From an uncultured SAR116 cluster alpha proteobacterium (lineage in GTDB: Bacteria > Pseudomonadota > Alphaproteobacteria > Puniceispirillales > Puniceispirillaceae), in NCBI GenBank assembly GCA_902632595.1, contig CACPDC010000010.1, positions 1 through 64,000 on the forward strand: a DNA stretch of 64,000 nt, read 5' to 3'. Below the pieces are notes generated by a model. The model saw only the letters and a list, made by a program, of their open reading frames with translations. It ran no database searches and was not told the DNA's origin. This document shows positions 1 through 64,000 of this stretch, in pieces. Each line of letters starts with the position of its first letter. Position 1 is the stretch's first letter. The translations under genes were made by a program, and so were the position numbers.

Positions 1-1
1 T

Positions 2-2122
2 AATCTGAAGCAACTAGTATCCGAGTATAAAAAATTAGTTGAGCATCAAAGCGGTAGATTATTTCCTCAAGACCCTTATGAGCAAATTTGGGGGGCGATT
101 GGTGCCGTGTTTAAAAGTTGGATGAATCAGCGAGCGATTACTTATCGGCGTTTAAATCAAATACCGGTTGGTTGGGGTACCGCAGTTAATGTCCAAGCTA
201 TGGTTTTTGGTAACCTCGGTCAGGATTGTGCAACCGGCGTTGCATTCACGCGTAACCCATCTACTGGAAGTAAAGAATTCTTTGGTGAGTACTTAATCAA
301 TGCTCAAGGTGAAGATGTTGTTGCGGGTATTAGAACTCCTTTTCCACTCAACAAAAATTCAAGTAATGGAAACGGCCAGTCAATGGAAGAAAAAATGCCT
401 GACGTTTATACCCAACTGGATAAGGTTAGAAAAAAACTTGAACTACACTATAAAGACATGCAAGATTTAGAGTTTACTGTTCAAAAGAAAAAACTGTATA
501 TGCTTCAAACTAGATCAGGTAAGAGGACGGCAGAGGCTTCTGTAAGTATCGCGGTTGACCTTGCAAATGAGGGAATTATTTCGAGAAAAGAAGCAATTTG
601 CAGAATAGAGCCTGAATCACTTGACCAACTCCTGCATCCTACATTAGACCCAAATGTCTCTAAGCAGGTTTTACTTAGGGGGCTGCCAGCAAGTCCCGGT
701 GCTGCATCAGGAGAAATTGTACTTGACGCAGACTCTGCCGAGGCCTTAGCAAATCAGGGGCGTAAAGTAATCTTACTTCGCGTTGAAACAAGTCCAGAAG
801 ATATACATGGTATGCATGCAGCAGCTGGAATTCTGACAGCTAGGGGAGGTATGACAAGCCATGCTGCGGTTGTTGCAAGGGGTATGGGAAGACCCTGCGT
901 ATCCGGCGCTGGTGAGCTCCGAATCGACAATGATGCTGGAAGAGTCTTTATGGGTAGTGAAGAGCTTACAAAAGGTGATATTATTACAATTGATGGCATA
1001 ACCGGACAGGTTTTTAAAGGACAAGTCCCAACTATAAAGCCTCAATTGTCAGATGCATTCGCAACTCTAATGGAATGGGCTGACGCAGAGCGAAGAATGG
1101 TTGTGCGGACCAATGCTGAGACAATTGATGACTCCCGTGTTGCGCGCGAGTTTGGCGCTGAGGGGATTGGGCTATGCCGCACCGAACATATGTTTTTTGA
1201 CTCAGATCGTATAGTTTCTATGAGAGAAATGATTATTGCAGATACCAAAGAAGGAAGAGCAGCTGCATTAGCGAAGTTATTGCCTATGCAGAGGGGCGAT
1301 TTTATTTCTCTTTTTAAAATCATGTCCGGTCTGCCAGTAACAATAAGGTTGCTTGACCCGCCATTACACGAGTTTTTGCCTCATACAGATGAGGAATTGG
1401 CCGATGTTGCAGCTGCTGCTGGCGTAGTGATTGAGACAGCGCGGGCTCGTGCATTGCGTCTTTCCGAATCAAACCCGATGTTAGGGCATCGCGGCTGTCG
1501 ACTAGCGGTAACTTATCCAGAAATTTGTGAAATGCAAACGAGGGCAATAATTGAGGCTGCCGTTGAAGTTTCTAAGGAATCTGTTCCCCCTATTCCAGAG
1601 ATAATGATACCTTTAGCGGCAACTGCAAGAGAGATTGAAATTTGTAAAGAAATCATTGATCGTGTTGCATCTCGAGTCATGGAAGATAAAGGCCAGATTA
1701 TAAATTATTTGGTTGGCACTATGGTCGAGTTGCCCAGGGCAGCGCTAAAAGCAGATGATTTAGCAGACTCGGCTGAGTTTTTTAGTTTTGGAACAAATGA
1801 CTTAACTCAAACAACACTGGGTATTAGCAGAGATGATGCAGGTAGTTTTTTGAGAGAATACTCAGATGCAGAAATTTACCCTATCGACCCTTTCGTTTCT
1901 ATCGATGTCGATGGTGTTGGGATGCTTATTGAAATGGCAACCCAAAAGGGAAGGAAAATCCGTCCAGATATTAAATTAGGTATCTGTGGAGAGCACGGTG
2001 GAGATCCAAAATCAATTAGTTTTTGTGAAAGTATTAAACTCGACTATATTTCCTGTTCACCATTTAGAGTTCCAATAGCAAGGTTGGCAGCTGCACAGGC
2101 TACTATAAAACTTAATGTTTGA
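2..2122 (+). CDS. ppdK: Pyruvate, phosphate dikinase (5' part lies outside the window)
   Basis: Interconverts pyruvate, ATP and Pi with PEP, AMP and PPi in the cytoplasm. The reading frame is open from base 2, so about 706 residues are visible and the gene begins before the window; the GTG at 107 is internal. The phosphohistidine domain is clear: GGMTSHAAVVAR, with the catalytic His codon at 860-862. The C-terminal PEP/pyruvate barrel ends with GICGEHGGDP, whose catalytic Cys codon is 1985-1987. The His-to-Cys spacing matches the characterised clostridial enzyme, which implies that about 170 N-terminal residues are missing and the full length is near 875. Nothing looks degraded. It converges on hsp20, with two small hairpins in the 74-base gap. 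Confidence 0.97.
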   Translation, partial: NLKQLVSEYKKLVEHQSGRLFPQDPYEQIWGAIGAVFKSWMNQRAITYRRLNQIPVGWGTAVNVQAMVFGNLGQDCATGVAFTRNPSTGSKEFFGEYLINAQGEDVVAGIRTPFPLNKNSSNGNGQSMEEKMPDVYTQLDKVRKKLELHYKDMQDLEFTVQKKKLYMLQTRSGKRTAEASVSIAVDLANEGIISRKEAICRIEPESLDQLLHPTLDPNVSKQVLLRGLPASPGAASGEIVLDADSAEALANQGRKVILLRVETSPEDIHGMHAAAGILTARGGMTSHAAVVARGMGRPCVSGAGELRIDNDAGRVFMGSEELTKGDIITIDGITGQVFKGQVPTIKPQLSDAFATLMEWADAERRMVVRTNAETIDDSRVAREFGAEGIGLCRTEHMFFDSDRIVSMREMIIADTKEGRAAALAKLLPMQRGDFISLFKIMSGLPVTIRLLDPPLHEFLPHTDEELADVAAAAGVVIETARARALRLSESNPMLGHRGCRLAVTYPEICEMQTRAIIEAAVEVSKESVPPIPEIMIPLAATAREIEICKEIIDRVASRVMEDKGQIINYLVGTMVELPRAALKADDLADSAEFFSFGTNDLTQTTLGISRDDAGSFLREYSDAEIYPIDPFVSIDVDGVGMLIEMATQKGRKIRPDIKLGICGEHGGDPKSISFCESIKLDYISCSPFRVPIARLAAAQATIKLNV

Positions 2123-2126
2123 GTTA

Positions 2127-2175
2127 ACCTCAATTTGCTGAGGTCTTATTATCCGAGACGGTCACAGAAACCGTC
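2127..2175. terminator. Two small hairpins between convergent ppdK and hsp20
   Basis: Two perfect inverted repeats lie in the gap: 6-base arms at 2127-2132/2139-2144 (ACCTCA...TGAGGT) and 6-base arms at 2157-2162/2170-2175 (GACGGT...ACCGTC). Neither is followed by a good T run, so a bidirectional terminator role is inferred from position only. Confidence 0.35.
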
Positions 2176-2196
2176 CCAGACAGAGTTTAATATGAC

Positions 2197-2655
2197 TTAA
2201 TGCATATTATTTTCAACAGGATCATCATTATTAATTAATATCTTACGTGGCTTCATTTTTTCTGGTATTTCGCGTTTCAGGTTAATATGCAAAAGACCTT
2301 TGTTCAGAAAAGCATTTTTAATTTCTATAAAATCTGCAAGTTGAAATCGTCGTTCAAACTTCCTTCCCGCAATTCCTCGATGTAAGAATATTTTTTCATC
2401 ATCCTCTGATTCTAGATCAGAACTTCCTATGACTATAAGAGTGCCGTCGTGAATAGTGATATCAAGCTCATTTTCATCAAAACCAGCAACGGCCATTGTT
2501 ATTTGGTAGTCAGTTTCACCAATTTTTTCAATATTATAGGGCGGAAAGTTAGAATTTCCTGAGTCAGATGTGTGAAATAAATTATCAACAAGATTAGCCA
2601 TTCGGTCGAAACCAATAGCGCTCCTATAAAAGGGTGTAAGATCAATACGTGTCAT
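2197..2655 (-). CDS. Small heat-shock protein, Hsp20/IbpA family
   Basis: ATP-independent holdase that binds unfolding proteins in the cytoplasm. The 152 residues carry an alpha-crystallin domain at about 40-130. The N-terminus (MTRIDLTPFYRSAIGFDRM) is the form common in alphaproteobacterial IbpA/HspA proteins, and the C-terminal region has the KILI anchor motif (an IxI-type motif). The ATG at 2655 follows a good AGGAGA ribosome site. A 7-base direct repeat spaced by exactly 20 bases lies just upstream. Heat-shock control is expected for the family, and rpoH is in this window, but I see no convincing sigma-32 promoter. Confidence 0.93.
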   Translation of the reverse strand: MTRIDLTPFYRSAIGFDRMANLVDNLFHTSDSGNSNFPPYNIEKIGETDYQITMAVAGFDENELDITIHDGTLIVIGSSDLESEDDEKIFLHRGIAGRKFERRFQLADFIEIKNAFLNKGLLHINLKREIPEKMKPRKILINNDDPVENNMH

Positions 2656-2686
2656 ATTTGTCTCCTAATTAAATAGCAAGAAAAAC

Positions 2687-2713
2687 GATACCTCCCAGTT
2701 AGGCAAGATACCT
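2687..2713. repeat. Direct repeat GATACCT x2, 20-base period, upstream of hsp20
   Basis: GATACCT occurs at 2687-2693 and 2707-2713, exactly two helical turns apart, 32-58 bases upstream of the hsp20 start. The spacing would suit a dimeric regulator binding one face of the DNA. It may also be chance. Confidence 0.35.
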
Positions 2714-2849
2714 GTTATTAGGGATGCGATAATGCTCCCCTTACACAATAGTAAGTGGCAATTCCGTCATCTTTATTCAATAGTTACAAAAAAAAAGATA
2801 TTAAAAACTTCTGAACAGAGACGAATCTAACAAATACCCGATTTTATCG

Positions 2850-3074
2850 TTAATTTTTGACACCAAGTCCTGAAAAACGCTTATTGAAACGCGCAACCTG
2901 CCCTTCGCTATTAAGCACACGCTGCTGCCCTGTCCATGCGGGATGGTTAAGTGGATCAACAGACAGTTTCATAACATCTCCCTGTTTTCCCCAGGTGGAG
3001 CGAACAGCGCGTTCACTGCCATCTGTCATTACAATTTTTATTTCATGATAGTCGGGATGGATATCTTTTTTCAT
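2850..3074 (-). CDS. rpmE: Ribosomal protein bL31
   Basis: Large-subunit ribosomal protein that bridges the subunits. It has 74 residues, the normal size, starting [20 protein letters not shown] and containing the HPAWTG motif. It has no cysteines, so this is the zinc-free form usual in Alphaproteobacteria, not the CxxC zinc-ribbon form. The ATG at 3074 follows GGAG at suitable spacing. It stands alone between ilvA and hsp20, and a promoter-like sequence lies about 65 bases upstream. Confidence 0.96.
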
Positions 3075-3140
3075 CTATTTGCTCCACTAACGAAAAAAAG
3101 AAATAACTATAAAAAACTAAAAAAACAATTTGCCCCTGGT

Positions 3141-3169
3141 TTAATACCTTTCTTAGCTTAATGATGCAA
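3141..3169 (-). promoter_or_regulatory. Candidate sigma-70 promoter of rpmE
   Basis: Read on the minus strand, TTGCAT and TATTAA are separated by exactly 17 bases. The predicted start is near 3134, giving a leader of about 60 bases before the L31 start codon. The call rests on sequence and spacing alone. Confidence 0.45.
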
Positions 3170-3313
3170 GCTTCCTTTATATGAAATTTGATAAAACATT
3201 AAAATCAGGGCAAAGTTTATTTTATAAATCTCAAATATTATGGGTGCTGAGTTACGATTTTTTATTTTTTTGTAGTCAGCATAAATATTAGCTTAATGCA
3301 GTTAGTTTTATCC

Positions 3314-4540
3314 TCAAATTAAAAATTGTGAGAGTATTTCGTCATCAGTTATATCTTTAAAAGTTAAATTGGCTTCGCCTAAACGTTCGAATAATATTTG
3401 AAATTTTTCAGTACTAGTTGTCTCTATACCCAACAAAACCGTACCGAAATTACGAGCTGATTTTTTAAGGTACTCGAATTGTGTAATGTCTTCGTCAGGG
3501 CCGAGCATATTTAAAAATTCTCTCAGTGAGCCTGGTCTTTGAGGTAGTTGCAAAATCAAATATTTTTTTAAACCAGAAAACCGTCTTGCCCTTTCTTTCA
3601 CCTCTGGAAGGCGCTCAAAGTCAAAATTTCCCCCCGTAGTGATACATACAACATTTTTTTTAAATATAATATCTCGCAAATCTTTTAGAGAATCTATCGA
3701 TAAAGCTCCAGCAGGCTCTAGGACTATTCCTTCAATATCGAGCATTTCTAGCATAGTTGTACAAATTCGATTTTCGGGAATAGTCAACCGCATAGAATTC
3801 CTATATTGACCTAAAATATCGAAATTTCTCTCTCCTATTTGAGCGACTGACGCCCCGTCGGTGAAATTGTCTATTTTTTCTAACTTTACTGGCTTGCTGT
3901 TATTCATTGCTGCTTCTAGGCTAGCCGCACCTTTGGGCTCAACAAGCACATATTTACAATTTTTTCCAAAATAACTTATAATACCAGAAGAAAGCCCTCC
4001 TCCACCCACAGGCATTATGATCAAATCTGGGGTTTTTCCCATCTGTTCATAAATTTCGTTTGCTACGGAGGCCTGACCCTCAATAACATCTAAATCATCA
4101 AATGGGGACAAAAAATATGCATTATTTCGCCTGGCAAATTCCTGAGCCTCGTAGAGACAATCATCAAAATAATCACCAATTAAAATAATTTCAACATTAT
4201 CTCGACCAAAAATTTTAGTTTTATTTATCTTCTGTTGAGGTGTGGTGACAGGCATAAATATAGTTGCTTTTTTTGAAAAGAAATTTGATACAAAAGATAC
4301 ACCTTGAGCATGGTTACCCGCGCTCGCGCAAACAAAATGTCTCTCATCTATCCTTTTTCGTATAGCGTTGAAGGCACCTCTGATCTTGTAAGATCTTACT
4401 GGGCTGAGGTCTTCTCTTTTTAGCCAAATATTCGAGCTGTAAAGCTCTGAAAGGTGCCGATTTTTTTGCAACGGAGTAGCACCAAAAATCTGACGCATTT
4501 GAATTGTGGCGTCGTCTACACATTTTTTAACTATACTCAT
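3314..4540 (-). CDS. ilvA: Threonine ammonia-lyase (threonine dehydratase)
   Basis: PLP enzyme that deaminates threonine to 2-oxobutanoate, the entry step to isoleucine. The 408 residues have the catalytic fold with the PLP lysine in SYKIRGA (Lys52) and the phosphate-binding GGGGLSSG loop near 179-186. One ACT-like regulatory domain follows from about residue 325. This is the shorter Bacillus/Corynebacterium-like architecture, not the two-ACT E. coli IlvA. The regulatory domain favours a biosynthetic role over a catabolic one. The start at 4540 is supported by homology of the N-terminus; its ribosome site is weak. It is monocistronic here. Confidence 0.93.
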   Translation of the reverse strand: MSIVKKCVDDATIQMRQIFGATPLQKNRHLSELYSSNIWLKREDLSPVRSYKIRGAFNAIRKRIDERHFVCASAGNHAQGVSFVSNFFSKKATIFMPVTTPQQKINKTKIFGRDNVEIILIGDYFDDCLYEAQEFARRNNAYFLSPFDDLDVIEGQASVANEIYEQMGKTPDLIIMPVGGGGLSSGIISYFGKNCKYVLVEPKGAASLEAAMNNSKPVKLEKIDNFTDGASVAQIGERNFDILGQYRNSMRLTIPENRICTTMLEMLDIEGIVLEPAGALSIDSLKDLRDIIFKKNVVCITTGGNFDFERLPEVKERARRFSGLKKYLILQLPQRPGSLREFLNMLGPDEDITQFEYLKKSARNFGTVLLGIETTSTEKFQILFERLGEANLTFKDITDDEILSQFLI

Positions 4541-4992
4541 AAGGATTGCTCTGTGGAATCTATAAAAAAATATGCTATTCTAACATACTATCTTATCGGT
4601 CTCGTTATTGTTACTATATTATTTAAAAGTAACACTATTAAATTAATATGCGAATGAAAATATTGAATAAGTGGTTTTCTCCTTATTTAATAGCAAATCT
4701 AATAAGACCAAATATCGTATCAATAAAACCTAAGTCCAATAAAAATTTAAACTATGCGTATTTATTTTTTCATATTAAGCTACGATACTTAGATCACTTG
4801 AAATCAACTAGTTAAAAATTTGCGGTCTTTCGGACAATAAAATAGTTTAATTCAAAAAAATCTGGTTTTTTTCTTGGCAAAATTGGAAAAAACGTTGGAT
4901 GAGGTGTTCCATCTAGAGTTTAAAAAACTATCTAGCTTATAGAGAAACCTTATTGCAAAAAAATTTAGCAAAGCCGCAGAGAGTTAAAATTT
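4541..4992. other. Long AT-rich non-coding gap
   Basis: This 452-base stretch is the longest gene-free run in the window. It is very AT-rich and should hold the divergent promoters of ilvA and the small membrane-protein pair. The only open frame of note is 4648-4815 (+), 55 codons with no ribosome site and no recognisable product. I see no tRNA, hairpin with a T run, or repeat. Confidence 0.6.
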
Positions 4993-5325
4993 ATGGATAA
5001 ATACTTCAAGCTGGTAGGTATTGTTGAGTATTTCAAAATATTATTTGATGCTAGGTCCACATACCATCTTTTTGTTATTTTGCTAGTTTTCAGCATTAGT
5101 GGGAGTGCATCATTACTTACATCAAACTATATTTTGGGACTATTGCAATTAGATGCCTCCGAAATTAATCTAACATTTTATTGGATAATAAAGATTCCCA
5201 TTATAATTTTTTCGTATCAGTTTATATTATTAGCCGTAGCTGCAGCATTCGGAGAGTTTAAACATTTTTCTAAATACAGCTTCAAATTTTTATCACTTTT
5301 AAAAAATATTTTTCGTAGAGGATAG
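4993..5325 (+). CDS. Small membrane protein of unknown function (DUF6787-like)
   Basis: It has 110 residues with two hydrophobic segments, about 25-48 and 60-88, and a basic C-terminus ending KNIFRRG. The pattern of a GSAS motif in the first helix followed by FYWIIKIPIIIF resembles the small DUF6787 membrane proteins better known in Bacteroidetes; I hold that match only loosely. The ATG at 4993 follows GAGAG. Only three bases separate it from the DoxX-like gene, so the two are probably co-transcribed and perhaps work together in the inner membrane. No catalytic motif is visible. Confidence 0.7.
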   Translation: MDKYFKLVGIVEYFKILFDARSTYHLFVILLVFSISGSASLLTSNYILGLLQLDASEINLTFYWIIKIPIIIFSYQFILLAVAAAFGEFKHFSKYSFKFLSLLKNIFRRG

Positions 5326-5328
5326 CTC

Positions 5329-5736
5329 ATGAACGCTCAAATAAAATTTTCTAAAATTATGGATTACGCATTTTTTGTTGCCATTGGCGGTGTCTTTTTT
5401 CAAAATGGAATTTCAAAAATTTACAACATAAATGGTGTGATGAATTGGATGGAAAGCTATGGAGTTCCTAGTTTTTTGATTTATCCATCAATAGGTTTAG
5501 AATTAATTGCACCAATAATGGTCGTTTTAGGTATAAAAAGAAGTCTCGCTGCACTAGCACTGATGTTGTTCTGTATAACCACAGCATTCATATTTCACTC
5601 CCCGTTAAATAATCCAATGCAACTAACTCCGTTTTTAAAAAATATCGCTCTTTGCAGCGGCTTTTATTTTATCCTTAAAATGGAGTGGAGTAATTCAAAA
5701 AATAGTGATATTGAGGAAGAAACTGTAGAAAGCTAA
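5329..5736 (+). CDS. DoxX-like inner-membrane protein
   Basis: It has 135 residues and four hydrophobic segments (about 12-30, 48-66, 70-90 and 100-117). The early FFQNGISKI, then a short amphipathic stretch NGVMNWMESYGVP, then YPSIGLELIAPIMVVLG is the arrangement of DoxX/DoxD family proteins. These are four-helix membrane proteins, some linked to quinone or thiol redox chemistry, but the family name gives no firm reaction. The acidic tail (DIEEETVES) is cytoplasmic or free. It is translated right after the 110-residue membrane protein. Confidence 0.8.
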   Translation: MNAQIKFSKIMDYAFFVAIGGVFFQNGISKIYNINGVMNWMESYGVPSFLIYPSIGLELIAPIMVVLGIKRSLAALALMLFCITTAFIFHSPLNNPMQLTPFLKNIALCSGFYFILKMEWSNSKNSDIEEETVES

Positions 5737-5801
5737 TTTAAAAATATCTTAGTTTGTTAATTCAGATTAAAATATAAGAATGCTTCTTAATTACATAGAG
5801 C

Positions 5802-7187
5802 CTAATTTTTAGCAGAAACTCTCTGGGTTAATTTTAATTCTATTCGTCGGTTACGCTGTTTTGCCGCCACTGTATTAGAGCGATCTATTGGCTGAAACTC
5901 TCCATATCCTGCTGCCGCAAGACGATTTGCAGAAATACCTTCTGACCTCAAAAAACGAACAACAGAAAGAGCTCGTTCAGTTGACAAATCCCAATTATCT
6001 CTAAAAAAAGTACTATTCCCTATAGGGTCACTATCTGTATGTCCTTCTATTTGAAGAACCCACGGAATATCTCTAGGAATTGATGCCTCTATTTCTCGCA
6101 ATGCGGATGCTATATTCGCTAGTTGGTCTTTACCATCATCGCTGATATTTGCTTGACCGGTTGCGAAAATCACTTCTGATTGAAAAATAAAGCGGTCACC
6201 AACAATTCGAACCTCAGACCTATTTTTGAGAATTTCTTTCAACTGACCAAAAAATTCAGAACGAAATTTTTGTAAATCTTGTACACGTGAGGCTAAAGCT
6301 GAATTCAATTTTTTCCCTAAATCCGCAATCGCTATCTTATCATTAATTGCTTCTCTCTCCTTTTCAGCTAAGAGACTAGTTAATTTTTTTATTTCTTGAC
6401 GTAATGTCGTTGTGCTAATCAACAATTTATCTATCTCTGCTTTTGCCTCATAACTTGCATTATTAGCAGACTCCAGCTCACGTTGTTTTTTCAGCAGAGC
6501 CTGTTCTGCAATAAAAAGTAATCGTTTTTTTTCTTCCAATTCTGCATCGGCAAGATTATTTTTTTGCTTAATATCAATGATATCGTTATTTAAAATTGAG
6601 ATAATTTCATCTTGTTCTTCAATTTGTTTAAGACTTTTCTGTAATTCATTTTGCTGTTTTTCAAAGGCATTCGACTTTTTCTTGAGTTCTTCTTGATTAT
6701 CCGTAAGACGGAGAATTAATTTTTTAATTTCGTCAGACTGCTGTTCTGCTAAGGAACGTGTATCATTAAGATTGTCACTTAACTCAAAAATCTGCGAATT
6801 TAAAGAGCTAATATCAGTCTCTTTTGCAAAAATTTCATCCTCTTTATTTGATAGCTCAGTTTGCAGATTTTCAATTTGGGATGATAATTTATCATTATCT
6901 ACCTCGAGACTATTAATTATTAGTTGTGTATTAGACAATTCGAGTAATAAATTTTCATTCGTCTCTCGCTCAATATTGAGGATAGCACCAAGCTCGAATA
7001 CTTCACTTTGAAGTGCAGTAATTCGGTCGTCTTGTCCTGAAATTCGGAAAGCAAGATTTGCTTGTATGATAACGAATACCATTAGAACAAATACAAAGAC
7101 CATCAAGAGGCTTGCAAGACCATCCACAAATCCGGGCCATGTAAAGTCACCTGGTCGACTACGATTGCCTAATCGGGAGAGAGACAT
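5802..7187 (-). CDS. MotB/OmpA-like protein with a long coiled coil
   Basis: It has 461 residues. One N-terminal membrane helix (about 22-45) begins with an Asp in GFVDGLASLLMVFVF, the position of the proton-carrying Asp in MotB-type stators. A long heptad-rich coiled coil covers about 50-300. An OmpA-like peptidoglycan-binding domain at about 325-455 has QIEGHTDSDPIG and a C-terminal NRRIELKL. It sits three bases after a MotA/TolQ-like partner, so the pair should form an ion-driven inner-membrane motor or channel anchored to the wall. No flagellar gene is nearby and tolQR are elsewhere in the window, so this is a separate third-type system. Its cellular job is not known from sequence. Confidence 0.85.
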   Translation of the reverse strand: MSLSRLGNRSRPGDFTWPGFVDGLASLLMVFVFVLMVFVIIQANLAFRISGQDDRITALQSEVFELGAILNIERETNENLLLELSNTQLIINSLEVDNDKLSSQIENLQTELSNKEDEIFAKETDISSLNSQIFELSDNLNDTRSLAEQQSDEIKKLILRLTDNQEELKKKSNAFEKQQNELQKSLKQIEEQDEIISILNNDIIDIKQKNNLADAELEEKKRLLFIAEQALLKKQRELESANNASYEAKAEIDKLLISTTTLRQEIKKLTSLLAEKEREAINDKIAIADLGKKLNSALASRVQDLQKFRSEFFGQLKEILKNRSEVRIVGDRFIFQSEVIFATGQANISDDGKDQLANIASALREIEASIPRDIPWVLQIEGHTDSDPIGNSTFFRDNWDLSTERALSVVRFLRSEGISANRLAAAGYGEFQPIDRSNTVAAKQRNRRIELKLTQRVSAKN

Positions 7188-7190
7188 AAA

Positions 7191-8246
7191 TTATTTCTCG
7201 CTTTTTACTTTTTTTGAAATAAGTCGGTCTATGGAGCCGGCCAAAGAACGCAACTCAGTACCTATTGCATTTTGTTGCTCTTTAGACGCATTTACGATTT
7301 GGCTACCTAATGTTTCAAGTTTACTATTCAACAGTATCAATTGGTCTCGAATACGTTTGTCATCTGTAATCTGCTCAGAAATTAAACCTAAATTCATGTT
7401 AAGTTTTTCCAGTTGAGCCTCCGTAGCTTCCCTAGATTTTTCCGAGCGCTCCATTGCACGTGCTAGTTGTAAAAGTGCTCTTGCACCTTCTTCATTTAAT
7501 CCCTCAGACATCAAACTACTTTCTAACACAGGCTGATTTTCCGAACCGTGTATATCATTGTATCGGGCAAATGATGATAACCAGTCCTCAACTTCATTAA
7601 AAAACCGACCCATTGCTTGTCCAAGCTGTAAATCAAGAAAGCCCAATATTAAAGAGCCTGTTAACCCAAATAAAGATGATGAAAAAGCCGTTGCCATTCC
7701 AGATAAAGGAGCATCTAAGCCAGAACGTAGCTGCTCCATCATTTTATCTAGGTTAGCATTGCTGCTGCTCAAACTATCGACAACATTCCCAACAGCTCCG
7801 ATGGTTTGTAATAACCCCCAGAATGTTCCAAGCAAACCCAAAAAAATGAGCAATCCTATCATATATCTTGAAATTTCTCTACCCTCATCCAAACGAGCAG
7901 CTACACCGTCGAGAACGGAACGCAACGATAGAGCTGAAAGTTGTCTTTCATTTGTTTGGTCGGCTAGCATTACGTTTACCGTTGCAAGTAGAACCGGTTT
8001 TGTTTTCTTTTTCGTAAGAGTTCTTGTTCGCTGTACGTCGCTAAGCCATTTAACCTCTGGAACAAGAAGTAGTACCTGTCTGAAAATATAGACCACCCCT
8101 AACAGAGCTGTTGCTATGATAGTTCCGTTAAGTATAGGATTCCCCATAAAGCTAGTATAAATTTGCTCATACAAAAACCCACAAATAACCATAAAAATGC
8201 CGAGGACGGAAACCATCCGTATTAAAAAAGACCTAGGATCAGTCAT
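7191..8246 (-). CDS. MotA/TolQ/ExbB-like proton-channel protein
   Basis: It has 351 residues when started at the ATG at 8246, which has AAGGGGG seven bases upstream; a longer frame to 8282 lacks this signal. Two helices lie at about 6-27 and 32-56, then a cytoplasmic section, then the family hallmark GLLGTFWGLLQTIGAV at about 135-150 and a last helix around 185-210. A coiled-coil tail follows (about 245-345). It is translated just ahead of the MotB/OmpA-like gene. The known relatives form pentameric channels around a dimeric partner. It is clearly distinct from the tolQ at 18.4 kb, being longer and carrying the extra tail. Confidence 0.85.
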   Translation of the reverse strand: MTDPRSFLIRMVSVLGIFMVICGFLYEQIYTSFMGNPILNGTIIATALLGVVYIFRQVLLLVPEVKWLSDVQRTRTLTKKKTKPVLLATVNVMLADQTNERQLSALSLRSVLDGVAARLDEGREISRYMIGLLIFLGLLGTFWGLLQTIGAVGNVVDSLSSSNANLDKMMEQLRSGLDAPLSGMATAFSSSLFGLTGSLILGFLDLQLGQAMGRFFNEVEDWLSSFARYNDIHGSENQPVLESSLMSEGLNEEGARALLQLARAMERSEKSREATEAQLEKLNMNLGLISEQITDDKRIRDQLILLNSKLETLGSQIVNASKEQQNAIGTELRSLAGSIDRLISKKVKSEK

Positions 8247-8431
8247 ATTTAAGCCCCCTTGAGAAATGAAAAACACCAGCAAGTTGGAATTAGTTTAATT
8301 AAAAAGCGTCTTCAGTGTGCATAACCTTTTTTTTAAGATGGATTAAAACAATGGCAGGAATATGACTAGCAAATAGTATTTCCAACACATCATAACTATT
8401 TATTCATATATTTATATTTAAAATAAGCGAA

Positions 8432-9256
8432 CTATACTTTTGTCTGAGCCTTTTCACCTTCTCGGAGCAACTTTAGCAATGGGACGTGCAATCCTGCGTT
8501 TGCAGCAACAATATCTCCATTTTCCAAGATAGTATCTTTCGATGAAAAGTCAGACACAAAACCTCCAGCTTCTCTGACCAATAAAGTGCCAGCTGCTATA
8601 TCCCAAAGTTGAAGTCCATATTCCCAAAAACCATCAAATCTACCTGCTGCAACCCACGCCATGTCAAGAGCTGCGGAGCCAAACTGACGAATTCCCATGC
8701 ATCTTGGCATAATATATTCCAATTGGTTAATAGAGGAAATCTCTTGTTCAGCGGTGTTTCTTCCAATTATTGGTATTCCTGTTGCAAATAGAGCATTTTC
8801 AATTCGTTTTCTTCCAGAAACGCGTATCCTGCGGTCATTTAAAAAAGCACCTTTTCCCAATTCAGCAAAGAAAAACTCATCTCTTAATGGGTCTAAAATA
8901 CCAGCAGCTGTTAATTTTTTATTCTCTAAAACAGCGACCGAAATTGCAAAATGTGGCACACCATGAAGAAAATTTGTGTTTCCGTCTAAAGGATCAATTA
9001 TCCAAGTGGCTCCATCAGTGAGGTTTTCCTCAATTCTTTTGGTTTCTTTTGATATAATATCCCATCCAGGACGTCCAGTTTTAAGCTCATCCATCAAAGT
9101 GCGTTTTGCGGATAAATCAGCTTGGCTTAAAAAATCGGCTGAACTTTTTAGGCTTACCTGTAAATTTTCCATTTCTCCAAAATCCCGCAACATGCGACGT
9201 GCAGCTTTACTTGCCGCCTTGAAAATCACATTTATAATTGCAGAACGTAATGCCAT
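8432..9256 (-). CDS. suhB: Inositol monophosphatase family protein (SuhB)
   Basis: Mg-dependent phosphatase of the IMPase fold, 274 residues. The two metal-binding motifs are intact: WIIDPLDGNTNFLHG near residue 83 and WDIAAG near 217. The N-terminus matches the SuhB of Alphaproteobacteria closely in style. The substrate may be inositol phosphate or a related sugar phosphate; E. coli SuhB also takes part in rRNA antitermination, which cannot be judged here. Six bases separate it from the upstream efp gene, with which it probably forms an operon. Its own ribosome site is weak, suggesting coupling. Confidence 0.9.
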   Translation of the reverse strand: MALRSAIINVIFKAASKAARRMLRDFGEMENLQVSLKSSADFLSQADLSAKRTLMDELKTGRPGWDIISKETKRIEENLTDGATWIIDPLDGNTNFLHGVPHFAISVAVLENKKLTAAGILDPLRDEFFFAELGKGAFLNDRRIRVSGRKRIENALFATGIPIIGRNTAEQEISSINQLEYIMPRCMGIRQFGSAALDMAWVAAGRFDGFWEYGLQLWDIAAGTLLVREAGGFVSDFSSKDTILENGDIVAANAGLHVPLLKLLREGEKAQTKV

Positions 9257-9262
9257 TTGAAA

Positions 9263-9829
9263 TTAGTCTTTCGCCCGCTCTATATATGTTGAGTCTTCAA
9301 TTTTCACTACAATTCTTGTACCTTTTTCGATAAAAGGAGGTACCATTACACGAACACCGTTGTCAGCGATCGCAGGCTTGTATGATGAGGAAGCAGTTTG
9401 ACCTTTTACTACAGCATCAGCCTCTATTATTGTAACGGTAGTCTGGTCAGGTAGAGTTGCTGATATGGGTTCGCCGTTATACATTGAAACTGAGACAATC
9501 ATCCCGTCCTGCAAAAACGCCACTGTTTCACCAATCATTTCTGTCGCAATAGCTATTTGTTCAAATGTCTCAGAATGCATAAAAATGTGTGCCTCTCCTT
9601 CCTTATACAAATATGAGCATTCAATCTCATCTAAAATCACACGTTCAACACTCTCAGTTGAACGAAACCGTTCATTCAATTTTGTTCCATCTCGAATGTC
9701 CCGCAATTCTACCTGTGCAAATGCACCACCCTTTCCAGGTTTTACATGGCTTGTTTTAGCGGCAACCCACAAGCGTCCGTTATGGTTAATTACATTGCCT
9801 GGCTTAATCGCATTACCATTGATTTTCAC
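9263..9829 (-). CDS. efp: Elongation factor P
   Basis: Relieves ribosome stalling at consecutive prolines. The 188 residues comprise the three-domain EF-P fold, with the lysine-bearing loop VKPGKGGAF at about 31-39; the Lys is the residue that is beta-lysylated in other bacteria. No modification gene (epmA/epmB) is present in the window. The start is a GTG at 9829, supported by AGGAGA eight bases upstream. It precedes suhB, and the transketolase gene ends 51 bases before it on the same strand. Confidence 0.96.
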   Translation of the reverse strand: MKINGNAIKPGNVINHNGRLWVAAKTSHVKPGKGGAFAQVELRDIRDGTKLNERFRSTESVERVILDEIECSYLYKEGEAHIFMHSETFEQIAIATEMIGETVAFLQDGMIVSVSMYNGEPISATLPDQTTVTIIEADAVVKGQTASSSYKPAIADNGVRVMVPPFIEKGTRIVVKIEDSTYIERAKD

Positions 9830-9879
9830 GAATTTGTCTCCTTAATTTGACTCTATTAGCTGAAAGTACAAGTTGTTAA

Positions 9880-11868
9880 TCACAAATTATTTAGTTGGCT
9901 CGTGGCTAAATCTATTATTGCCTGAGTTGTAATGCCAAAATGGTTAAATAAATCTTCAGCGGGCGCAGATGCACCAAAACTTTTCATGCCAATAAAATGC
10001 CCATTTGCACCAATTATTTTTTCCCACCCTGTTTCTACGCCTGCTTCAATTGCTATTACCACTTTAGATTGACCGCGCATGTCTCGAATGAAATCTTCAC
10101 TTTGTTTTGCAAATCTGTTTAAGCAAGGAATAGAGACAAGTCTGGTAGGGATACTCCTTGCTTCTAGTTCTAACCTAGCTTCTTCAGCTTTTGACACTTC
10201 TGACCCACTAGCCATCAATGTAACAATAGCGTTTTGGCTAGCCTCACGAAGGATATATCCCCCATTGATGGATAAATTATTTTGGCTTTCTGTTAGGCGT
10301 AATTGGGGTAGTCCTTGGCGTGAAAGTGCTAATACAGAAGGGGTTGTTTCAGATAAACAAGCTAATTCCCAAGCCTCTGCTGTTTCTACTATATCACACG
10401 GTCTAAAAACATCTAAATTTGGGATCACACGAAGAGAAGCCAAATGTTCTATTGGTTGATGAGTTGGACCATCTTCACCAAGACCAATACTGTCATGTGT
10501 CATTACGTAAATAACTTTTTGTTGCATAAGAGCAGAGAGGCGAATGGCCGGCCTACAATAATCTGTGAATACAAGGAAGGTTCCCCCAAACGGCGTCACG
10601 CCGCCATGCAGTGCCATTCCGTTCATCGCCGCCGCCATTGCGTGCTCTCTAACCCCGTAGTGTACATAACTCCCTTTATAATGAGATGCTGAAAAAATTG
10701 AGTGTTCAGCTACCTTTGTATTGTTTGAGCCCGTTAAGTCCGCCGATCCTCCGAATAATGAGGGATAAGCAGGTAAAAGTATTTCAATAGACCTTTGGCT
10801 CGCAACTCTAGTTGCTAGTTTTTGAGGTTTTGATATCAAATGAGATTTGAATTCTGAAACGGCTTTGTGAATATTCTTTTTATAATCATCATTTAAACGC
10901 TCTTTAAATTTGTCCCAATCTTTTTCTGACTTGGCTCGTTTTTCCCAAGCACCATAATCCGAAAAACCTTTTGTACCAATCTTTCGCCAGTCTTCTATTA
11001 TTTCAGTGGGTAAAATAAAGGGATCAAATTGCCAGTTTAACTCTTTTCTAGTTAGTACAATTTCATCATTGCCAAGAGGTGCTCCATGGATTTTGGCAGT
11101 GCCTGCTTTGTTAGGGGAACCAAATCCAATTTGAGTTTTGCATCTAATAAGAGTTGGTTTTTTATTATTTGCTCTTGCGTCTGATATCGCAACATCAATT
11201 TGGTCATGGTTATGCCCGTTGCAACTGAGCACCTGCCAGCCATATGATAGAAACCTTTGGGTAACATCATCTGACGTTGCAATATCTGTGCTTCCATCGA
11301 TTGAAATACCGTTGTCGTCAAATAGCACAATTAGTTTACCAAGTTCCAAGTGACCCGCTAATGAAGCAGCTTCGTGACTTATCCCCTCCATTAAACAACC
11401 ATCACCAGCAATAACATAGCTCATATGATTTACAAGGTTATCTCCAAATTCTGCATTAAGGTGTCTTTCAGCCATTGCAAATCCAACTGCGTTTGCTAAT
11501 CCTTGCCCTAATGGACCGGTAGTTGTCTCAATTCCCATAGCGTGACCATATTCTGGATGCCCCGCGGTTTTCGAAGCAAGTTGCCGAAAATTTTTAATTT
11601 CTTCGATACTGATATCTGGATATCCCGTCAGATATAAAAGAGCATACAATAACATTGAACCATGACCTGCAGAGAGAATAAACCGATCCCTATCTGGCCA
11701 TTTTGGATTATCTGCATAAAATTTTAAATGATTAGAATATAAAACAGTTGCAACGTCTGCCATACCCATCGGCATTCCTGGATGCCCAGAATTTGCTGCT
11801 TCTACAGCATCCATTGATAGCGCACGGATGGCATTTGCCATTGCTATTGATTTATTGGAATTAGGCAT
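9880..11868 (-). CDS. tkt: Transketolase
   Basis: Thiamine-diphosphate enzyme moving two-carbon units between sugar phosphates in the pentose phosphate pathway. The 662 residues are full length. Visible landmarks are GHPGMPMG near residue 28, the TPP motif beginning GDGCLMEGISHEAASLAGH near 155, and the pyrimidine-domain segment FGGTFLVFTDYCRPAIR. The ATG at 11868 follows AAGGAAAT. It is divergent from the zapA operon across a 305-base gap containing a perfect inverted repeat. It may be read together with efp and suhB downstream. Confidence 0.96.
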   Translation of the reverse strand: MPNSNKSIAMANAIRALSMDAVEAANSGHPGMPMGMADVATVLYSNHLKFYADNPKWPDRDRFILSAGHGSMLLYALLYLTGYPDISIEEIKNFRQLASKTAGHPEYGHAMGIETTTGPLGQGLANAVGFAMAERHLNAEFGDNLVNHMSYVIAGDGCLMEGISHEAASLAGHLELGKLIVLFDDNGISIDGSTDIATSDDVTQRFLSYGWQVLSCNGHNHDQIDVAISDARANNKKPTLIRCKTQIGFGSPNKAGTAKIHGAPLGNDEIVLTRKELNWQFDPFILPTEIIEDWRKIGTKGFSDYGAWEKRAKSEKDWDKFKERLNDDYKKNIHKAVSEFKSHLISKPQKLATRVASQRSIEILLPAYPSLFGGSADLTGSNNTKVAEHSIFSASHYKGSYVHYGVREHAMAAAMNGMALHGGVTPFGGTFLVFTDYCRPAIRLSALMQQKVIYVMTHDSIGLGEDGPTHQPIEHLASLRVIPNLDVFRPCDIVETAEAWELACLSETTPSVLALSRQGLPQLRLTESQNNLSINGGYILREASQNAIVTLMASGSEVSKAEEARLELEARSIPTRLVSIPCLNRFAKQSEDFIRDMRGQSKVVIAIEAGVETGWEKIIGANGHFIGMKSFGASAPAEDLFNHFGITTQAIIDLATSQLNNL

Positions 11869-11992
11869 ATTTGTTATTTCCTTTCATCTAAAATTTTTTA
11901 CTGGCATAGAATTAATTTTTTCTAGAACTAATACGATAATATTTTAAAAAAGTATTTTTGCTTTTTGGAAAATGCCTGATTTAACAGCCAGC

Positions 11993-12012
11993 AGTCAAAT
12001 GCTAGTTTGACT
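11993..12012. promoter_or_regulatory. Perfect inverted repeat, possible operator
   Basis: AGTCAAA at 11993-11999 is mirrored by TTTGACT at 12006-12012 around a six-base centre. It is not followed by a T run on either strand, so a protein-binding site is more likely than a terminator. It lies about 125 bases upstream of the tkt start. Confidence 0.35.
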
Positions 12013-12118
12013 TGTGTAAGGAAAAATAAATAAATTCTTTTTCTTGAAAATTAAACTCACAATGCTTCTGTTCTCATGCTTAACACTCGGACGCAAACTA
12101 ATTGAGGTATTTATTTTT

Positions 12119-12147
12119 TTGATGAAAAAGGATAATGTGATTATATT
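12119..12147 (+). promoter_or_regulatory. Candidate sigma-70 promoter of the zapA operon
   Basis: TTGATG (12119-12124) and TATATT (12142-12147) are separated by 17 bases. The predicted start, near 12154, would leave a leader of about 20 bases before the ATG at 12174. Confidence 0.5.
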
Positions 12148-12173
12148 AAAGATGAAAAGGTTTTTTGTTCCAA

Positions 12174-12437
12174 ATGAATGAAATTGAAAGAGCATTAGAC
12201 AGACTTAAAAAAGCTGTGGGTGAATTGAAACACAATTTCAATAAAGAGCGTTCCTCAGAAGGGCTAGTAGAGCAGGTATCAACTATAAATGAGAACGAGC
12301 TATCTGAATTAAAGTCAATCAAATCTCAAATTTCAGATGCAATATCTAATTTGGAGCAGTTTTCATTTGCTGAAAATAAAAAAATTAATAATAAATCTTC
12401 AGAAATCGGTGAAAATAATCAAGCAGGAGATGGGTGA
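12174..12437 (+). CDS. Small coiled-coil protein upstream of zapA (DUF4164-like)
   Basis: It has 87 residues, starting MNEIERALDRLKKAVGEL. It is charged, rich in heptads, with predicted helices at about 1-30 and 38-62 and a polar tail. Short coiled-coil proteins of this kind (DUF4164-like) sit just before zapA in many Alphaproteobacteria. I infer, without proof, a role near the divisome. A TTG nine bases upstream in frame is an alternative start, but the ATG fits better. Its stop overlaps the zapA start (TGATG), so translation is coupled. Confidence 0.75.
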   Translation: MNEIERALDRLKKAVGELKHNFNKERSSEGLVEQVSTINENELSELKSIKSQISDAISNLEQFSFAENKKINNKSSEIGENNQAGDG

Positions 12438-12814
12438 TGAGCCAGTCTACTGTAACGATTAGAATAAATGGTCAACCCTATCAGATGGGATGCGATACTG
12501 GTCAAGAAAATCATATTGAAGAGATGGGAAGAAATGTGGATTCGATTGTGCAACAGCTTGTTAAGTCTGTAGGGCAAATCGGGGACGCTAGGTTGCTGGC
12601 GATGGCTGGTTTAATACTATCTGATCAGGTCCAATCAGCTAATCAACAATCCACTCCCGCGTCCAAGCAGATTTTAAATAGTTCATTTGAGGAACCTTTG
12701 CCTGCAATTGATCCAAAGAACATTACCCTTACTAGGGAGCAGATGGACAATCTTGTTGATCAAATTACAACCATAGCTGAAACAATAGAGGGTCTTGCGC
12801 AAACCCGAGACTAA
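12437..12814 (+). CDS. zapA: Cell division protein ZapA
   Basis: Cytoplasmic protein that bundles FtsZ filaments at the division site. It has 125 residues: an N-terminal ZapA head (VTIRINGQPYQMGCDTGQE and the following helix) and a C-terminal helical coiled coil. The ATG at 12437 follows AGGAG at 12425-12429; a GTG three bases earlier is possible. The gene is followed directly by 6S RNA, the order kept in many Proteobacteria. It joins ftsZ, ftsA, ftsQ and ftsW of this window in the division machinery. Confidence 0.92.
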   Translation: MSQSTVTIRINGQPYQMGCDTGQENHIEEMGRNVDSIVQQLVKSVGQIGDARLLAMAGLILSDQVQSANQQSTPASKQILNSSFEEPLPAIDPKNITLTREQMDNLVDQITTIAETIEGLAQTRD

Positions 12815-12823
12815 TAGTAAAAA
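12795..12823 (+). promoter_or_regulatory. Candidate promoter of 6S RNA
   Basis: TTGCGC (12795-12800) and TAAAAA (12818-12823), 17 bases apart, lie inside the end of zapA. The predicted start falls at about 12830, which agrees with the 5' end deduced from the RNA's closing stem. Confidence 0.4.
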
Positions 12824-12830
12824 TTTAAAG

Positions 12831-12985
12831 TGATAGCTGGGTGGTTCGTCAGGTTTTTCAATCCCTGGGACCATAACCTTCTGTAGGGAGTTGCCGCTGA
12901 AAGAGTTGAGGCTTTTTTATGTGATGCCCACCTGTATAACAGGTCACAGAGGATGAAATCAAACCAGCGGCTATTCTGGCTATCA
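12831..12985 (+). ncRNA. ssrS: 6S RNA
   Basis: This RNA mimics an open promoter and holds sigma-70 RNA polymerase in stationary phase. Identification rests on position (between zapA and the 5-formyl-THF cyclo-ligase gene, the conserved locus) and on structure. The ends form a long closing stem: TGATAGC at 12831-12837 pairs with GCTATCA at 12979-12985, and pairing continues inward with G-U wobbles. The interior has the expected long-hairpin layout with CCCTGGGACC on the 5' side of the central bubble. The length of about 155 bases is normal for the family. Exact ends are inferred. Confidence 0.85.
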
Positions 12986-13080
12986 CAATTAAGATGAAAT
13001 ACTGGTTAAACTATTAATTGGCTTAGAGAATATCTCAAAACAACAATATCTATAATGGGTAAAAATGTAAAAAGACAGCT

Positions 13081-13680
13081 ATGCAGGAAACACAGGTCGT
13101 TCATGAAAAAATGTTAGCGAGGAAAAAAGCAAAATCACTTCGTGAACAACTACATAAAAATTATTGTGACACAGCGCCAAAACAACTTTCAAATTTTGTG
13201 CCGGATCTACTTAAGAATTTTAAATGTTCCATTGTTGCTGGTTTTTTCCCTATCTATACCGAAATCAACATAATTCCATTGATGCAGGAACTGGCGGCCA
13301 AGAGGTGTAAATTATGTCTTCCCGTCACACCAATTGTTCCAAATGCTCTAATTTTTCGAAGTTACATTTTAGGACAAAAGCTTGAATTAGGGTCATACAA
13401 TACAAAACATCCAGGTGAGGAATCTTTTCAAGAGTTTCCTGATTTAGTTTTAATGCCCTTGCTGTCTTTCGATAAAGATTTCAACAGGCTTGGATATGGG
13501 GGAGGATATTATGATAGAACAATCTCTAAATATCGTAGATCTAAGCAAAAAGTTGGTTTTGTAGGGGTTGCTTATTCAGAGCAAGTTATTGATAAAGTTC
13601 CAACAACATTTGATGATGCGCCTTTGGACGGAATTTTAACGCCCTCAGGGTTAACCGTACGCAGAACTTGGTTTTCGTAA
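13081..13680 (+). CDS. fau: 5-formyltetrahydrofolate cyclo-ligase
   Basis: Converts 5-formyl-THF to 5,10-methenyl-THF with ATP, recycling folate. The 199 residues have an N-terminal basic helix (ARKKAKSLREQL), the central ELGSYNTKHP-type segment, and the C-terminal nucleotide-binding loop RLGYGGGYYDR near 138-148. The position downstream of 6S RNA matches E. coli ygfA, where the two are co-transcribed, and the absence of a terminator between them here suggests the same. It is followed by the ymdB-like gene after 18 bases. Confidence 0.92.
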   Translation: MQETQVVHEKMLARKKAKSLREQLHKNYCDTAPKQLSNFVPDLLKNFKCSIVAGFFPIYTEINIIPLMQELAAKRCKLCLPVTPIVPNALIFRSYILGQKLELGSYNTKHPGEESFQEFPDLVLMPLLSFDKDFNRLGYGGGYYDRTISKYRRSKQKVGFVGVAYSEQVIDKVPTTFDDAPLDGILTPSGLTVRRTWFS

Positions 13681-13698
13681 AAAAAGAAAGTTAACATC

Positions 13699-14514
13699 AT
13701 GCGAGTCTTATTTTTAGGGGATATTGTAGGTCGTACCGCAAGAAATGAAGTTTTAACGCAAACAATAAGCCTTAAAGATGAATATAAATGTGATTTTGTG
13801 GTTACAAACTGCGAGAATGCTGCAGGCGGGTTCGGAGTGACTCCTGATATTTGTGATGCACTATTTGACTGTGGGAGTGATGTACTTACGAGTGGTAATC
13901 ATATTTGGGATAAGACAGAAATTTCAAGTTATATTGCTAATGAGCCTAGGTTAATTCGTCCACTAAATATGAATGAAGGGTTCCCAGGTGCCGGAATTTT
14001 TATAACATCTGATATTAAAGGTAGGCGTCTTGCCGTGGTAAATATTATTACTAATCTGTTTATGTCAGATTATACGAATGTGTTTTCCGCAATTAGTAAT
14101 TGTTTAGAGAAGGTCAGGCTAGGTCAGGGTGCTGATGCGATTCTGGTTGATGTTCATGGTGAAGCTACTTCTGAAAAAATGGCGTTGGCGCATTTTTTAG
14201 ATGGCAAGGTTTCATGTGTTTTTGGCACTCATACCCATGTACCAACGGCAGATCATCAAATTTTGCCAAAAGGAACAGCATACCAGACCGATGTTGGTAT
14301 GTGTGGCGATTATAACTCCGTTATTGGTATGAATAAAGAAGTTGCCATAAGCAGATTTCTAAATAAGGCTTCGGGAAGGTTAACAGTGGCAACAGGTGAG
14401 CCAACTTTATGTGGCAACATTGTTGATATTGACGATAAAACAGGACTCGCACTTGCGATTGAACCCCTTCGAAGGGGTGGAATTTTACAAGAGACCGGCA
14501 CTCCGTTTAATTAA
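13699..14514 (+). CDS. ymdB: YmdB-type metallophosphodiesterase (TIGR00282 family)
   Basis: It has 271 residues, full length for a family of cytoplasmic dinuclear-metal phosphodiesterases; Bacillus YmdB cleaves 2',3'-cyclic nucleotides. Metal-binding motifs are all present: GDIVGR (8-12), NCENAAGG (about 36-43), SGNHIWDK (about 67-74), VDVHGEATSEK (about 150-160) and GTHTHVPTADHQ (about 176-187), plus the TDVGMCGDYNSVIGM segment. The ATG at 13699 follows AGAAAG. The substrate in this organism is unproven. Confidence 0.92.
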   Translation: MRVLFLGDIVGRTARNEVLTQTISLKDEYKCDFVVTNCENAAGGFGVTPDICDALFDCGSDVLTSGNHIWDKTEISSYIANEPRLIRPLNMNEGFPGAGIFITSDIKGRRLAVVNIITNLFMSDYTNVFSAISNCLEKVRLGQGADAILVDVHGEATSEKMALAHFLDGKVSCVFGTHTHVPTADHQILPKGTAYQTDVGMCGDYNSVIGMNKEVAISRFLNKASGRLTVATGEPTLCGNIVDIDDKTGLALAIEPLRRGGILQETGTPFN

Positions 14515-14688
14515 AATAAAATAATTTTATGCAATACTTTGTATTAAAATAACCCCATTTAAATAGTTTTTTTGGTGTTTTTCTGGTATAGCATTCTGCA
14601 AAAATGGTACAATCCAAAAAATATTTTTAGCTTTTGTTTATAAATATTCGGTAAGAAGATCAAGATATAACAATCAAGAGAAAAAGTG

Positions 14689-15432
14689 ATGGCGGGACAT
14701 TCTAAATTTAAAAATATACAGCATCGTAAAGGTGCTCAAGATAAAAAACGAGCAAAGATTTTTACTAGATTAATTAAAGAATTATCTGTTGCCGCACGCT
14801 CAAGCACAGACCCAGCAAGCAATCCTAGGTTGCGAAGCGCACTAGCAGCTGCCCGCGCTGCTAATATGCCAAAAGAAAATATAGAACGGGTGTTAAAGAA
14901 AGCTGAAGGTGGTGAAGGTGACTCCTATGAAGAAATTAGGTATGAGGGTTACGGACCAGGAGGAATAGCCTTTATTGTTGAAGCGGTAACGGATAATCGA
15001 AATAGGACAGCATCCGAGGTCCGGTCCTATTTTTCAAAATTTGGTGGTTCATTAGCAGAAACGGGCTCTGTGAGTTTTATGTTTGATAAGGTTGGGCAGA
15101 TTATCTACCCAAAATCTGTGGCTGATGCTGATACCATGTTTGATGTTGCTTTAGAGGCAGGTGCTGATAACGTGGAAACAGAGGATGATGCTCATATCAT
15201 CACAACAACAGCTGAAGATTTCAATTTTGTAAGAGAAAACATGGAACGGCATTATTCTACACCAGAGGAGGCTGGTTTGATATGGCAACCTCAAAATAGT
15301 ATTTCGGTGGAAGAAACAAATGCGACCATGCTTATTAAACTATATGACACACTTGATGAAAACGAAGATGTGCAAAATGTATTTGCTAATTTTGATATTT
15401 CAGATGAGGTCATTAAAAAACTCGATGGATAG
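14689..15432 (+). CDS. yebC: YebC/PmpR family protein (TACO1-like)
   Basis: It has 247 residues from the ATG at 14689 (MAGHSKFKNIQHRKG, the family's standard start); a GTG three bases upstream is in frame. The three-domain fold is complete, with ENIERVLKKAEGG near 60 and the DNRNRTASEVRSYFSKFGG motif near 103-121. Members are described as DNA-binding regulators and, more recently, as helpers of ribosomes at proline stretches, so the older transcription-factor name may mislead. It precedes ruvC by a few bases, the usual order in Proteobacteria. Confidence 0.93.
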   Translation: MAGHSKFKNIQHRKGAQDKKRAKIFTRLIKELSVAARSSTDPASNPRLRSALAAARAANMPKENIERVLKKAEGGEGDSYEEIRYEGYGPGGIAFIVEAVTDNRNRTASEVRSYFSKFGGSLAETGSVSFMFDKVGQIIYPKSVADADTMFDVALEAGADNVETEDDAHIITTTAEDFNFVRENMERHYSTPEEAGLIWQPQNSISVEETNATMLIKLYDTLDENEDVQNVFANFDISDEVIKKLDG

Positions 15433-15473
15433 CTTTTTTGGGAATTAAAAATAGCAATAAGCTGAAAACACGT

Positions 15474-16034
15474 ATGCTTGGCATTGATCCTGGTTTGCAA
15501 TGCACTGGGTGGGGTATTGTTGGTCAGTATGGATTGAGATTAACTCATTTAGCGCATGGTTCAATTAGAACTAAAGCAGCTTGGTCGTCTGCTGATAGGT
15601 TAAATAAAATCCACGATAGTCTAACAGAAGTTATTGCAGCTTGGCACCCAGACGTAGCATCGGTAGAACAAATTTTTGTCGCAAAAAGCCCGGAATCTGC
15701 CATAAAATTAGGGATGGCTCGAGGCGTCGCTATGCAAACTTGTGCAGCAAAAAAATTAGTCTTAATAGAAATATCTGCTAAACAGGTAAAAAAAGCTGTT
15801 ACCGGAAACGGCAGTGCTGATAAAAATCAAGTAGCTGCAATGGTGCAAAAACTGCTGAATGTAGAGCCTAAAGGATTGGATGCGTCGGATGCGCTTGCTA
15901 TTGCGATAGCAGGAATAAATATGGGACCAAATATTGCGGATATAACTAATCAAGCTGACAGTAAAACACTACAAAGAACTTCTAGCCTTCAACGGGCGAT
16001 TGAAGTTGCTCTTGCAAAAGAAACACGGAGATGA
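15474..16034 (+). CDS. ruvC: Holliday junction endonuclease RuvC
   Basis: Dimeric nuclease that resolves Holliday junctions brought by RuvAB. The acidic active site is intact: Asp in MLGIDPG at the start, Glu in VEQIF, and the pair in LDASDALAIAI. The ATG at 15474 gives 186 residues and places the GIDPG strand at the N-terminus as in the family; an in-frame TTG at 15438 would add 12 residues and reduce the gap after yebC. Its end precedes ruvA by seven bases. Confidence 0.93.
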   Translation: MLGIDPGLQCTGWGIVGQYGLRLTHLAHGSIRTKAAWSSADRLNKIHDSLTEVIAAWHPDVASVEQIFVAKSPESAIKLGMARGVAMQTCAAKKLVLIEISAKQVKKAVTGNGSADKNQVAAMVQKLLNVEPKGLDASDALAIAIAGINMGPNIADITNQADSKTLQRTSSLQRAIEVALAKETRR

Positions 16035-16041
16035 AACAGCT

Positions 16042-16662
16042 ATGATTGCACAGTTGACTGGACAAATTGCAGACCGACAGACAAATGACTTAATCTTAGA
16101 TGTTCACGGGGTTGGTTATCTCGTAACTATTTCAATGTCTACTTTAAAACAGATTCAAGGAATTACGGGAAATATTTCTTTATTAGTCGAGATGATTGTA
16201 CGTGAAGATTCTATTACTTTGTATGGATTTTATACACAAGAAGAGAAGTATGCTTTTAATCTTCTGCAAGCTGTCCAAGGAGTGGGTGCGAAAGCTGCAT
16301 TATCGATCTTATCTACTCTGTCTCCGGAGGAGTTAAAACGCGCAATTTTATCATCAGACAAAGCGATGGTAAGTCGCGCAGATGGAATTGGTCCCAAACT
16401 AGCGCAAAGAATTGTTAATGAATTGTCTGAGAAAGTTGGAAAATTACCGTCCGGTGTCGGTAGTTTGGAAAATGTGGAGGCGTCATTTCATAACCAAAAC
16501 AAATCTGAAGTTGCTCAAGATGCTTTATCAGCCCTAACAAACTTGGGCTATTCTCAAAGTGAGGCTTGGATAGCTGTTCAGAAAGCATCCGTTGGTTTAG
16601 ATGTGGATGACTTAGAATTGCTATTAAATAAGGCGCTTAAAGAGATTGGGCAAAAGCAATGA
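16042..16662 (+). CDS. ruvA: Holliday junction branch-migration protein RuvA
   Basis: Tetrameric DNA-binding subunit that docks RuvB on Holliday junctions. The ATG at 16042 gives 206 residues and the family start [13 protein letters not shown]; a longer frame to 16000 overlaps ruvC and is not favoured. The OB domain (1-65), the helix-hairpin-helix pairs ([13 protein letters not shown] and [16 protein letters not shown]) and the C-terminal RuvB-binding domain (about 155-204) are visible. The stop overlaps the ruvB start by four bases (ATGA). Confidence 0.95.
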
Positions 16663-17735
16663 ATGATGAGAAAAATAATGAAAATGAAGATCGTTTAGTA
16701 AGTGGAGAGAGTCAAGAAAATCAAGATATAGCCTTGCGTCCTAGAAAGCTTGATGAATTCATAGGACAAGGTCTTGGTAGACGTAATTTGGAGACATTCA
16801 TTGCAGCTTCAGTTCAGCGTCAAGATTCTCTAGACCATACCCTGCTACACGGGCCTCCAGGTCTTGGTAAAACAACGATGGCACAAATTATTGCAACCGA
16901 ATTAGGAGTTGGTTTTCGGGCTACATCTGGCCCAGTAATAGCTCGTGCCGGTGATTTAGCGGCATTACTCACAAATTTGGCACCTAGGGATGTTTTGTTT
17001 ATAGATGAGATTCATAGATTAAATCCTGCAGTTGAGGAAATTTTATACCCTGCTATGGAGGATTTTCAGCTTGATTTAATTATTGGAGAAGGACCATCTG
17101 CGCGCTCTGTTAGAATTGATTTACCTAAATTTACACTTGTTGGTGCAACCACCCGCGCAGGTTTATTGACAACTCCGTTAAGGGATAGATTTGGAATCCA
17201 AATGCGAATGCAATTTTACTCTGAGCAGGAATTAGTTAATATATTAACGCGGCAATCAAAAAAAATGAAAATCCAATTATCTGATGATGGTGCAATTGAA
17301 ATAGCCAGAAGGGCCAGAGGAACACCGCGCGTTGCGGGAAGATTATTGAGGCGTGTAAGAGATATAGTATCTATAGACGGTGACTCAATTATCACAAAAA
17401 AGGCTGCAGATCTAGCGTTATTAAGATTGGAAGTTGACGGAAAGGGGCTAGATCAAATGGATAGAAAATATTTGAAGTGCCTCGCCGATAATTATGGCGG
17501 TGGTCCTGTTGGGGTGGAAACACTCTCCGCCGTGCTTGCAGAGCAACGAGATATGTTAGAGGAAGTAATTGAACCCTTTTTGATGCAGACGGGACTATTG
17601 ATGAGAACACCACGTGGAAGATGTTTATCCAAATTGGGTTGGAATTATTTGGGGCTCGAACCACCGAAAGCGGTAACAAGACAATTAGAACTGTTAAGTC
17701 AGGATTTAGATTTTGCAGATGAAAATCAAAAATAG
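16659..17735 (+). CDS. ruvB: Holliday junction helicase RuvB
   Basis: AAA+ motor that drives branch migration with RuvA. The 358 residues include Walker [10 protein letters not shown] (about 65-73), Walker B LFIDEIHR (about 113-120), the sensor ATTRAG and the C-terminal winged helix ([18 protein letters not shown]). The N-terminal [12 protein letters not shown] is standard. Translation is coupled to ruvA by a four-base overlap. The ybgC-tol genes follow within 100 bases on the same strand. Confidence 0.97.
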
Positions 17736-17816
17736 TTATGTTAATTGCTATTCAAAACATACTGGAATTGTAGATACTGGCTAATATTTTTTATTAAAAT
17801 AGGGTTAGAGCATCAA

Positions 17817-18260
17817 ATGGATAGAATTAACTCAAGTTTGAATGGTGTTATCTCTGCAAAAAAACATTTATATCCTTTGATCGTTCAATTTGAGGATACG
17901 GACGCTGGGGGTATAGTCTATCATGCAAACTATTTGAATTATGCAGAGAGGGGAAGATCTGCTTTTTTGCGTTGTTTGGGGATAAACTTGCAGGAGCACT
18001 TAAAAGATGAAGGAAAGACGATTTTGATTTCGCGAATTGAAGTTGATTATTTAAAATCAGCCCATCTAAATCACCAGCTGTATGTGGAAACATCTATCGT
18101 TGAAATTAGAAAGATAAGGCTAAAATTGGAGCAAATTATAAAAAATCAAAAAGATGGACATATTTTTGCCAGACTTCAGGTGCATGCGATTTGGGTAGAA
18201 TTAAATAAGGGAGTTCGAAGATTACCTAAGTTTTTAATCGAAAAGTTAGAGAAAATATGA
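17817..18260 (+). CDS. ybgC: YbgC-type acyl-CoA thioesterase of the tol-pal cluster
   Basis: Hot-dog fold thioesterase, 147 residues from the ATG at 17817; the open frame extends upstream to 17745 but a family-like start and a purine-rich ribosome site favour 17817. The catalytic motif FEDTDAGGIVYHANYLNYAERGR (residues about 24-46) carries the Asp essential in relatives. It stands first in the tol-pal cluster, as in most Proteobacteria, about 100 bases ahead of tolQ. Its physiological substrate is uncertain. Confidence 0.9.
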   Translation: MDRINSSLNGVISAKKHLYPLIVQFEDTDAGGIVYHANYLNYAERGRSAFLRCLGINLQEHLKDEGKTILISRIEVDYLKSAHLNHQLYVETSIVEIRKIRLKLEQIIKNQKDGHIFARLQVHAIWVELNKGVRRLPKFLIEKLEKI

Positions 18261-18363
18261 ATTACGAACCACATATTGAATAGACAATGTTATGGCAAGA
18301 TAAATCAAATAAACGAATAATAAATTAGATAATTTAAATTCCAGTAATTTAAGGACAAAACAA

Positions 18364-19086
18364 ATGGAAACAGCAGAATTAGCAATCTCAGGCTCACGTG
18401 AGTTATCTATTCTTGCCTTATTTTTAGCGGCCGACCTTGTTGTAAAAATTGTAATGATCACACTGGTTATAGCGTCCATTTGGAGTTGGTCTATTATGAT
18501 ACAAAAATCTAGAAGTTACCGAAACCAAAGAAATCTGACTAGTTTTTTTGAAGAACGTTTTTGGTCACAGGAATCCTTAGATGATTTTTATGACCACCTT
18601 GGTAATGATCCAGATGGCGCTATGGCTAAGGTATTTAGCGTTGGTATGCTGGAATGGAGGATGGCGTCTACAAAGGGTGTATCACGTTCTCTCGGTCGTG
18701 AGCTCAGGACTTCGCTTGTAGGAAGAATAGAAAAATCAATGTCCTTAGTGATTAACAAAGAGATGGATATGCTAGAAAAGGGCATCCCGTTTTTAGCATC
18801 CGTTGGCTCTGTTGCACCATTCATTGGACTTTTCGGAACCGTTTGGGGAATTATGAATTCATTTGCTGCAATTGCAGAATCAAAGAATACTAGTCTGGCA
18901 GTGGTTGCTCCTGGTATTGCAGAAGCTCTTTTTGCAACTGCTCTTGGGCTTGCGGCTGCTATTCCCGCGGTAGTCGCCTATAATAAATTTTCGGGTGATT
19001 TGGAGAAAATTGGAAATAGTTTGGAGTCATTTGCGACAGAATTTACAAATTTAATTGCAAGGCAACTTGATGAGGATGCCAGCTAG
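18364..19086 (+). CDS. tolQ: TolQ, Tol-Pal proton-channel subunit
   Basis: Inner-membrane protein that forms the proton channel with TolR and powers outer-membrane constriction during division. The 240 residues have three membrane helices at about 22-42, 138-165 and 172-197, with the family hallmark GLFGTVWGIMNSF and the GIAEALFATALGLAAAIPA helix. The ATG at 18364 follows AAGGA. Its stop abuts the tolR start. It is a different gene from the MotA-like protein at 7.2-8.2 kb. Confidence 0.96.
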   Translation: METAELAISGSRELSILALFLAADLVVKIVMITLVIASIWSWSIMIQKSRSYRNQRNLTSFFEERFWSQESLDDFYDHLGNDPDGAMAKVFSVGMLEWRMASTKGVSRSLGRELRTSLVGRIEKSMSLVINKEMDMLEKGIPFLASVGSVAPFIGLFGTVWGIMNSFAAIAESKNTSLAVVAPGIAEALFATALGLAAAIPAVVAYNKFSGDLEKIGNSLESFATEFTNLIARQLDEDAS

Positions 19087-19509
19087 ATGGGTATGAGCAT
19101 AAAATCCCGAGTTAAAGGCAAGAAGTATAGGCCAGTCTCAGAAATTAATGTGACACCGTTTGTGGATGTTATGCTAGTTTTGTTAATCATTTTTATGGTT
19201 ACTGCGCCTCTTTTAGCGGTTGGTGTGCCCGTTGATTTGCCAAAAACTAAAGCAAGTCAAATTTCTTCTGATGAACCACCTCTTGTTATTTCTTTGCAAA
19301 ACTCTGGTAAAATATTTTTGCAGGAGGTTGAAATAAAGCCTGACCAAATTATTCCAAGATTGGTTGCTATACAGAAAGCAAATCCAAATCTACGTATCTT
19401 TGTAAGAGGTGATAGGTTGGTCGCTTACGGAAAGGTCATAGAATTAATGGGACGCATCCAGTCTGCAGGATTTGATAAAGTAGCACTGGTAGCACAGTTA
19501 CCACAATAG
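19087..19509 (+). CDS. tolR: TolR, Tol-Pal proton-channel subunit
   Basis: It has 140 residues with one membrane helix at about 23-45; the proton-carrying Asp27 lies in INVTPFVDVMLVLLIIFMV. A periplasmic domain follows. It begins at the base after the tolQ stop, with GAGGAT inside the end of tolQ as its ribosome site; a second ATG three codons on is possible. It partners TolQ and contacts TolA. Confidence 0.95.
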   Translation: MGMSIKSRVKGKKYRPVSEINVTPFVDVMLVLLIIFMVTAPLLAVGVPVDLPKTKASQISSDEPPLVISLQNSGKIFLQEVEIKPDQIIPRLVAIQKANPNLRIFVRGDRLVAYGKVIELMGRIQSAGFDKVALVAQLPQ

Positions 19510-19572
19510 GACTCTTTTTTCAGAAATAGATAGATTCGCAGACATCATGAAGTTTAGACAAAGAAGCCAGAA

Positions 19573-20742
19573 ATGTTAATTTCAACCTTCCTCTCATTAA
19601 CCTTGCATGCAATTGTGGTTCTTGCATTTGCAGTGGGCATTCCATTTTTTGAACAAGACCTAAAAAACACAGAGCCATTAGTTTTCGTGACCATTGTAGA
19701 TGATGTGCCAGAGACTAATCAGCCCAGTCCTTCTGCAAAAGCAGAGAGTGAATCAAAAGAAATCGAAATTGCGAGCAAAACACCTCCTGCGCCATCTCAA
19801 CCCTCTGCGATGCCATCAGAACCTTCCTCAATTTTACCAGACTTGAAATCACCCACCGAACTAGATAAAGGAGCTAAAGAACAACCTCTTATCAAAAAAA
19901 GTGAGACATTAGAAATTCCAGTTTCAAAAGAAAGTCCTTCTATCCTACTTCCTGAGACCAGCCCGCAAATTGATAGCCAAAAATTGCCAATTTCTAAGCC
20001 AAAGTCGAGACTTAAAAAAGTAAAAATCGCGTCTCCTATGAAACGCCCTGATATTCCAAAACCTCAGAAAAAACCCTTGTCCCGTCCGGAAGTTAAACCT
20101 GAGAAAAAAGAATTGGCCAAGTCTATGGTTGTAAATTCGGACTCTCCAAAAGTTAAACAAGAGCCAAAACCAACTACGAGGGACCTATTAAAAACAATCA
20201 TTAAACCAATACAAAAACCGAAGAAGGAAAATAACCTACTTGCGAAAGAGACTCCCACAAAAACAAAAGATGATGCAATGAGCGGAGTGCTTCAAAATCT
20301 TGCGCAAGCTTCTGCTGCGACTGGCCAGAAATCGCGGTCCAAATCTCTAGAAAAGGCTGAGACGAAATTAGATGCTGAAGAAATTAATTCCAATTTACAG
20401 AGCTCTTTACAGATAAAACCTAATAGGTCCCTTAGGTTTGGCGCTAGTGATATTTACAGGCTACAATCACATATTGCTAAATGTTGGTCGCCACCAGCGG
20501 GCGCACAAAATGCCGAAAAGTTAATAGTGAGTGTAAGAGTACGTGCTGATAAAGATGGAACCGTAACTTCTGTTCAATCTATGGATTTAGCTCGGTTTCA
20601 AATAGATAGATTTTACAGAACAGCGGCAAGAGCGGCTGAACGAGCTGTTGAAGAATGTAGTCCTTTACCTTTGCCTTCAGAAAAATATGAGACTTGGAAG
20701 GATTTTATATTCGATTTTGATCCAAGCTTCTTAGGCGGATAG
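19573..20742 (+). CDS. tolA: TolA, periplasm-spanning Tol-Pal protein
   Basis: It has 389 residues: an N-terminal membrane helix (about 4-26), a long linker (30-290) unusually rich in Pro, Lys and Ser instead of the Ala/Lys/Glu helix of E. coli, and a C-terminal TolA domain with IAKCWSPPAGAQNAEKL and a second conserved Cys (EECSPLP). The ATG at 19573 gives no positively charged residue before the helix and has a poor ribosome site. A 10-codon frame (ATG at 19547, basic residues) overlaps the start in another frame, so a one-base error or slip here is possible. Confidence 0.85.
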   Translation: MLISTFLSLTLHAIVVLAFAVGIPFFEQDLKNTEPLVFVTIVDDVPETNQPSPSAKAESESKEIEIASKTPPAPSQPSAMPSEPSSILPDLKSPTELDKGAKEQPLIKKSETLEIPVSKESPSILLPETSPQIDSQKLPISKPKSRLKKVKIASPMKRPDIPKPQKKPLSRPEVKPEKKELAKSMVVNSDSPKVKQEPKPTTRDLLKTIIKPIQKPKKENNLLAKETPTKTKDDAMSGVLQNLAQASAATGQKSRSKSLEKAETKLDAEEINSNLQSSLQIKPNRSLRFGASDIYRLQSHIAKCWSPPAGAQNAEKLIVSVRVRADKDGTVTSVQSMDLARFQIDRFYRTAARAAERAVEECSPLPLPSEKYETWKDFIFDFDPSFLGG

Positions 20743-20862
20743 GTTTTGTATTATGCCTCATTCAGAACATAAATTTTGTATATAAAAAGGTTCGATTTGA
20801 AATGTGCCAACCTTTAATAATATGGAATTTGACATTACCAACAAAATGATAAAGGTACGAAA

Positions 20863-22197
20863 ATGTTGAAAATTTACTTTCTGATTTGTTTGTTATTTAC
20901 AAGTTTGATATCGAGTGCGTCAAATTCGCAAACTACCAGAATAAAAATTACAGACGGACAAGTCGCCCGTATACCAATTGCAATTGCAGATTTTACGGGA
21001 CCAGATGGTACGCCAACAGCTGAGGGTCGTCAGATTAGTAAAATCATTTCTGACGATTTGCGTAATTCTGGTTTGTTCGCCCCAGTTGATACAGCAGCTT
21101 TTATAAATCCCCCCTCATCACCAGATATCACCCCTAATTTTGATAATTGGTCTCCGCTGGGAGTGGAAGGACTTATAATTGGCTCTGCTTATTTTGATGA
21201 TGAAAATGTTTTACAGCTTGAATTCAAGCTTTGGGATGTCGTGACACAAAAGGCTTTAACAGAGGGTGGAGGATCAGCAGCTCCAGCAGGCTTGCGCAGA
21301 ATAGCTCATAAAGTGGCTGATTTCGTTTATGTAGAGTTTACAGGCGACAAGAAATATTTTGATACAAAAATCGTATATATTTCAGAATCAGGCCCACAAG
21401 ATAAAAGAATTAAAAGACTGGCAATTATGGACCAAGATGGGCATAATCATCGATTTTTGACCTCAGGAAGAGATCTAGTTTTAACTCCACGTTTCTCTCC
21501 TACCGCCCACGAAATAGCATATCTTAACTATTTCAATGATGAACCTAACATATATTTGTTCCAAATAGCTACGGGTCAGACCGAAAAATTGGGTTCTTTC
21601 CCCGGAATGACATTTGCCCCGCGTTTTCATCCAGATGGAAATAAACTAATAATGTCACTAGCAAAAGATGGTTCAACCAATATTTTTGAGATGGATCTTC
21701 TCACGAGAGATACTAGACAGTTGACCAACACAGTTCACATTGACACTGCACCCTCATACTCTCCTGATGGGAATAATATTGTATTTGAATCAGACCGCGA
21801 TGGTAGACAACAACTTTTCATTATGGATCGGGACGGGAGTAATGTTGAACGCATAAGTTACAACAAAGGAAGGTATGCAACGCCGGTATGGTCTCCACGA
21901 GGCGATGTCATTGCTTTTACGAAAATGATGGGAGGAGAATTTTTTATTGGCATTATGCGGACAGACGGTAGTGGTGAACGTTTGCTCGCACGGGGTTTTT
22001 TAGTAGAGGCGCCTACCTGGGCCCCGAACGGTAGGGTTTTGATGTACTATAAGCAAGAAAAGTTTAAAGAAGATGGCTCAGGCGGCAAAACTAGCCTACA
22101 TAAAATAGACATTACTGGATTTAATGAAATTATTGTCAATACACCAGCCGATGCAAGTGACCCAGCTTGGTCACCATTACTTGGCAGTAAACCTTAG
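20863..22197 (+). CDS. tolB: TolB, periplasmic Tol-Pal protein
   Basis: It has 444 residues with a Sec signal peptide (about 1-22, cleavage after SSASNS-like residues), an N-terminal alpha/beta domain (25-165), and a six-bladed beta-propeller of repeats such as [33 protein letters not shown] and [16 protein letters not shown]. It binds Pal and the Tol complex. The gene lies 120 bases after tolA; 255 bases separate it from pal, unusually long for this operon. Confidence 0.96.
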
Positions 22198-22264
22198 AAA
22201 TTCATACACAAAACAAGAAAAATTTGTCGATTTTATGTCATCTTGAAATACCAAATTTGCTAAG

Positions 22265-22350
22265 TTAGCCTCATAATGAGCTAAAAAGCTTTACTCCTAT
22301 TTAAATTCAAGTTAAAAAAATGCTAGATTTAAAGACTTTACAAGTGTAAA
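22265..22350 (+). promoter_or_regulatory. Hairpin and 14-base palindrome between tolB and pal
   Basis: A bulged 9-base-arm hairpin lies at 22265-22284 (TTAGC/TCAT against ATGAGCTAA). A perfect palindrome, TTTACA-AG-TGTAAA, lies at 22337-22350. Neither has a T run of terminator quality. The region may carry a separate promoter for pal. Confidence 0.3.
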
Positions 22351-22452
22351 ACACATTTTTTAATGAATGTCGCAAGTATATAAAAGAATGAATAGGCATT
22401 CTCACGAATAAAAAACTAAAGAACTATTTACCTAATTTGAATGGGGACTTCC

Positions 22453-23040
22453 ATGATAAAACGCCTTTTAACAATATGTGCCGCAACTATTTTACTAGCT
22501 GCCTGTGAAACTGCATCGACTGACTCAAATGAGGTGGTTGGTTCTTCTAGCGGCACTTCGTCAGCTTCTGGTGCTGCAGCATCTGCTTCTTCTAACACAT
22601 CGTCAACTAGCAATATGGCTTCTGACTCGGCTTCCTCAGCATCTAGTGCTTCTAGTGCTGGCGGTTCTTCCTCTATTGGAAGCATCAAGTCTCCTGATGA
22701 ACTCTTAGCAAAAGTGGGTTCAACTGTCTATTTTGACTACGATCAGTCGACATTAACCGCTGAAGCGCAGGCCACTTTAGATAGGCAGGCAGCTTTTCTA
22801 AAAGCTAGCCCTAGTTTCAGAATAACAATTGAAGGACATTGCGATGAGCGCGGAACTCGTGAATATAACCTCGCCCTAGGTGACAGACGTGCATCTGCTG
22901 TTCGCGATTATCTAGTAGCAAAAGGGATTAACGCATCCCGCTTGTCGACAATCTCATATGGAAAAGAAAGACCAAGTGTCGGTGGATCTAACGAGACATC
23001 CTATTCTTTAAACCGTCGCTCTATTTCTAAGATTGATTAA
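22453..23040 (+). CDS. pal: Pal, peptidoglycan-associated lipoprotein
   Basis: Outer-membrane lipoprotein that binds peptidoglycan and TolB. From the ATG at 22453 (GGGGA seven bases upstream) it has 195 residues: a lipoprotein signal ending LLAAC (Cys18), a long linker of almost only Ser, Ala, Gly and Thr (about 20-75), then the OmpA-like domain with TVYFDYDQSTL and EGHCDERGTREYNLALGDRR. The linker is longer and more repetitive than in E. coli Pal. An ATG four codons upstream is in frame but badly placed. A strong terminator follows. Confidence 0.95.
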   Translation: MIKRLLTICAATILLAACETASTDSNEVVGSSSGTSSASGAAASASSNTSSTSNMASDSASSASSASSAGGSSSIGSIKSPDELLAKVGSTVYFDYDQSTLTAEAQATLDRQAAFLKASPSFRITIEGHCDERGTREYNLALGDRRASAVRDYLVAKGINASRLSTISYGKERPSVGGSNETSYSLNRRSISKID

Positions 23041-23054
23041 AAGAATTTTGGGGT

Positions 23055-23087
23055 AAAAAAGGCTTTGTTATCACAAAGCCTTTTTTT
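23055..23087 (+). terminator. Strong intrinsic terminator after pal
   Basis: AAGGCTTTGT (23059-23068) pairs perfectly with ACAAAGCCTT (23073-23082) around a TATC loop, followed by T residues to 23087. A-run and T-run make it work on both strands. It ends the tol-pal transcript before cpoB. Confidence 0.93.
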
Positions 23088-23168
23088 GACTCATTTTAGC
23101 CTTAAAATTACATTAAACGGAAAATTATTTTTTTTAATATTCCTTTGTGCCATAATTGGGAGTTGGTT

Positions 23169-24317
23169 ATGAATATACGTTTTTTCCGTTTAACATTTAT
23201 TCCAGTGCTAGCCCTGATGTTCATTTTAGATATTTCTTTACTAAGCGCCCAAGATTCTGGACCTGGAGGTGCAGATTTGCTTGTTCGGCAGCAAATTAAA
23301 ACACAGCAAATTGAAAAAGAACTGAGAGATTTGCGCGGCAGTATCTCGGATGATATGCAAGATATTCGGGCTCGCTTATCAGAAATTTCTTCTAGATTGG
23401 ACGACCAAAAAATAGACGAAAAACAATCTATTCAAGAAACGTTGTCATCAATTGCCTCTGTGGAGGACGCTATAAGTTTGTTGGAACAAAGAATGCGTCG
23501 AACCATTGAAATGTCCTCTGACCATGATTTTAGAATTATTCGTCTTGAGAACAAACTTCAAACTTTATTAAGTTTATCATCAGAGAACACATCTAATCAA
23601 ACTCTTAATTCAGTTAAAAGCTCGATGCAAAGTGACGATTTATATAGCTCTTCTGGTGATCAAACTAATTTAGCTAGCACAGATGGATCCAGTTGGCTTA
23701 TTGATCAGCAGAAGCTAGATGAAAAATTGCAACAGATTACGGAAGGAATTGCACCTACGCCCGAGGGGTTAGGCTCCACTTCTGCACCCAATGACATTGT
23801 TTCTCCAGAATTTTCTGAATCTGCAGAAAATCGGCCTAGCTTCGATAACTCCTCTGAAGGCGCAGCAAATATAAATGATATTTCTGAAAAAGGTGACACT
23901 TTAGATTATAAACTTCCCGACGGTACCATAGAAGAGCAATATCAATTTGCCGTTCAACTCGCACTCGCAAAGAACCTTGGAGAAGCGGCGAAGGCATTTG
24001 AAAAAATTAGTGCAATATACCCAGATGAGCCTCGGGCCGCCGATGCGTTATTTTTTCTTGGTAGAGTACAATATATGCAAAAACAGTACGAACTGGCCGC
24101 ATATAGTTTTTCGGAATTCAATATGAATTACCCGAATGACTCTCGTCTGATTGACTCAACTTTGTTCCTCGCAAAATCAGTCAGTGAATTTGCGGAGCCA
24201 GAGCAAGCCTGTCCAATATTTGAGTCGCTACCAGATTTGTTAGAGGAGAAGCCACAAAAATTTCTAAATGAAATACAGAATCTATCAGAAAAAAAACAAT
24301 GTAAAAAACCTGGTTAA
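23169..24317 (+). CDS. cpoB: CpoB/YbgF, tol-pal associated periplasmic TPR protein
   Basis: It has 382 residues from the ATG at 23169, which follows GGGAG; the longer frame to 23145 has no such signal. A signal peptide (about 1-28, ending LLSAQ), a coiled-coil trimerisation stretch (about 45-145), a polar linker, and C-terminal TPR repeats (about 255-375, EEQYQFAVQLALAKNLGEAAKAFEKI) follow each other. In E. coli CpoB coordinates peptidoglycan synthesis with Tol-driven constriction. The pal terminator upstream implies its own promoter or readthrough. Confidence 0.9.
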   Translation: MNIRFFRLTFIPVLALMFILDISLLSAQDSGPGGADLLVRQQIKTQQIEKELRDLRGSISDDMQDIRARLSEISSRLDDQKIDEKQSIQETLSSIASVEDAISLLEQRMRRTIEMSSDHDFRIIRLENKLQTLLSLSSENTSNQTLNSVKSSMQSDDLYSSSGDQTNLASTDGSSWLIDQQKLDEKLQQITEGIAPTPEGLGSTSAPNDIVSPEFSESAENRPSFDNSSEGAANINDISEKGDTLDYKLPDGTIEEQYQFAVQLALAKNLGEAAKAFEKISAIYPDEPRAADALFFLGRVQYMQKQYELAAYSFSEFNMNYPNDSRLIDSTLFLAKSVSEFAEPEQACPIFESLPDLLEEKPQKFLNEIQNLSEKKQCKKPG

Positions 24318-24340
24318 ATGACCTTGGTTTTAAGCCCTTA

Positions 24341-25651
24341 ATGAACGATTTTTTAAATTCACTCGAACATAATTTTTCTAAAACGCTATTCCAGTTAGGG
24401 ATAAAAAAGGGTAGCCGAATTGTAATAGGAGTGTCAGGGGGACCAGACAGTTTGGCTCTAGCTGGATTATACTCAAATTGGGCAAAAGATACTCAATCAA
24501 ATTGTTATGCAATTATTATTGACCATGGATTAAGGGTTAATTCAGCTGAAGAGGCTATTTTAGCTCAAGTTGAATTAGACAAATTGCATCTAAATTCAAA
24601 AATCATTAAAATTGATAAAATACCCCCTAGTGGTAATATTCAGCATTGGGCAAGGATTCAACGTTACGAGCTATTAACATTAGAGGCTCGTTTGTTTCGT
24701 GGGTCACTCATGTTAGCTCATCATCGCGATGATCAAATTGAAACTCTTTATATGCGTTTAGGACACGGTAGTGGCCTTATCGGGCTTACTGGTATGAAGC
24801 AAAAACGTTTCTTTCATTCAGTTAAAATCATAAGACCATTATTGGAAGAAAAAAAAGCAGACTTGAGGGCTTATTGTCTCAATAAAAATATTCAAACAGC
24901 TGAAGATCCTAGCAATAGTATTGCGAAATTTGACAGAGTAAGAGCACGAATTCATCTTCAAACAGATAAAAAACTATCGAGCCAACTGATGCAGCTTAGT
25001 CAACACACTGAAAAAATCGTCAATGTGTTTAAAAAATACTGCTCGTTTTGGTGCTCTGAGAACATTCAGATAAAATTACCTATTTTTGCCTCAGTTCCTT
25101 TTTTGAAGTTTATTGGTCTCCCAGAAATTATGAGGACACATATTTTTCGGCAGTTGCTTTGGCAAATAGGGGCTAGAGACTATCCGGCAAGCAATTATTC
25201 AATAAAAATTGGTATTTCGAAAATCGCTGCCAGAAAAAAATTCACTTTGGCAGGTTGTATTATCATAGTAACGAAAGAGAGTTTAGAGATACATGCTGAA
25301 CGAAAGAGAAAAGTAAATAATCAATTACCAATTGATCCGAATATTCCAACTATTTTAGATAATCGATGGCTGTTCAAATCGAATATGCCTGTATTATCAA
25401 GTCAGATGACTGATGAATGTTACCGAAACTTAAATCAGAATAATCGCTTAAACCAATCTCTAAAAAAATGGCCCTATCCGGCAAGATTATGCATTCCTTT
25501 ATTAGTAGACCTTGACGGCAGAGTGATTCAACCCCACATTGAAATGAAACAATCAGACTCATGCGAAAGCCAAAATAGTAATAACATAATGTTGAATAAA
25601 AAAGTTACATTGATGCCATTAACAATAGTACCATTTTGGAATGAAAATTAG
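24341..25651 (+). CDS. tilS: tRNA(Ile)-lysidine synthase
   Basis: Adds lysine to C34 of the tRNA-Ile that reads AUA codons, an essential step. The 436 residues hold an N-type ATP pyrophosphatase domain with the PP-loop SGGPDS (about 30-35), the LAHHRDDQIET motif (about 127-137), and less conserved C-terminal domains. It sits between cpoB and ftsH, as in many Alphaproteobacteria. The start is the first ATG; its ribosome site is weak. Confidence 0.93.
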   Translation: MNDFLNSLEHNFSKTLFQLGIKKGSRIVIGVSGGPDSLALAGLYSNWAKDTQSNCYAIIIDHGLRVNSAEEAILAQVELDKLHLNSKIIKIDKIPPSGNIQHWARIQRYELLTLEARLFRGSLMLAHHRDDQIETLYMRLGHGSGLIGLTGMKQKRFFHSVKIIRPLLEEKKADLRAYCLNKNIQTAEDPSNSIAKFDRVRARIHLQTDKKLSSQLMQLSQHTEKIVNVFKKYCSFWCSENIQIKLPIFASVPFLKFIGLPEIMRTHIFRQLLWQIGARDYPASNYSIKIGISKIAARKKFTLAGCIIIVTKESLEIHAERKRKVNNQLPIDPNIPTILDNRWLFKSNMPVLSSQMTDECYRNLNQNNRLNQSLKKWPYPARLCIPLLVDLDGRVIQPHIEMKQSDSCESQNSNNIMLNKKVTLMPLTIVPFWNEN

Positions 25652-25693
25652 CAAAAAAATATTAGAAATAGCGAAAAGGCAATCTATTAACAA

Positions 25694-25713
25694 TTAACTT
25701 AAACTAAAGTTAA
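25694..25713. promoter_or_regulatory. Perfect inverted repeat upstream of ftsH
   Basis: TTAACTT (25694-25700) and AAGTTAA (25707-25713) form 7-base arms around six bases, about 30 bases before the ftsH start. There is no T run, so an operator is more likely than a terminator. Confidence 0.3.
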
Positions 25714-25743
25714 CACGCTTATGTGGCAAAGGGTTAGAAACTT

Positions 25744-27675
25744 ATGAATAATTTAGTGAGAAACATCTTAATTTGGCTAATCATTGGGGCGGCATTAATG
25801 GCGCTTTTTAACATGTTTCAGGGTGGCACATCGACTAAACCAAAAACTAAAATAGCATATTCAGACTTTATTGAACAAGCCCAAACAGGGGGTATTTCCG
25901 AGGTTTTAATTGAGGGACAGAATCTAACTGGCCTCACCTCTGACGGTCGGCGTGTCAGTAGCTATAAGCCGGATGGTGCTGATATTGTTGATGCTTTATC
26001 AGGGAGTGATGTGCGTATTAATGCTCAACCAGACGAAAGTAATATGCCCGGTATTTTATCAATCCTTCTTAGCTGGTTTCCAATGTTATTGTTTATTGGT
26101 GTCTGGATATTTTTTATGCGCCAAATGCAAGGCGGAGGTCGTGGCGGAGCTATGGGTTTTGGCAAATCGCGCGCAAAATTATTAACAGAGCACACGGGAC
26201 GGATAACTTTCAACGATGTTGCTGGAATAGATGAAGCAAAAACAGAATTAGAAGAAGTGGTGGAATTCCTTAAAGATCCAGGAAAATTTCAACGGCTGGG
26301 TGGAAAAATTCCAAAAGGTGTGCTTTTGGTAGGCCCTCCAGGAACCGGAAAAACGCTGCTCGCTAGAGCAATAGCAGGCGAGGCGAATGTGCCATTTTTT
26401 ACAATATCTGGCTCTGATTTCGTTGAAATGTTTGTGGGCGTTGGTGCTAGTCGTGTGCGAGATATGTTTGAACAAGGTAAGAAAAATGCACCGTGTATAA
26501 TTTTTATTGATGAAATAGATGCAGTAGGAAGGCATAGAGGTGCCGGTTTGGGCGGTGGAAATGATGAACGCGAACAAACCCTCAACCAAATGTTGGTTGA
26601 AATGGACGGATTTGAAGCAAACGAGGGTGTAATTTTGATCGCGGCGACCAACAGACCTGATGTTCTGGACCCAGCATTACTCCGTCCAGGTAGATTTGAC
26701 CGTCAGGTGGTAGTGCCTAATCCTGACATAATCGGAAGAGAGAAAATCTTAAAAGTTCATATGCGTAAAACCCCTTTAGCGAGTGATGTAGAGGCCCGCA
26801 CTATCGCAAGAGGCACACCAGGTTTTTCGGGTGCCGACTTAGCTAATCTAGTTAATGAGGCAGCCTTATTAGCCGCACGAAAAGGGCGTAGAACTGTATC
26901 TATGTCGGAATTCGAAGAGGCTAAGGATAAAGTAATGATGGGGTCTGAACGCCGCTCTATGGTTATGACTGACGAGGAACGTAAACTTACCGCTTACCAT
27001 GAAGCTGGTCATGCAGTCGTAGCCTTACATTGCAAAGCATCAGATCCAATTCATAAAGCAACTATTATCCCAAGAGGTCGAGCTCTTGGAATGGTCATGA
27101 GGCTTCCTGAGGGAGACCGGGTATCAATGGCGGTTGATAAATTGACTGCAGATCTTCGAGTTGGTTGTGGTGGTCGAATTGCAGAAGATTTAATTTTTGG
27201 CGCTGAGAAAATAACGACTGGTGCATCCTCTGATATAAGAATGGTTACTGATATGGCACGTCGAATGGTAACCGAATGGGGAATGTCAGAAAAACTGGGA
27301 TTTTTGGCTTACAGTGGTGATGAACAAGAGGTTTTCTTGGGTCGTTCCGTCACCCAATCAAAAAACATCTCGGATAAAACAGCAGATGTTATAGATGCAG
27401 AAATAAGACGAATAGTAGATGAAGCTTATACCGATGCCGAAAAAATTCTAAAAACGCATAATGTTGAGCTTGAGCGACTAGCGTTGGGTCTTTTGGAATA
27501 TGAAACTTTAAATGGTGAAGAAATTAAGATAATTGTTGAAGGTGGAAGCCTATCAAGAAGCGACTCTGATACAGGTACAACACCAACTCCCAGGCAGAAA
27601 CGGCCAAGGTCTGGGTTGCCAACTGGCGGACGAAGTAGAAAACAAAATGACTCGCCTGGTGCCGAACCTGTCTAG
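25744..27675 (+). CDS. ftsH: ATP-dependent zinc metalloprotease FtsH
   Basis: Membrane-anchored AAA+ protease that degrades LpxC, sigma-32 and damaged membrane proteins in E. coli. The 643 residues have two membrane helices (about 5-24 and 98-120), Walker A GPPGTGKT (about 197-204), Walker [16 protein letters not shown], the second-region-of-homology arginines, and the zinc motif HEAGHA (about 419-424). lpxC and rpoH are both encoded in this window. The ATG at 25744 follows AAGGG. A variable tail rich in Arg, Pro and Gly ends the protein. Confidence 0.97.
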
Positions 27676-27704
27676 ACTAATTGAGTTGAAATTCTTCTGG
27701 AGTT

Positions 27705-28817
27705 ATGTCTGCTCATTTTAAAATTAAACATTCGAAATCTCTATGCGTTGTTGAAAACGAACAGTTCTGGGTAAAACCAGTTCCTCTTGACAAGATTGGA
27801 ATGTTAAATCCAAAAAACCCAAAATTATTTAAGATAGCTGGCGGAAAGGTAGGCTTCTTCGACATTGACGTATGCTCCTTTGATTTTAAATCAAATAGCC
27901 TAAACCTTTGGCGTGGTAGTGTTATAAATTGGTTAAAAAAAACCAAAATAAGACAAATCGCTGAAGAAAAACTTCACAATATTATTGAACACAGACCAAA
28001 ATTTGCGGGACTAAATATGCGTGATACTCATTTAATGGGTATAGTTAATGTAACTCCAGACAGTTTTTCAGATGGAGGTCAGTTCCTGAATGCTGAAATG
28101 GCTGTGCAACATGCTAGTAAGTTAACAAAAGAGGGAGCTACGATCATAGATGTTGGAGGTGAGTCTACAAGACCAGGGTCAAAAAAAATTTCGTTAAAGG
28201 AAGAATCGCAAAGGGTGATGCCTGTCATAAAAGAATTATCAAAAAATAATACATTGATTTCTGTCGATACTCGTAATCCAGAAATCATGCATAAAGCGCT
28301 TTTTAAAGGTGCACAAATAATTAATGATATATCTGGTTTTAGAAATAGACGTTCTGTTCAGGTTGTTGCTCACGCATTTAAAAAGGGTTTGTCTCCACAT
28401 GTTGTTATAATGCATATGCAAGGTGAGCCAGACACAATGCAAGTTTCCCCTAGTTATAATTTTACCCCTATTGATGTTTATATTTATTTAGAAGAGCAAA
28501 TAAATTTGCTCATTTCGGCTGGGCTTCCCAAATCATCTATCGTGGTTGATGTGGGGTTTGGTTTTGGTAAGTCGGTATCAGATAATTTAAGTCTTATTGA
28601 TTGGATGCCTCTATTCCATGGATTGGGAGTTCCAATTTTAGTTGGAGTCTCAAGGAAATCTACAATCGGAAAAATCGACAATGATGCTTCAGTTGACATG
28701 AGACTAGGCGGTTCGTTAGCTCTCACATTAAGGTCTATTAATGCCGGTGTTCAAATCATTCGCTCACACGATATACAAGAGACCATGCAGGCGATAAAAC
28801 TTTGGCATGCAAGCTAA
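27705..28817 (+). CDS. folP: Dihydropteroate synthase with N-terminal extension
   Basis: Joins p-aminobenzoate to the pterin in folate synthesis. The 370 residues hold a full DHPS barrel from about residue 105 (LMGIVNVTPDSFSDGG), the GGESTRPG loop, and the C-terminal GVSRKSTIG and IIRSHD motifs. The first 100 residues are an extra domain that I do not recognise; such extensions occur in some Alphaproteobacteria. The ATG at 27705 has GGAG only two bases upstream, close but usable. It lies between ftsH and glmM, as in E. coli. Confidence 0.93.
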   Translation: MSAHFKIKHSKSLCVVENEQFWVKPVPLDKIGMLNPKNPKLFKIAGGKVGFFDIDVCSFDFKSNSLNLWRGSVINWLKKTKIRQIAEEKLHNIIEHRPKFAGLNMRDTHLMGIVNVTPDSFSDGGQFLNAEMAVQHASKLTKEGATIIDVGGESTRPGSKKISLKEESQRVMPVIKELSKNNTLISVDTRNPEIMHKALFKGAQIINDISGFRNRRSVQVVAHAFKKGLSPHVVIMHMQGEPDTMQVSPSYNFTPIDVYIYLEEQINLLISAGLPKSSIVVDVGFGFGKSVSDNLSLIDWMPLFHGLGVPILVGVSRKSTIGKIDNDASVDMRLGGSLALTLRSINAGVQIIRSHDIQETMQAIKLWHAS

Positions 28818-28887
28818 TGTCATAACTTGCACACAAATTTTATGGTGCCTATAATTTCATTAGTTTATTAGCAATTGGTAGAACAAT

Positions 28888-30234
28888 ATGACAGGGATAT
28901 TTGGTACAGACGGAGTGCGCTCCCGAATAAACACGGGTCAAATGAGGGCTGAATTCATAGTAAGGATTGCGCTGGCAGCTGGTGCATACTTTATTTCGAA
29001 GAATGGAGGCTCTCGCAAAACTTCAAAGCCCATCGTTGTTATTGGAAAGGATACAAGATTATCAGGATACATGGTTGAAGCTGCACTTGTATCTGGATTT
29101 ACCTCCATTGGAATGGATTGCAGATTGACGGGACCTATTCCAGCGGCAGGTGTTGCATATCTGACTCATTCTTTAAGAGCTAAATTGGGTGTCATGATTT
29201 CCGCTAGTCATAATCCTCATTATGATAATGGAATAAAACTATTTGGTCCAGATGGATTTAAATTAGATGACGATATTGAGCTAAAAATTTCAAATTTATT
29301 GCAAGGTTCTATTTCTCTTGCAGAACCGGAATCACTTGGAAGAGCTCGACGAATGGTAGATTCGGTTTCCCGTTATGTTGAGTTTGCTAAGTCAAAAATT
29401 TCACCACAACTAAGCCTCAACTCACTTAAAATTGTCTTAGATTGTGCTAATGGTGCAGCCTACAAGACGGCACCAAACACGCTTCGGGAGTTAGGGGCAA
29501 TGGTTATTCCCATCTCGGTTGATCCTGATGGTTTAAATATTAATGAAGAATGTGGAGCAACAGCTCCCGAGAAATTAAAGAAAGCTATGATGACGCATTC
29601 AGCCGATATTGGCATTGCGCTGGATGGAGATGCAGACAGGGTTATATTATGTGATCAAAAAGGGAATCTTCATGATGGGAGTTCTGTGCTTGCAGCTTTA
29701 GCTCTTGATATGCATAATAATGGGTCTCTGGTGGGGCCAGTTGTTGGAACAGTGATGACCAATCTTGGTCTAGAGAGATTTCTTCACAGTCACAATATTA
29801 CATTTAAACGGTCTAATGTTGGTGACAGGTATATACTCGAGACTCTCAAGCGCGAAGGAGGAAACCTAGGAGGTGAGCCTTCTGGTCATATTCTGCTGCC
29901 AGAAATTACACGCTGTGGTGATGGATTAATAGCAGCCCTGAAAATTCTAGAACTCATGGTGAGAAGTCAAAAATCAGCTAGCGAGATATTGAAGCTATTC
30001 ACACCAATACCGCAGAAGCTAGTAAATCTCTCAAATGCAGATAAGACAATGCTTGAGAGTATTAAGGTGAAAACACAAATAGAAAAGATAGAAAAACAAC
30101 TTATTAATAAAGGTAGACTCCTAATAAGACCCTCTGGCACTGAGCCCGTTATTCGGATTATGGTAGAGGCGGAAGAACCAAAAATTGTAGATGAAACGAT
30201 TAATAAAATTTTTCAGATTTTAAGTCACAATTGA
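28888..30234 (+). CDS. glmM: Phosphoglucosamine mutase
   Basis: Converts glucosamine-6-phosphate to the 1-phosphate for UDP-GlcNAc, feeding peptidoglycan and LPS. The 448 residues have the phosphoserine loop ISASHNPHYDNGIKLFG (about 109-125), the metal loop LDGDADR (about 248-254), the sugar loop GGEPSGH and the phosphate loop RPSGTEP near the C-terminus. The ATG at 28888 opens MTGIFGTDGVR, the standard start. It supplies the mur genes at the end of the window. Confidence 0.97.
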   Translation: MTGIFGTDGVRSRINTGQMRAEFIVRIALAAGAYFISKNGGSRKTSKPIVVIGKDTRLSGYMVEAALVSGFTSIGMDCRLTGPIPAAGVAYLTHSLRAKLGVMISASHNPHYDNGIKLFGPDGFKLDDDIELKISNLLQGSISLAEPESLGRARRMVDSVSRYVEFAKSKISPQLSLNSLKIVLDCANGAAYKTAPNTLRELGAMVIPISVDPDGLNINEECGATAPEKLKKAMMTHSADIGIALDGDADRVILCDQKGNLHDGSSVLAALALDMHNNGSLVGPVVGTVMTNLGLERFLHSHNITFKRSNVGDRYILETLKREGGNLGGEPSGHILLPEITRCGDGLIAALKILELMVRSQKSASEILKLFTPIPQKLVNLSNADKTMLESIKVKTQIEKIEKQLINKGRLLIRPSGTEPVIRIMVEAEEPKIVDETINKIFQILSHN

Positions 30235-30308
30235 TTGTTTAAATATCAAGAAATTAAATTTTATCGACAGGTAATATAAGAAAGGAATTATATTGTGAAA
30301 TTTCATTC

Positions 30309-30336
30309 TTGACTTTTGATGTTAAGCACTTATTTT
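30309..30336 (+). promoter_or_regulatory. Candidate promoter of serC
   Basis: TTGACT (30309-30314) is followed after 16 bases by TATTTT (30331-30336). The predicted start, about 30343, would place the hairpin region at the very 5' end of the serC transcript. Confidence 0.4.
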
Positions 30337-30342
30337 TTTCAT

Positions 30343-30391
30343 GGGCCGTCATTCCCCAATGGGTGACAACATCGCTAAAGTGAGGTTCGTT
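30343..30391 (+). promoter_or_regulatory. Candidate structured leader RNA of serC
   Basis: Just before serC, GTCATTC (30348-30354) pairs with GGGTGAC (30361-30367) using two G-U pairs, followed by a GC-richer AAAGTGAGGTTCGTT that includes the ribosome site. Alphaproteobacteria have a described serC leader motif in exactly this place, and this looks like a member, but I cannot align it to the published model. Confidence 0.45.
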
Positions 30392-31570
30392 ATGCCACCA
30401 GCACGAAAGCCGTCTAGTATACTTTTCTCTTCGGGACCCACAAAAAAGTTCCCTGGCTGGCAACTTTCCCATTTATCTAACACACCTCACGGCAGGTCGC
30501 ACCGCGCCCAAATACCAAAAACAAAATTGTCATATGCCATCGACCAGATGAGTTCATTACTTAGATTACCTGCCGGGTACCGTTTAGGTATCGTTCCGGG
30601 TTCAGATACTGGTGCTATTGAAATGGCGATGTGGTCTGTAATAGGTGAAAGACCATTAGATATATTAGCGTGGGAATCCTTTGGGAATACATGGGTAACG
30701 GACGTTTCAAAGCAGTTAAAAATTCAAGATATTACAATACACTCAGCTGATTGGGGGGAGTTGCCAGATCTTTCAAAAGTCCATTTTGACCATGATGTTG
30801 TATTCTGCTGGAATGGAACGACTTCGGGTGTCTGTGTTCCTAATGCAGACTGGATACCGTTAGATCGAAAAGGACTAACGATTGTTGATGCAACGTCAGC
30901 TTGTTTTGCGATGCATCTCGAGTGGGATAAGATCGATATTGCAACTTTCAGTTGGCAAAAATCACTAGGTGGTGAAGCAGCACATGGAGTGTTAATTTTA
31001 TCACCGAGGGCTGTTGAAAGATTAGAAAGTTATACTCCCCCCTGGCCCTTGCCCAAAATTTTTCAGTTGACAAAAAATGGTAAATTAATTGAAGGAATTT
31101 TTAAGGGAGAAACAATAAACACACCATCGCTTTTATGTTTAGAAGATCTGCTAGCAGCTCTTGACTGGGCGGAACGAATTGGTGGCTTGGAAGCCCTTGT
31201 AAAACGTAGTAAGGAAAATCTCAGAGTAGTCTCAGATTGGGTAAAAGAATCTGAATGGGCAGGTTTTCTAGCTGTCAGGCCAGAAACAAGGTCAAATACT
31301 TCGATTTGTCTAAGAATTATAGACCCCTATATAACATTACTTCCAGAAGAAGATAAAAGAGCCTTTGCAAAAGCCGTTACTGACCAACTAGAAATGGAGA
31401 AAGTAGCACTGGACATCGGCGCCTATAGAACAGCACCGCCGGGCTTTCGGATATGGGGTGGACCTACAGTTGAAGCAAAAGACATTAAATGTTTATTGAA
31501 TTGGCTTGATTTCGTGTTTGCAGAACAAAGACAGAAAATAACATCTGAAAAGGACAAGTGTCATGGCTAA
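30392..31570 (+). CDS. serC: Phosphoserine aminotransferase
   Basis: PLP enzyme making phosphoserine from 3-phosphohydroxypyruvate, step two of serine synthesis. From the ATG at 30392 (GAGG at suitable spacing) it has 392 residues; the open frame runs on to 30341 but would swallow the leader hairpin. The PLP-lysine region FSWQKSLGGEAAHG (near 205) and SSGPTKKFPGW start mark the alphaproteobacterial/archaeal-like serC subfamily, which differs from E. coli SerC. Its end overlaps serA by eight bases. Confidence 0.93.
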   Translation: MPPARKPSSILFSSGPTKKFPGWQLSHLSNTPHGRSHRAQIPKTKLSYAIDQMSSLLRLPAGYRLGIVPGSDTGAIEMAMWSVIGERPLDILAWESFGNTWVTDVSKQLKIQDITIHSADWGELPDLSKVHFDHDVVFCWNGTTSGVCVPNADWIPLDRKGLTIVDATSACFAMHLEWDKIDIATFSWQKSLGGEAAHGVLILSPRAVERLESYTPPWPLPKIFQLTKNGKLIEGIFKGETINTPSLLCLEDLLAALDWAERIGGLEALVKRSKENLRVVSDWVKESEWAGFLAVRPETRSNTSICLRIIDPYITLLPEEDKRAFAKAVTDQLEMEKVALDIGAYRTAPPGFRIWGGPTVEAKDIKCLLNWLDFVFAEQRQKITSEKDKCHG

Positions 31571-33146
31571 AGTTTTAATTAGCGACGAGTTATCGAGAGA
31601 GGCCATTAGCATTTTCGAAAATGCTGGCATTGAAGTTGACTTCAAACCTGGTCTTTCAGCTAAAGAATTAAATAAAATCATTTATAAATATCAAGGTTTG
31701 GCCATTCGGTCTGCAACAAAAGTTACATCAGATTTACTATCGGTTGCATCAAACTTGAAAGTTGTGGGAAGGGCAGGCATCGGTGTTGATAATGTTGATG
31801 TGTCCGCTGCTACTGCTTGTGGGGTCTTAGTGATGAATACACCTTTTGGAAATGCTATCACCACAGCGGAACATGCTATCGCAATGATGTTAGCTCTCAC
31901 ACGACAAATTCCGCAAGCGCACTCTTCAACTGTCGCTGGTATGTGGGAAAAGGCAAAGTTTTTAGGAACGGAAATAACAAACAAGAAGCTTGGCGTTATT
32001 GGGTGTGGAAACATTGGTTCTATTGTTGCAAATCGTGCATTAGGGCTAAAAATGAGGGTTGTGGGTTATGATCCTTTCCTTACACATGAACGTGCAAAAG
32101 AAATTGGAATTGAAAAAGTTGACCTTAACGAATTGCTCTCACAGGCTGACTTTATAACGCTTCATGCACCTCTTACAGAATCGACTAGAAACATTATTTC
32201 TGCTGATGCATTGAATAAAACAAAAAAAGGTGTTCGAATCATAAATTGTGCTAGGGGCGGTCTTATAGATGAGCTTGCACTTTTTGCAGCATTGAATTCA
32301 GGTCATGTAGCTGGGGCAGCCTTAGATGTTTTTTCTTCTGAGCCTGCCAAGGATAATATTCTTTTTGAGCACCCAGATGTCATTGCAACTCCTCACTTGG
32401 GAGCTTCGACTGTTGAAGCGCAGGAAAAGGTCGCTTTGCAGATTGCTGAGCAAATGTCTGAATATTTAAAGTATGGGGCTATAACAAATGCATTAAATAT
32501 GGCTTCTGTTACAGCTGAGGAAGCTCCTGTTTTAAAACCCTATATGTCTCTTGGACGTTTGTTGGGTGAGTTTTTAGGACAGGTTGACATGGATGAATTA
32601 GCCTCTGTCCGTATAGAATTTGATGGTAAATCTGCCTATTTGAACGAAATACCTGTCACTGCGTCAATATTAGCTGGTCTGTTTTTACATAAAATGGATA
32701 CAGCTAATTTAGTCAATGCCGCAGCCATCGCTGCAACCAAAGGTATTGAAGTTTCAACTGTTAAGCATGATAGAAGATGCGACTATGAGACAATGATTAG
32801 AGTATCCACGAGCTATAAAGGCGGTGAGAGAAGTATCGTAGGAACCTTAGTGGGCGGAAATAAACCACGAATTATTAAAGTTCAAGGGATTTCAGTAGAA
32901 TCTGATTTTCCATCAGATTTACTTTATGTAAGAAATTATGATCGTCCTGGCTTCATAGGAGCAATGGGAAGCTTGCTTGGTGAGTTGAATATTAATATAG
33001 CAACATTTCATTTAGGAAGAAAAGAGAGAACAGAAGAAGCAATCGCATTAATCGAGATTGATGGTAAATTAGACCAATCTATTCTTGCTAAGGTTCGTGA
33101 GTTGCCTCAAGTAGTAAGAGCAGACTATTTACAGTTTTCGTCTTAG
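31563..33146 (+). CDS. serA: D-3-phosphoglycerate dehydrogenase
   Basis: Oxidises 3-phosphoglycerate to phosphohydroxypyruvate, the first step of serine synthesis. It has 527 residues: the split substrate domain, the NAD domain with GVIGCGNIGSIVANRA (about 143-158), the catalytic Arg/Glu/His motifs (NCARGGLIDE; TPHLGAST), the intervening ASB domain (about 325-450) and a C-terminal ACT domain (about 455-527). This is the long, potentially serine-regulated type. It overlaps serC, so the two are translated together. Confidence 0.96.
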   Translation: MAKVLISDELSREAISIFENAGIEVDFKPGLSAKELNKIIYKYQGLAIRSATKVTSDLLSVASNLKVVGRAGIGVDNVDVSAATACGVLVMNTPFGNAITTAEHAIAMMLALTRQIPQAHSSTVAGMWEKAKFLGTEITNKKLGVIGCGNIGSIVANRALGLKMRVVGYDPFLTHERAKEIGIEKVDLNELLSQADFITLHAPLTESTRNIISADALNKTKKGVRIINCARGGLIDELALFAALNSGHVAGAALDVFSSEPAKDNILFEHPDVIATPHLGASTVEAQEKVALQIAEQMSEYLKYGAITNALNMASVTAEEAPVLKPYMSLGRLLGEFLGQVDMDELASVRIEFDGKSAYLNEIPVTASILAGLFLHKMDTANLVNAAAIAATKGIEVSTVKHDRRCDYETMIRVSTSYKGGERSIVGTLVGGNKPRIIKVQGISVESDFPSDLLYVRNYDRPGFIGAMGSLLGELNINIATFHLGRKERTEEAIALIEIDGKLDQSILAKVRELPQVVRADYLQFSS

Positions 33147-33248
33147 TACACCCTTGCGCTTGTAAAGCTTCTGCGATAGTTTCTCTAGTTGTTTTGCTGT
33201 TTCATCAGGAATTCGCAACCAATTCATTCTAATTTAGGTTTTTAGGAA

Positions 33249-34409
33249 ATGGCACAAAAAGAAGACAATAAAAACAGTCAGGGGTTATTGCCAGCAGGCT
33301 TAGAGGATCTTCTAGATCCGATTGCAAGCCAAAATAGTCAGGCAATATCGACCATGTTGAGCTGTTTTAGTCAATTCGGTTATCAACGTGTAAAACCACC
33401 CCTTGTAGAATTTGAAGCAACACTTCTTGCTAAAGGCCCAGGTGCTGCAACTGCAGCAAAGTCCTTTCGACTCATGGATCCGCTGACACAAGATATGATG
33501 GCACTTCGCTCAGATATGACTGCACAAATTGCAAGAATATCTGGTACTAGGCTTCAGCACGAACCACGGCCGTTGAGACTGGCATATGAGGGTGACGTTA
33601 TGCGAGTGGTACCAGATAGTTTGAATGCAGAACGGCAGCTATATCAGGCAGGGGCGGAATTAATTGGATTTAATGACGCTAATGCTACGACAGAAATTTT
33701 GGTAATGGGAATTAAGGCATTGCAGAGTGTGGGGCTAAGCTCAATCACAGTTGATTTAGGCTTACCTTTATTGGTAAAAAACCTAACACGCAACCTTTCA
33801 TTAAACTCCAGAAATATGGCGGAAAGGGCGATTCTAGATAAAGATATTGACGCTTTACTTAAAATCGATGGCAAGGAAATTAAGATTATTAAAAAAGTTA
33901 TGGAAGCATCTGGTAATAATAGAGATGCTCTCTCTAAATGCATCCCTGAAATGTCAGAAGATGCGAGGAACATGATGGAAGATATGTTGTTTGTTTCACA
34001 ACAGTTGAGAGATGCTTATCCTAATCTTCCTATAACTCTTGACCCACTAGAAGTACGCGGTTTTGATTATCATACTGGCGTGGGATTTTCTCTATTCGCA
34101 GATGGTTTGCGCGGCGAAATAGCAAGAGGTGGAGCATATCTTACAGGTTTTGGAGAGCCAGCTACAGGTTTATCTGTATATATGGAGCGCGTTCTGCGAG
34201 GGTTACCAGAAAAAGTATCGTTAGAACATATATATATGCCATTAGATATTCCGAAAAGAATTATTCTTGACTACATCGATAGAGGAAGAAGTGTTATAGC
34301 CGGCCGTTATAAGTCAGATGACGAGATGGCATTGGTAGAAGCAAAGCAGCTAAAATGTACTTTTATTGTACAAAATACCATCTCTCCACCGATTTTAATT
34401 GAAGAGTAA
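33249..34409 (+). CDS. hisZ: ATP phosphoribosyltransferase regulatory subunit HisZ
   Basis: It has 386 residues, resembling histidyl-tRNA synthetase without the anticodon domain. It starts GLLPAGLEDLLDPIASQNSQ and keeps class II synthetase-like segments (ALRSDMTAQIARI; GFDYHTGVGFSLFA). In organisms with short HisG, HisZ is needed for the first step of histidine synthesis. hisG is not in this window. The ATG at 33249 has TAGGAA right before it. It is followed nine bases later by purA, a common alphaproteobacterial pairing. Confidence 0.93.
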   Translation: MAQKEDNKNSQGLLPAGLEDLLDPIASQNSQAISTMLSCFSQFGYQRVKPPLVEFEATLLAKGPGAATAAKSFRLMDPLTQDMMALRSDMTAQIARISGTRLQHEPRPLRLAYEGDVMRVVPDSLNAERQLYQAGAELIGFNDANATTEILVMGIKALQSVGLSSITVDLGLPLLVKNLTRNLSLNSRNMAERAILDKDIDALLKIDGKEIKIIKKVMEASGNNRDALSKCIPEMSEDARNMMEDMLFVSQQLRDAYPNLPITLDPLEVRGFDYHTGVGFSLFADGLRGEIARGGAYLTGFGEPATGLSVYMERVLRGLPEKVSLEHIYMPLDIPKRIILDYIDRGRSVIAGRYKSDDEMALVEAKQLKCTFIVQNTISPPILIEE

Positions 34410-34418
34410 GGTGTTGTT

Positions 34419-35714
34419 ATGGCAAATGTGGCAGTGATTGGAGCTCAGTGGGGAGACGAAGGAAAGGGTAAAATAGTAGACTGGCTGGCAGAGCGAGCAG
34501 ATGTCATTGTTCGATACCAAGGTGGCCATAACGCTGGCCATACACTTGTAATTGACGGAAAAAAATATAAACTCTCCATTCTACCCTCGGGTACAGTTAG
34601 ACCAGGTAAATTATCCATTATAGGAAATGGTACAGTAGTAGATCCTTTTAATTTATTGTCTGAGATACAGCATCTGCAAAAACAAGGGATTGAGATTTCA
34701 TCAAAAAATCTTTTATTATCAGAAACAGCTACGTTGATTCTTCCAATACATGCTGAAGTTGATAAAGCAAGGGAATTACTTAGCGGCTCAAACAAGATTG
34801 GAACAACCGGCCGAGGAATCGGTCCGGCATATGAAGATAAAATTGCAAGGCGAGCCATTAGAATAATAGATTTGACGGATAAAGATATCTTGGAGAAGAA
34901 ATTAGAGCATATTGTTAACTGGCACAATATATTTCTAAAGGAACTGGGTCAGGAGGTAAAATCTTCTCAGATAATTTTAAAGCAATTGACCGATATTATT
35001 CCAGATATATTGTCTTTCACTGGCAAAAGTTGGAGAGTATTGGCAGATGTTCACACAAGCGGTAAAAGAATTTTATTTGAAGGAGCACAAGGAGTTATGC
35101 TGGATATCGATCATGGTACGTATCCCTTTGTTACTTCCTCAAATACGGTAGCTGCACAAGCTGCTTCAGGAAGCGGTGTGGGCCCCTCTAATATTCAATT
35201 CATACTAGGAATAACTAAAGCATATACAACTAGGGTTGGAGAGGGACCATTCCCCACAGAAGATTCTGGAAAAGACGGACAAAAGATGGGAGAAAAGGGC
35301 CATGAATTTGGCACTGTTACAGGCCGAAAGCGTAGATGTGGATGGTTTGACGCGGTAATGGTTCGTCAAGCAGGTCTTGTATCGGGGATTTCTGGTATGG
35401 CACTTACTAAGTTAGACGTCCTAGACGGATTTGAAGTTATAAAAATCTGCGTTGGATATGAAGTAGAAGGTAAACAAATTGATTATTTTCCATCAGATAC
35501 AAAATCGCAAACGGCGTGTATACCAATCTATGAACAAATGCAAGGTTGGGATCAGCCAACCTTCGGAGCAAGGAGTTGGGCTGAACTCCCGGCTAACGCC
35601 ATAAAATTTATCAGACGCTTAGAAGAGCTAACACAAATTCCCGTTTCACTCCTTTCAACCAGCCCGGAGCGCGAGGATACCATTCTTGTAAAAGATCCAT
35701 TCGTAGGAAGCTAA
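34419..35714 (+). CDS. purA: Adenylosuccinate synthetase
   Basis: Joins IMP and aspartate with GTP on the way to AMP. The 431 residues include the GTP-binding [14 protein letters not shown] (about 7-20), the GGHNAGHT loop (about 39-46), [15 protein letters not shown] and the C-terminal GTP base-contact region (SPERED). The ATG at 34419 follows AAGGTG. It converges on rpoH with a gap of only 13 bases and no visible terminator. Confidence 0.97.
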
Positions 35715-35727
35715 CTTTTTTCAAATA

Positions 35728-36618
35728 TTAAGGTAGTAAATTGAGTTCAGCTGATTTTTTTTTGACGGCTTCAGTTAACTTTTCAAATGCCCTAACTTCG
35801 ATTTGCCTTATACGCTCACGACTTACTTGGAATTCCTCAGAGAGTTCTTCGAGGGTAAGTGGAGGTTCTGTTAATCTGCGTGCTTTGATAATACGTTGTT
35901 CTCTAGAATTGAGGCTTTCAATGGCATTTTTCATAACAGAATACTGAGCCTCAAACTCTTCTCTTTCAGCGAACGAGGTTTCTTGGTTTTCTCTGTTATC
36001 TTCAATCCAATCTTGCCATTCACCGCCACCATCAATATCACTTGCCATTGGTGTATTTAAAGATTTATCGCCACCTGACATCCGCTGATTCATTGAAATA
36101 ACCTCAGGTTCGGACACGTTCAAGGTGTCGGCTATATATGTCACCTGATCTGGTTTTAGATCACCGCCGTCTATTGCATTTATTTTTCCTTTAAGCCGCC
36201 TTAAATTAAAAAATAGCTTTTTTTGCGCAGCAGTCGTTCCTATTTTGACAAGAGACCAACTTCTAAGAATATATTCTTGAATCGAAGCTTTTATCCACCA
36301 CATTGCGTAAGTTGCCAAACGAAAGCCTTTTTCAGGGTCAAATTTTTTGACGGCGTGCATCATGCCGATATTACCTTCCGATATCAAATCTGATAAAGGA
36401 AGCCCGTAGCCTCGATAACCCATAGCAATTTTCGCTACTAAACGTAAATGACTAGTTACTAGTTTATGAGCGGCTTCCACATCTTCATGCTCTGACCATG
36501 CTTTAGCGAGCATATATTCTTCGTCTTTTTCCAAAATTGGAAAAGAACGGATTTTGGCTAGATACTTGGAAAGATTACCGTCCGGCGTTAGTGCAGGGAT
36601 GAGAGCATTTTTGGACAT
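35728..36618 (-). CDS. rpoH: Heat-shock sigma factor RpoH (sigma-32)
   Basis: It has 296 residues: region 2 with the core-binding DLISEGNIGMMHAVKKFDPEKGFRLATYAMWWIKASI and the RpoH box QKKLFFNLR (about 138-146), and region 4 with the helix-turn-helix SEEFQVSRERIRQIEVRAFEKL at the C-terminus. It directs polymerase to heat-shock promoters; hsp20 and ftsH are likely clients in this window. The ATG at 36618 follows GGGAAT. The 74-base AT-rich leader could allow thermosensor folding, but no clear structure is visible. Confidence 0.96.
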   Translation of the reverse strand: MSKNALIPALTPDGNLSKYLAKIRSFPILEKDEEYMLAKAWSEHEDVEAAHKLVTSHLRLVAKIAMGYRGYGLPLSDLISEGNIGMMHAVKKFDPEKGFRLATYAMWWIKASIQEYILRSWSLVKIGTTAAQKKLFFNLRRLKGKINAIDGGDLKPDQVTYIADTLNVSEPEVISMNQRMSGGDKSLNTPMASDIDGGGEWQDWIEDNRENQETSFAEREEFEAQYSVMKNAIESLNSREQRIIKARRLTEPPLTLEELSEEFQVSRERIRQIEVRAFEKLTEAVKKKSAELNLLP

Positions 36619-36692
36619 TATATTCCCATAAAAATTTAATAACTAGATATTATTAATATATAAGCATTAGTCATATAAATTTAAAGATATTA

Positions 36693-37700
36693 TCAAAAAT
36701 TATTTTGACCTCGTTCCCAAACAGCTTTTTCCAAGCTAGCCTCAAGTTTAAGTAAATCAACTGGTAGTGGCACCTTAAAATCTAGATATTTTTTGCTTAC
36801 AGGATGTACAAATCCCAGTTCTGATGCATGAAGCGCTTGGCGAGAAAATGACCTAATTATCATAAGTGCTTCCTTACTCAACTTATCTGGCATTTGAGCA
36901 ATTCGCTGGGCCCTACCATACATTGAGTCGCCAATTATTGAGTGACCAATAGAAGTTAAATGGACTCTTATTTGATGAGTTCTCCCTGTTTCAAGTGAGC
37001 AAGCAATTCGGCATCCGAAAGGAGGAAATGTTCTTACAACTTTATAATGTGTGATAGCGGAGCGCCCATTTTCACGAACAGTTTGTTTCTTTCTATCTAT
37101 CGGATGTCTGCCTATTGGGGCATCTATAGTCGCGCTTATTTCAGATGGGGTGCCCCAGCAAAAAGCCTCATATTTACGATTTATCTGGTGAATTGCAAAT
37201 AGGTTACTTAGTCCATAATGCGCCTCTTGAGATTTAGCAGCGACCATTACTCCAGAAGTATCTTTGTCTAATCTATGCACAATGCCTGGTCTAGCAACCC
37301 CTCCAATTCCAGTTAATTCTGGTCCACAATGGTACAATAGGGCATTAACTAGTGTTCCATCTTTCGTTCCTGGTGCTGGATGGACAACAAGTCCTGGAGG
37401 CTTGTTTACCACAATTAAATCTGTGTCTTCATATATTATGTCAAGATCTATCTTTTGAGGCTCTGGTATATCATCAACAATAGTAGGTATGATTAATTGA
37501 TAAGAGCAGCAAATTTTGACGCTTGAGGAAGGGTCATTCACTATTTTTCCATCACAAGATAAATTTCCGTTCTTAATTAATGTTTTCACTTGGGAGCGCG
37601 AAATACTTGGCTGAGTAAGCTGCTCCGCTATGTATTTATCTATTCGCCATTCTGTGTAGTCAGATGAGCATATGAAAGTAATGTAATCGGGCTTTGACAT
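36693..37700 (-). CDS. rluD: Ribosomal large-subunit pseudouridine synthase, RluD type
   Basis: Makes pseudouridines in helix 69 of 23S rRNA in relatives. From the ATG at 37700 it has 335 residues: an S4 RNA-binding domain (about 12-75, RIDKYIAEQL) and the RluA catalytic domain with HRLDKDTSG (catalytic Asp about 142) and GRTHQIRVH. The open frame reaches 37907, but that stretch overlaps a divergent gene on the other strand and has no family likeness. Its ribosome site is weak. Confidence 0.92.
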   Translation of the reverse strand: MSKPDYITFICSSDYTEWRIDKYIAEQLTQPSISRSQVKTLIKNGNLSCDGKIVNDPSSSVKICCSYQLIIPTIVDDIPEPQKIDLDIIYEDTDLIVVNKPPGLVVHPAPGTKDGTLVNALLYHCGPELTGIGGVARPGIVHRLDKDTSGVMVAAKSQEAHYGLSNLFAIHQINRKYEAFCWGTPSEISATIDAPIGRHPIDRKKQTVRENGRSAITHYKVVRTFPPFGCRIACSLETGRTHQIRVHLTSIGHSIIGDSMYGRAQRIAQMPDKLSKEALMIIRSFSRQALHASELGFVHPVSKKYLDFKVPLPVDLLKLEASLEKAVWERGQNNF

Positions 37701-37755
37701 TATCTTAAGTAATACAATACAAAATAAAAAAATAATACATAATAAGGGAAAAGTC

Positions 37756-38058
37756 ATGTCAGTTTCGTCTTTAAAGCTAATAAAATCAGCGTCAATAATT
37801 ATGGGTGTGCTGATTATTTTAGGCATAATTGCCTTAATTTTTGGATTACAAAGGAAATTTTCAGAAATGACTGATGTTTTTACTGAGGCAACCATTTCTC
37901 TTAACAAGGGACAAATAATTCACTCAGTTACTACGGACGCTGCAGGGGGAGTTCTTCTATGGATACATCAATCAGAAGAGCCCATGCAAAAACAGGTTAT
38001 CATGCATGTGGATAAGCAGGGGACTGTAAAACGTAAGTTTTATATTATGACTAAATAA
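37756..38058 (+). CDS. Small single-helix membrane protein (DUF6476-like)
   Basis: It has 100 residues: a short basic-polar start, one membrane helix at about 11-33 (ASIIMGVLIILGIIALIFGL), and a C-terminal soluble domain with SVTTDAAGGVLLWIHQ, presumably periplasmic and beta-rich. Small proteins of this kind divergent from rluD are common in Alphaproteobacteria (DUF6476, as I remember it). Function unknown. The ATG at 37756 follows AAGGGAAAAGTC, a good ribosome site. Confidence 0.75.
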   Translation: MSVSSLKLIKSASIIMGVLIILGIIALIFGLQRKFSEMTDVFTEATISLNKGQIIHSVTTDAAGGVLLWIHQSEEPMQKQVIMHVDKQGTVKRKFYIMTK

Positions 38059-38117
38059 TATCCTGTTAATAATCCCATTTATAAATTTCTCTGCTTGCGT
38101 GTCTTATTAAAATTAGA

Positions 38118-38154
38118 AGCGATTGATCGCTGGTACAAACGACCAAAATCGTTT
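38118..38154. promoter_or_regulatory. Two tandem inverted repeats upstream of ettA
   Basis: AGCGAT-TG-ATCGCT (38118-38131) and AAACGA...TCGTTT (38137-38142/38149-38154) are both perfect. They end 41 bases before the ettA start. They may terminate the small membrane-protein transcript or bind a regulator; no long T run is present. Confidence 0.35.
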
Positions 38155-38195
38155 ATCACATTCAACAGTTCAAGTAATATTTTAAGGATTAAACG

Positions 38196-39878
38196 ATGAT
38201 AAGCTCTCAATATGTTTATTCAATGTATCGCCTTGGCAAAACTTACCCGGGTGGTAAGGAGGTTTTGAAAGATATTAGCCTTTCCTTTCTTCCTGGCGCT
38301 AAAATTGGTGTTCTAGGTTTAAATGGCGCAGGCAAGTCCACATTATTGAAAATCATGGCTGGCATTGAGAAGGATTTCAGTGGTGAGGCGAAACCAGCAG
38401 AGGGATTGAATGTAGGATATTTAGCTCAGGAGCCAGAGTTAGACCCAAACCTAGATGTATCTGGCAATGTTCTTTCAGGACTTGGAGAAGCAAAACAGCT
38501 TGTTGATAGATTTAATGAGGTGAGTGCCCGTTTTACAGAAGAGCTTGCAGATGATGACATGAATAATCTCATAAATGAGCAAGCTGAATTACAGGAGAAG
38601 ATAGACGCGGTAGACGGATGGGACTTAGAACGAAAAGCGCAAATAGCTATGGATGCATTACGGGTTCCTGAGCCTAACGCAGATGTAACAAAACTATCTG
38701 GGGGCGAAAAAAGACGTGTTGCTCTATGTAAGTTATTATTGAGTGCTCCAGACATGCTACTTCTTGATGAGCCTACAAATCATCTAGATGCAGAGTCAGT
38801 TGCCTGGTTGCAGAGATTTTTGCACGATTTTCCTGGTACTGTTGTCACGATTACACATGACAGGTATTTTCTAGATGAAGTTGCAGGTTGGATTTTAGAA
38901 TTGGATCGCGGCCAAGGTATTCCTTACGAAGGCAATTATTCAGGTTGGCTTGAACAAAAACAAAAGCGTCTTGAGGCAGAAGGGCGCAGGGATGATGCAC
39001 GTGTAAAATCTCTTTCTCGAGAGTTAGACTGGGTTCGCTCTGCTCCTAAAGCAAGGCAAGCAAAATCAAAAGCTAGATTGAATGCTTATCAGAAAATGCT
39101 CGAAGAGCAGCAATCTGGCCGCGAAGATATTGCAAAAATTGTTATTCCTGCAGGCCCAAGATTAGGAGATATCGTTATTGAGGCAAATAATCTCTCCAAA
39201 GCATTTGGAAGTAAGCTACTAGTGGATAACTTAGATTTCAGGCTGCCGCCTGGGGGCATTGTTGGCGTGATTGGACCGAATGGTGCTGGTAAAACTACTT
39301 TATTTAAGATGCTAGTTGGAGACGAGAGCCCAGATAAAGGAATTTTAAAACTCGGAGACACCGTGAAACTTGGTTATGTGGATCAATCGCGTGACTCTCT
39401 AGATGACTCTAAAACGGTCTGGCAAGTGGTATCCGATGAGCTTGATGAACTTGAGTTAGGAAAGAGGACTATGCCATCACGTGCTTATGTTAGTTTATTT
39501 AATTTCAAAGGGGCAGATCAGCAGAAAAGAGTTTCACAATTGTCCGGTGGAGAACGCAACCGTGTTCATCTAGCGCGTATGCTAAAATCAGGAGCAAATG
39601 TTCTGTTATTAGATGAGCCCACAAACGATTTGGATGTCGACACCCTGCGTGCATTAGAAGAAGCTCTTCTTGAGTTTGCTGGATGTGCTGTTGTGGTAAG
39701 TCACGACCGGTGGTTTCTTGACAGAATCGCCACCCATATTTTGGCATTCGAAGGAAATTCTCATGTGGAATGGTTTGAGGGCAACTATGAGGCTTATGAA
39801 GTTGATAAGAGAAGGCGACTTGGAGCAGAAGCAACCCAGCCATCTAGGATCAAATATAAACCTGTTATAAGAAATTGA
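38196..39878 (+). CDS. ettA: Energy-dependent translational throttle protein EttA (ABC-F)
   Basis: Soluble ABC-F protein that binds the ribosomal E site and gates the first elongation step by the ATP/ADP ratio. The 560 residues have two ATPase domains: Walker A GLNGAGKST (about 42-50) and GPNGAGKTT (about 361-369), signatures LSGGEKRR and LSGGERNR, and Walker B LLLDEPTN twice. The P-site-linker region with charged helices lies between them (about 245-320). The start MISSQYVYSMYRLGK fits the family, and AAGGA lies upstream. It converges on mlaC with a two-base gap. Confidence 0.96.
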   Translation: MISSQYVYSMYRLGKTYPGGKEVLKDISLSFLPGAKIGVLGLNGAGKSTLLKIMAGIEKDFSGEAKPAEGLNVGYLAQEPELDPNLDVSGNVLSGLGEAKQLVDRFNEVSARFTEELADDDMNNLINEQAELQEKIDAVDGWDLERKAQIAMDALRVPEPNADVTKLSGGEKRRVALCKLLLSAPDMLLLDEPTNHLDAESVAWLQRFLHDFPGTVVTITHDRYFLDEVAGWILELDRGQGIPYEGNYSGWLEQKQKRLEAEGRRDDARVKSLSRELDWVRSAPKARQAKSKARLNAYQKMLEEQQSGREDIAKIVIPAGPRLGDIVIEANNLSKAFGSKLLVDNLDFRLPPGGIVGVIGPNGAGKTTLFKMLVGDESPDKGILKLGDTVKLGYVDQSRDSLDDSKTVWQVVSDELDELELGKRTMPSRAYVSLFNFKGADQQKRVSQLSGGERNRVHLARMLKSGANVLLLDEPTNDLDVDTLRALEEALLEFAGCAVVVSHDRWFLDRIATHILAFEGNSHVEWFEGNYEAYEVDKRRRLGAEATQPSRIKYKPVIRN

Positions 39879-39880
39879 TT

Positions 39881-40501
39881 TTACTTTGTCAGTTTGTTTT
39901 CCATCTCATTTATAAGAGCAGAAAAAACACCACCATTTTTTCGAATTATAGCAATATTTTCTTCTTTTTGGGTAACGAGCATTGAAATATTCTCAAATTC
40001 AATATCTATGATTTTTGGAACTTCTTCATTAAGAAATGAGATTCGCCATTTTATAGCGACACTGCTTATCGATTGATCAGGAATAAGTAAATTTCCAGAT
40101 ACCATAACCATTTTTTCTCCCTTTGGGATTGAGGCTTCAAATTCAAACTCAAAATTAGTTATGTTACCTAGGTTCGAGGCGGTCACATCTGCTATTAATT
40201 TTGTAATAAGTTTGGTATAATGTTCCTTTTCATTTAACGTAGCAATTCGCCAATACGGGCCTGTGGATACTTTAGCAATAACATCCATATCAAAATAAGT
40301 TTGTATAAGGTCCAAAAATTCGGCTTGTTTTTTTTCTTCGTTATCTGTGAATTTTTGAATATTATTTACCTTATCCAATAATGTATTTACTAACGTTGTG
40401 GCATTTTCTGTTTTCGATGCGAGCAAATTGCTAGGCAAAGAAGCAATAAATAAAAAAAATGTTGATGTTAGTAATATGAAAAATTTAAAATTAATTCTCA
40501 T
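39881..40501 (-). CDS. mlaC: MlaC-type phospholipid-binding periplasmic protein
   Basis: Carries phospholipids between the outer-membrane MlaA complex and the inner-membrane Mla transporter. From the ATG at 40501 (AAGGA just upstream) it has 206 residues; a TTG four codons earlier is possible. A signal peptide (about 1-28), then the MlaC/Ttg2D fold with FDMDVIAKVSTGPYWR and a weakly conserved C-terminus. It follows mlaA with a one-base gap. The transporter genes mlaFED are not in the window. Confidence 0.87.
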   Translation of the reverse strand: MRINFKFFILLTSTFFLFIASLPSNLLASKTENATTLVNTLLDKVNNIQKFTDNEEKKQAEFLDLIQTYFDMDVIAKVSTGPYWRIATLNEKEHYTKLITKLIADVTASNLGNITNFEFEFEASIPKGEKMVMVSGNLLIPDQSISSVAIKWRISFLNEEVPKIIDIEFENISMLVTQKEENIAIIRKNGGVFSALINEMENKLTK

Positions 40502-40502
40502 T

Positions 40503-41252
40503 TCATCCTTCAATATTTAAATTTTCAAAAAGAGAGTCCGCTTCTGATGGAACATCATTATTTTCTTGCATGTTGCCAAAACGATTCTGATAATAAGCAG
40601 AACGGGCTCTAACATATGCATCCAAGCTATTATATTTTATATCATTTATAAAATCAAAATTATTAGCCCTCCAAGAAATAGAAGATAATACAGGTTGAAA
40701 TGAAAAAACATTAGTTATCTGTTCATTCTTCTGAAAAACGGAATAAGGATTTAATATCAAATTAAAAATTTCGGCGAAAGCATGTCTGCTAGTTTTTCCC
40801 CCAGTTATGGGAAGTACAATATAAGGTCCTTGTGGAACTCCAAAACCCGAGAGTGTTTGACCAAAATCTTGGCGAACTGCAGGTTTATCTCCGTCAACCA
40901 GGTTCATGGTTCCGAAAGTCAATGCATTTATAGAAAAATGCAGGCTGGATATAGCTGCATTTTCCCATTTATTCTGAAGCCCAGAATTAAGAGCTGTATT
41001 TGGTAAAGATGCCCAGGATACATGATTAGATATCGCTGTTTTTGCATACTTAGGAATTACACTATTGTAGCCCAATGCAATAGGTTCCAAAATCAAAGTA
41101 TCAAGGCTATTATTGAACGCATAGATATTTCTATTGGAATTTTCAAAGGGGTCTCGTGCATCTGTGACTTGCTTTCTATCAACAGAACTACAACTGGTTA
41201 AAAATAACGCAAAAAAAAGGATAATAAATTCAATAACGCGATACAACTTCAT
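40503..41252 (-). CDS. mlaA: MlaA (VacJ) outer-membrane lipoprotein
   Basis: Removes misplaced phospholipids from the outer leaflet of the outer membrane. The 249 residues open with a lipoprotein signal ending LTSC (Cys21), then the MlaA fold: DPFENSNRNIYAFNNSLD (about 34-51), RQDFGQTLSGFGVPQGPYIVLPITG (about 128-152) and a segment equivalent to the helix that circles the pore. It leads the mlaA-mlaC pair and is divergent from uvrD across 212 AT-rich bases. Confidence 0.93.
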   Translation of the reverse strand: MKLYRVIEFIILFFALFLTSCSSVDRKQVTDARDPFENSNRNIYAFNNSLDTLILEPIALGYNSVIPKYAKTAISNHVSWASLPNTALNSGLQNKWENAAISSLHFSINALTFGTMNLVDGDKPAVRQDFGQTLSGFGVPQGPYIVLPITGGKTSRHAFAEIFNLILNPYSVFQKNEQITNVFSFQPVLSSISWRANNFDFINDIKYNSLDAYVRARSAYYQNRFGNMQENNDVPSEADSLFENLNIEG

Positions 41253-41375
41253 TAACTCATTTTTCTTTTTATCTTATGTATATCGATACCATAAAAATTT
41301 TGCTTAAACCAATAGAGTTCAATACTAAACTTAAACAATTCTAATTTATTAGTTTAGATAATTTAAAATTATTAT

Positions 41376-41405
41376 TTAACCTTAATTTGTAACTTAGTTT
41401 ATAAT
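41376..41405 (+). promoter_or_regulatory. Candidate promoter of uvrD
   Basis: TTAACC (41376-41381) and a perfect TATAAT (41400-41405), 18 bases apart, lie 60 bases before the uvrD start in the mlaA-uvrD divergent gap. The -35 element is imperfect. Confidence 0.35.
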
Positions 41406-41464
41406 TTAAGGATATTGAATTACTTTGAAAAGAATTTTACAAAAATAAAAAAGAAGTTGGTGAT

Positions 41465-43747
41465 ATGGCAATTTTTGACAATTCGGAAATAAAAAACGAA
41501 ATAGTGGATAGCATCTCACAACCCGAATGGTTAAAGGAATTAAATGATGCACAAAAAATCGCAGTAACTAACTTAAATGGCCCCTTGCTCGTGCTTTCTG
41601 GAGCAGGAACAGGAAAAACACGTGTTTTGACAGCCCGTTTAGCACAACTCATTGCTACCAGAACTGCTAATCCTTTTAACATCTTAGCCGTGACATTTAC
41701 TAATAAAGCTGCTCGTGAAATGCGAAAACGTGCTGTTGAATTGGTTGGACCAATGGCCGAACAGATTACTCTGGGCACTTTTCACTCTGTAGGTGCTCAA
41801 ATGCTTCGACGTAATGCTGAGCTAGTCGGATTAAAATCGAATTTTACAATTTTAGATACTGATGACCAATTAAGGTTAATAAAACAAGTCATGGAGGCCG
41901 AGGAGTTAGACTTAAAGCGCTGGCCACCCAGAATAATATTGGGATTATTTAGTCGATGGAAAGATAGAGGACTCACCCCAGAAAAAATTACCAAATCTGA
42001 GACCGGCGACGCAGCTCAAGGTAGAGCAAAATCGCTTTATAAGAGTTATCAGGATAGGCTTTTATCTCTTAATGCCGCTGATTTTGGAGATTTACTATTA
42101 CATATGCTCACAATATTTAACGAAAACCCTGATATTTTGCTAAAATATCAACAAAAATTAACCCATATCATGGTAGATGAATATCAAGATACAAATGTTG
42201 CTCAATATTTATGGTTGAGATTAATGTCCTCATCCCATAAAAATTTATGTTGCGTTGGTGATGATGACCAGTCGATTTATGGTTGGCGAGGTGCGGAAGT
42301 TGGCAATATTCTGAAGTTTGAGAAAGATTTCCCTGGTGCAGGCATAGTTAGACTAGAGCAGAACTATCGTTCAACTGGACATATACTTGCTACAGCTTCA
42401 AAATTAATTTCACATAATGAAGGAAGACTCGGAAAATCTCTGTTCACATCAGCATCAGATGGAGAAAAAATTCAAGTTGCAGGATATTGGGATGGAACTG
42501 AGGAAGCCCGCAATATCTCTGGTCATATTGAAAATCTCATAAAAAATGGGCAACTTCTCTCTGAAATGGCTGTCCTAGTTCGTGCTGGTTATCAAACACG
42601 GGAATTTGAGGAACGCTTTATCGCGATTGGATTGCCGTATCGTGTGGTAGGAACGCGTTTTTATGAACGAGCAGAAATTAGAGATGCCCTGGCTTATTTA
42701 AGACTAGTGTATCAGCAATCAGATGACCTTGCATTTGAGCGCATAATAAATAATCCAAAAAGAGGATTGGGCGAAGCAACTCTTCAGTTGATTCATCAAT
42801 TATCTAGATCAAAAAGTATTTCCCTGTTTTCTGCTGCTACACATTTGGTTTTATCAGATGAATTGAAACCGCAGGCAAAACGTTCATTAATAAACTTTGT
42901 AAATGATATTACACGCTGGCACTCTACCTGTTCGAGTAATTCACCAGCAGAATTAGCTGAAACGATTTTGGAGGAATCAGGATATACGACTATGTGGCAG
43001 ATGCATAAGTCTCCGGATGCACCTGGTAGATTGGAGAATTTAAAAGAACTGGTGACTGCTATTGGAGAATTTGAGAGCCTTTCTGGGTTCCTAGAGCATA
43101 TATCTCTCGTTATGGATAATGAGGCACAATCAAAAGATGGTGAAGTTACTTTGATGACACTACACGGTGCTAAAGGTTTAGAGTTTGAAACAGTTTTTCT
43201 ACCTGGCTGGGAAGAAGGTATTTTTCCAAGCCAGCGCACACTAGAAGAAAATGGTGGCGCAGGGTTAGAAGAAGAACGCAGACTTGCTTATGTAGGTATC
43301 ACTCGCGCAAGACGAAATCTTTTTATAAGTTTTGCAGCAAATAGACGCATCCACGGGTTATGGCAGTCCGCTATTCCATCAAGGTTTATATCTGAATTAC
43401 CAGAAGGAAATTTGACAGAGGATATGGAGAAGGGACTCTCGATAGGACGAGTTGAACCCATTATGATTGGAGAAGCTGATACACGTGTTGGCAAGCCTGG
43501 TTACGGTCCTGCCTGGCAAAGGATGGCATCTAGCAAAGGCAGCGTAAATGTTTCAGCTCCAGTGAGGGGAGACGGTGGAATTATTGAACAAAAAAGACAG
43601 CAAGTATCATTTATTGTTGGTGACAGAGTCTTTCATCTAAAGTTTGGGATGGGTAATGTTGAGGGCGTAGAAGGTGATAAACTAGACATTCAATTTGATA
43701 AAGCAGGTAGGAAAAAAGTAATTGCCAGTTTTGTGAGTCACAAATGA
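41465..43747 (+). CDS. uvrD: UvrD/PcrA-like DNA helicase
   Basis: 3'-5' helicase of superfamily 1A used in nucleotide-excision and mismatch repair. The 760 residues contain all motifs in order: Walker A GAGTGKT (about 46-52), TFTNKAAREM, VDEYQDTN, DDDQSIYGWRGA, LEQNYRST, LMTLHGAKGLEF and YVGITRARRNL, then a C-terminal Tudor-like domain (about 700-758, VGDRVFHLKFGMGNVEGVEGDKLDIQF) that binds RNA polymerase in PcrA/UvrD. The start is the first ATG after the divergent gap. Confidence 0.95.
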   Translation: MAIFDNSEIKNEIVDSISQPEWLKELNDAQKIAVTNLNGPLLVLSGAGTGKTRVLTARLAQLIATRTANPFNILAVTFTNKAAREMRKRAVELVGPMAEQITLGTFHSVGAQMLRRNAELVGLKSNFTILDTDDQLRLIKQVMEAEELDLKRWPPRIILGLFSRWKDRGLTPEKITKSETGDAAQGRAKSLYKSYQDRLLSLNAADFGDLLLHMLTIFNENPDILLKYQQKLTHIMVDEYQDTNVAQYLWLRLMSSSHKNLCCVGDDDQSIYGWRGAEVGNILKFEKDFPGAGIVRLEQNYRSTGHILATASKLISHNEGRLGKSLFTSASDGEKIQVAGYWDGTEEARNISGHIENLIKNGQLLSEMAVLVRAGYQTREFEERFIAIGLPYRVVGTRFYERAEIRDALAYLRLVYQQSDDLAFERIINNPKRGLGEATLQLIHQLSRSKSISLFSAATHLVLSDELKPQAKRSLINFVNDITRWHSTCSSNSPAELAETILEESGYTTMWQMHKSPDAPGRLENLKELVTAIGEFESLSGFLEHISLVMDNEAQSKDGEVTLMTLHGAKGLEFETVFLPGWEEGIFPSQRTLEENGGAGLEEERRLAYVGITRARRNLFISFAANRRIHGLWQSAIPSRFISELPEGNLTEDMEKGLSIGRVEPIMIGEADTRVGKPGYGPAWQRMASSKGSVNVSAPVRGDGGIIEQKRQQVSFIVGDRVFHLKFGMGNVEGVEGDKLDIQFDKAGRKKVIASFVSHK

Positions 43748-43781
43748 AAATAAAACGAATCAAAATGAAAAGCTAAAAATA

Positions 43782-44684
43782 ATGTTTCCTCAGAAGCTTT
43801 GGCAAATACAAATTGAATGTATCGGTCCTACGATAGAGATAGAAACAATCTTAGAAGAATTACTTTTTTCATTAGCTGTTTCTGTTCAAAAACTCACACC
43901 AACAAAAAAGAATTTGATTGTAAATGCACTATTTGACACGTTGCCAAATGTTGAGCAAGTAGAAGGTTACTTAAGGAGATGCGAGCTTGTTAAAATAGTT
44001 TCAATTCAGCTAAGTGAATTACCCCAAAAAGACTGGGTTAAAGAAAATCGAGAGCAATTTCCGGCATTCAGAGTTGGTAGATTTTGGGTTCATGGAAGCC
44101 ACATAACAAGTGCACTGCCTCCAGCGTTATTAACAATTTGCGTTGATGCAGCACAAGCATTCGGTTCAGGTACGCACCCAACAACAAAAGGATGCATGCA
44201 AGCCATTCAGTCTAATTTACTCTCGCAAAGACACGTGAGACGCATATTAGACTTAGGATGTGGAAGCGGCATACTATCTATGGCTGCAAAGCATATTTTC
44301 CCAGAAGCTAAGATCCTTGCGGCGGATTATGATAGAATATCTGTTAAGACCACATTACAAAATTGGAGACTAAATCAATTTCCAAAAAAAGGATTTTCCG
44401 TCATTCACTCGAATGGGTTTTCGAATTCAAAACTTCGTCCTAATCAAAAATTTGATCTAATAATTGCCAATATTCTTGCTAAGCCACTAAAAGCGTTTTC
44501 TCTTTGTATATCCCAAAATCTTAGCTCAAATGGTAGGGTGGTACTTTCGGGTTTATTAACTGGTCAAGTGCGTGATATTCGCGCTATCTATCGACATCAC
44601 AATTTGTTTATAAAGTATCATATACGAAATGACGAATGGTCTACACTTTTATTAGCACCAAAAATGACTTCTTTCAGGGGATAA
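43782..44684 (+). CDS. prmA: Ribosomal protein L11 methyltransferase
   Basis: Trimethylates ribosomal protein L11 with SAM. The 300 residues have a small N-terminal substrate-recognition domain, then the methyltransferase domain with AFGSGTHPTTKGC (about 125-137), the SAM-binding ILDLGCGSGILSMAA (about 157-171) and the NPPY-like IIANILAKPL motif. It begins 34 bases after uvrD on the same strand and ends seven bases before the aminopeptidase gene, suggesting one transcript. Confidence 0.93.
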   Translation: MFPQKLWQIQIECIGPTIEIETILEELLFSLAVSVQKLTPTKKNLIVNALFDTLPNVEQVEGYLRRCELVKIVSIQLSELPQKDWVKENREQFPAFRVGRFWVHGSHITSALPPALLTICVDAAQAFGSGTHPTTKGCMQAIQSNLLSQRHVRRILDLGCGSGILSMAAKHIFPEAKILAADYDRISVKTTLQNWRLNQFPKKGFSVIHSNGFSNSKLRPNQKFDLIIANILAKPLKAFSLCISQNLSSNGRVVLSGLLTGQVRDIRAIYRHHNLFIKYHIRNDEWSTLLLAPKMTSFRG

Positions 44685-44691
44685 AACTTAG

Positions 44692-48558
<3,867 letters not shown>

Positions 48559-50223
48559 TTATTCCTCATTACCAATTAAGGTGCGTGCGGCCATTCTAGC
48601 GGCATCTGTTATCTGCTCACCTGACAGCATACGGGCGACTTCTTCTAAATGACCTTCATCATCAAGTAATCTTGTATCACTGATAACACTATTACTAATA
48701 GATGTTTTCGTTATTTTAAAATGATGCTCCCCTTTTGCAGCGACTTGCGGAGAGTGGGTAATTACAAGAGTTTGTATTGTTTTAGCTAATGCAGAGAGCC
48801 TGGTCCCAACCGCATCTGCAACTGCTCCACCAACTCCAGAATCTACCTCATCGAAAATAAGGCATTTGTCTGGCACGCCCTCAGATAGTACAACTTTGAG
48901 TGCCAATAGAAATCTTGCTAATTCACCGCCAGATGCAATTTTATCAATTGTTCCAATCACTTGTCCTGGGTTAGTACGTGCTTCAAATCGCACTCTGTCG
49001 ATACCATTTTCGTTCCATTTATTTTCTTCCAGAGGACTGATGTCAGTTTTAAAATAAGAGTTTTCAAGTTTAAGGGAAGGTAATTGTTGTATTACCTGTT
49101 GATCAAGTGCTTGTGCTGCTTGTTTTCTTTTTTTACTTAGCTGTTGCGCATTACTTATATATTCTTTATGGGTTTCGTTTAGCGTTAAGCGAAGTTCTGC
49201 AATTTTACTATTGTCATCGTCAAGATTAGTAATTTTTTTCTGAAAATTATAATAAAGTTCAGCCAGTTCATCAGTAGAGCAGTTATGTTTTCGTGCTTGA
49301 GAACGAATAAGATAAAGCCTTTCGTCTATCTCTTCAAGCCGGTTCGGATCTCCATCCAGATTTTCTGCAGCGTCTCTGAGTTCTATTTCAACTTCATTCA
49401 ATTCAAAAGATATTTGTTGTAGTCTTTGTATTGTGGTTTTCACAAGTTCACTTCCGAGCGCTTCTATCTTGGTTAGATGCGCATTCGCGCTGCCAAGTTT
49501 ACTAATCGCACCTTCATCATGATTAAGAAGTGCAAAAGCAGATTGTAATCCTTGTATAATTTTATTCGCATTTGCATGCACGTTTCTGTCAGCCATAAGA
49601 GTTTCCTCTTCGCCATTGACTGGTGCTAAAGCATCTAATTCTTGTAAGGATTCTCTGAGCCAAACCTCTTGTTCTTTTGACTTTTTTAATTGCGCCGAAG
49701 CCTCTTGAAACTCTTTTTCTGCATTTTGCCATTGGTAATAAGTTGAGCGTGTAGATTCCACAAGTTCCTGATGACCTGAAATTCTGTCTAATAAATTTAA
49801 GTGAGTGCTGGTATCAAGAAGACCTCTGCCTTCAAACTGGCCTTGAATTTCCACAAGTAAGTCTCCGCATTTTCGTAATAGAGAGACAGATACTAGTTCG
49901 TCATTTATAGTAGCAGGAGACCTATCCTGGCGCAGTTGTCGCTTCAAAATAAGCTCTTTTTCTATTGGTATCCCCGCTTCCAAAAGTATGCTTCGCACTG
50001 GATGTTCTGGTGTGATAAAAAAAATTGCCGTCACTTGAGCTGATGTTTCACCAGCACGCACTAATGAGAAATCCGCTCTGCTTCCCAGGGCAAGCCCCAA
50101 TGCATCAAGTAGAATTGATTTCCCGGCGCCTGTTTCACCGGTAAGCACGGTTAATCCTGAACTAAATTCTAGGTCAAGTTTTTCGATTAGTACAATATTT
50201 CGAATGCTAAGATTGGTAAGCAT
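48559..50223 (-). CDS. recN: DNA repair protein RecN
   Basis: SMC-like ATPase acting at double-strand breaks. The 554 residues hold Walker A TGETGAGKS (about 28-36), a long central coiled coil (about 155-385), the ABC-like signature near SGGELARFLLALK, and Walker B LIFDEVDSGVGG (about 457-468). It starts four bases after bamD, with a weak ribosome site, so coupling is likely. The bamD-recN-ligA order is frequent in Alphaproteobacteria. Confidence 0.96.
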   Translation of the reverse strand: MLTNLSIRNIVLIEKLDLEFSSGLTVLTGETGAGKSILLDALGLALGSRADFSLVRAGETSAQVTAIFFITPEHPVRSILLEAGIPIEKELILKRQLRQDRSPATINDELVSVSLLRKCGDLLVEIQGQFEGRGLLDTSTHLNLLDRISGHQELVESTRSTYYQWQNAEKEFQEASAQLKKSKEQEVWLRESLQELDALAPVNGEEETLMADRNVHANANKIIQGLQSAFALLNHDEGAISKLGSANAHLTKIEALGSELVKTTIQRLQQISFELNEVEIELRDAAENLDGDPNRLEEIDERLYLIRSQARKHNCSTDELAELYYNFQKKITNLDDDNSKIAELRLTLNETHKEYISNAQQLSKKRKQAAQALDQQVIQQLPSLKLENSYFKTDISPLEENKWNENGIDRVRFEARTNPGQVIGTIDKIASGGELARFLLALKVVLSEGVPDKCLIFDEVDSGVGGAVADAVGTRLSALAKTIQTLVITHSPQVAAKGEHHFKITKTSISNSVISDTRLLDDEGHLEEVARMLSGEQITDAARMAARTLIGNEE

Positions 50224-50227
50224 ACGA

Positions 50228-51067
50228 TTAATTGAAGATATTTAATTTGTTGAAAATATTGCCCATTTTACTTTTATTTTCTTTCGTGTTGTCACTATTA
50301 TTAATGCCCATTAAAATTTCTGCCCTTTTTGTCCAGGTAGAATTTGGAAAATTGTACTGAGCAACTCTTAGTGACCTTGTAGCTTCCTCTTGTAGGTTCA
50401 TAACACTGTATGAAGCTATAAGTCTGTATAGAGCTTCAGGCACTTGATTTGAGGACTGATATTCATCAGTAACTTTTTTAAATCGATTTATTGCTGCGGA
50501 TATGTATCCTTGTCTGAAATAAAATCTTCCAACGGCCATCTCTTTGCCAGCTAGGTTTGAGCTAGCGAGGTCAAGCTTTAACTGACTATCCTGAGCGTAG
50601 ACTCCATCGGGAAAACGACGAAGTAATTCCGAAAACGCGTCCATCGAACGCTGTGTCATGGCAGCATCACGTTCCACATCTACAATCTGTTCGTAGTAAC
50701 ATAATGCACGTAGATAATAAGCATATTCTGCATCTTTATGAGCAGGATGTAATTCAATAAACCGTTCGAGGGATACTAAAGACCTTGGATAATCGTTAGC
50801 TTCAAAGTAAGCCCAGGCAGCCATTAGTTGCGCTTTTACAGCCCAAGTGGAGTATGGATGTTGTCGCTCAACCTCTTCAAATAATGAAGCTGCCTGTTTG
50901 GGGTTACCTGAATAAACAGCATCCAAAGCCTCGTTATATAAAGAGTCAACAGGTAAATTAACTTGTTCAATTTGGTCTGACTGTTGATTTGAACTGCAAG
51001 CAGATAAGAAAAAACATACTAACAACACCGGCAATTTAGTAATTGAATGGAGGTTACCTTTCACCAT
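50228..51067 (-). CDS. bamD: BamD, outer-membrane protein assembly lipoprotein
   Basis: Essential lipoprotein of the BAM complex that inserts beta-barrel proteins. The 279 residues open with a lipoprotein signal ending LSAC (Cys24), then TPR repeats (about 38-245) such as LYNEALDAVYSGNPKQAASLFEEV and AQLMAAWAYFEANDYPRSLVSLERF. The ATG at 51067 follows AAGGA at seven bases. It lies between lpxC and recN on the reverse strand. Confidence 0.94.
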   Translation of the reverse strand: MVKGNLHSITKLPVLLVCFFLSACSSNQQSDQIEQVNLPVDSLYNEALDAVYSGNPKQAASLFEEVERQHPYSTWAVKAQLMAAWAYFEANDYPRSLVSLERFIELHPAHKDAEYAYYLRALCYYEQIVDVERDAAMTQRSMDAFSELLRRFPDGVYAQDSQLKLDLASSNLAGKEMAVGRFYFRQGYISAAINRFKKVTDEYQSSNQVPEALYRLIASYSVMNLQEEATRSLRVAQYNFPNSTWTKRAEILMGINNSDNTKENKSKMGNIFNKLNIFN

Positions 51068-51194
51068 TTTTTTTCCTTAGATTGTTTTATATACTTTTAT
51101 CTTTTAAAGAGACAGCCTTCAATCAAATAGGATATATAATATCATTCCGGATAACATACGGCTAGAGATTTTGATAACAAACTTACTATAAAAA

Positions 51195-52124
51195 TTAGGC
51201 AGGGATAGCGGCGACATTAGGTAAATTAGCAAAGCCTCTTATAGTCGAAATATCTTTTGAGTTTGTCTTGATAACATAGGAAGATTTATCGGCCATTAAT
51301 GTATGTAATAAATTTAAAGTCATAGCGTGTCCAGGTTTAAATGCTTCGAGCTTTCCAAAAATTGGCATACAAGTCAAAAACAAATCTCCTATACAATCAA
51401 GTACCTTATGACGGACAAACTCATCTTGCATTCGGAGTCCGTCGTCATTTAATATTTTACCACCGTCTACTACAACAGCGTTTTCAAGAGTTCCTCCTTT
51501 TGCAAGTCCAGCATGTTTCATGTTTTGTACATCGCGCAACATGCAAAAAGTTCGTGCTCCAGATATTTCATCAATATAGCTTGATGTCGAGAAAGAATAA
51601 TCTATTTTTTGTTTACCAATTCCTGGGTCCGGAAAATCAATGTCCAGACATATTTCAAGACTGGTGGAGGGTATAATACGGGCCCATGCACCATTTTCAC
51701 CAGTTACACTGATTTCTTTTAGAATTTGAAGATAACGAGTGGGATATTTTTGTTGTCTTTGTCCAGATTTGAGCAGAGCTTCTACTATAGGCGCCGCACT
51801 ACCGTCCATAATAGGCATTTCTGGACCGTCAACATATATATTTACGTTATCTATACCTACTGCAAAAAAAGCTGACATAAAATGTTCAATAGTATTAATA
51901 CCGATTCCTTCGTTATTCTCTATTCTCGTGCATAACATTGAGTTTGCTGTGTTACTAATATGAGCAGGTATTTTATTATCTTGGCCCTGAACGTCTTCGC
52001 GCCAAAAACAAATTCCAGTATTTGCTTCAGCAGGTTCGATTCTAGCCAATAATGCCCTACCAGTGTGAATTCCAATACCAGATAGGTAGAATGGATTCAT
52101 TATGGTTTTTTGCAAATAGTTCAA
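51195..52124 (-). CDS. lpxC: UDP-3-O-acyl-N-acetylglucosamine deacetylase
   Basis: Zinc amidase of the committed step of lipid A synthesis. I place the start at the TTG at 52124, giving 309 residues with N-terminus (M)NYLQKTIMNPFYLSGIGIHTG; GGAA sits six bases before it. The open frame reaches 52190, but that would run through a terminator-like hairpin. An ATG at 52100 lacks a ribosome site. Zinc ligands are present: His in NTIEHFMSAFFAVGIDN, and His and Asp in FVRHKVLDCIGDL. FtsH, encoded here too, degrades LpxC in other bacteria. Confidence 0.93.
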   Translation of the reverse strand: MNYLQKTIMNPFYLSGIGIHTGRALLARIEPAEANTGICFWREDVQGQDNKIPAHISNTANSMLCTRIENNEGIGINTIEHFMSAFFAVGIDNVNIYVDGPEMPIMDGSAAPIVEALLKSGQRQQKYPTRYLQILKEISVTGENGAWARIIPSTSLEICLDIDFPDPGIGKQKIDYSFSTSSYIDEISGARTFCMLRDVQNMKHAGLAKGGTLENAVVVDGGKILNDDGLRMQDEFVRHKVLDCIGDLFLTCMPIFGKLEAFKPGHAMTLNLLHTLMADKSSYVIKTNSKDISTIRGFANLPNVAAIPA

Positions 52125-52134
52125 GACAATTCCG

Positions 52135-52179
52135 ATAAATAAAAAATTACCCAGACACATTATTGATTGTCTGGATAAT
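52135..52179 (-). terminator. Intrinsic terminator or attenuator between ftsZ and lpxC
   Basis: On the minus strand ATTATCCAGACA (52179-52168) pairs with TGTCTGGGTAAT (52157-52146), 12 pairs with one G-U, around a ten-base loop, followed at once by TTTTTT and further T-rich sequence. It lies about 12 bases before the lpxC start codon, so it would cut lpxC off from the dcw transcript unless read through. Confidence 0.85.
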
Positions 52180-52218
52180 TCACAAATCACATTTAGTTAC
52201 AAATTGTTGCAGGCACCT

Positions 52219-54093
52219 CTAATTGGCCTGACGTCTCAAAAAGGCTGGTATGTCTAAGTCATCGGAATCTTCTTCAGACGGTGTTTCTCTAAAAATCATT
52301 GTTGCCTGCTCATCTGACGCACTCGGCAAGTCAAGAATATTTGGTTTCTCAGCTAAACCAAATGTAGGTTCAGTCATAGCCCTACTTTTCTGCTGCTCAA
52401 CTTCGTTTTCCAGGGGTGTTGATAAAGATGATAGAGAGGGGGTGTTTCCAGAAATTGAACTTAGCGGGGAAGATGACAGAAATTTTTCATTCTCACTTTC
52501 CATGGCTTGCGGTGCACCCCATATCTTGGAAATTCTACTCATTAGGCCGCTCTTTTGTTTCGTTGGCGCATAACTTGCATCTGGAGACATCGGTTTGGTT
52601 GGCTCTGGAATAAAAGGCGATTTGGATTTACTCTCTGTTTTATCATGCTCCCTAGAGGACCCATCGGTATTTTTAAGAGTGGGAGAATTTTTAGGATTTG
52701 CTTTTTGGGGAGCGATTAGGTCTACATTTTTGATATCTTCAGATGAAGAGGAGGAAAATTCTTTTTCATTGACCAAATTTTCTTCTGGTATTTTATTTTT
52801 CTCTTCATATGAACCCTCAGTTTTTCCTTCATTTAAACTAAGCGGAGTTTCTGACTGATTCTCAATATAACTCGGATCTTTCGCACCACTCTTTTCCAAA
52901 ATCTCTGCCTTGTCATACCCCTCTTTGTTCATTTTATGGTTTTCCATTGGCGGAGATAATTTATCCGCAAAACCACCTACTTTTCTTGTTTCTGAAGCGC
53001 AGTTTTCTGTATCTCTTAGAATGGGGGGGGTTGATGAAAATAATCCAGGAATAGGATTTATTTCTTGTTTATCTGACAGGTTTGAACTGTATGTTTGCGT
53101 AACGGCATTAGAGGCGCTTTGCTCAGCTGCTTCAAATCCAGTGGCAACAACGGAGACTCTTATAATACCCTCTAATCTGTCATCGAATGCGGAACCGAAG
53201 ATTATTGTTGCATCCTCATCTACTTCCCCGCGAATTCTATTAGCAGCTTCGTCAACCTCAAATAATGTCATGTCCATACCACCCGTTATATTTATTAATA
53301 ACGCTTGGGCACCTTGCATAGTGGTATCATCCAATAACGGATTATTAATTGCTGCCTCCGCAGCCTCAATAGCTCTATTTTCACCAGTTCCTTCACCAGT
53401 ACCCATCATTGCTTTACCCATTTCTGTCATGACTGAACGAATATCGGCAAAATCTAAGTTGATTATACCGGGCTTTATCATTAGGTCAGTTACACCGCAA
53501 ACGCCTTGGTGCAAAACAGCATCTGCCATGCCAAAAGCATCTGCGAATGTTGTTCTTTCGTTAGCAAGTCTAAACAAATTTTGATTTGGAATTACAATGA
53601 GGGTGTCGACGTAGCCCTGAAGGGCGCTAATACCCTCATCGGCTTGCTCCATTCGTCTTTGTCCCTCAAAAGAAAATGGCTTTGTAACCACTCCAACTGT
53701 AAGAATGCCTTTATCCTTAGCAGCTTTGGCGATAATGGGCGCCGCCCCAGTACCGGTGCCACCACCCATACCTGCGGTGATGAATACCATATTGCTATCA
53801 TTTAATTCTGCTAAAACTTCTTCCATACTTTCCTCTGCGGCAAGTCTACCCATTTCTGGTTTTGACCCGGCTCCCAAACCTTGCGTAACTTCGGAACCGA
53901 GCTGTATTTTTCGAGGTGCAATTGAATGTGATAATGATTGACCATCAGTATTTACAACTAAAAAGTCTACTCCTTCCAGATTTGCATTTATCATATTATT
54001 CACAGCATTACATCCTGCGCCGCCAATGCCGACAACGGTAATTTTGGGACGCAATTCCTGAGTTGTTTGTGGGATTGTTAGATTTATAGGCAT
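52219..54093 (-). CDS. ftsZ: Cell division GTPase FtsZ
   Basis: Tubulin-like GTPase forming the Z ring. From the ATG at 54093 (GGAG seven bases upstream) it has 624 residues. The core (about 15-320) has [10 protein letters not shown], the signature [13 protein letters not shown] and the NLDFADIR synergy-loop region. A very long polar, Ser/Glu/Lys-rich linker covers about 330-605, followed by the conserved C-terminal peptide [13 protein letters not shown] that binds FtsA. The linker is several times longer than in E. coli, as in other Alphaproteobacteria. ftsA precedes it by 132 bases. Confidence 0.97.
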
Positions 54094-54224
54094 TATACAC
54101 TCCATGATAATAAGTTAGTTAAATAGGCTAAAGTTTGCTCTTGAGTTAATGTTCAAGAAGCCGTTCGGGTGACTTGGGTAATCTAAAATAATACAAATTG
54201 TTTAGGGACATTAGTTTCCTCCTT

Positions 54225-55526
54225 TTAAATGTTTTCGATTATCCAATTGCCAATCTTACCAAACCTACCGAAAGGTAGTGTTTTGGTTTGGCGTTGGATG
54301 GGTTCATTTTGTGGGTTAGCTTGAATGAATTTGGCCATACCTATAGCAGCGGATAGGGGGTCTATATCCTCTCTTTCCTGAAGTCCAGACACATGTTTTG
54401 GAAAACCTAGCCGGGCATTTTTTTTCCAAATTGTAGATATGAATTCAGATATTCCAGTTAACTTTGCCGTCCCACCTACTAGAATTACACGATTTCCTGC
54501 AGCATGTTGCATGTTAGCTTGCACTAGCTTCTCCATGAGTTTTTCTAGAATCTCTTCGAGCCTTGTTTTGATGATGGAGTTAAGTAGATGACGTTCTATT
54601 TGTTCTGAGTTAGATAAAATGATTGTGTCTAAGTCTGATAAGCTGCCAGAAAGGATAAAATTATCTCCTTTAGAGGGCATGCCTGATATTAAATTATTCG
54701 ATTTTGTTTGTGCAGTTATAGGCGTAAATATGGCACCTTCGAAAACTTTGAGTCTTTCTGCTTCTTGAATGGAAATAGATAAAATAGTTGCAATATCTCT
54801 TGTAACTTGGATGCCTCCAATTGGCAAAGTATCAGTATAAATAATTTTACCTTCCATAAATAGAGCAACACTAGATGTTCCTCCACCAATATCCAAAACT
54901 ATAGAGCCAAGTTCTTTTTCCTCCTCACTGAGGCAGGAAAAACCTGACATGCATGCACCTTGGTGCATATGTCCTGGATTTAGATGGTTTTGCAATAAAA
55001 CTTGTTTCATATTAGCTGCCGCACTTGCTCCGATTGTTAAAATGAGAGCGTCACTAGAGAGTTTTTGAGCAAACATGCCGACTGGATTTTGAACTTGTGA
55101 TTGATTATCAAGAATATATTGAAATTGCTCACGCTGGATAACACTTCTGGATTCATCGATTTTTATATCATTTTGTTTAACAATGATTCTGCGTAAATCT
55201 CTCTTTGAAATTTTTGCATCTGATAAGTCAATATGGGAGCGCACAATTTGTATTCTTGGGCGTCCGGCATTACACACAAGATGTATATCTCTTACAGTAA
55301 TCCCAGCCTTTTCTTCTGCCATTTGAACGGTATGGCCGACTGCAGTGCTAAATGCTTCTAAATTGTTTATCTCACCACCACGTAATCCAGAACTTTCCTG
55401 AACAGCATATCCTATTATGTTTAATTCACCTGTTTTACTAGTTTCCGCAATTATGGCGGCTAGTTTCGATGTTCCCAGATCTAGAACGGCGAAGGTCGAA
55501 TTCAATTTTTGCTTAGGTCTAACCAT
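54225..55526 (-). CDS. ftsA: Cell division protein FtsA
   Basis: Actin-like protein that tethers FtsZ to the membrane. The 433 residues include the phosphate-1 motif LDLGTSKLAAI (about 15-25), domain 1C with its IVRSHIDLSDAKI segment, the LDIGGGTSSVAL phosphate-2 motif (about 207-218), and the C-terminal amphipathic helix FGRFGKIGNWIIENI for membrane binding. It starts 12 bases after ftsQ with a weak ribosome site. Confidence 0.95.
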   Translation of the reverse strand: MVRPKQKLNSTFAVLDLGTSKLAAIIAETSKTGELNIIGYAVQESSGLRGGEINNLEAFSTAVGHTVQMAEEKAGITVRDIHLVCNAGRPRIQIVRSHIDLSDAKISKRDLRRIIVKQNDIKIDESRSVIQREQFQYILDNQSQVQNPVGMFAQKLSSDALILTIGASAAANMKQVLLQNHLNPGHMHQGACMSGFSCLSEEEKELGSIVLDIGGGTSSVALFMEGKIIYTDTLPIGGIQVTRDIATILSISIQEAERLKVFEGAIFTPITAQTKSNNLISGMPSKGDNFILSGSLSDLDTIILSNSEQIERHLLNSIIKTRLEEILEKLMEKLVQANMQHAAGNRVILVGGTAKLTGISEFISTIWKKNARLGFPKHVSGLQEREDIDPLSAAIGMAKFIQANPQNEPIQRQTKTLPFGRFGKIGNWIIENI

Positions 55527-55538
55527 TTGCTTATGTAC

Positions 55539-56333
55539 TCACGTTTCCTGTCCTTTGCCGCGAATTGGCAGGTTTGGTTCAATTAAAATTTGATCTTGCA
55601 TTCGCATGTCTATTACAGCTAAATCTCTCTGAATTATTTGGTTTTTGTAATCGAATCTTGCCAGTCTGGACCAGGCAAACCCTGGTTGATCTTCGGGTAA
55701 TTTAATAGTTACTCCATTTTTCATGAGCACATTCCAGCGCCTCTTGGATATGTAATGGATTGCCCAGATTTCAGCATATAGTTCAGGTTCTGTTTTTAAG
55801 GTTTCAATAAGGTGATAAGCAAAAATAGCGGCATCTTCTCCTGAAACAACTGGCAAATGCCCAAAAGTTTCTGGCGCAGCACCAGCTATTGTTTCCCCAT
55901 TTTGGTCTATTAATTGATGGCCTTTTTGAGTTTGAAGTAGAGCTACTGGTTTGCGCTCGATAATAGATAGCCTCAGAGTATCTGGCAAAATGCGTTCTAA
56001 AAATGCTCTTTCCACCCATCCTAACTCTTCTACTTTTTTTCTTTTTTCCGTGAGATTAATAGATAATATAGGCTCATTTTTTTTAAGTTTTAACGCATCA
56101 ATAAGTTCTTGGTGAGTTGTGTGATTTCGTCCATTTATCTCTACGTTTTGAAGCTTGAACCCTAACTCAGCTATTTGGTAGATAACACTAGTTTTAATGT
56201 ACGGCCAATTTAAAATAATGATGCTTAGTGTCAGGAAAAGAACAATGAAAAAAATATTGAATAAAGATTTGGGTGGCCAAAATTTTATTTGAGCATTAAC
56301 ATTCTTATTTTCAATTTTTTGATCTAATCGCAT
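55539..56333 (-). CDS. ftsQ: Cell division protein FtsQ
   Basis: Single-pass inner-membrane divisome protein linking cytoplasmic and periplasmic parts. The 264 residues have a membrane helix at about 27-46 (LFNIFFIVLFLTLSIIIL), a POTRA domain (about 62-130, FKLQNVEINGRNHTTHQELIDAL split over two strands) and the beta domain (about 135-255). It overlaps the end of ddl by ten bases and precedes ftsA. Confidence 0.93.
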   Translation of the reverse strand: MRLDQKIENKNVNAQIKFWPPKSLFNIFFIVLFLTLSIIILNWPYIKTSVIYQIAELGFKLQNVEINGRNHTTHQELIDALKLKKNEPILSINLTEKRKKVEELGWVERAFLERILPDTLRLSIIERKPVALLQTQKGHQLIDQNGETIAGAAPETFGHLPVVSGEDAAIFAYHLIETLKTEPELYAEIWAIHYISKRRWNVLMKNGVTIKLPEDQPGFAWSRLARFDYKNQIIQRDLAVIDMRMQDQILIEPNLPIRGKGQET

Positions 56334-57223
56334 TGAGCTGCCTCTATTAAGAACGTGATTAAATTGTGCATACTGAGATTACAAAATGATGCCTGTTCTG
56401 GAACAAGGGAAGTTTGGGTCATGCCTGGTTGCGTGTTTAGCTCTAGCAAATATAATTTGTCATTTTCTTCATCCCATCTGAAATCTGCTCTTGCCACACC
56501 ACGACAACCCAACAGCGTGAATGCCTTTTCCGCCCAAAACATCGCCATTTGTGAACAACTTTCTGGGACAGTGGCTGGCAAAATATGGCGAGAACCGCCT
56601 ATTGCATATTTTGCGTCATAGTCGTAAAAATCAGCGTTTGTGATAATTTCAGTTACGCAAAGCGCTTTTCCATTCAATATTGATACCGTTAGTTCACGTC
56701 CTGAAATATATTGTTCCGCTATTAACTGGGTTTTGTTATCCCACCTTTTTCTTGGACATATTCTTCCATCCAATATAATTTCAACTCCAACACTGGAGCC
56801 ATCATTCCTTGGCTTAATCACATAGGGACCCGAGTAGTCTATTGGGGTCACATGTTCTCCTTCATTTAGTAAAAGTTTTGGGGGTGTTTGAATATTAGCG
56901 CCCTCGAATAATTTACAGGATAACAGCTTATCCATAGCTATTGCCGAGGCTGTAACACCACTGTGAGTAAAAGGAATATTCAAGATGTTTAACAACCCTT
57001 GTATGGACCCGTCTTCGCCAACCTGTCCATGTAAAGCGTTAAAAACAACGTCAATTTTATGTTCAGTGAGGAAAATTGGTAGATTTCTATCTAATTCGAT
57101 TTCAATAACATCGTATCCACATTCCCTAGCGGTCATGGCACAAAAGTGCGATGATGCTTTACTAACCTCCGCTTCAGAATTCCAACCACCATAAACCATA
57201 CCTACCTTTGGAAGCCTACTCAT
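56324..57223 (-). CDS. ddl: D-alanine--D-alanine ligase
   Basis: ATP-grasp enzyme making the D-Ala-D-Ala end of the wall precursor. The 299 residues include NALHGQVGEDGSIQGLL (about 62-78), the ATP-grasp loop YVIKPRNDGSSVGVE (about 133-147), ARADFRWDE and the LELNTQPGMTQTSL metal-binding motif. The ATG overlaps the murB stop by four bases. It has the compact DdlB length. Confidence 0.95.
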   Translation of the reverse strand: MSRLPKVGMVYGGWNSEAEVSKASSHFCAMTARECGYDVIEIELDRNLPIFLTEHKIDVVFNALHGQVGEDGSIQGLLNILNIPFTHSGVTASAIAMDKLLSCKLFEGANIQTPPKLLLNEGEHVTPIDYSGPYVIKPRNDGSSVGVEIILDGRICPRKRWDNKTQLIAEQYISGRELTVSILNGKALCVTEIITNADFYDYDAKYAIGGSRHILPATVPESCSQMAMFWAEKAFTLLGCRGVARADFRWDEENDKLYLLELNTQPGMTQTSLVPEQASFCNLSMHNLITFLIEAAQCD

Positions 57224-58164
57224 TTTGCCTGCTCCCGGTTAGTTTTTTTAAATTCACCTACACGCTTTATCTCCCAACGCAATTTAATCCCACTTCGTCG
57301 TTGCACGCGTTGGGAAATTTCAATCCCAAGTTTTTCAATATCTCCTGCTGTTGCACCTCCATTATTGATTAGGAAATTACAGTGTTTTTCGGATACCTCT
57401 GCCTTACCAACCTTTAGACCCCTGCAGCCAGCCTCATCAATTAGTTTCCATGCTTTATGCCCCTCAGGATTTGCGAAAGTCGAACCTCCAGTGCGTTTGC
57501 CTAATGGCTGTGCATCAGCTCTATGTTTCAAATTATTTTTTAATTTTTGACGAATTTCACCCATATTTCCTTTAGGGCCAAAAAATTCAGCTTCAGTAAA
57601 TATCCAGTCAGGCGGTATCTGCGTATTTCGATATTCCATATTAAGGTCTTTTGCGCTAACAACATGCTGAATACCATTTCTATCAACAGCCAAAGCTTTC
57701 TTAAGAATATTTTTAAATTCATTACCATTTGCACCTGCATTCATGATAATGCCACCGCCTATAGTTCCAGGAATACCAATTAGGAATTCTAGCCCAGATA
57801 TTTCGTTTTTTGCGGCAAATCGAGCAACCTCGGCATCACTCGCACCTGCTCCAACTGTTATACTGTTAGACCCATTGAGTTTGATCTGTCTAAAAAATCC
57901 TGAGAGCTTGATAGTGATACCGTTTACACCACCATCTCTAATAAGAGTATTTGAACCTGCTCCTAAAACATTTATCGGTATCTCTCTAGGGCAGTTTTTT
58001 AGAAGATAAATCAGATCTTCTGTATCAGCAGGCTCAAAAAGCCACTCAGCTAGACCACCCACGCCAAACCAGGTAAGTCTTCCTATATCTGCCCTAGGGG
58101 TGAGTTTGCCGCGAACATCTTGCCAGCTCTGGGTCTTTGTAAATGAATTATGATACAGGCTCAT
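57220..58164 (-). CDS. murB: UDP-N-acetylenolpyruvoylglucosamine reductase
   Basis: FAD enzyme completing UDP-N-acetylmuramate. From the ATG at 58164 (AGGA nine bases upstream) it has 314 residues; a GTG at 58182 would overlap murC. The FAD-binding VLGAGSNTLIRDGGV (about 70-84), GIPGTIGGGIIMNAGANG (about 120-137) and catalytic Ser region GGSTFANPEGHKAWKLI are seen. The C-terminus lacks the extra loops of E. coli MurB, so it is the type II form. Confidence 0.94.
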   Translation of the reverse strand: MSLYHNSFTKTQSWQDVRGKLTPRADIGRLTWFGVGGLAEWLFEPADTEDLIYLLKNCPREIPINVLGAGSNTLIRDGGVNGITIKLSGFFRQIKLNGSNSITVGAGASDAEVARFAAKNEISGLEFLIGIPGTIGGGIIMNAGANGNEFKNILKKALAVDRNGIQHVVSAKDLNMEYRNTQIPPDWIFTEAEFFGPKGNMGEIRQKLKNNLKHRADAQPLGKRTGGSTFANPEGHKAWKLIDEAGCRGLKVGKAEVSEKHCNFLINNGGATAGDIEKLGIEISQRVQRRSGIKLRWEIKRVGEFKKTNREQAK

Positions 58165-58168
58165 TTTT

Positions 58169-59587
58169 TTAATCCTGCTCACATAAAGATTTTAGCTGTT
58201 CTGGCAAGTCATTTGCCCAGCTTGTAATTGTTCCAGCACCAAGACAAATTACTAAGTCTCCAGATGCGGCATGTTCTCTTATCACTTGTGCAAGTTTAGT
58301 CTTATTTTCTAATATGATAGCATTGCGATTTCCAAACTCATGCAACCCACGCACAAGGTCTTCTTTTTCATACCCTGGTATGCACTTCTCTCCAGCGGCA
58401 TAAATATCTGCTACGATTGTAATATCTGCATTATTGAAGCATGCACAAAAATCAGCGTATAAATCTCTTAATCTACTGTATCGATGTGGCTGCACCACAG
58501 CAATAACTTTTCCATTATCGCAATATAACTTGGCTGCTGACAGTGCTGCTTTTATTTCAACTGGATGGTGTCCATAATCATCAATAATAGTTATACCATT
58601 GACACAACCCTTATAATCAAACCTTCTAGCAACTCCATTAAATTCTTTAAGTGCATTTTCAATTTTAGCTACATTTATACCCATTTCAAGACAAACAGAA
58701 ATTGCCGCTAGACAATTCTGGATATTGTGCTCTCCTAGCATTGGAAAATGAATTTTTGCTTTTTGTTTCTCTAAACCTCCTATTCGGTCAGACAATTGTA
58801 AGTCAAAAATCATTCTTCTATCTTGGGATTTTATATTGCTGGCGCATACATCTGCATTGCTAGATAAACCGAAGGTGATTATTCTCCTGTCCAAAATTTT
58901 TGGCATTAACCTCTGAACAGCTGGATGGTCTATACAAACAGATGCAAACCCATAAAAAGGTATAGCTCTCACAAAATTAGTGAAAGCATTCTCAAGATTT
59001 TCATAATTGCCATGATAATCGAGATGCTCTGCGTCAATATTAGTAACAACGGCTACAGTTGGATTAAGTTTAGAGAATGATCCATCGCTCTCATCAGCTT
59101 CTACTACCATCCAGTCCCCAAGACCTAATCTTGCGTTGCTTCCCCAACCCTGAATAATCCCACCATTAATAACTGTTGGATCATACCCAGATGCTTCTAG
59201 AATTGTTGCGACAAGAGATGTTGTTGTGGTTTTTCCGTGCGTTCCTGCAATGGCAATTGACCAACGTAGTCGCATCAGTTCGCCAAGCATTTCAGCACGA
59301 TGTACAACGGGTAAAAATTGCCTTCTGGCTTCCTCTAACTCTACATTAGTTGGTTTAATAGCTGATGAGATAACAACGAATGCAACTTCTCTAATATTTT
59401 TTGAATCTTGTGGTATAGAGATTTGAATTCCTAAATTTCGTAAGCGTATAACATTATTATTTTCTGCTATGTCGCTTCCTTGGACCTTATATCCTAGAGA
59501 AAATAAAATTTCCGCAATACCACTCATACCGATTCCACCAATACCAATAAAATGAATGGTTCCTATTGTTAATGGAAGAGCAGTCAT
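58169..59587 (-). CDS. murC: UDP-N-acetylmuramate--L-alanine ligase
   Basis: Adds the first amino acid of the wall stem peptide. From the ATG at 59587 it has 472 residues; G-rich GGGGGG sits four bases upstream and the ATG overlaps the murG stop (ATGA). The frame extends ten codons further but without a better signal. The UDP-binding FIGIGGIGMSGIAEIL (about 13-28), ATP-binding GTHGKTTT (about 115-122) and the DDYGHHPVEIKA motif are intact. Confidence 0.96.
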   Translation of the reverse strand: MTALPLTIGTIHFIGIGGIGMSGIAEILFSLGYKVQGSDIAENNNVIRLRNLGIQISIPQDSKNIREVAFVVISSAIKPTNVELEEARRQFLPVVHRAEMLGELMRLRWSIAIAGTHGKTTTTSLVATILEASGYDPTVINGGIIQGWGSNARLGLGDWMVVEADESDGSFSKLNPTVAVVTNIDAEHLDYHGNYENLENAFTNFVRAIPFYGFASVCIDHPAVQRLMPKILDRRIITFGLSSNADVCASNIKSQDRRMIFDLQLSDRIGGLEKQKAKIHFPMLGEHNIQNCLAAISVCLEMGINVAKIENALKEFNGVARRFDYKGCVNGITIIDDYGHHPVEIKAALSAAKLYCDNGKVIAVVQPHRYSRLRDLYADFCACFNNADITIVADIYAAGEKCIPGYEKEDLVRGLHEFGNRNAIILENKTKLAQVIREHAASGDLVICLGAGTITSWANDLPEQLKSLCEQD

Positions 59588-60708
59588 TTTACCCCCCCAC
59601 TTCGTAATTTTTGGCATGATTTAACGGACGCAATTATGTCATTAAGTGCGTCTTTATGTGCAAGTTTTCTCACTCTTTCAGCCATTTTTTGGCATTTTTT
59701 AGGATCTTCTATGAGCGATAAAAGATGTTTTGCAAGTATAGTTGGATCTGCTTCGATCTCTTTCTGCGGCAAAAGAATAGCCGCCTTTTCATTTGTTAAA
59801 CTGCGGGCATTATATACTTGATGGTCATCTAGTGATTCTGGAAAAGGAATAAATACTGCTGCTCTTCCAATGGCTGCCACTTCCGCAACTGAAGAAGCGC
59901 CTGCTCTTGATATAATGATGTCTGCTTTCGCCATCTCTTGAACTATTTCTGTAAAGAATGATTTGCAAAAATGTCTGATTGACATTCTTGAATATTTTCT
60001 CTGAAGTTCAGAAAGTTGCTCGTTACAGACCTGCTGTGTGATAATAACTGACTTTCTTATATTCTCAGGAAGAGCAGATATTGCTTGTGGAATAAAGTCC
60101 GCAAACATTTGTGCCCCAAGTGAACCGCCAATAATCAGAATATGACATGGACTTTTCACACTAAATTTCTTTTTTCTTTGATAATTAGGCAACTCAAAAA
60201 ATGCGCTTCTTACAGGTAGACCCGTAAGCAAAACAGAAACATTTGGCGGTATTGGCTTACTATTTTTCCAACTTAGCAACATTGTTTTTACACCCGCAGC
60301 AAGAAAAAGGTTTGCTCTACCAACACGAGCATTTTGCTCGTGAAGCAGACTTGGAAGCCTAAAGATACTTGCTGCAATCAGGGGAGGTGCTGATGGATAA
60401 CCGCCAAAGCCGACAACACAAAAAGGTCGAAAATGAATAATATGAAATATAGATTGGATGACGCCTAGCGAGATTTTGAAAAGCGCTACAAGTCTTTGAA
60501 ATATATTTCCTGAAACTGGTGAGGCAGCAAAAACATTACTTGCTTTTTGTTTGGGGGAGATGTGGTCAATCAATTTTAAACCACGTTTATCTGATAAGAA
60601 CTTGCAATCAAATCCACGATTTTTCAGCTCATGAGAAACTGTTAAAGCGGGAATAACATGTCCCCCAGTTCCACCAGCTGCTAGTATAATTCGATTAGTT
60701 GTCATCAT
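59584..60708 (-). CDS. murG: UDP-GlcNAc transferase to lipid I
   Basis: Peripheral membrane glycosyltransferase making lipid II. It has about 374 residues from tandem ATGs at 60708/60705; a TTG at 60717 is also in frame. The N-terminal GGTGGHVIPAL (about 10-20), the LHEQNARVGRANL segment, and the donor-site SRAGASSVAEVAAIGRAAVFIPFP (about 267-290) are typical. It overlaps ftsW by 14 bases and murC by four. Confidence 0.95.
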   Translation of the reverse strand: MMTTNRIILAAGGTGGHVIPALTVSHELKNRGFDCKFLSDKRGLKLIDHISPKQKASNVFAASPVSGNIFQRLVALFKISLGVIQSIFHIIHFRPFCVVGFGGYPSAPPLIAASIFRLPSLLHEQNARVGRANLFLAAGVKTMLLSWKNSKPIPPNVSVLLTGLPVRSAFFELPNYQRKKKFSVKSPCHILIIGGSLGAQMFADFIPQAISALPENIRKSVIITQQVCNEQLSELQRKYSRMSIRHFCKSFFTEIVQEMAKADIIISRAGASSVAEVAAIGRAAVFIPFPESLDDHQVYNARSLTNEKAAILLPQKEIEADPTILAKHLLSLIEDPKKCQKMAERVRKLAHKDALNDIIASVKSCQKLRSGGVK

Positions 60709-61813
60709 CTGTTCCAATCATATATCGATTATCACGAGTAAGAGCTAGAATCATACCTACAGTTATGCTGGAGGCAACGAGGGACGAACCACCATAGCTA
60801 ATCAGTGGCAATGTCATTCCCTTTGCTGGAATCAGATTTACCGAAGATGCCATATGTATGGATGCTTGAACAGCAAACTGCATAATTAGCCCTGCCCCGG
60901 CCAATAAGTTAAAAAGGCTAGGCCCAGAAGCTGAGCGTTCAAACCCTCTTAATAGAAAAAAGCAGTATAATCCAATCAGAAACAGGCATGCTAGGACACC
61001 ATACTCTTCAGCAGCTACAGAGAAAATAAAATCGGCGTGTGCATCTGGTAAATTTAATTTTACCTGACCGTCACCTGGCCCCACACCAAAGAAGCCTCCC
61101 TGTGAAAAACTTTCTATGGATTTAGTGGTTTGCATAGTTCCGCCATCGAAAAATCTATCTATGCGACTCTCCACATGAGGCAAAAATAAATAGGCAGCAT
61201 ATAAGCATAAAGGGGCAAGCGCTATTATTGTTAAAACTAATAGCATCGGCATTCCAGCCAAAAACATCTGAAATCCCCAGGTAAGCGCAATAAGTAATGT
61301 CATTCCAATGTCTGGTTGTAATACTAAAATAAAAACTAAAATAGCTGCAAGACTAGTAGCCCATATCCAGCCTGGAAACTCCTCACCATCTCGCCAAATT
61401 GTGAGAAGCCAAGCACAAATGATAGCGAAAAATGGTTTAGCAAACTCAGACGGTTGAATTCTTAGCGGACCGAACGAAAGCCATCTGGCAGCTCCGTTAA
61501 TTTCATTTCCTATTATTGCTGTAGTGAGCATTAATCCGATAGCAGCAGAAAGGCCGAATAAACTGATTACCCGGATTTGTCTTGGTGAAATTAAGGAGAA
61601 AAAAAACATCAAGCACAAAGCGGGTAGGAGGAAAATCAGTTGTCGCCAAACAAAATGTTGTTCGGGCAGGCCAATTCTGACTGCTACTGGAGGGCTTGCG
61701 GCCATTACCAAGATGGTGCCTAGCGCCATGAGAACAAGTACGATGCTAAGAAGCCATCTATCAACCGTCCACCACCATATACCAATTAATGACCTATCAG
61801 TTCTATCTAGCAT
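60695..61813 (-). CDS. ftsW: Septal peptidoglycan glycosyltransferase FtsW
   Basis: SEDS-family polymerase of septal wall. The 372 residues have about ten membrane helices, starting with one at about 20-40, the conserved RWLSFGPLRIQPSEFAKPFF (about 107-126), the large periplasmic loop with SIESFSQGGFFGVGPGDGQ, and the C-terminal GMTLPLISYGGSSLVA. The ATG at 61813 overlaps the murD stop by 11 bases. Confidence 0.95.
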   Translation of the reverse strand: MLDRTDRSLIGIWWWTVDRWLLSIVLVLMALGTILVMAASPPVAVRIGLPEQHFVWRQLIFLLPALCLMFFFSLISPRQIRVISLFGLSAAIGLMLTTAIIGNEINGAARWLSFGPLRIQPSEFAKPFFAIICAWLLTIWRDGEEFPGWIWATSLAAILVFILVLQPDIGMTLLIALTWGFQMFLAGMPMLLVLTIIALAPLCLYAAYLFLPHVESRIDRFFDGGTMQTTKSIESFSQGGFFGVGPGDGQVKLNLPDAHADFIFSVAAEEYGVLACLFLIGLYCFFLLRGFERSASGPSLFNLLAGAGLIMQFAVQASIHMASSVNLIPAKGMTLPLISYGGSSLVASSITVGMILALTRDNRYMIGTDDDN

Positions 61814-63167
61814 TAGCTTGCTCCTTTTTAGAAACTTGCTGACATAATTTCTTTGCTAGGTCTGAAAAATGTTTGCCGCGTGCCTCAAAGTTTTCATATG
61901 CATCAAATGAAGCCGCCGCTGGGGATAATAAGACAAAACTATCAACCCCATTTTCAATAGATAATTTTTTGGCATCTACAAATGCTCTGGTTGTTGCATC
62001 CTCTAAATCATTAGCTAGTGTGATTGGCACTGAACCTAATAACTCAGACTGAAATAGCTCCTTTGAGCTTCCATATAGATATGCACGCTCAACTTGGGAT
62101 GATTGTGCAATACAGTTTGATAATTTGTTTTCCTTTGCAAGGCCCCCAACACACCAAAAAATATGCTTAAATGATGATAAAGCTTTTGACGCTGCGACGT
62201 CATTAGTTGCTTTTGAGTCATTTATTATGTGTAATTGGGTTTTTCCTAAATTACAGCTAGCTACGAGTTGCAATCGATGAGGAAGTCCTTCAAAACTCAA
62301 AATAGATTTGTTTATTTGTTTTTCAGAAATATTGAAATACCTGCAAATCGATGCAGCAACAGCAGCATTTTCTGAGTTATGTAAGCCTGATAATGCAAAA
62401 TTTTGCTTTGTTGCTAAAGGAATGTCTGCTTTTGTTATTTGTTGTATTTTGCACGTATATTCACTTGGCAACAATTTTAAAAGAGTTGGGTCAGTTCCAA
62501 GAATTATAAGACCCTCTGATTTTACATTTTTAGCCGCTTTTGCCTTTGCTGCAGCGTATTTTTCCATAGATCCATGTCTGTCAAGATGGTCTGGTGACAA
62601 ATTTAGAATTGCAGAAACATCTGGTCTTAATGAGGGTGTGATTTCTAGCTGATAAGAAGATAATTCTACTACTCTTATACCATCACTACCTGGGCTATCC
62701 AGATCCGCCATTGATATGCCTAAATTGCCGCCAACGGCGACTGACTTCCCAGAGCATTTTAGAATATGTGCTGTTAATGCAGTTGTGGTTGATTTTCCAT
62801 TAGTGCCGGTAATGATAACCCATTTGGATGCTTTTTGAAGTTTTATAACAAGTTCAACGTCACTTATTATTGGAACATTAAATTTTTTTGCAAGTAGAGC
62901 AGCTTTATGTGGTGTTGGTAGGTAAGTTGGAACTCCTGGACTAAAAACTACTGCGTCTAGCTCATGCCAGGGCCATTGATTATAAACCATGAAAAAACTG
63001 CTGAATTCTGAAGGGACGTTTTCTATTTTATCATCATAAATAAAGATTTTGATATCATTACCTATGGCTAGCTTTATTGAAGCAATCCCTGTTTTGCCCA
63101 AACCAATAATACCTATTTTCTGAATTGGTTGATTTTTTTTAAGTGGGATGCTTTCAGCATTCAACAT
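61803..63167 (-). CDS. murD: UDP-N-acetylmuramoylalanine--D-glutamate ligase
   Basis: Adds D-glutamate to the stem peptide. From the ATG at 63167 it has 454 residues with AAGGGTGA upstream; a GTG at 63176 in frame is almost as good. The N-terminal IGIIGLGKTGIASIKLA, the ATP-binding VITGTNGKSTTTALTAHIL (about 116-134), LNLSPDHLDRHG and INDSKATN motifs are intact. It follows mraY by 12 bases. Confidence 0.95.
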   Translation of the reverse strand: MLNAESIPLKKNQPIQKIGIIGLGKTGIASIKLAIGNDIKIFIYDDKIENVPSEFSSFFMVYNQWPWHELDAVVFSPGVPTYLPTPHKAALLAKKFNVPIISDVELVIKLQKASKWVIITGTNGKSTTTALTAHILKCSGKSVAVGGNLGISMADLDSPGSDGIRVVELSSYQLEITPSLRPDVSAILNLSPDHLDRHGSMEKYAAAKAKAAKNVKSEGLIILGTDPTLLKLLPSEYTCKIQQITKADIPLATKQNFALSGLHNSENAAVAASICRYFNISEKQINKSILSFEGLPHRLQLVASCNLGKTQLHIINDSKATNDVAASKALSSFKHIFWCVGGLAKENKLSNCIAQSSQVERAYLYGSSKELFQSELLGSVPITLANDLEDATTRAFVDAKKLSIENGVDSFVLLSPAAASFDAYENFEARGKHFSDLAKKLCQQVSKKEQANAR

Positions 63168-63179
63168 TAGCTTCACCCT

Positions 63180-64000
63180 TTATCTTAATTTTAAGGTTGA
63201 AAGACTTATAAGCGCGAGAACAACAGAAATAATCCAGAATCTGATTACTATTGTTGACTCAGCCCAGCCTTTCTTTTCGAAATGATGATGAAGTGGCGCC
63301 ATCAGAAATATGCGTTTGCCGAATAGACGAAAAGAAGTAACCTGTAGAACAACCGAAATAGTCTCTACAACAAATAGTCCGCCAGCAATTGCGAGAACAA
63401 ACTCATGACGAGTTGCCACTGAAATCGCTCCAAGAGCGCCGCCTAGGGCGAGTGAACCTGTATCTCCCATAAAGACTTTTGCAGGTGGTGCATTGAACCA
63501 TAAAAATCCAAGACTTGAGCCAATCAGCGCACCGCATAGCGTTGCAAGGTCTCCCGCCCCAGGGATATAGCTAATCTGCAAATAGGAAGCAAAATTAATG
63601 TTCCCAGAAAGATAAGAGAATAAAACAAAACAAGAGGCAACTATCATGACCGGAACTATGGCTAAACCATCTAGTCCGTCTGTTAAATTAACAGAATGTG
63701 AGGCTCCTATAATTACAAAACTAGTAAAAATAATATAGAATAATCCTAGAGGCAGGATCTGTTCTTTAAAAAATGGCAGAGCAACAGTATATCGCAATTC
63801 AGCAGGCGATAGTTCTATAAATATTATACTAACAAATATACATATAATTATTTGTATTAGTAATTTTCGCCTTCCACTGAGACCTTTACTAGTATTTCTG
63901 TTTAATTTCATCCAGTCATCTACGAGCCCAATAGAGCCAAAACTTATGATGATAGTCAAAACTGGCCAAAGATAGGGATTCTTGAGTGGCACCCATAAAA
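63180..64000 (-). CDS. mraY: Phospho-N-acetylmuramoyl-pentapeptide transferase (5' part outside the window)
   Basis: Makes lipid I from UDP-MurNAc-pentapeptide and undecaprenyl phosphate in the inner membrane. About 273 C-terminal residues are visible and the frame is open to the window edge; the GTG near 63992 is internal. Conserved parts are [11 protein letters not shown], the [10 protein letters not shown] catalytic Asp motif, [22 protein letters not shown] and [13 protein letters not shown]. Membrane helices alternate with these loops. About 90 residues should lie beyond the window. Confidence 0.95.

Follow-up and report, generated by a model that had tools for sequence, protein, structure and literature searches.

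A predicted lpxC promoter interleaved with a terminator-like hairpin after ftsZ in a SAR116 alphaproteobacterium and its relatives

Introduction

How is lpxC transcribed when a terminator-like hairpin stands between it and the cell-division gene ftsZ, a few bases before its own start codon? LpxC, whose amount needs tight control, commits carbon to lipid A. The question arises in the window, i.e., the whole stretch of 64,000 nt analyzed here, taken from a SAR116 cluster assembly of 1.68 Mb that is 73% complete. An earlier note had read the hairpin as an attenuator or a partial terminator that splits lpxC from the division genes, and held that no room was left there for a promoter.

The gene order given in that note (ftsZ, lpxC, bamD, recN, and ligA) agrees with the NCBIfam matches, which identify these five genes and ftsA. 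The ftsZ gene (52219..54105, minus strand; TIGR00065) is followed on the same strand by lpxC (51195..52124; TIGR00325), which encodes 309 aa from its likely start, the TTG at 52124-52122. Comparison by eye found TTG or GTG at this codon in all seven same-genus loci, and a Shine-Dalgarno-like GGA (52131..52133, minus strand) has a GGA or AGG counterpart in them. The longest lpxC frame, already regarded as false in the earlier note, begins at a GTG at 52190 that falls within a conserved promoter element, and it is interrupted by a stop in three of the six same-genus relatives.

The hairpin between ftsZ and lpxC

The hairpin occupies 52144..52181 of the minus strand. Its 5' arm (52181-52168, GAATTATCCAGACA) and its 3' arm (52157-52144, TGTCTGGGTAATTT) form a stem of 12-14 pairs around a 10-nt loop (52167-52158), and a run of six T (52141..52146, minus strand), a U tract in the RNA, ends 16 nt from the start codon of lpxC. 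The minus-strand RNA from 52200 to 52120 folds at -17.7 kcal/mol (z -2.63), a value equaled by 2 of 200 shuffles, and within the 54 nt that follow the -35 TTG the stem reaches p = 0.005 against 200 dinucleotide shuffles, which is the floor of the test. The stem and T run claimed earlier are real, and the stem exceeds the shuffled expectation.

When the window was scanned end to end for stems, the hairpin ranked second (score 29) of those followed by 5 or more T in 8 positions, and no stem with at least this score and T content was found in six shuffled windows (one strand each). The top-ranked stem (23050-23090, near 23070; score 32) has T runs on both strands, as in a bidirectional terminator, and directly follows the frame 22441-23040. 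A standard terminator scan of the window does not list the ftsZ-lpxC hairpin; that scan permits loops of 3-8 nt, and this loop has 10. The stretch is not a dispersed repeat, since the 96 nt that contain the hairpin have a single match in the genome.

The hairpin resembles a Rho-independent terminator in having a stable, GC-bearing stem-loop, with the T6 directly after it at 52146-52141 in the window species, and in its place after ftsZ. However, it differs from such a terminator in sharing bases with a conserved promoter, the -10 of which falls inside the loop, and in that close relatives do not retain the U tract. The earlier note had suggested looking for the hairpin in relatives, and a significant stem was indeed present in each of the six same-genus relatives with an identified lpxC (three further genomes of the genus gave no lpxC and are outside this count), while a T run longer than four after the stem occurs at the window's locus alone among the seven.

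A predicted, conserved promoter before lpxC

Seven nucleotides after the ftsZ stop begins a conserved 29-nt element (52183..52211, minus strand; TGCAACAATT TGTAACTAAA TGTGATTTG) that consists of three direct repeats with a 10-bp period, the last of which merges with a predicted -35, TTGTGA (52180..52185, minus strand). By column statistics, TTG alone is conserved in this hexamer, which is separated by 17 nt from a predicted -10, TAATGT (52157..52162, minus strand). Five of the six bases of the -10 lie within the hairpin loop and the last one within the stem.

The form TANNNT is conserved in the order and in the class. Its fixed positions T29, A30, and T34 are invariant in an alignment of 15 loci; they reach 0.73, 0.80, and 0.77 in 56 loci of the order and 0.82, 0.80, and 0.65 in 84 loci of the class, two sets that have 16 loci in common. 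With a conserved -35 TTGNNN, a 17-nt spacer, and a -10 TANNNT, all of which emerge from comparison of sequences, the element and the hexamers are a predicted sigma70-type promoter of lpxC. From its position we infer a transcription start region at 52148..52152 (minus strand), about 7 nt past the -10, with the start at about 52150 and thus in the 3' arm of the hairpin. The view that no room remained for a promoter was mistaken: the promoter overlaps the hairpin, with its -35 before it and its -10 in the loop.

The same placement bears on the attenuator proposal, in which an attenuator or partial terminator within the lpxC transcript would tune LpxC. The stem and T6 do lie close upstream of the lpxC start codon, but the 5' arm is upstream of the predicted start, so that RNA initiated at lpxC could not form the hairpin. 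The hairpin would be carried by read-through RNA from ftsZ alone, which makes attenuation of lpxC's own transcript unlikely; provided that the promoter call is right, the hairpin is outside the transcript that it was supposed to control. In addition, the sole Rfam match in 51900-52500, STnc240 with E 0.81, scores 22.4 bits and is far under its threshold of 55. Attenuation was rejected as the main reading and is now very improbable. What stood of the earlier proposal is the terminator-like hairpin between ftsZ and lpxC and, as a plausible role, the partial termination of read-through.

Conservation of the element

The element region precedes or replaces the hairpin region in all seven same-genus loci and in 56 lpxC upstream regions of the order, one of which (L039) is shortened by a contig end. 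The order consensus is about TGCAACAATT-NGTAACCAAA-TGTGATTTG. When TGNNACANNNNGTNACNANNNGTGATTTG was used as the search pattern with at most two mismatches, it was found directly before lpxC in 51 of the 61 genomes of the order set. The remaining 10 comprise five genomes in which lpxC was not found, four of genus g3, and one with the contig-shortened locus. The reversed pattern used as a control had no match in the 61 genomes, and the true pattern had six matches away from lpxC, genomes G021 and G027 of genus g3 being among those concerned. A special pattern was needed for five loci of the order, i.e., L039 and the four of genus g3. In the latter (L012, L014, L016, and L022), the element is longer by one or two bases, a variant that escapes the pattern, and strong stems stand before the element, their 3' arm reaching into the first repeat.

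The element extends beyond the order. Of 385 genomes sampled from the class (SAR116 order included), 155 contain a match to the pattern and 3 a match to the control pattern. An exact scan of named genomes gave at least 80 loci (L096-L175). In 76 of the matches listed, a co-directional lpxC follows at 54-292 nt, and in 4 it was not found, a rate that describes the matches listed and is no prevalence. Azospirillum brasilense (L106) is among the named genomes that carry the element before lpxC. Where a listed locus has enough sequence, ftsZ is found upstream and co-directional in 48 of 52 cases.

A less biased estimate was obtained from 114 class genomes, one per genus and at least 90% complete except for the window's own. 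LpxC was found in 96 of them, and 94 upstream regions outside the SAR116 order were read with a scoring profile trained on SAR116 order loci alone. The maximum of 188 control scores was exceeded by 60 of the 94, and the 99th percentile of the controls by 69. No description of the element was found in the openly licensed literature searched, as far as those sources extend, and it may be described elsewhere.

Recurrence and nature of the hairpin

Stems recur around the -10 in this comparison. Within the order, the 54 nt that follow the -35 contain a significant stem at 24 of 55 loci (L039 being too short for the test), where 2.75 would be expected; 22 of the 55 are centered on the -10 by their symmetry center, and 19 flank it by a strict rule. 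The class test covered the 69 higher-scoring of the 94 loci, with stems at p<=0.05 in 20 (3.5 expected) and at p<=0.01 in 14 (0.7 expected). All 14 of the latter have their symmetry center at 18.0-23.5 nt, where the -10 occupies 20-25; control windows reached p<=0.01 in 1 of 67 cases downstream and 7 of 69 upstream. Among the matches listed in the named class set, from which the 16 loci duplicated in the order set were left out, stems were less frequent: p<=0.05 was reached by 9 of 68 (3.4 expected), five of which flank the -10, and p<=0.01 by 6.

A chance hairpin without function, the promoter alone being of importance, is scarcely credible as an explanation: the element does occur without a hairpin in many lineages, but against it stand the significant -10-centered stems of the order, the excess at p<=0.01 in the class, and the mutual exclusion of stem positions in one family described below.

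The fixed symmetry center raises the question of whether the inverted repeat works as DNA, e.g., as a repressor operator or a cruciform on the -10 that controls initiation at lpxC. Against this possibility, the letters of the arms turn over between genera and the pairing stays, although the pairs were picked as best stems, so that the table leans to pairing. Furthermore, the non-Watson-Crick positions of 40 stems comprise 25 G.U, 6 A.C, and 11 others (p 0.0035; G.T and A.C penalized alike), and an excess of G.U over A.C is not predicted for a duplex palindrome. When one stem per genus was retained, G.U remained more frequent than A.C under each of six settings, but p ranged from 0.002 to 0.6, so that the argument becomes weak after thinning. 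The G.U excess leans to an RNA hairpin on the lpxC-sense strand, made by read-through from ftsZ, and a function of the repeat as DNA is judged improbable.

The position of the stems was informative in family f1, to which the window belongs. A -10 stem is the sole one in 12 of its 34 loci and a stem before the element in 16, whereas 3 loci have both kinds and 3 have none, an exclusion with a Fisher p of 0.0003 that is no strict probability, as the loci are related. The gap between ftsZ and the element measures 6-28 nt in loci with a -10 stem and 26-173 nt in the others. This exclusion, which like the recurrence of stems comes from comparison of the sequences, fits a terminator or a boundary between the two messages.

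A tract of 5 or more T in 8 stands after 17 of 45 -10 stems, as compared with 7.8% of matched positions in 129 stemless loci. The other 28 lack such a tract, yet the stems are non-random, which is what would be expected if the stem in the read-through RNA were a processing or 3'-protection hairpin (an RNase III/E boundary), so that the messages were split after transcription. The enrichment of T tracts is at odds with this explanation. So is the finding, made by eye, of T runs after about 10 of the 19 significant gap stems upstream of the element in family f1. Processing is consequently considered unlikely, although it survives better than the other alternatives.

There are also lineages in which neither structure is present. 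A -10 hairpin or gap stem is absent from all nine f4 loci (L035-L037, L042-L045, L048, and L049), in which the element is present, and from the five f2 loci of genus 15 in which the ftsZ stop was found. Read-through from ftsZ into lpxC may be free in the f4 loci. The missing T tracts and these stemless loci indicate that termination is no general requirement.

A probable terminator and promoter in one stretch

The reading that we consider probable is that a promoter and a terminator share the short ftsZ-lpxC junction, so that lpxC is started separately and read-through is stopped. According to this model, lpxC would be transcribed from its own sigma70-type promoter, starting near 52150, and the arms of the hairpin would take up free spacer sequence and the initial bases of the transcript, while the loop would carry the -10. 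A polymerase arriving from ftsZ would transcribe the full hairpin and the U tract and would be stopped fully or partly, whereas one that starts at the lpxC promoter would make an RNA without the 5' arm and pass unhindered. The supply of LpxC would thereby pass from the division operon to a candidate factor that binds the triple repeat. The most likely function of the hairpin is then to end stray cell-division transcripts, and termination is likely in the window species, whose stem has the T6. The missing T tracts, the stemless loci, the lower stem frequency in the named class set, and the weakening of the G.U excess count against the model, as does the point that stems before the element would insulate lpxC as well as stems that overlap the -10.

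A related arrangement has been described at the end of the dcw cluster of Burkholderia cenocepacia, where lpxC is also transcribed separately from ftsZ; it differs in that a gene lies between the two and no terminator is predicted after ftsZ (PMC7761207).

Element copies at glmU, glmS, and an mlaA-like gene

The element was also found away from lpxC. A selection of 17 second-site regions from the multi-hit genomes of the 385-genome sample has it before glmS in six cases, glmU in three, an mlaA-like gene in one, and lpxC in three, and the remaining four look like chance or coding matches. Two GlmU and three GlmS proteins have NCBIfam matches above the cut-off, and the other second-site proteins were named by eye; the match of the MlaA-like protein is below its cut-off. 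The copies before glmS (L213-L215 and L219-L221) are 32-91 nt from the gene and come from three families of Alphaproteobacteria. The copy before the MlaA-like lipoprotein gene (L218:1551-1579, plus strand) has two mismatches.

For glmU, a follow-up in 57 class genomes gave scores above the control maximum in 21 of the best 30 loci, 19 of them clearly, including the one that was the source of the query. At the glmU loci (L222, L223, L228, and L391-L420), a GGCANNNT-like -10 was noted by eye instead of TANNNT. For glmS, only 2 of 28 class loci were just above the control maximum, and inspection by eye places both matches within glmU coding sequence, which leaves glmS unsupported in this sample. 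Neither glmU (30 loci) nor glmS (29 loci) is preceded by a convincing element in the SAR116 order.

These data allow a broader reading, which we put forward tentatively and with slightly more doubt than belief: an undescribed alphaproteobacterial regulon in which the triple repeat at the lpxC and glmU promoters would couple the supply of UDP-GlcNAc to the commitment to lipid A, and in which an RNA hairpin at lpxC would often hold the -10 in its loop, with the result that lpxC messages would be marked by their origin.

Candidate regulators

Direct repeats with a period of about 10 bp are typical of the sites of OmpR-family regulators, and the element has them. We infer that a regulator could bind it. 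The MraZ box is made of the direct repeats TGGGN/GTGGG, and the letters of the element differ from these by eye. A same-genus genome (G004) encodes three OmpR-type regulators, which we take, from similarity and gene order, to be PhoB, ChvI, and a CenR-like protein, and the ChvI-like gene adjoins one for a presumed ChvG-like kinase; in NCBIfam, neither these regulators nor the kinase reach the curated cut-offs.

ChvI is found in 48 of 60 element-bearing genomes as compared with 8 of 22 element-poor ones (p 0.0004). As the regulator of the element it was nevertheless rejected, being absent from 12 of the 60 at the cut-off used. CenR was set aside as well, as the CenR-like protein has no clear co-occurrence with the element (p 0.14), and no match at E 1e-40 was found in 26 of the 60 element-bearing genomes. 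BLAST grouping, which left L380 and L387 unclassified, found no OmpR-type group common to genomes G004, G065, G068, G070, and G150, which are 93-99% complete.

The CenR site of Rhodobacter sphaeroides, given as TGA-N8-TGA (PMC9275681), resembles the element in its direct repeats, 10-bp period, and position upstream of envelope gene promoters; the element differs in having three repeats of GTAACA-N4, a consensus that, compared by eye, does not fit TGA-N8-TGA. The main text of the same report does not mention lpxC or ftsZ. For ChvI, the sites listed in PMC9731502 are TTGC-N3-GCAA in Caulobacter and N-GCC-N8-GCC in Sinorhizobium, and neither motif matches the element. A point of likeness to ChvI is that ChvGI activates transcription of lpxC in Caulobacter, as stated in a 2025 review (PMC12444477), and a ChvI-like regulator is encoded in the same-genus genome G004.

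The same review reports that lpxC transcription responds to NtrYX in R. sphaeroides and Caulobacter and that the FtsH degron is missing from the LpxC of two Alphaproteobacteria (PMC12444477). A study of R. sphaeroides detected no NtrX site in the region upstream of lpxC (PMC7240162).

Implications

If the model is true, read-through RNA would carry the hairpin and lpxC RNA from its own start would lack it. The overlap of terminator and promoter would mean that lpxC can leave the division operon with as few as 7 nt between ftsZ and the element. In the search for a direct switch of lpxC, the 29-nt element offers a concrete target, i.e., the protein that would bind it.
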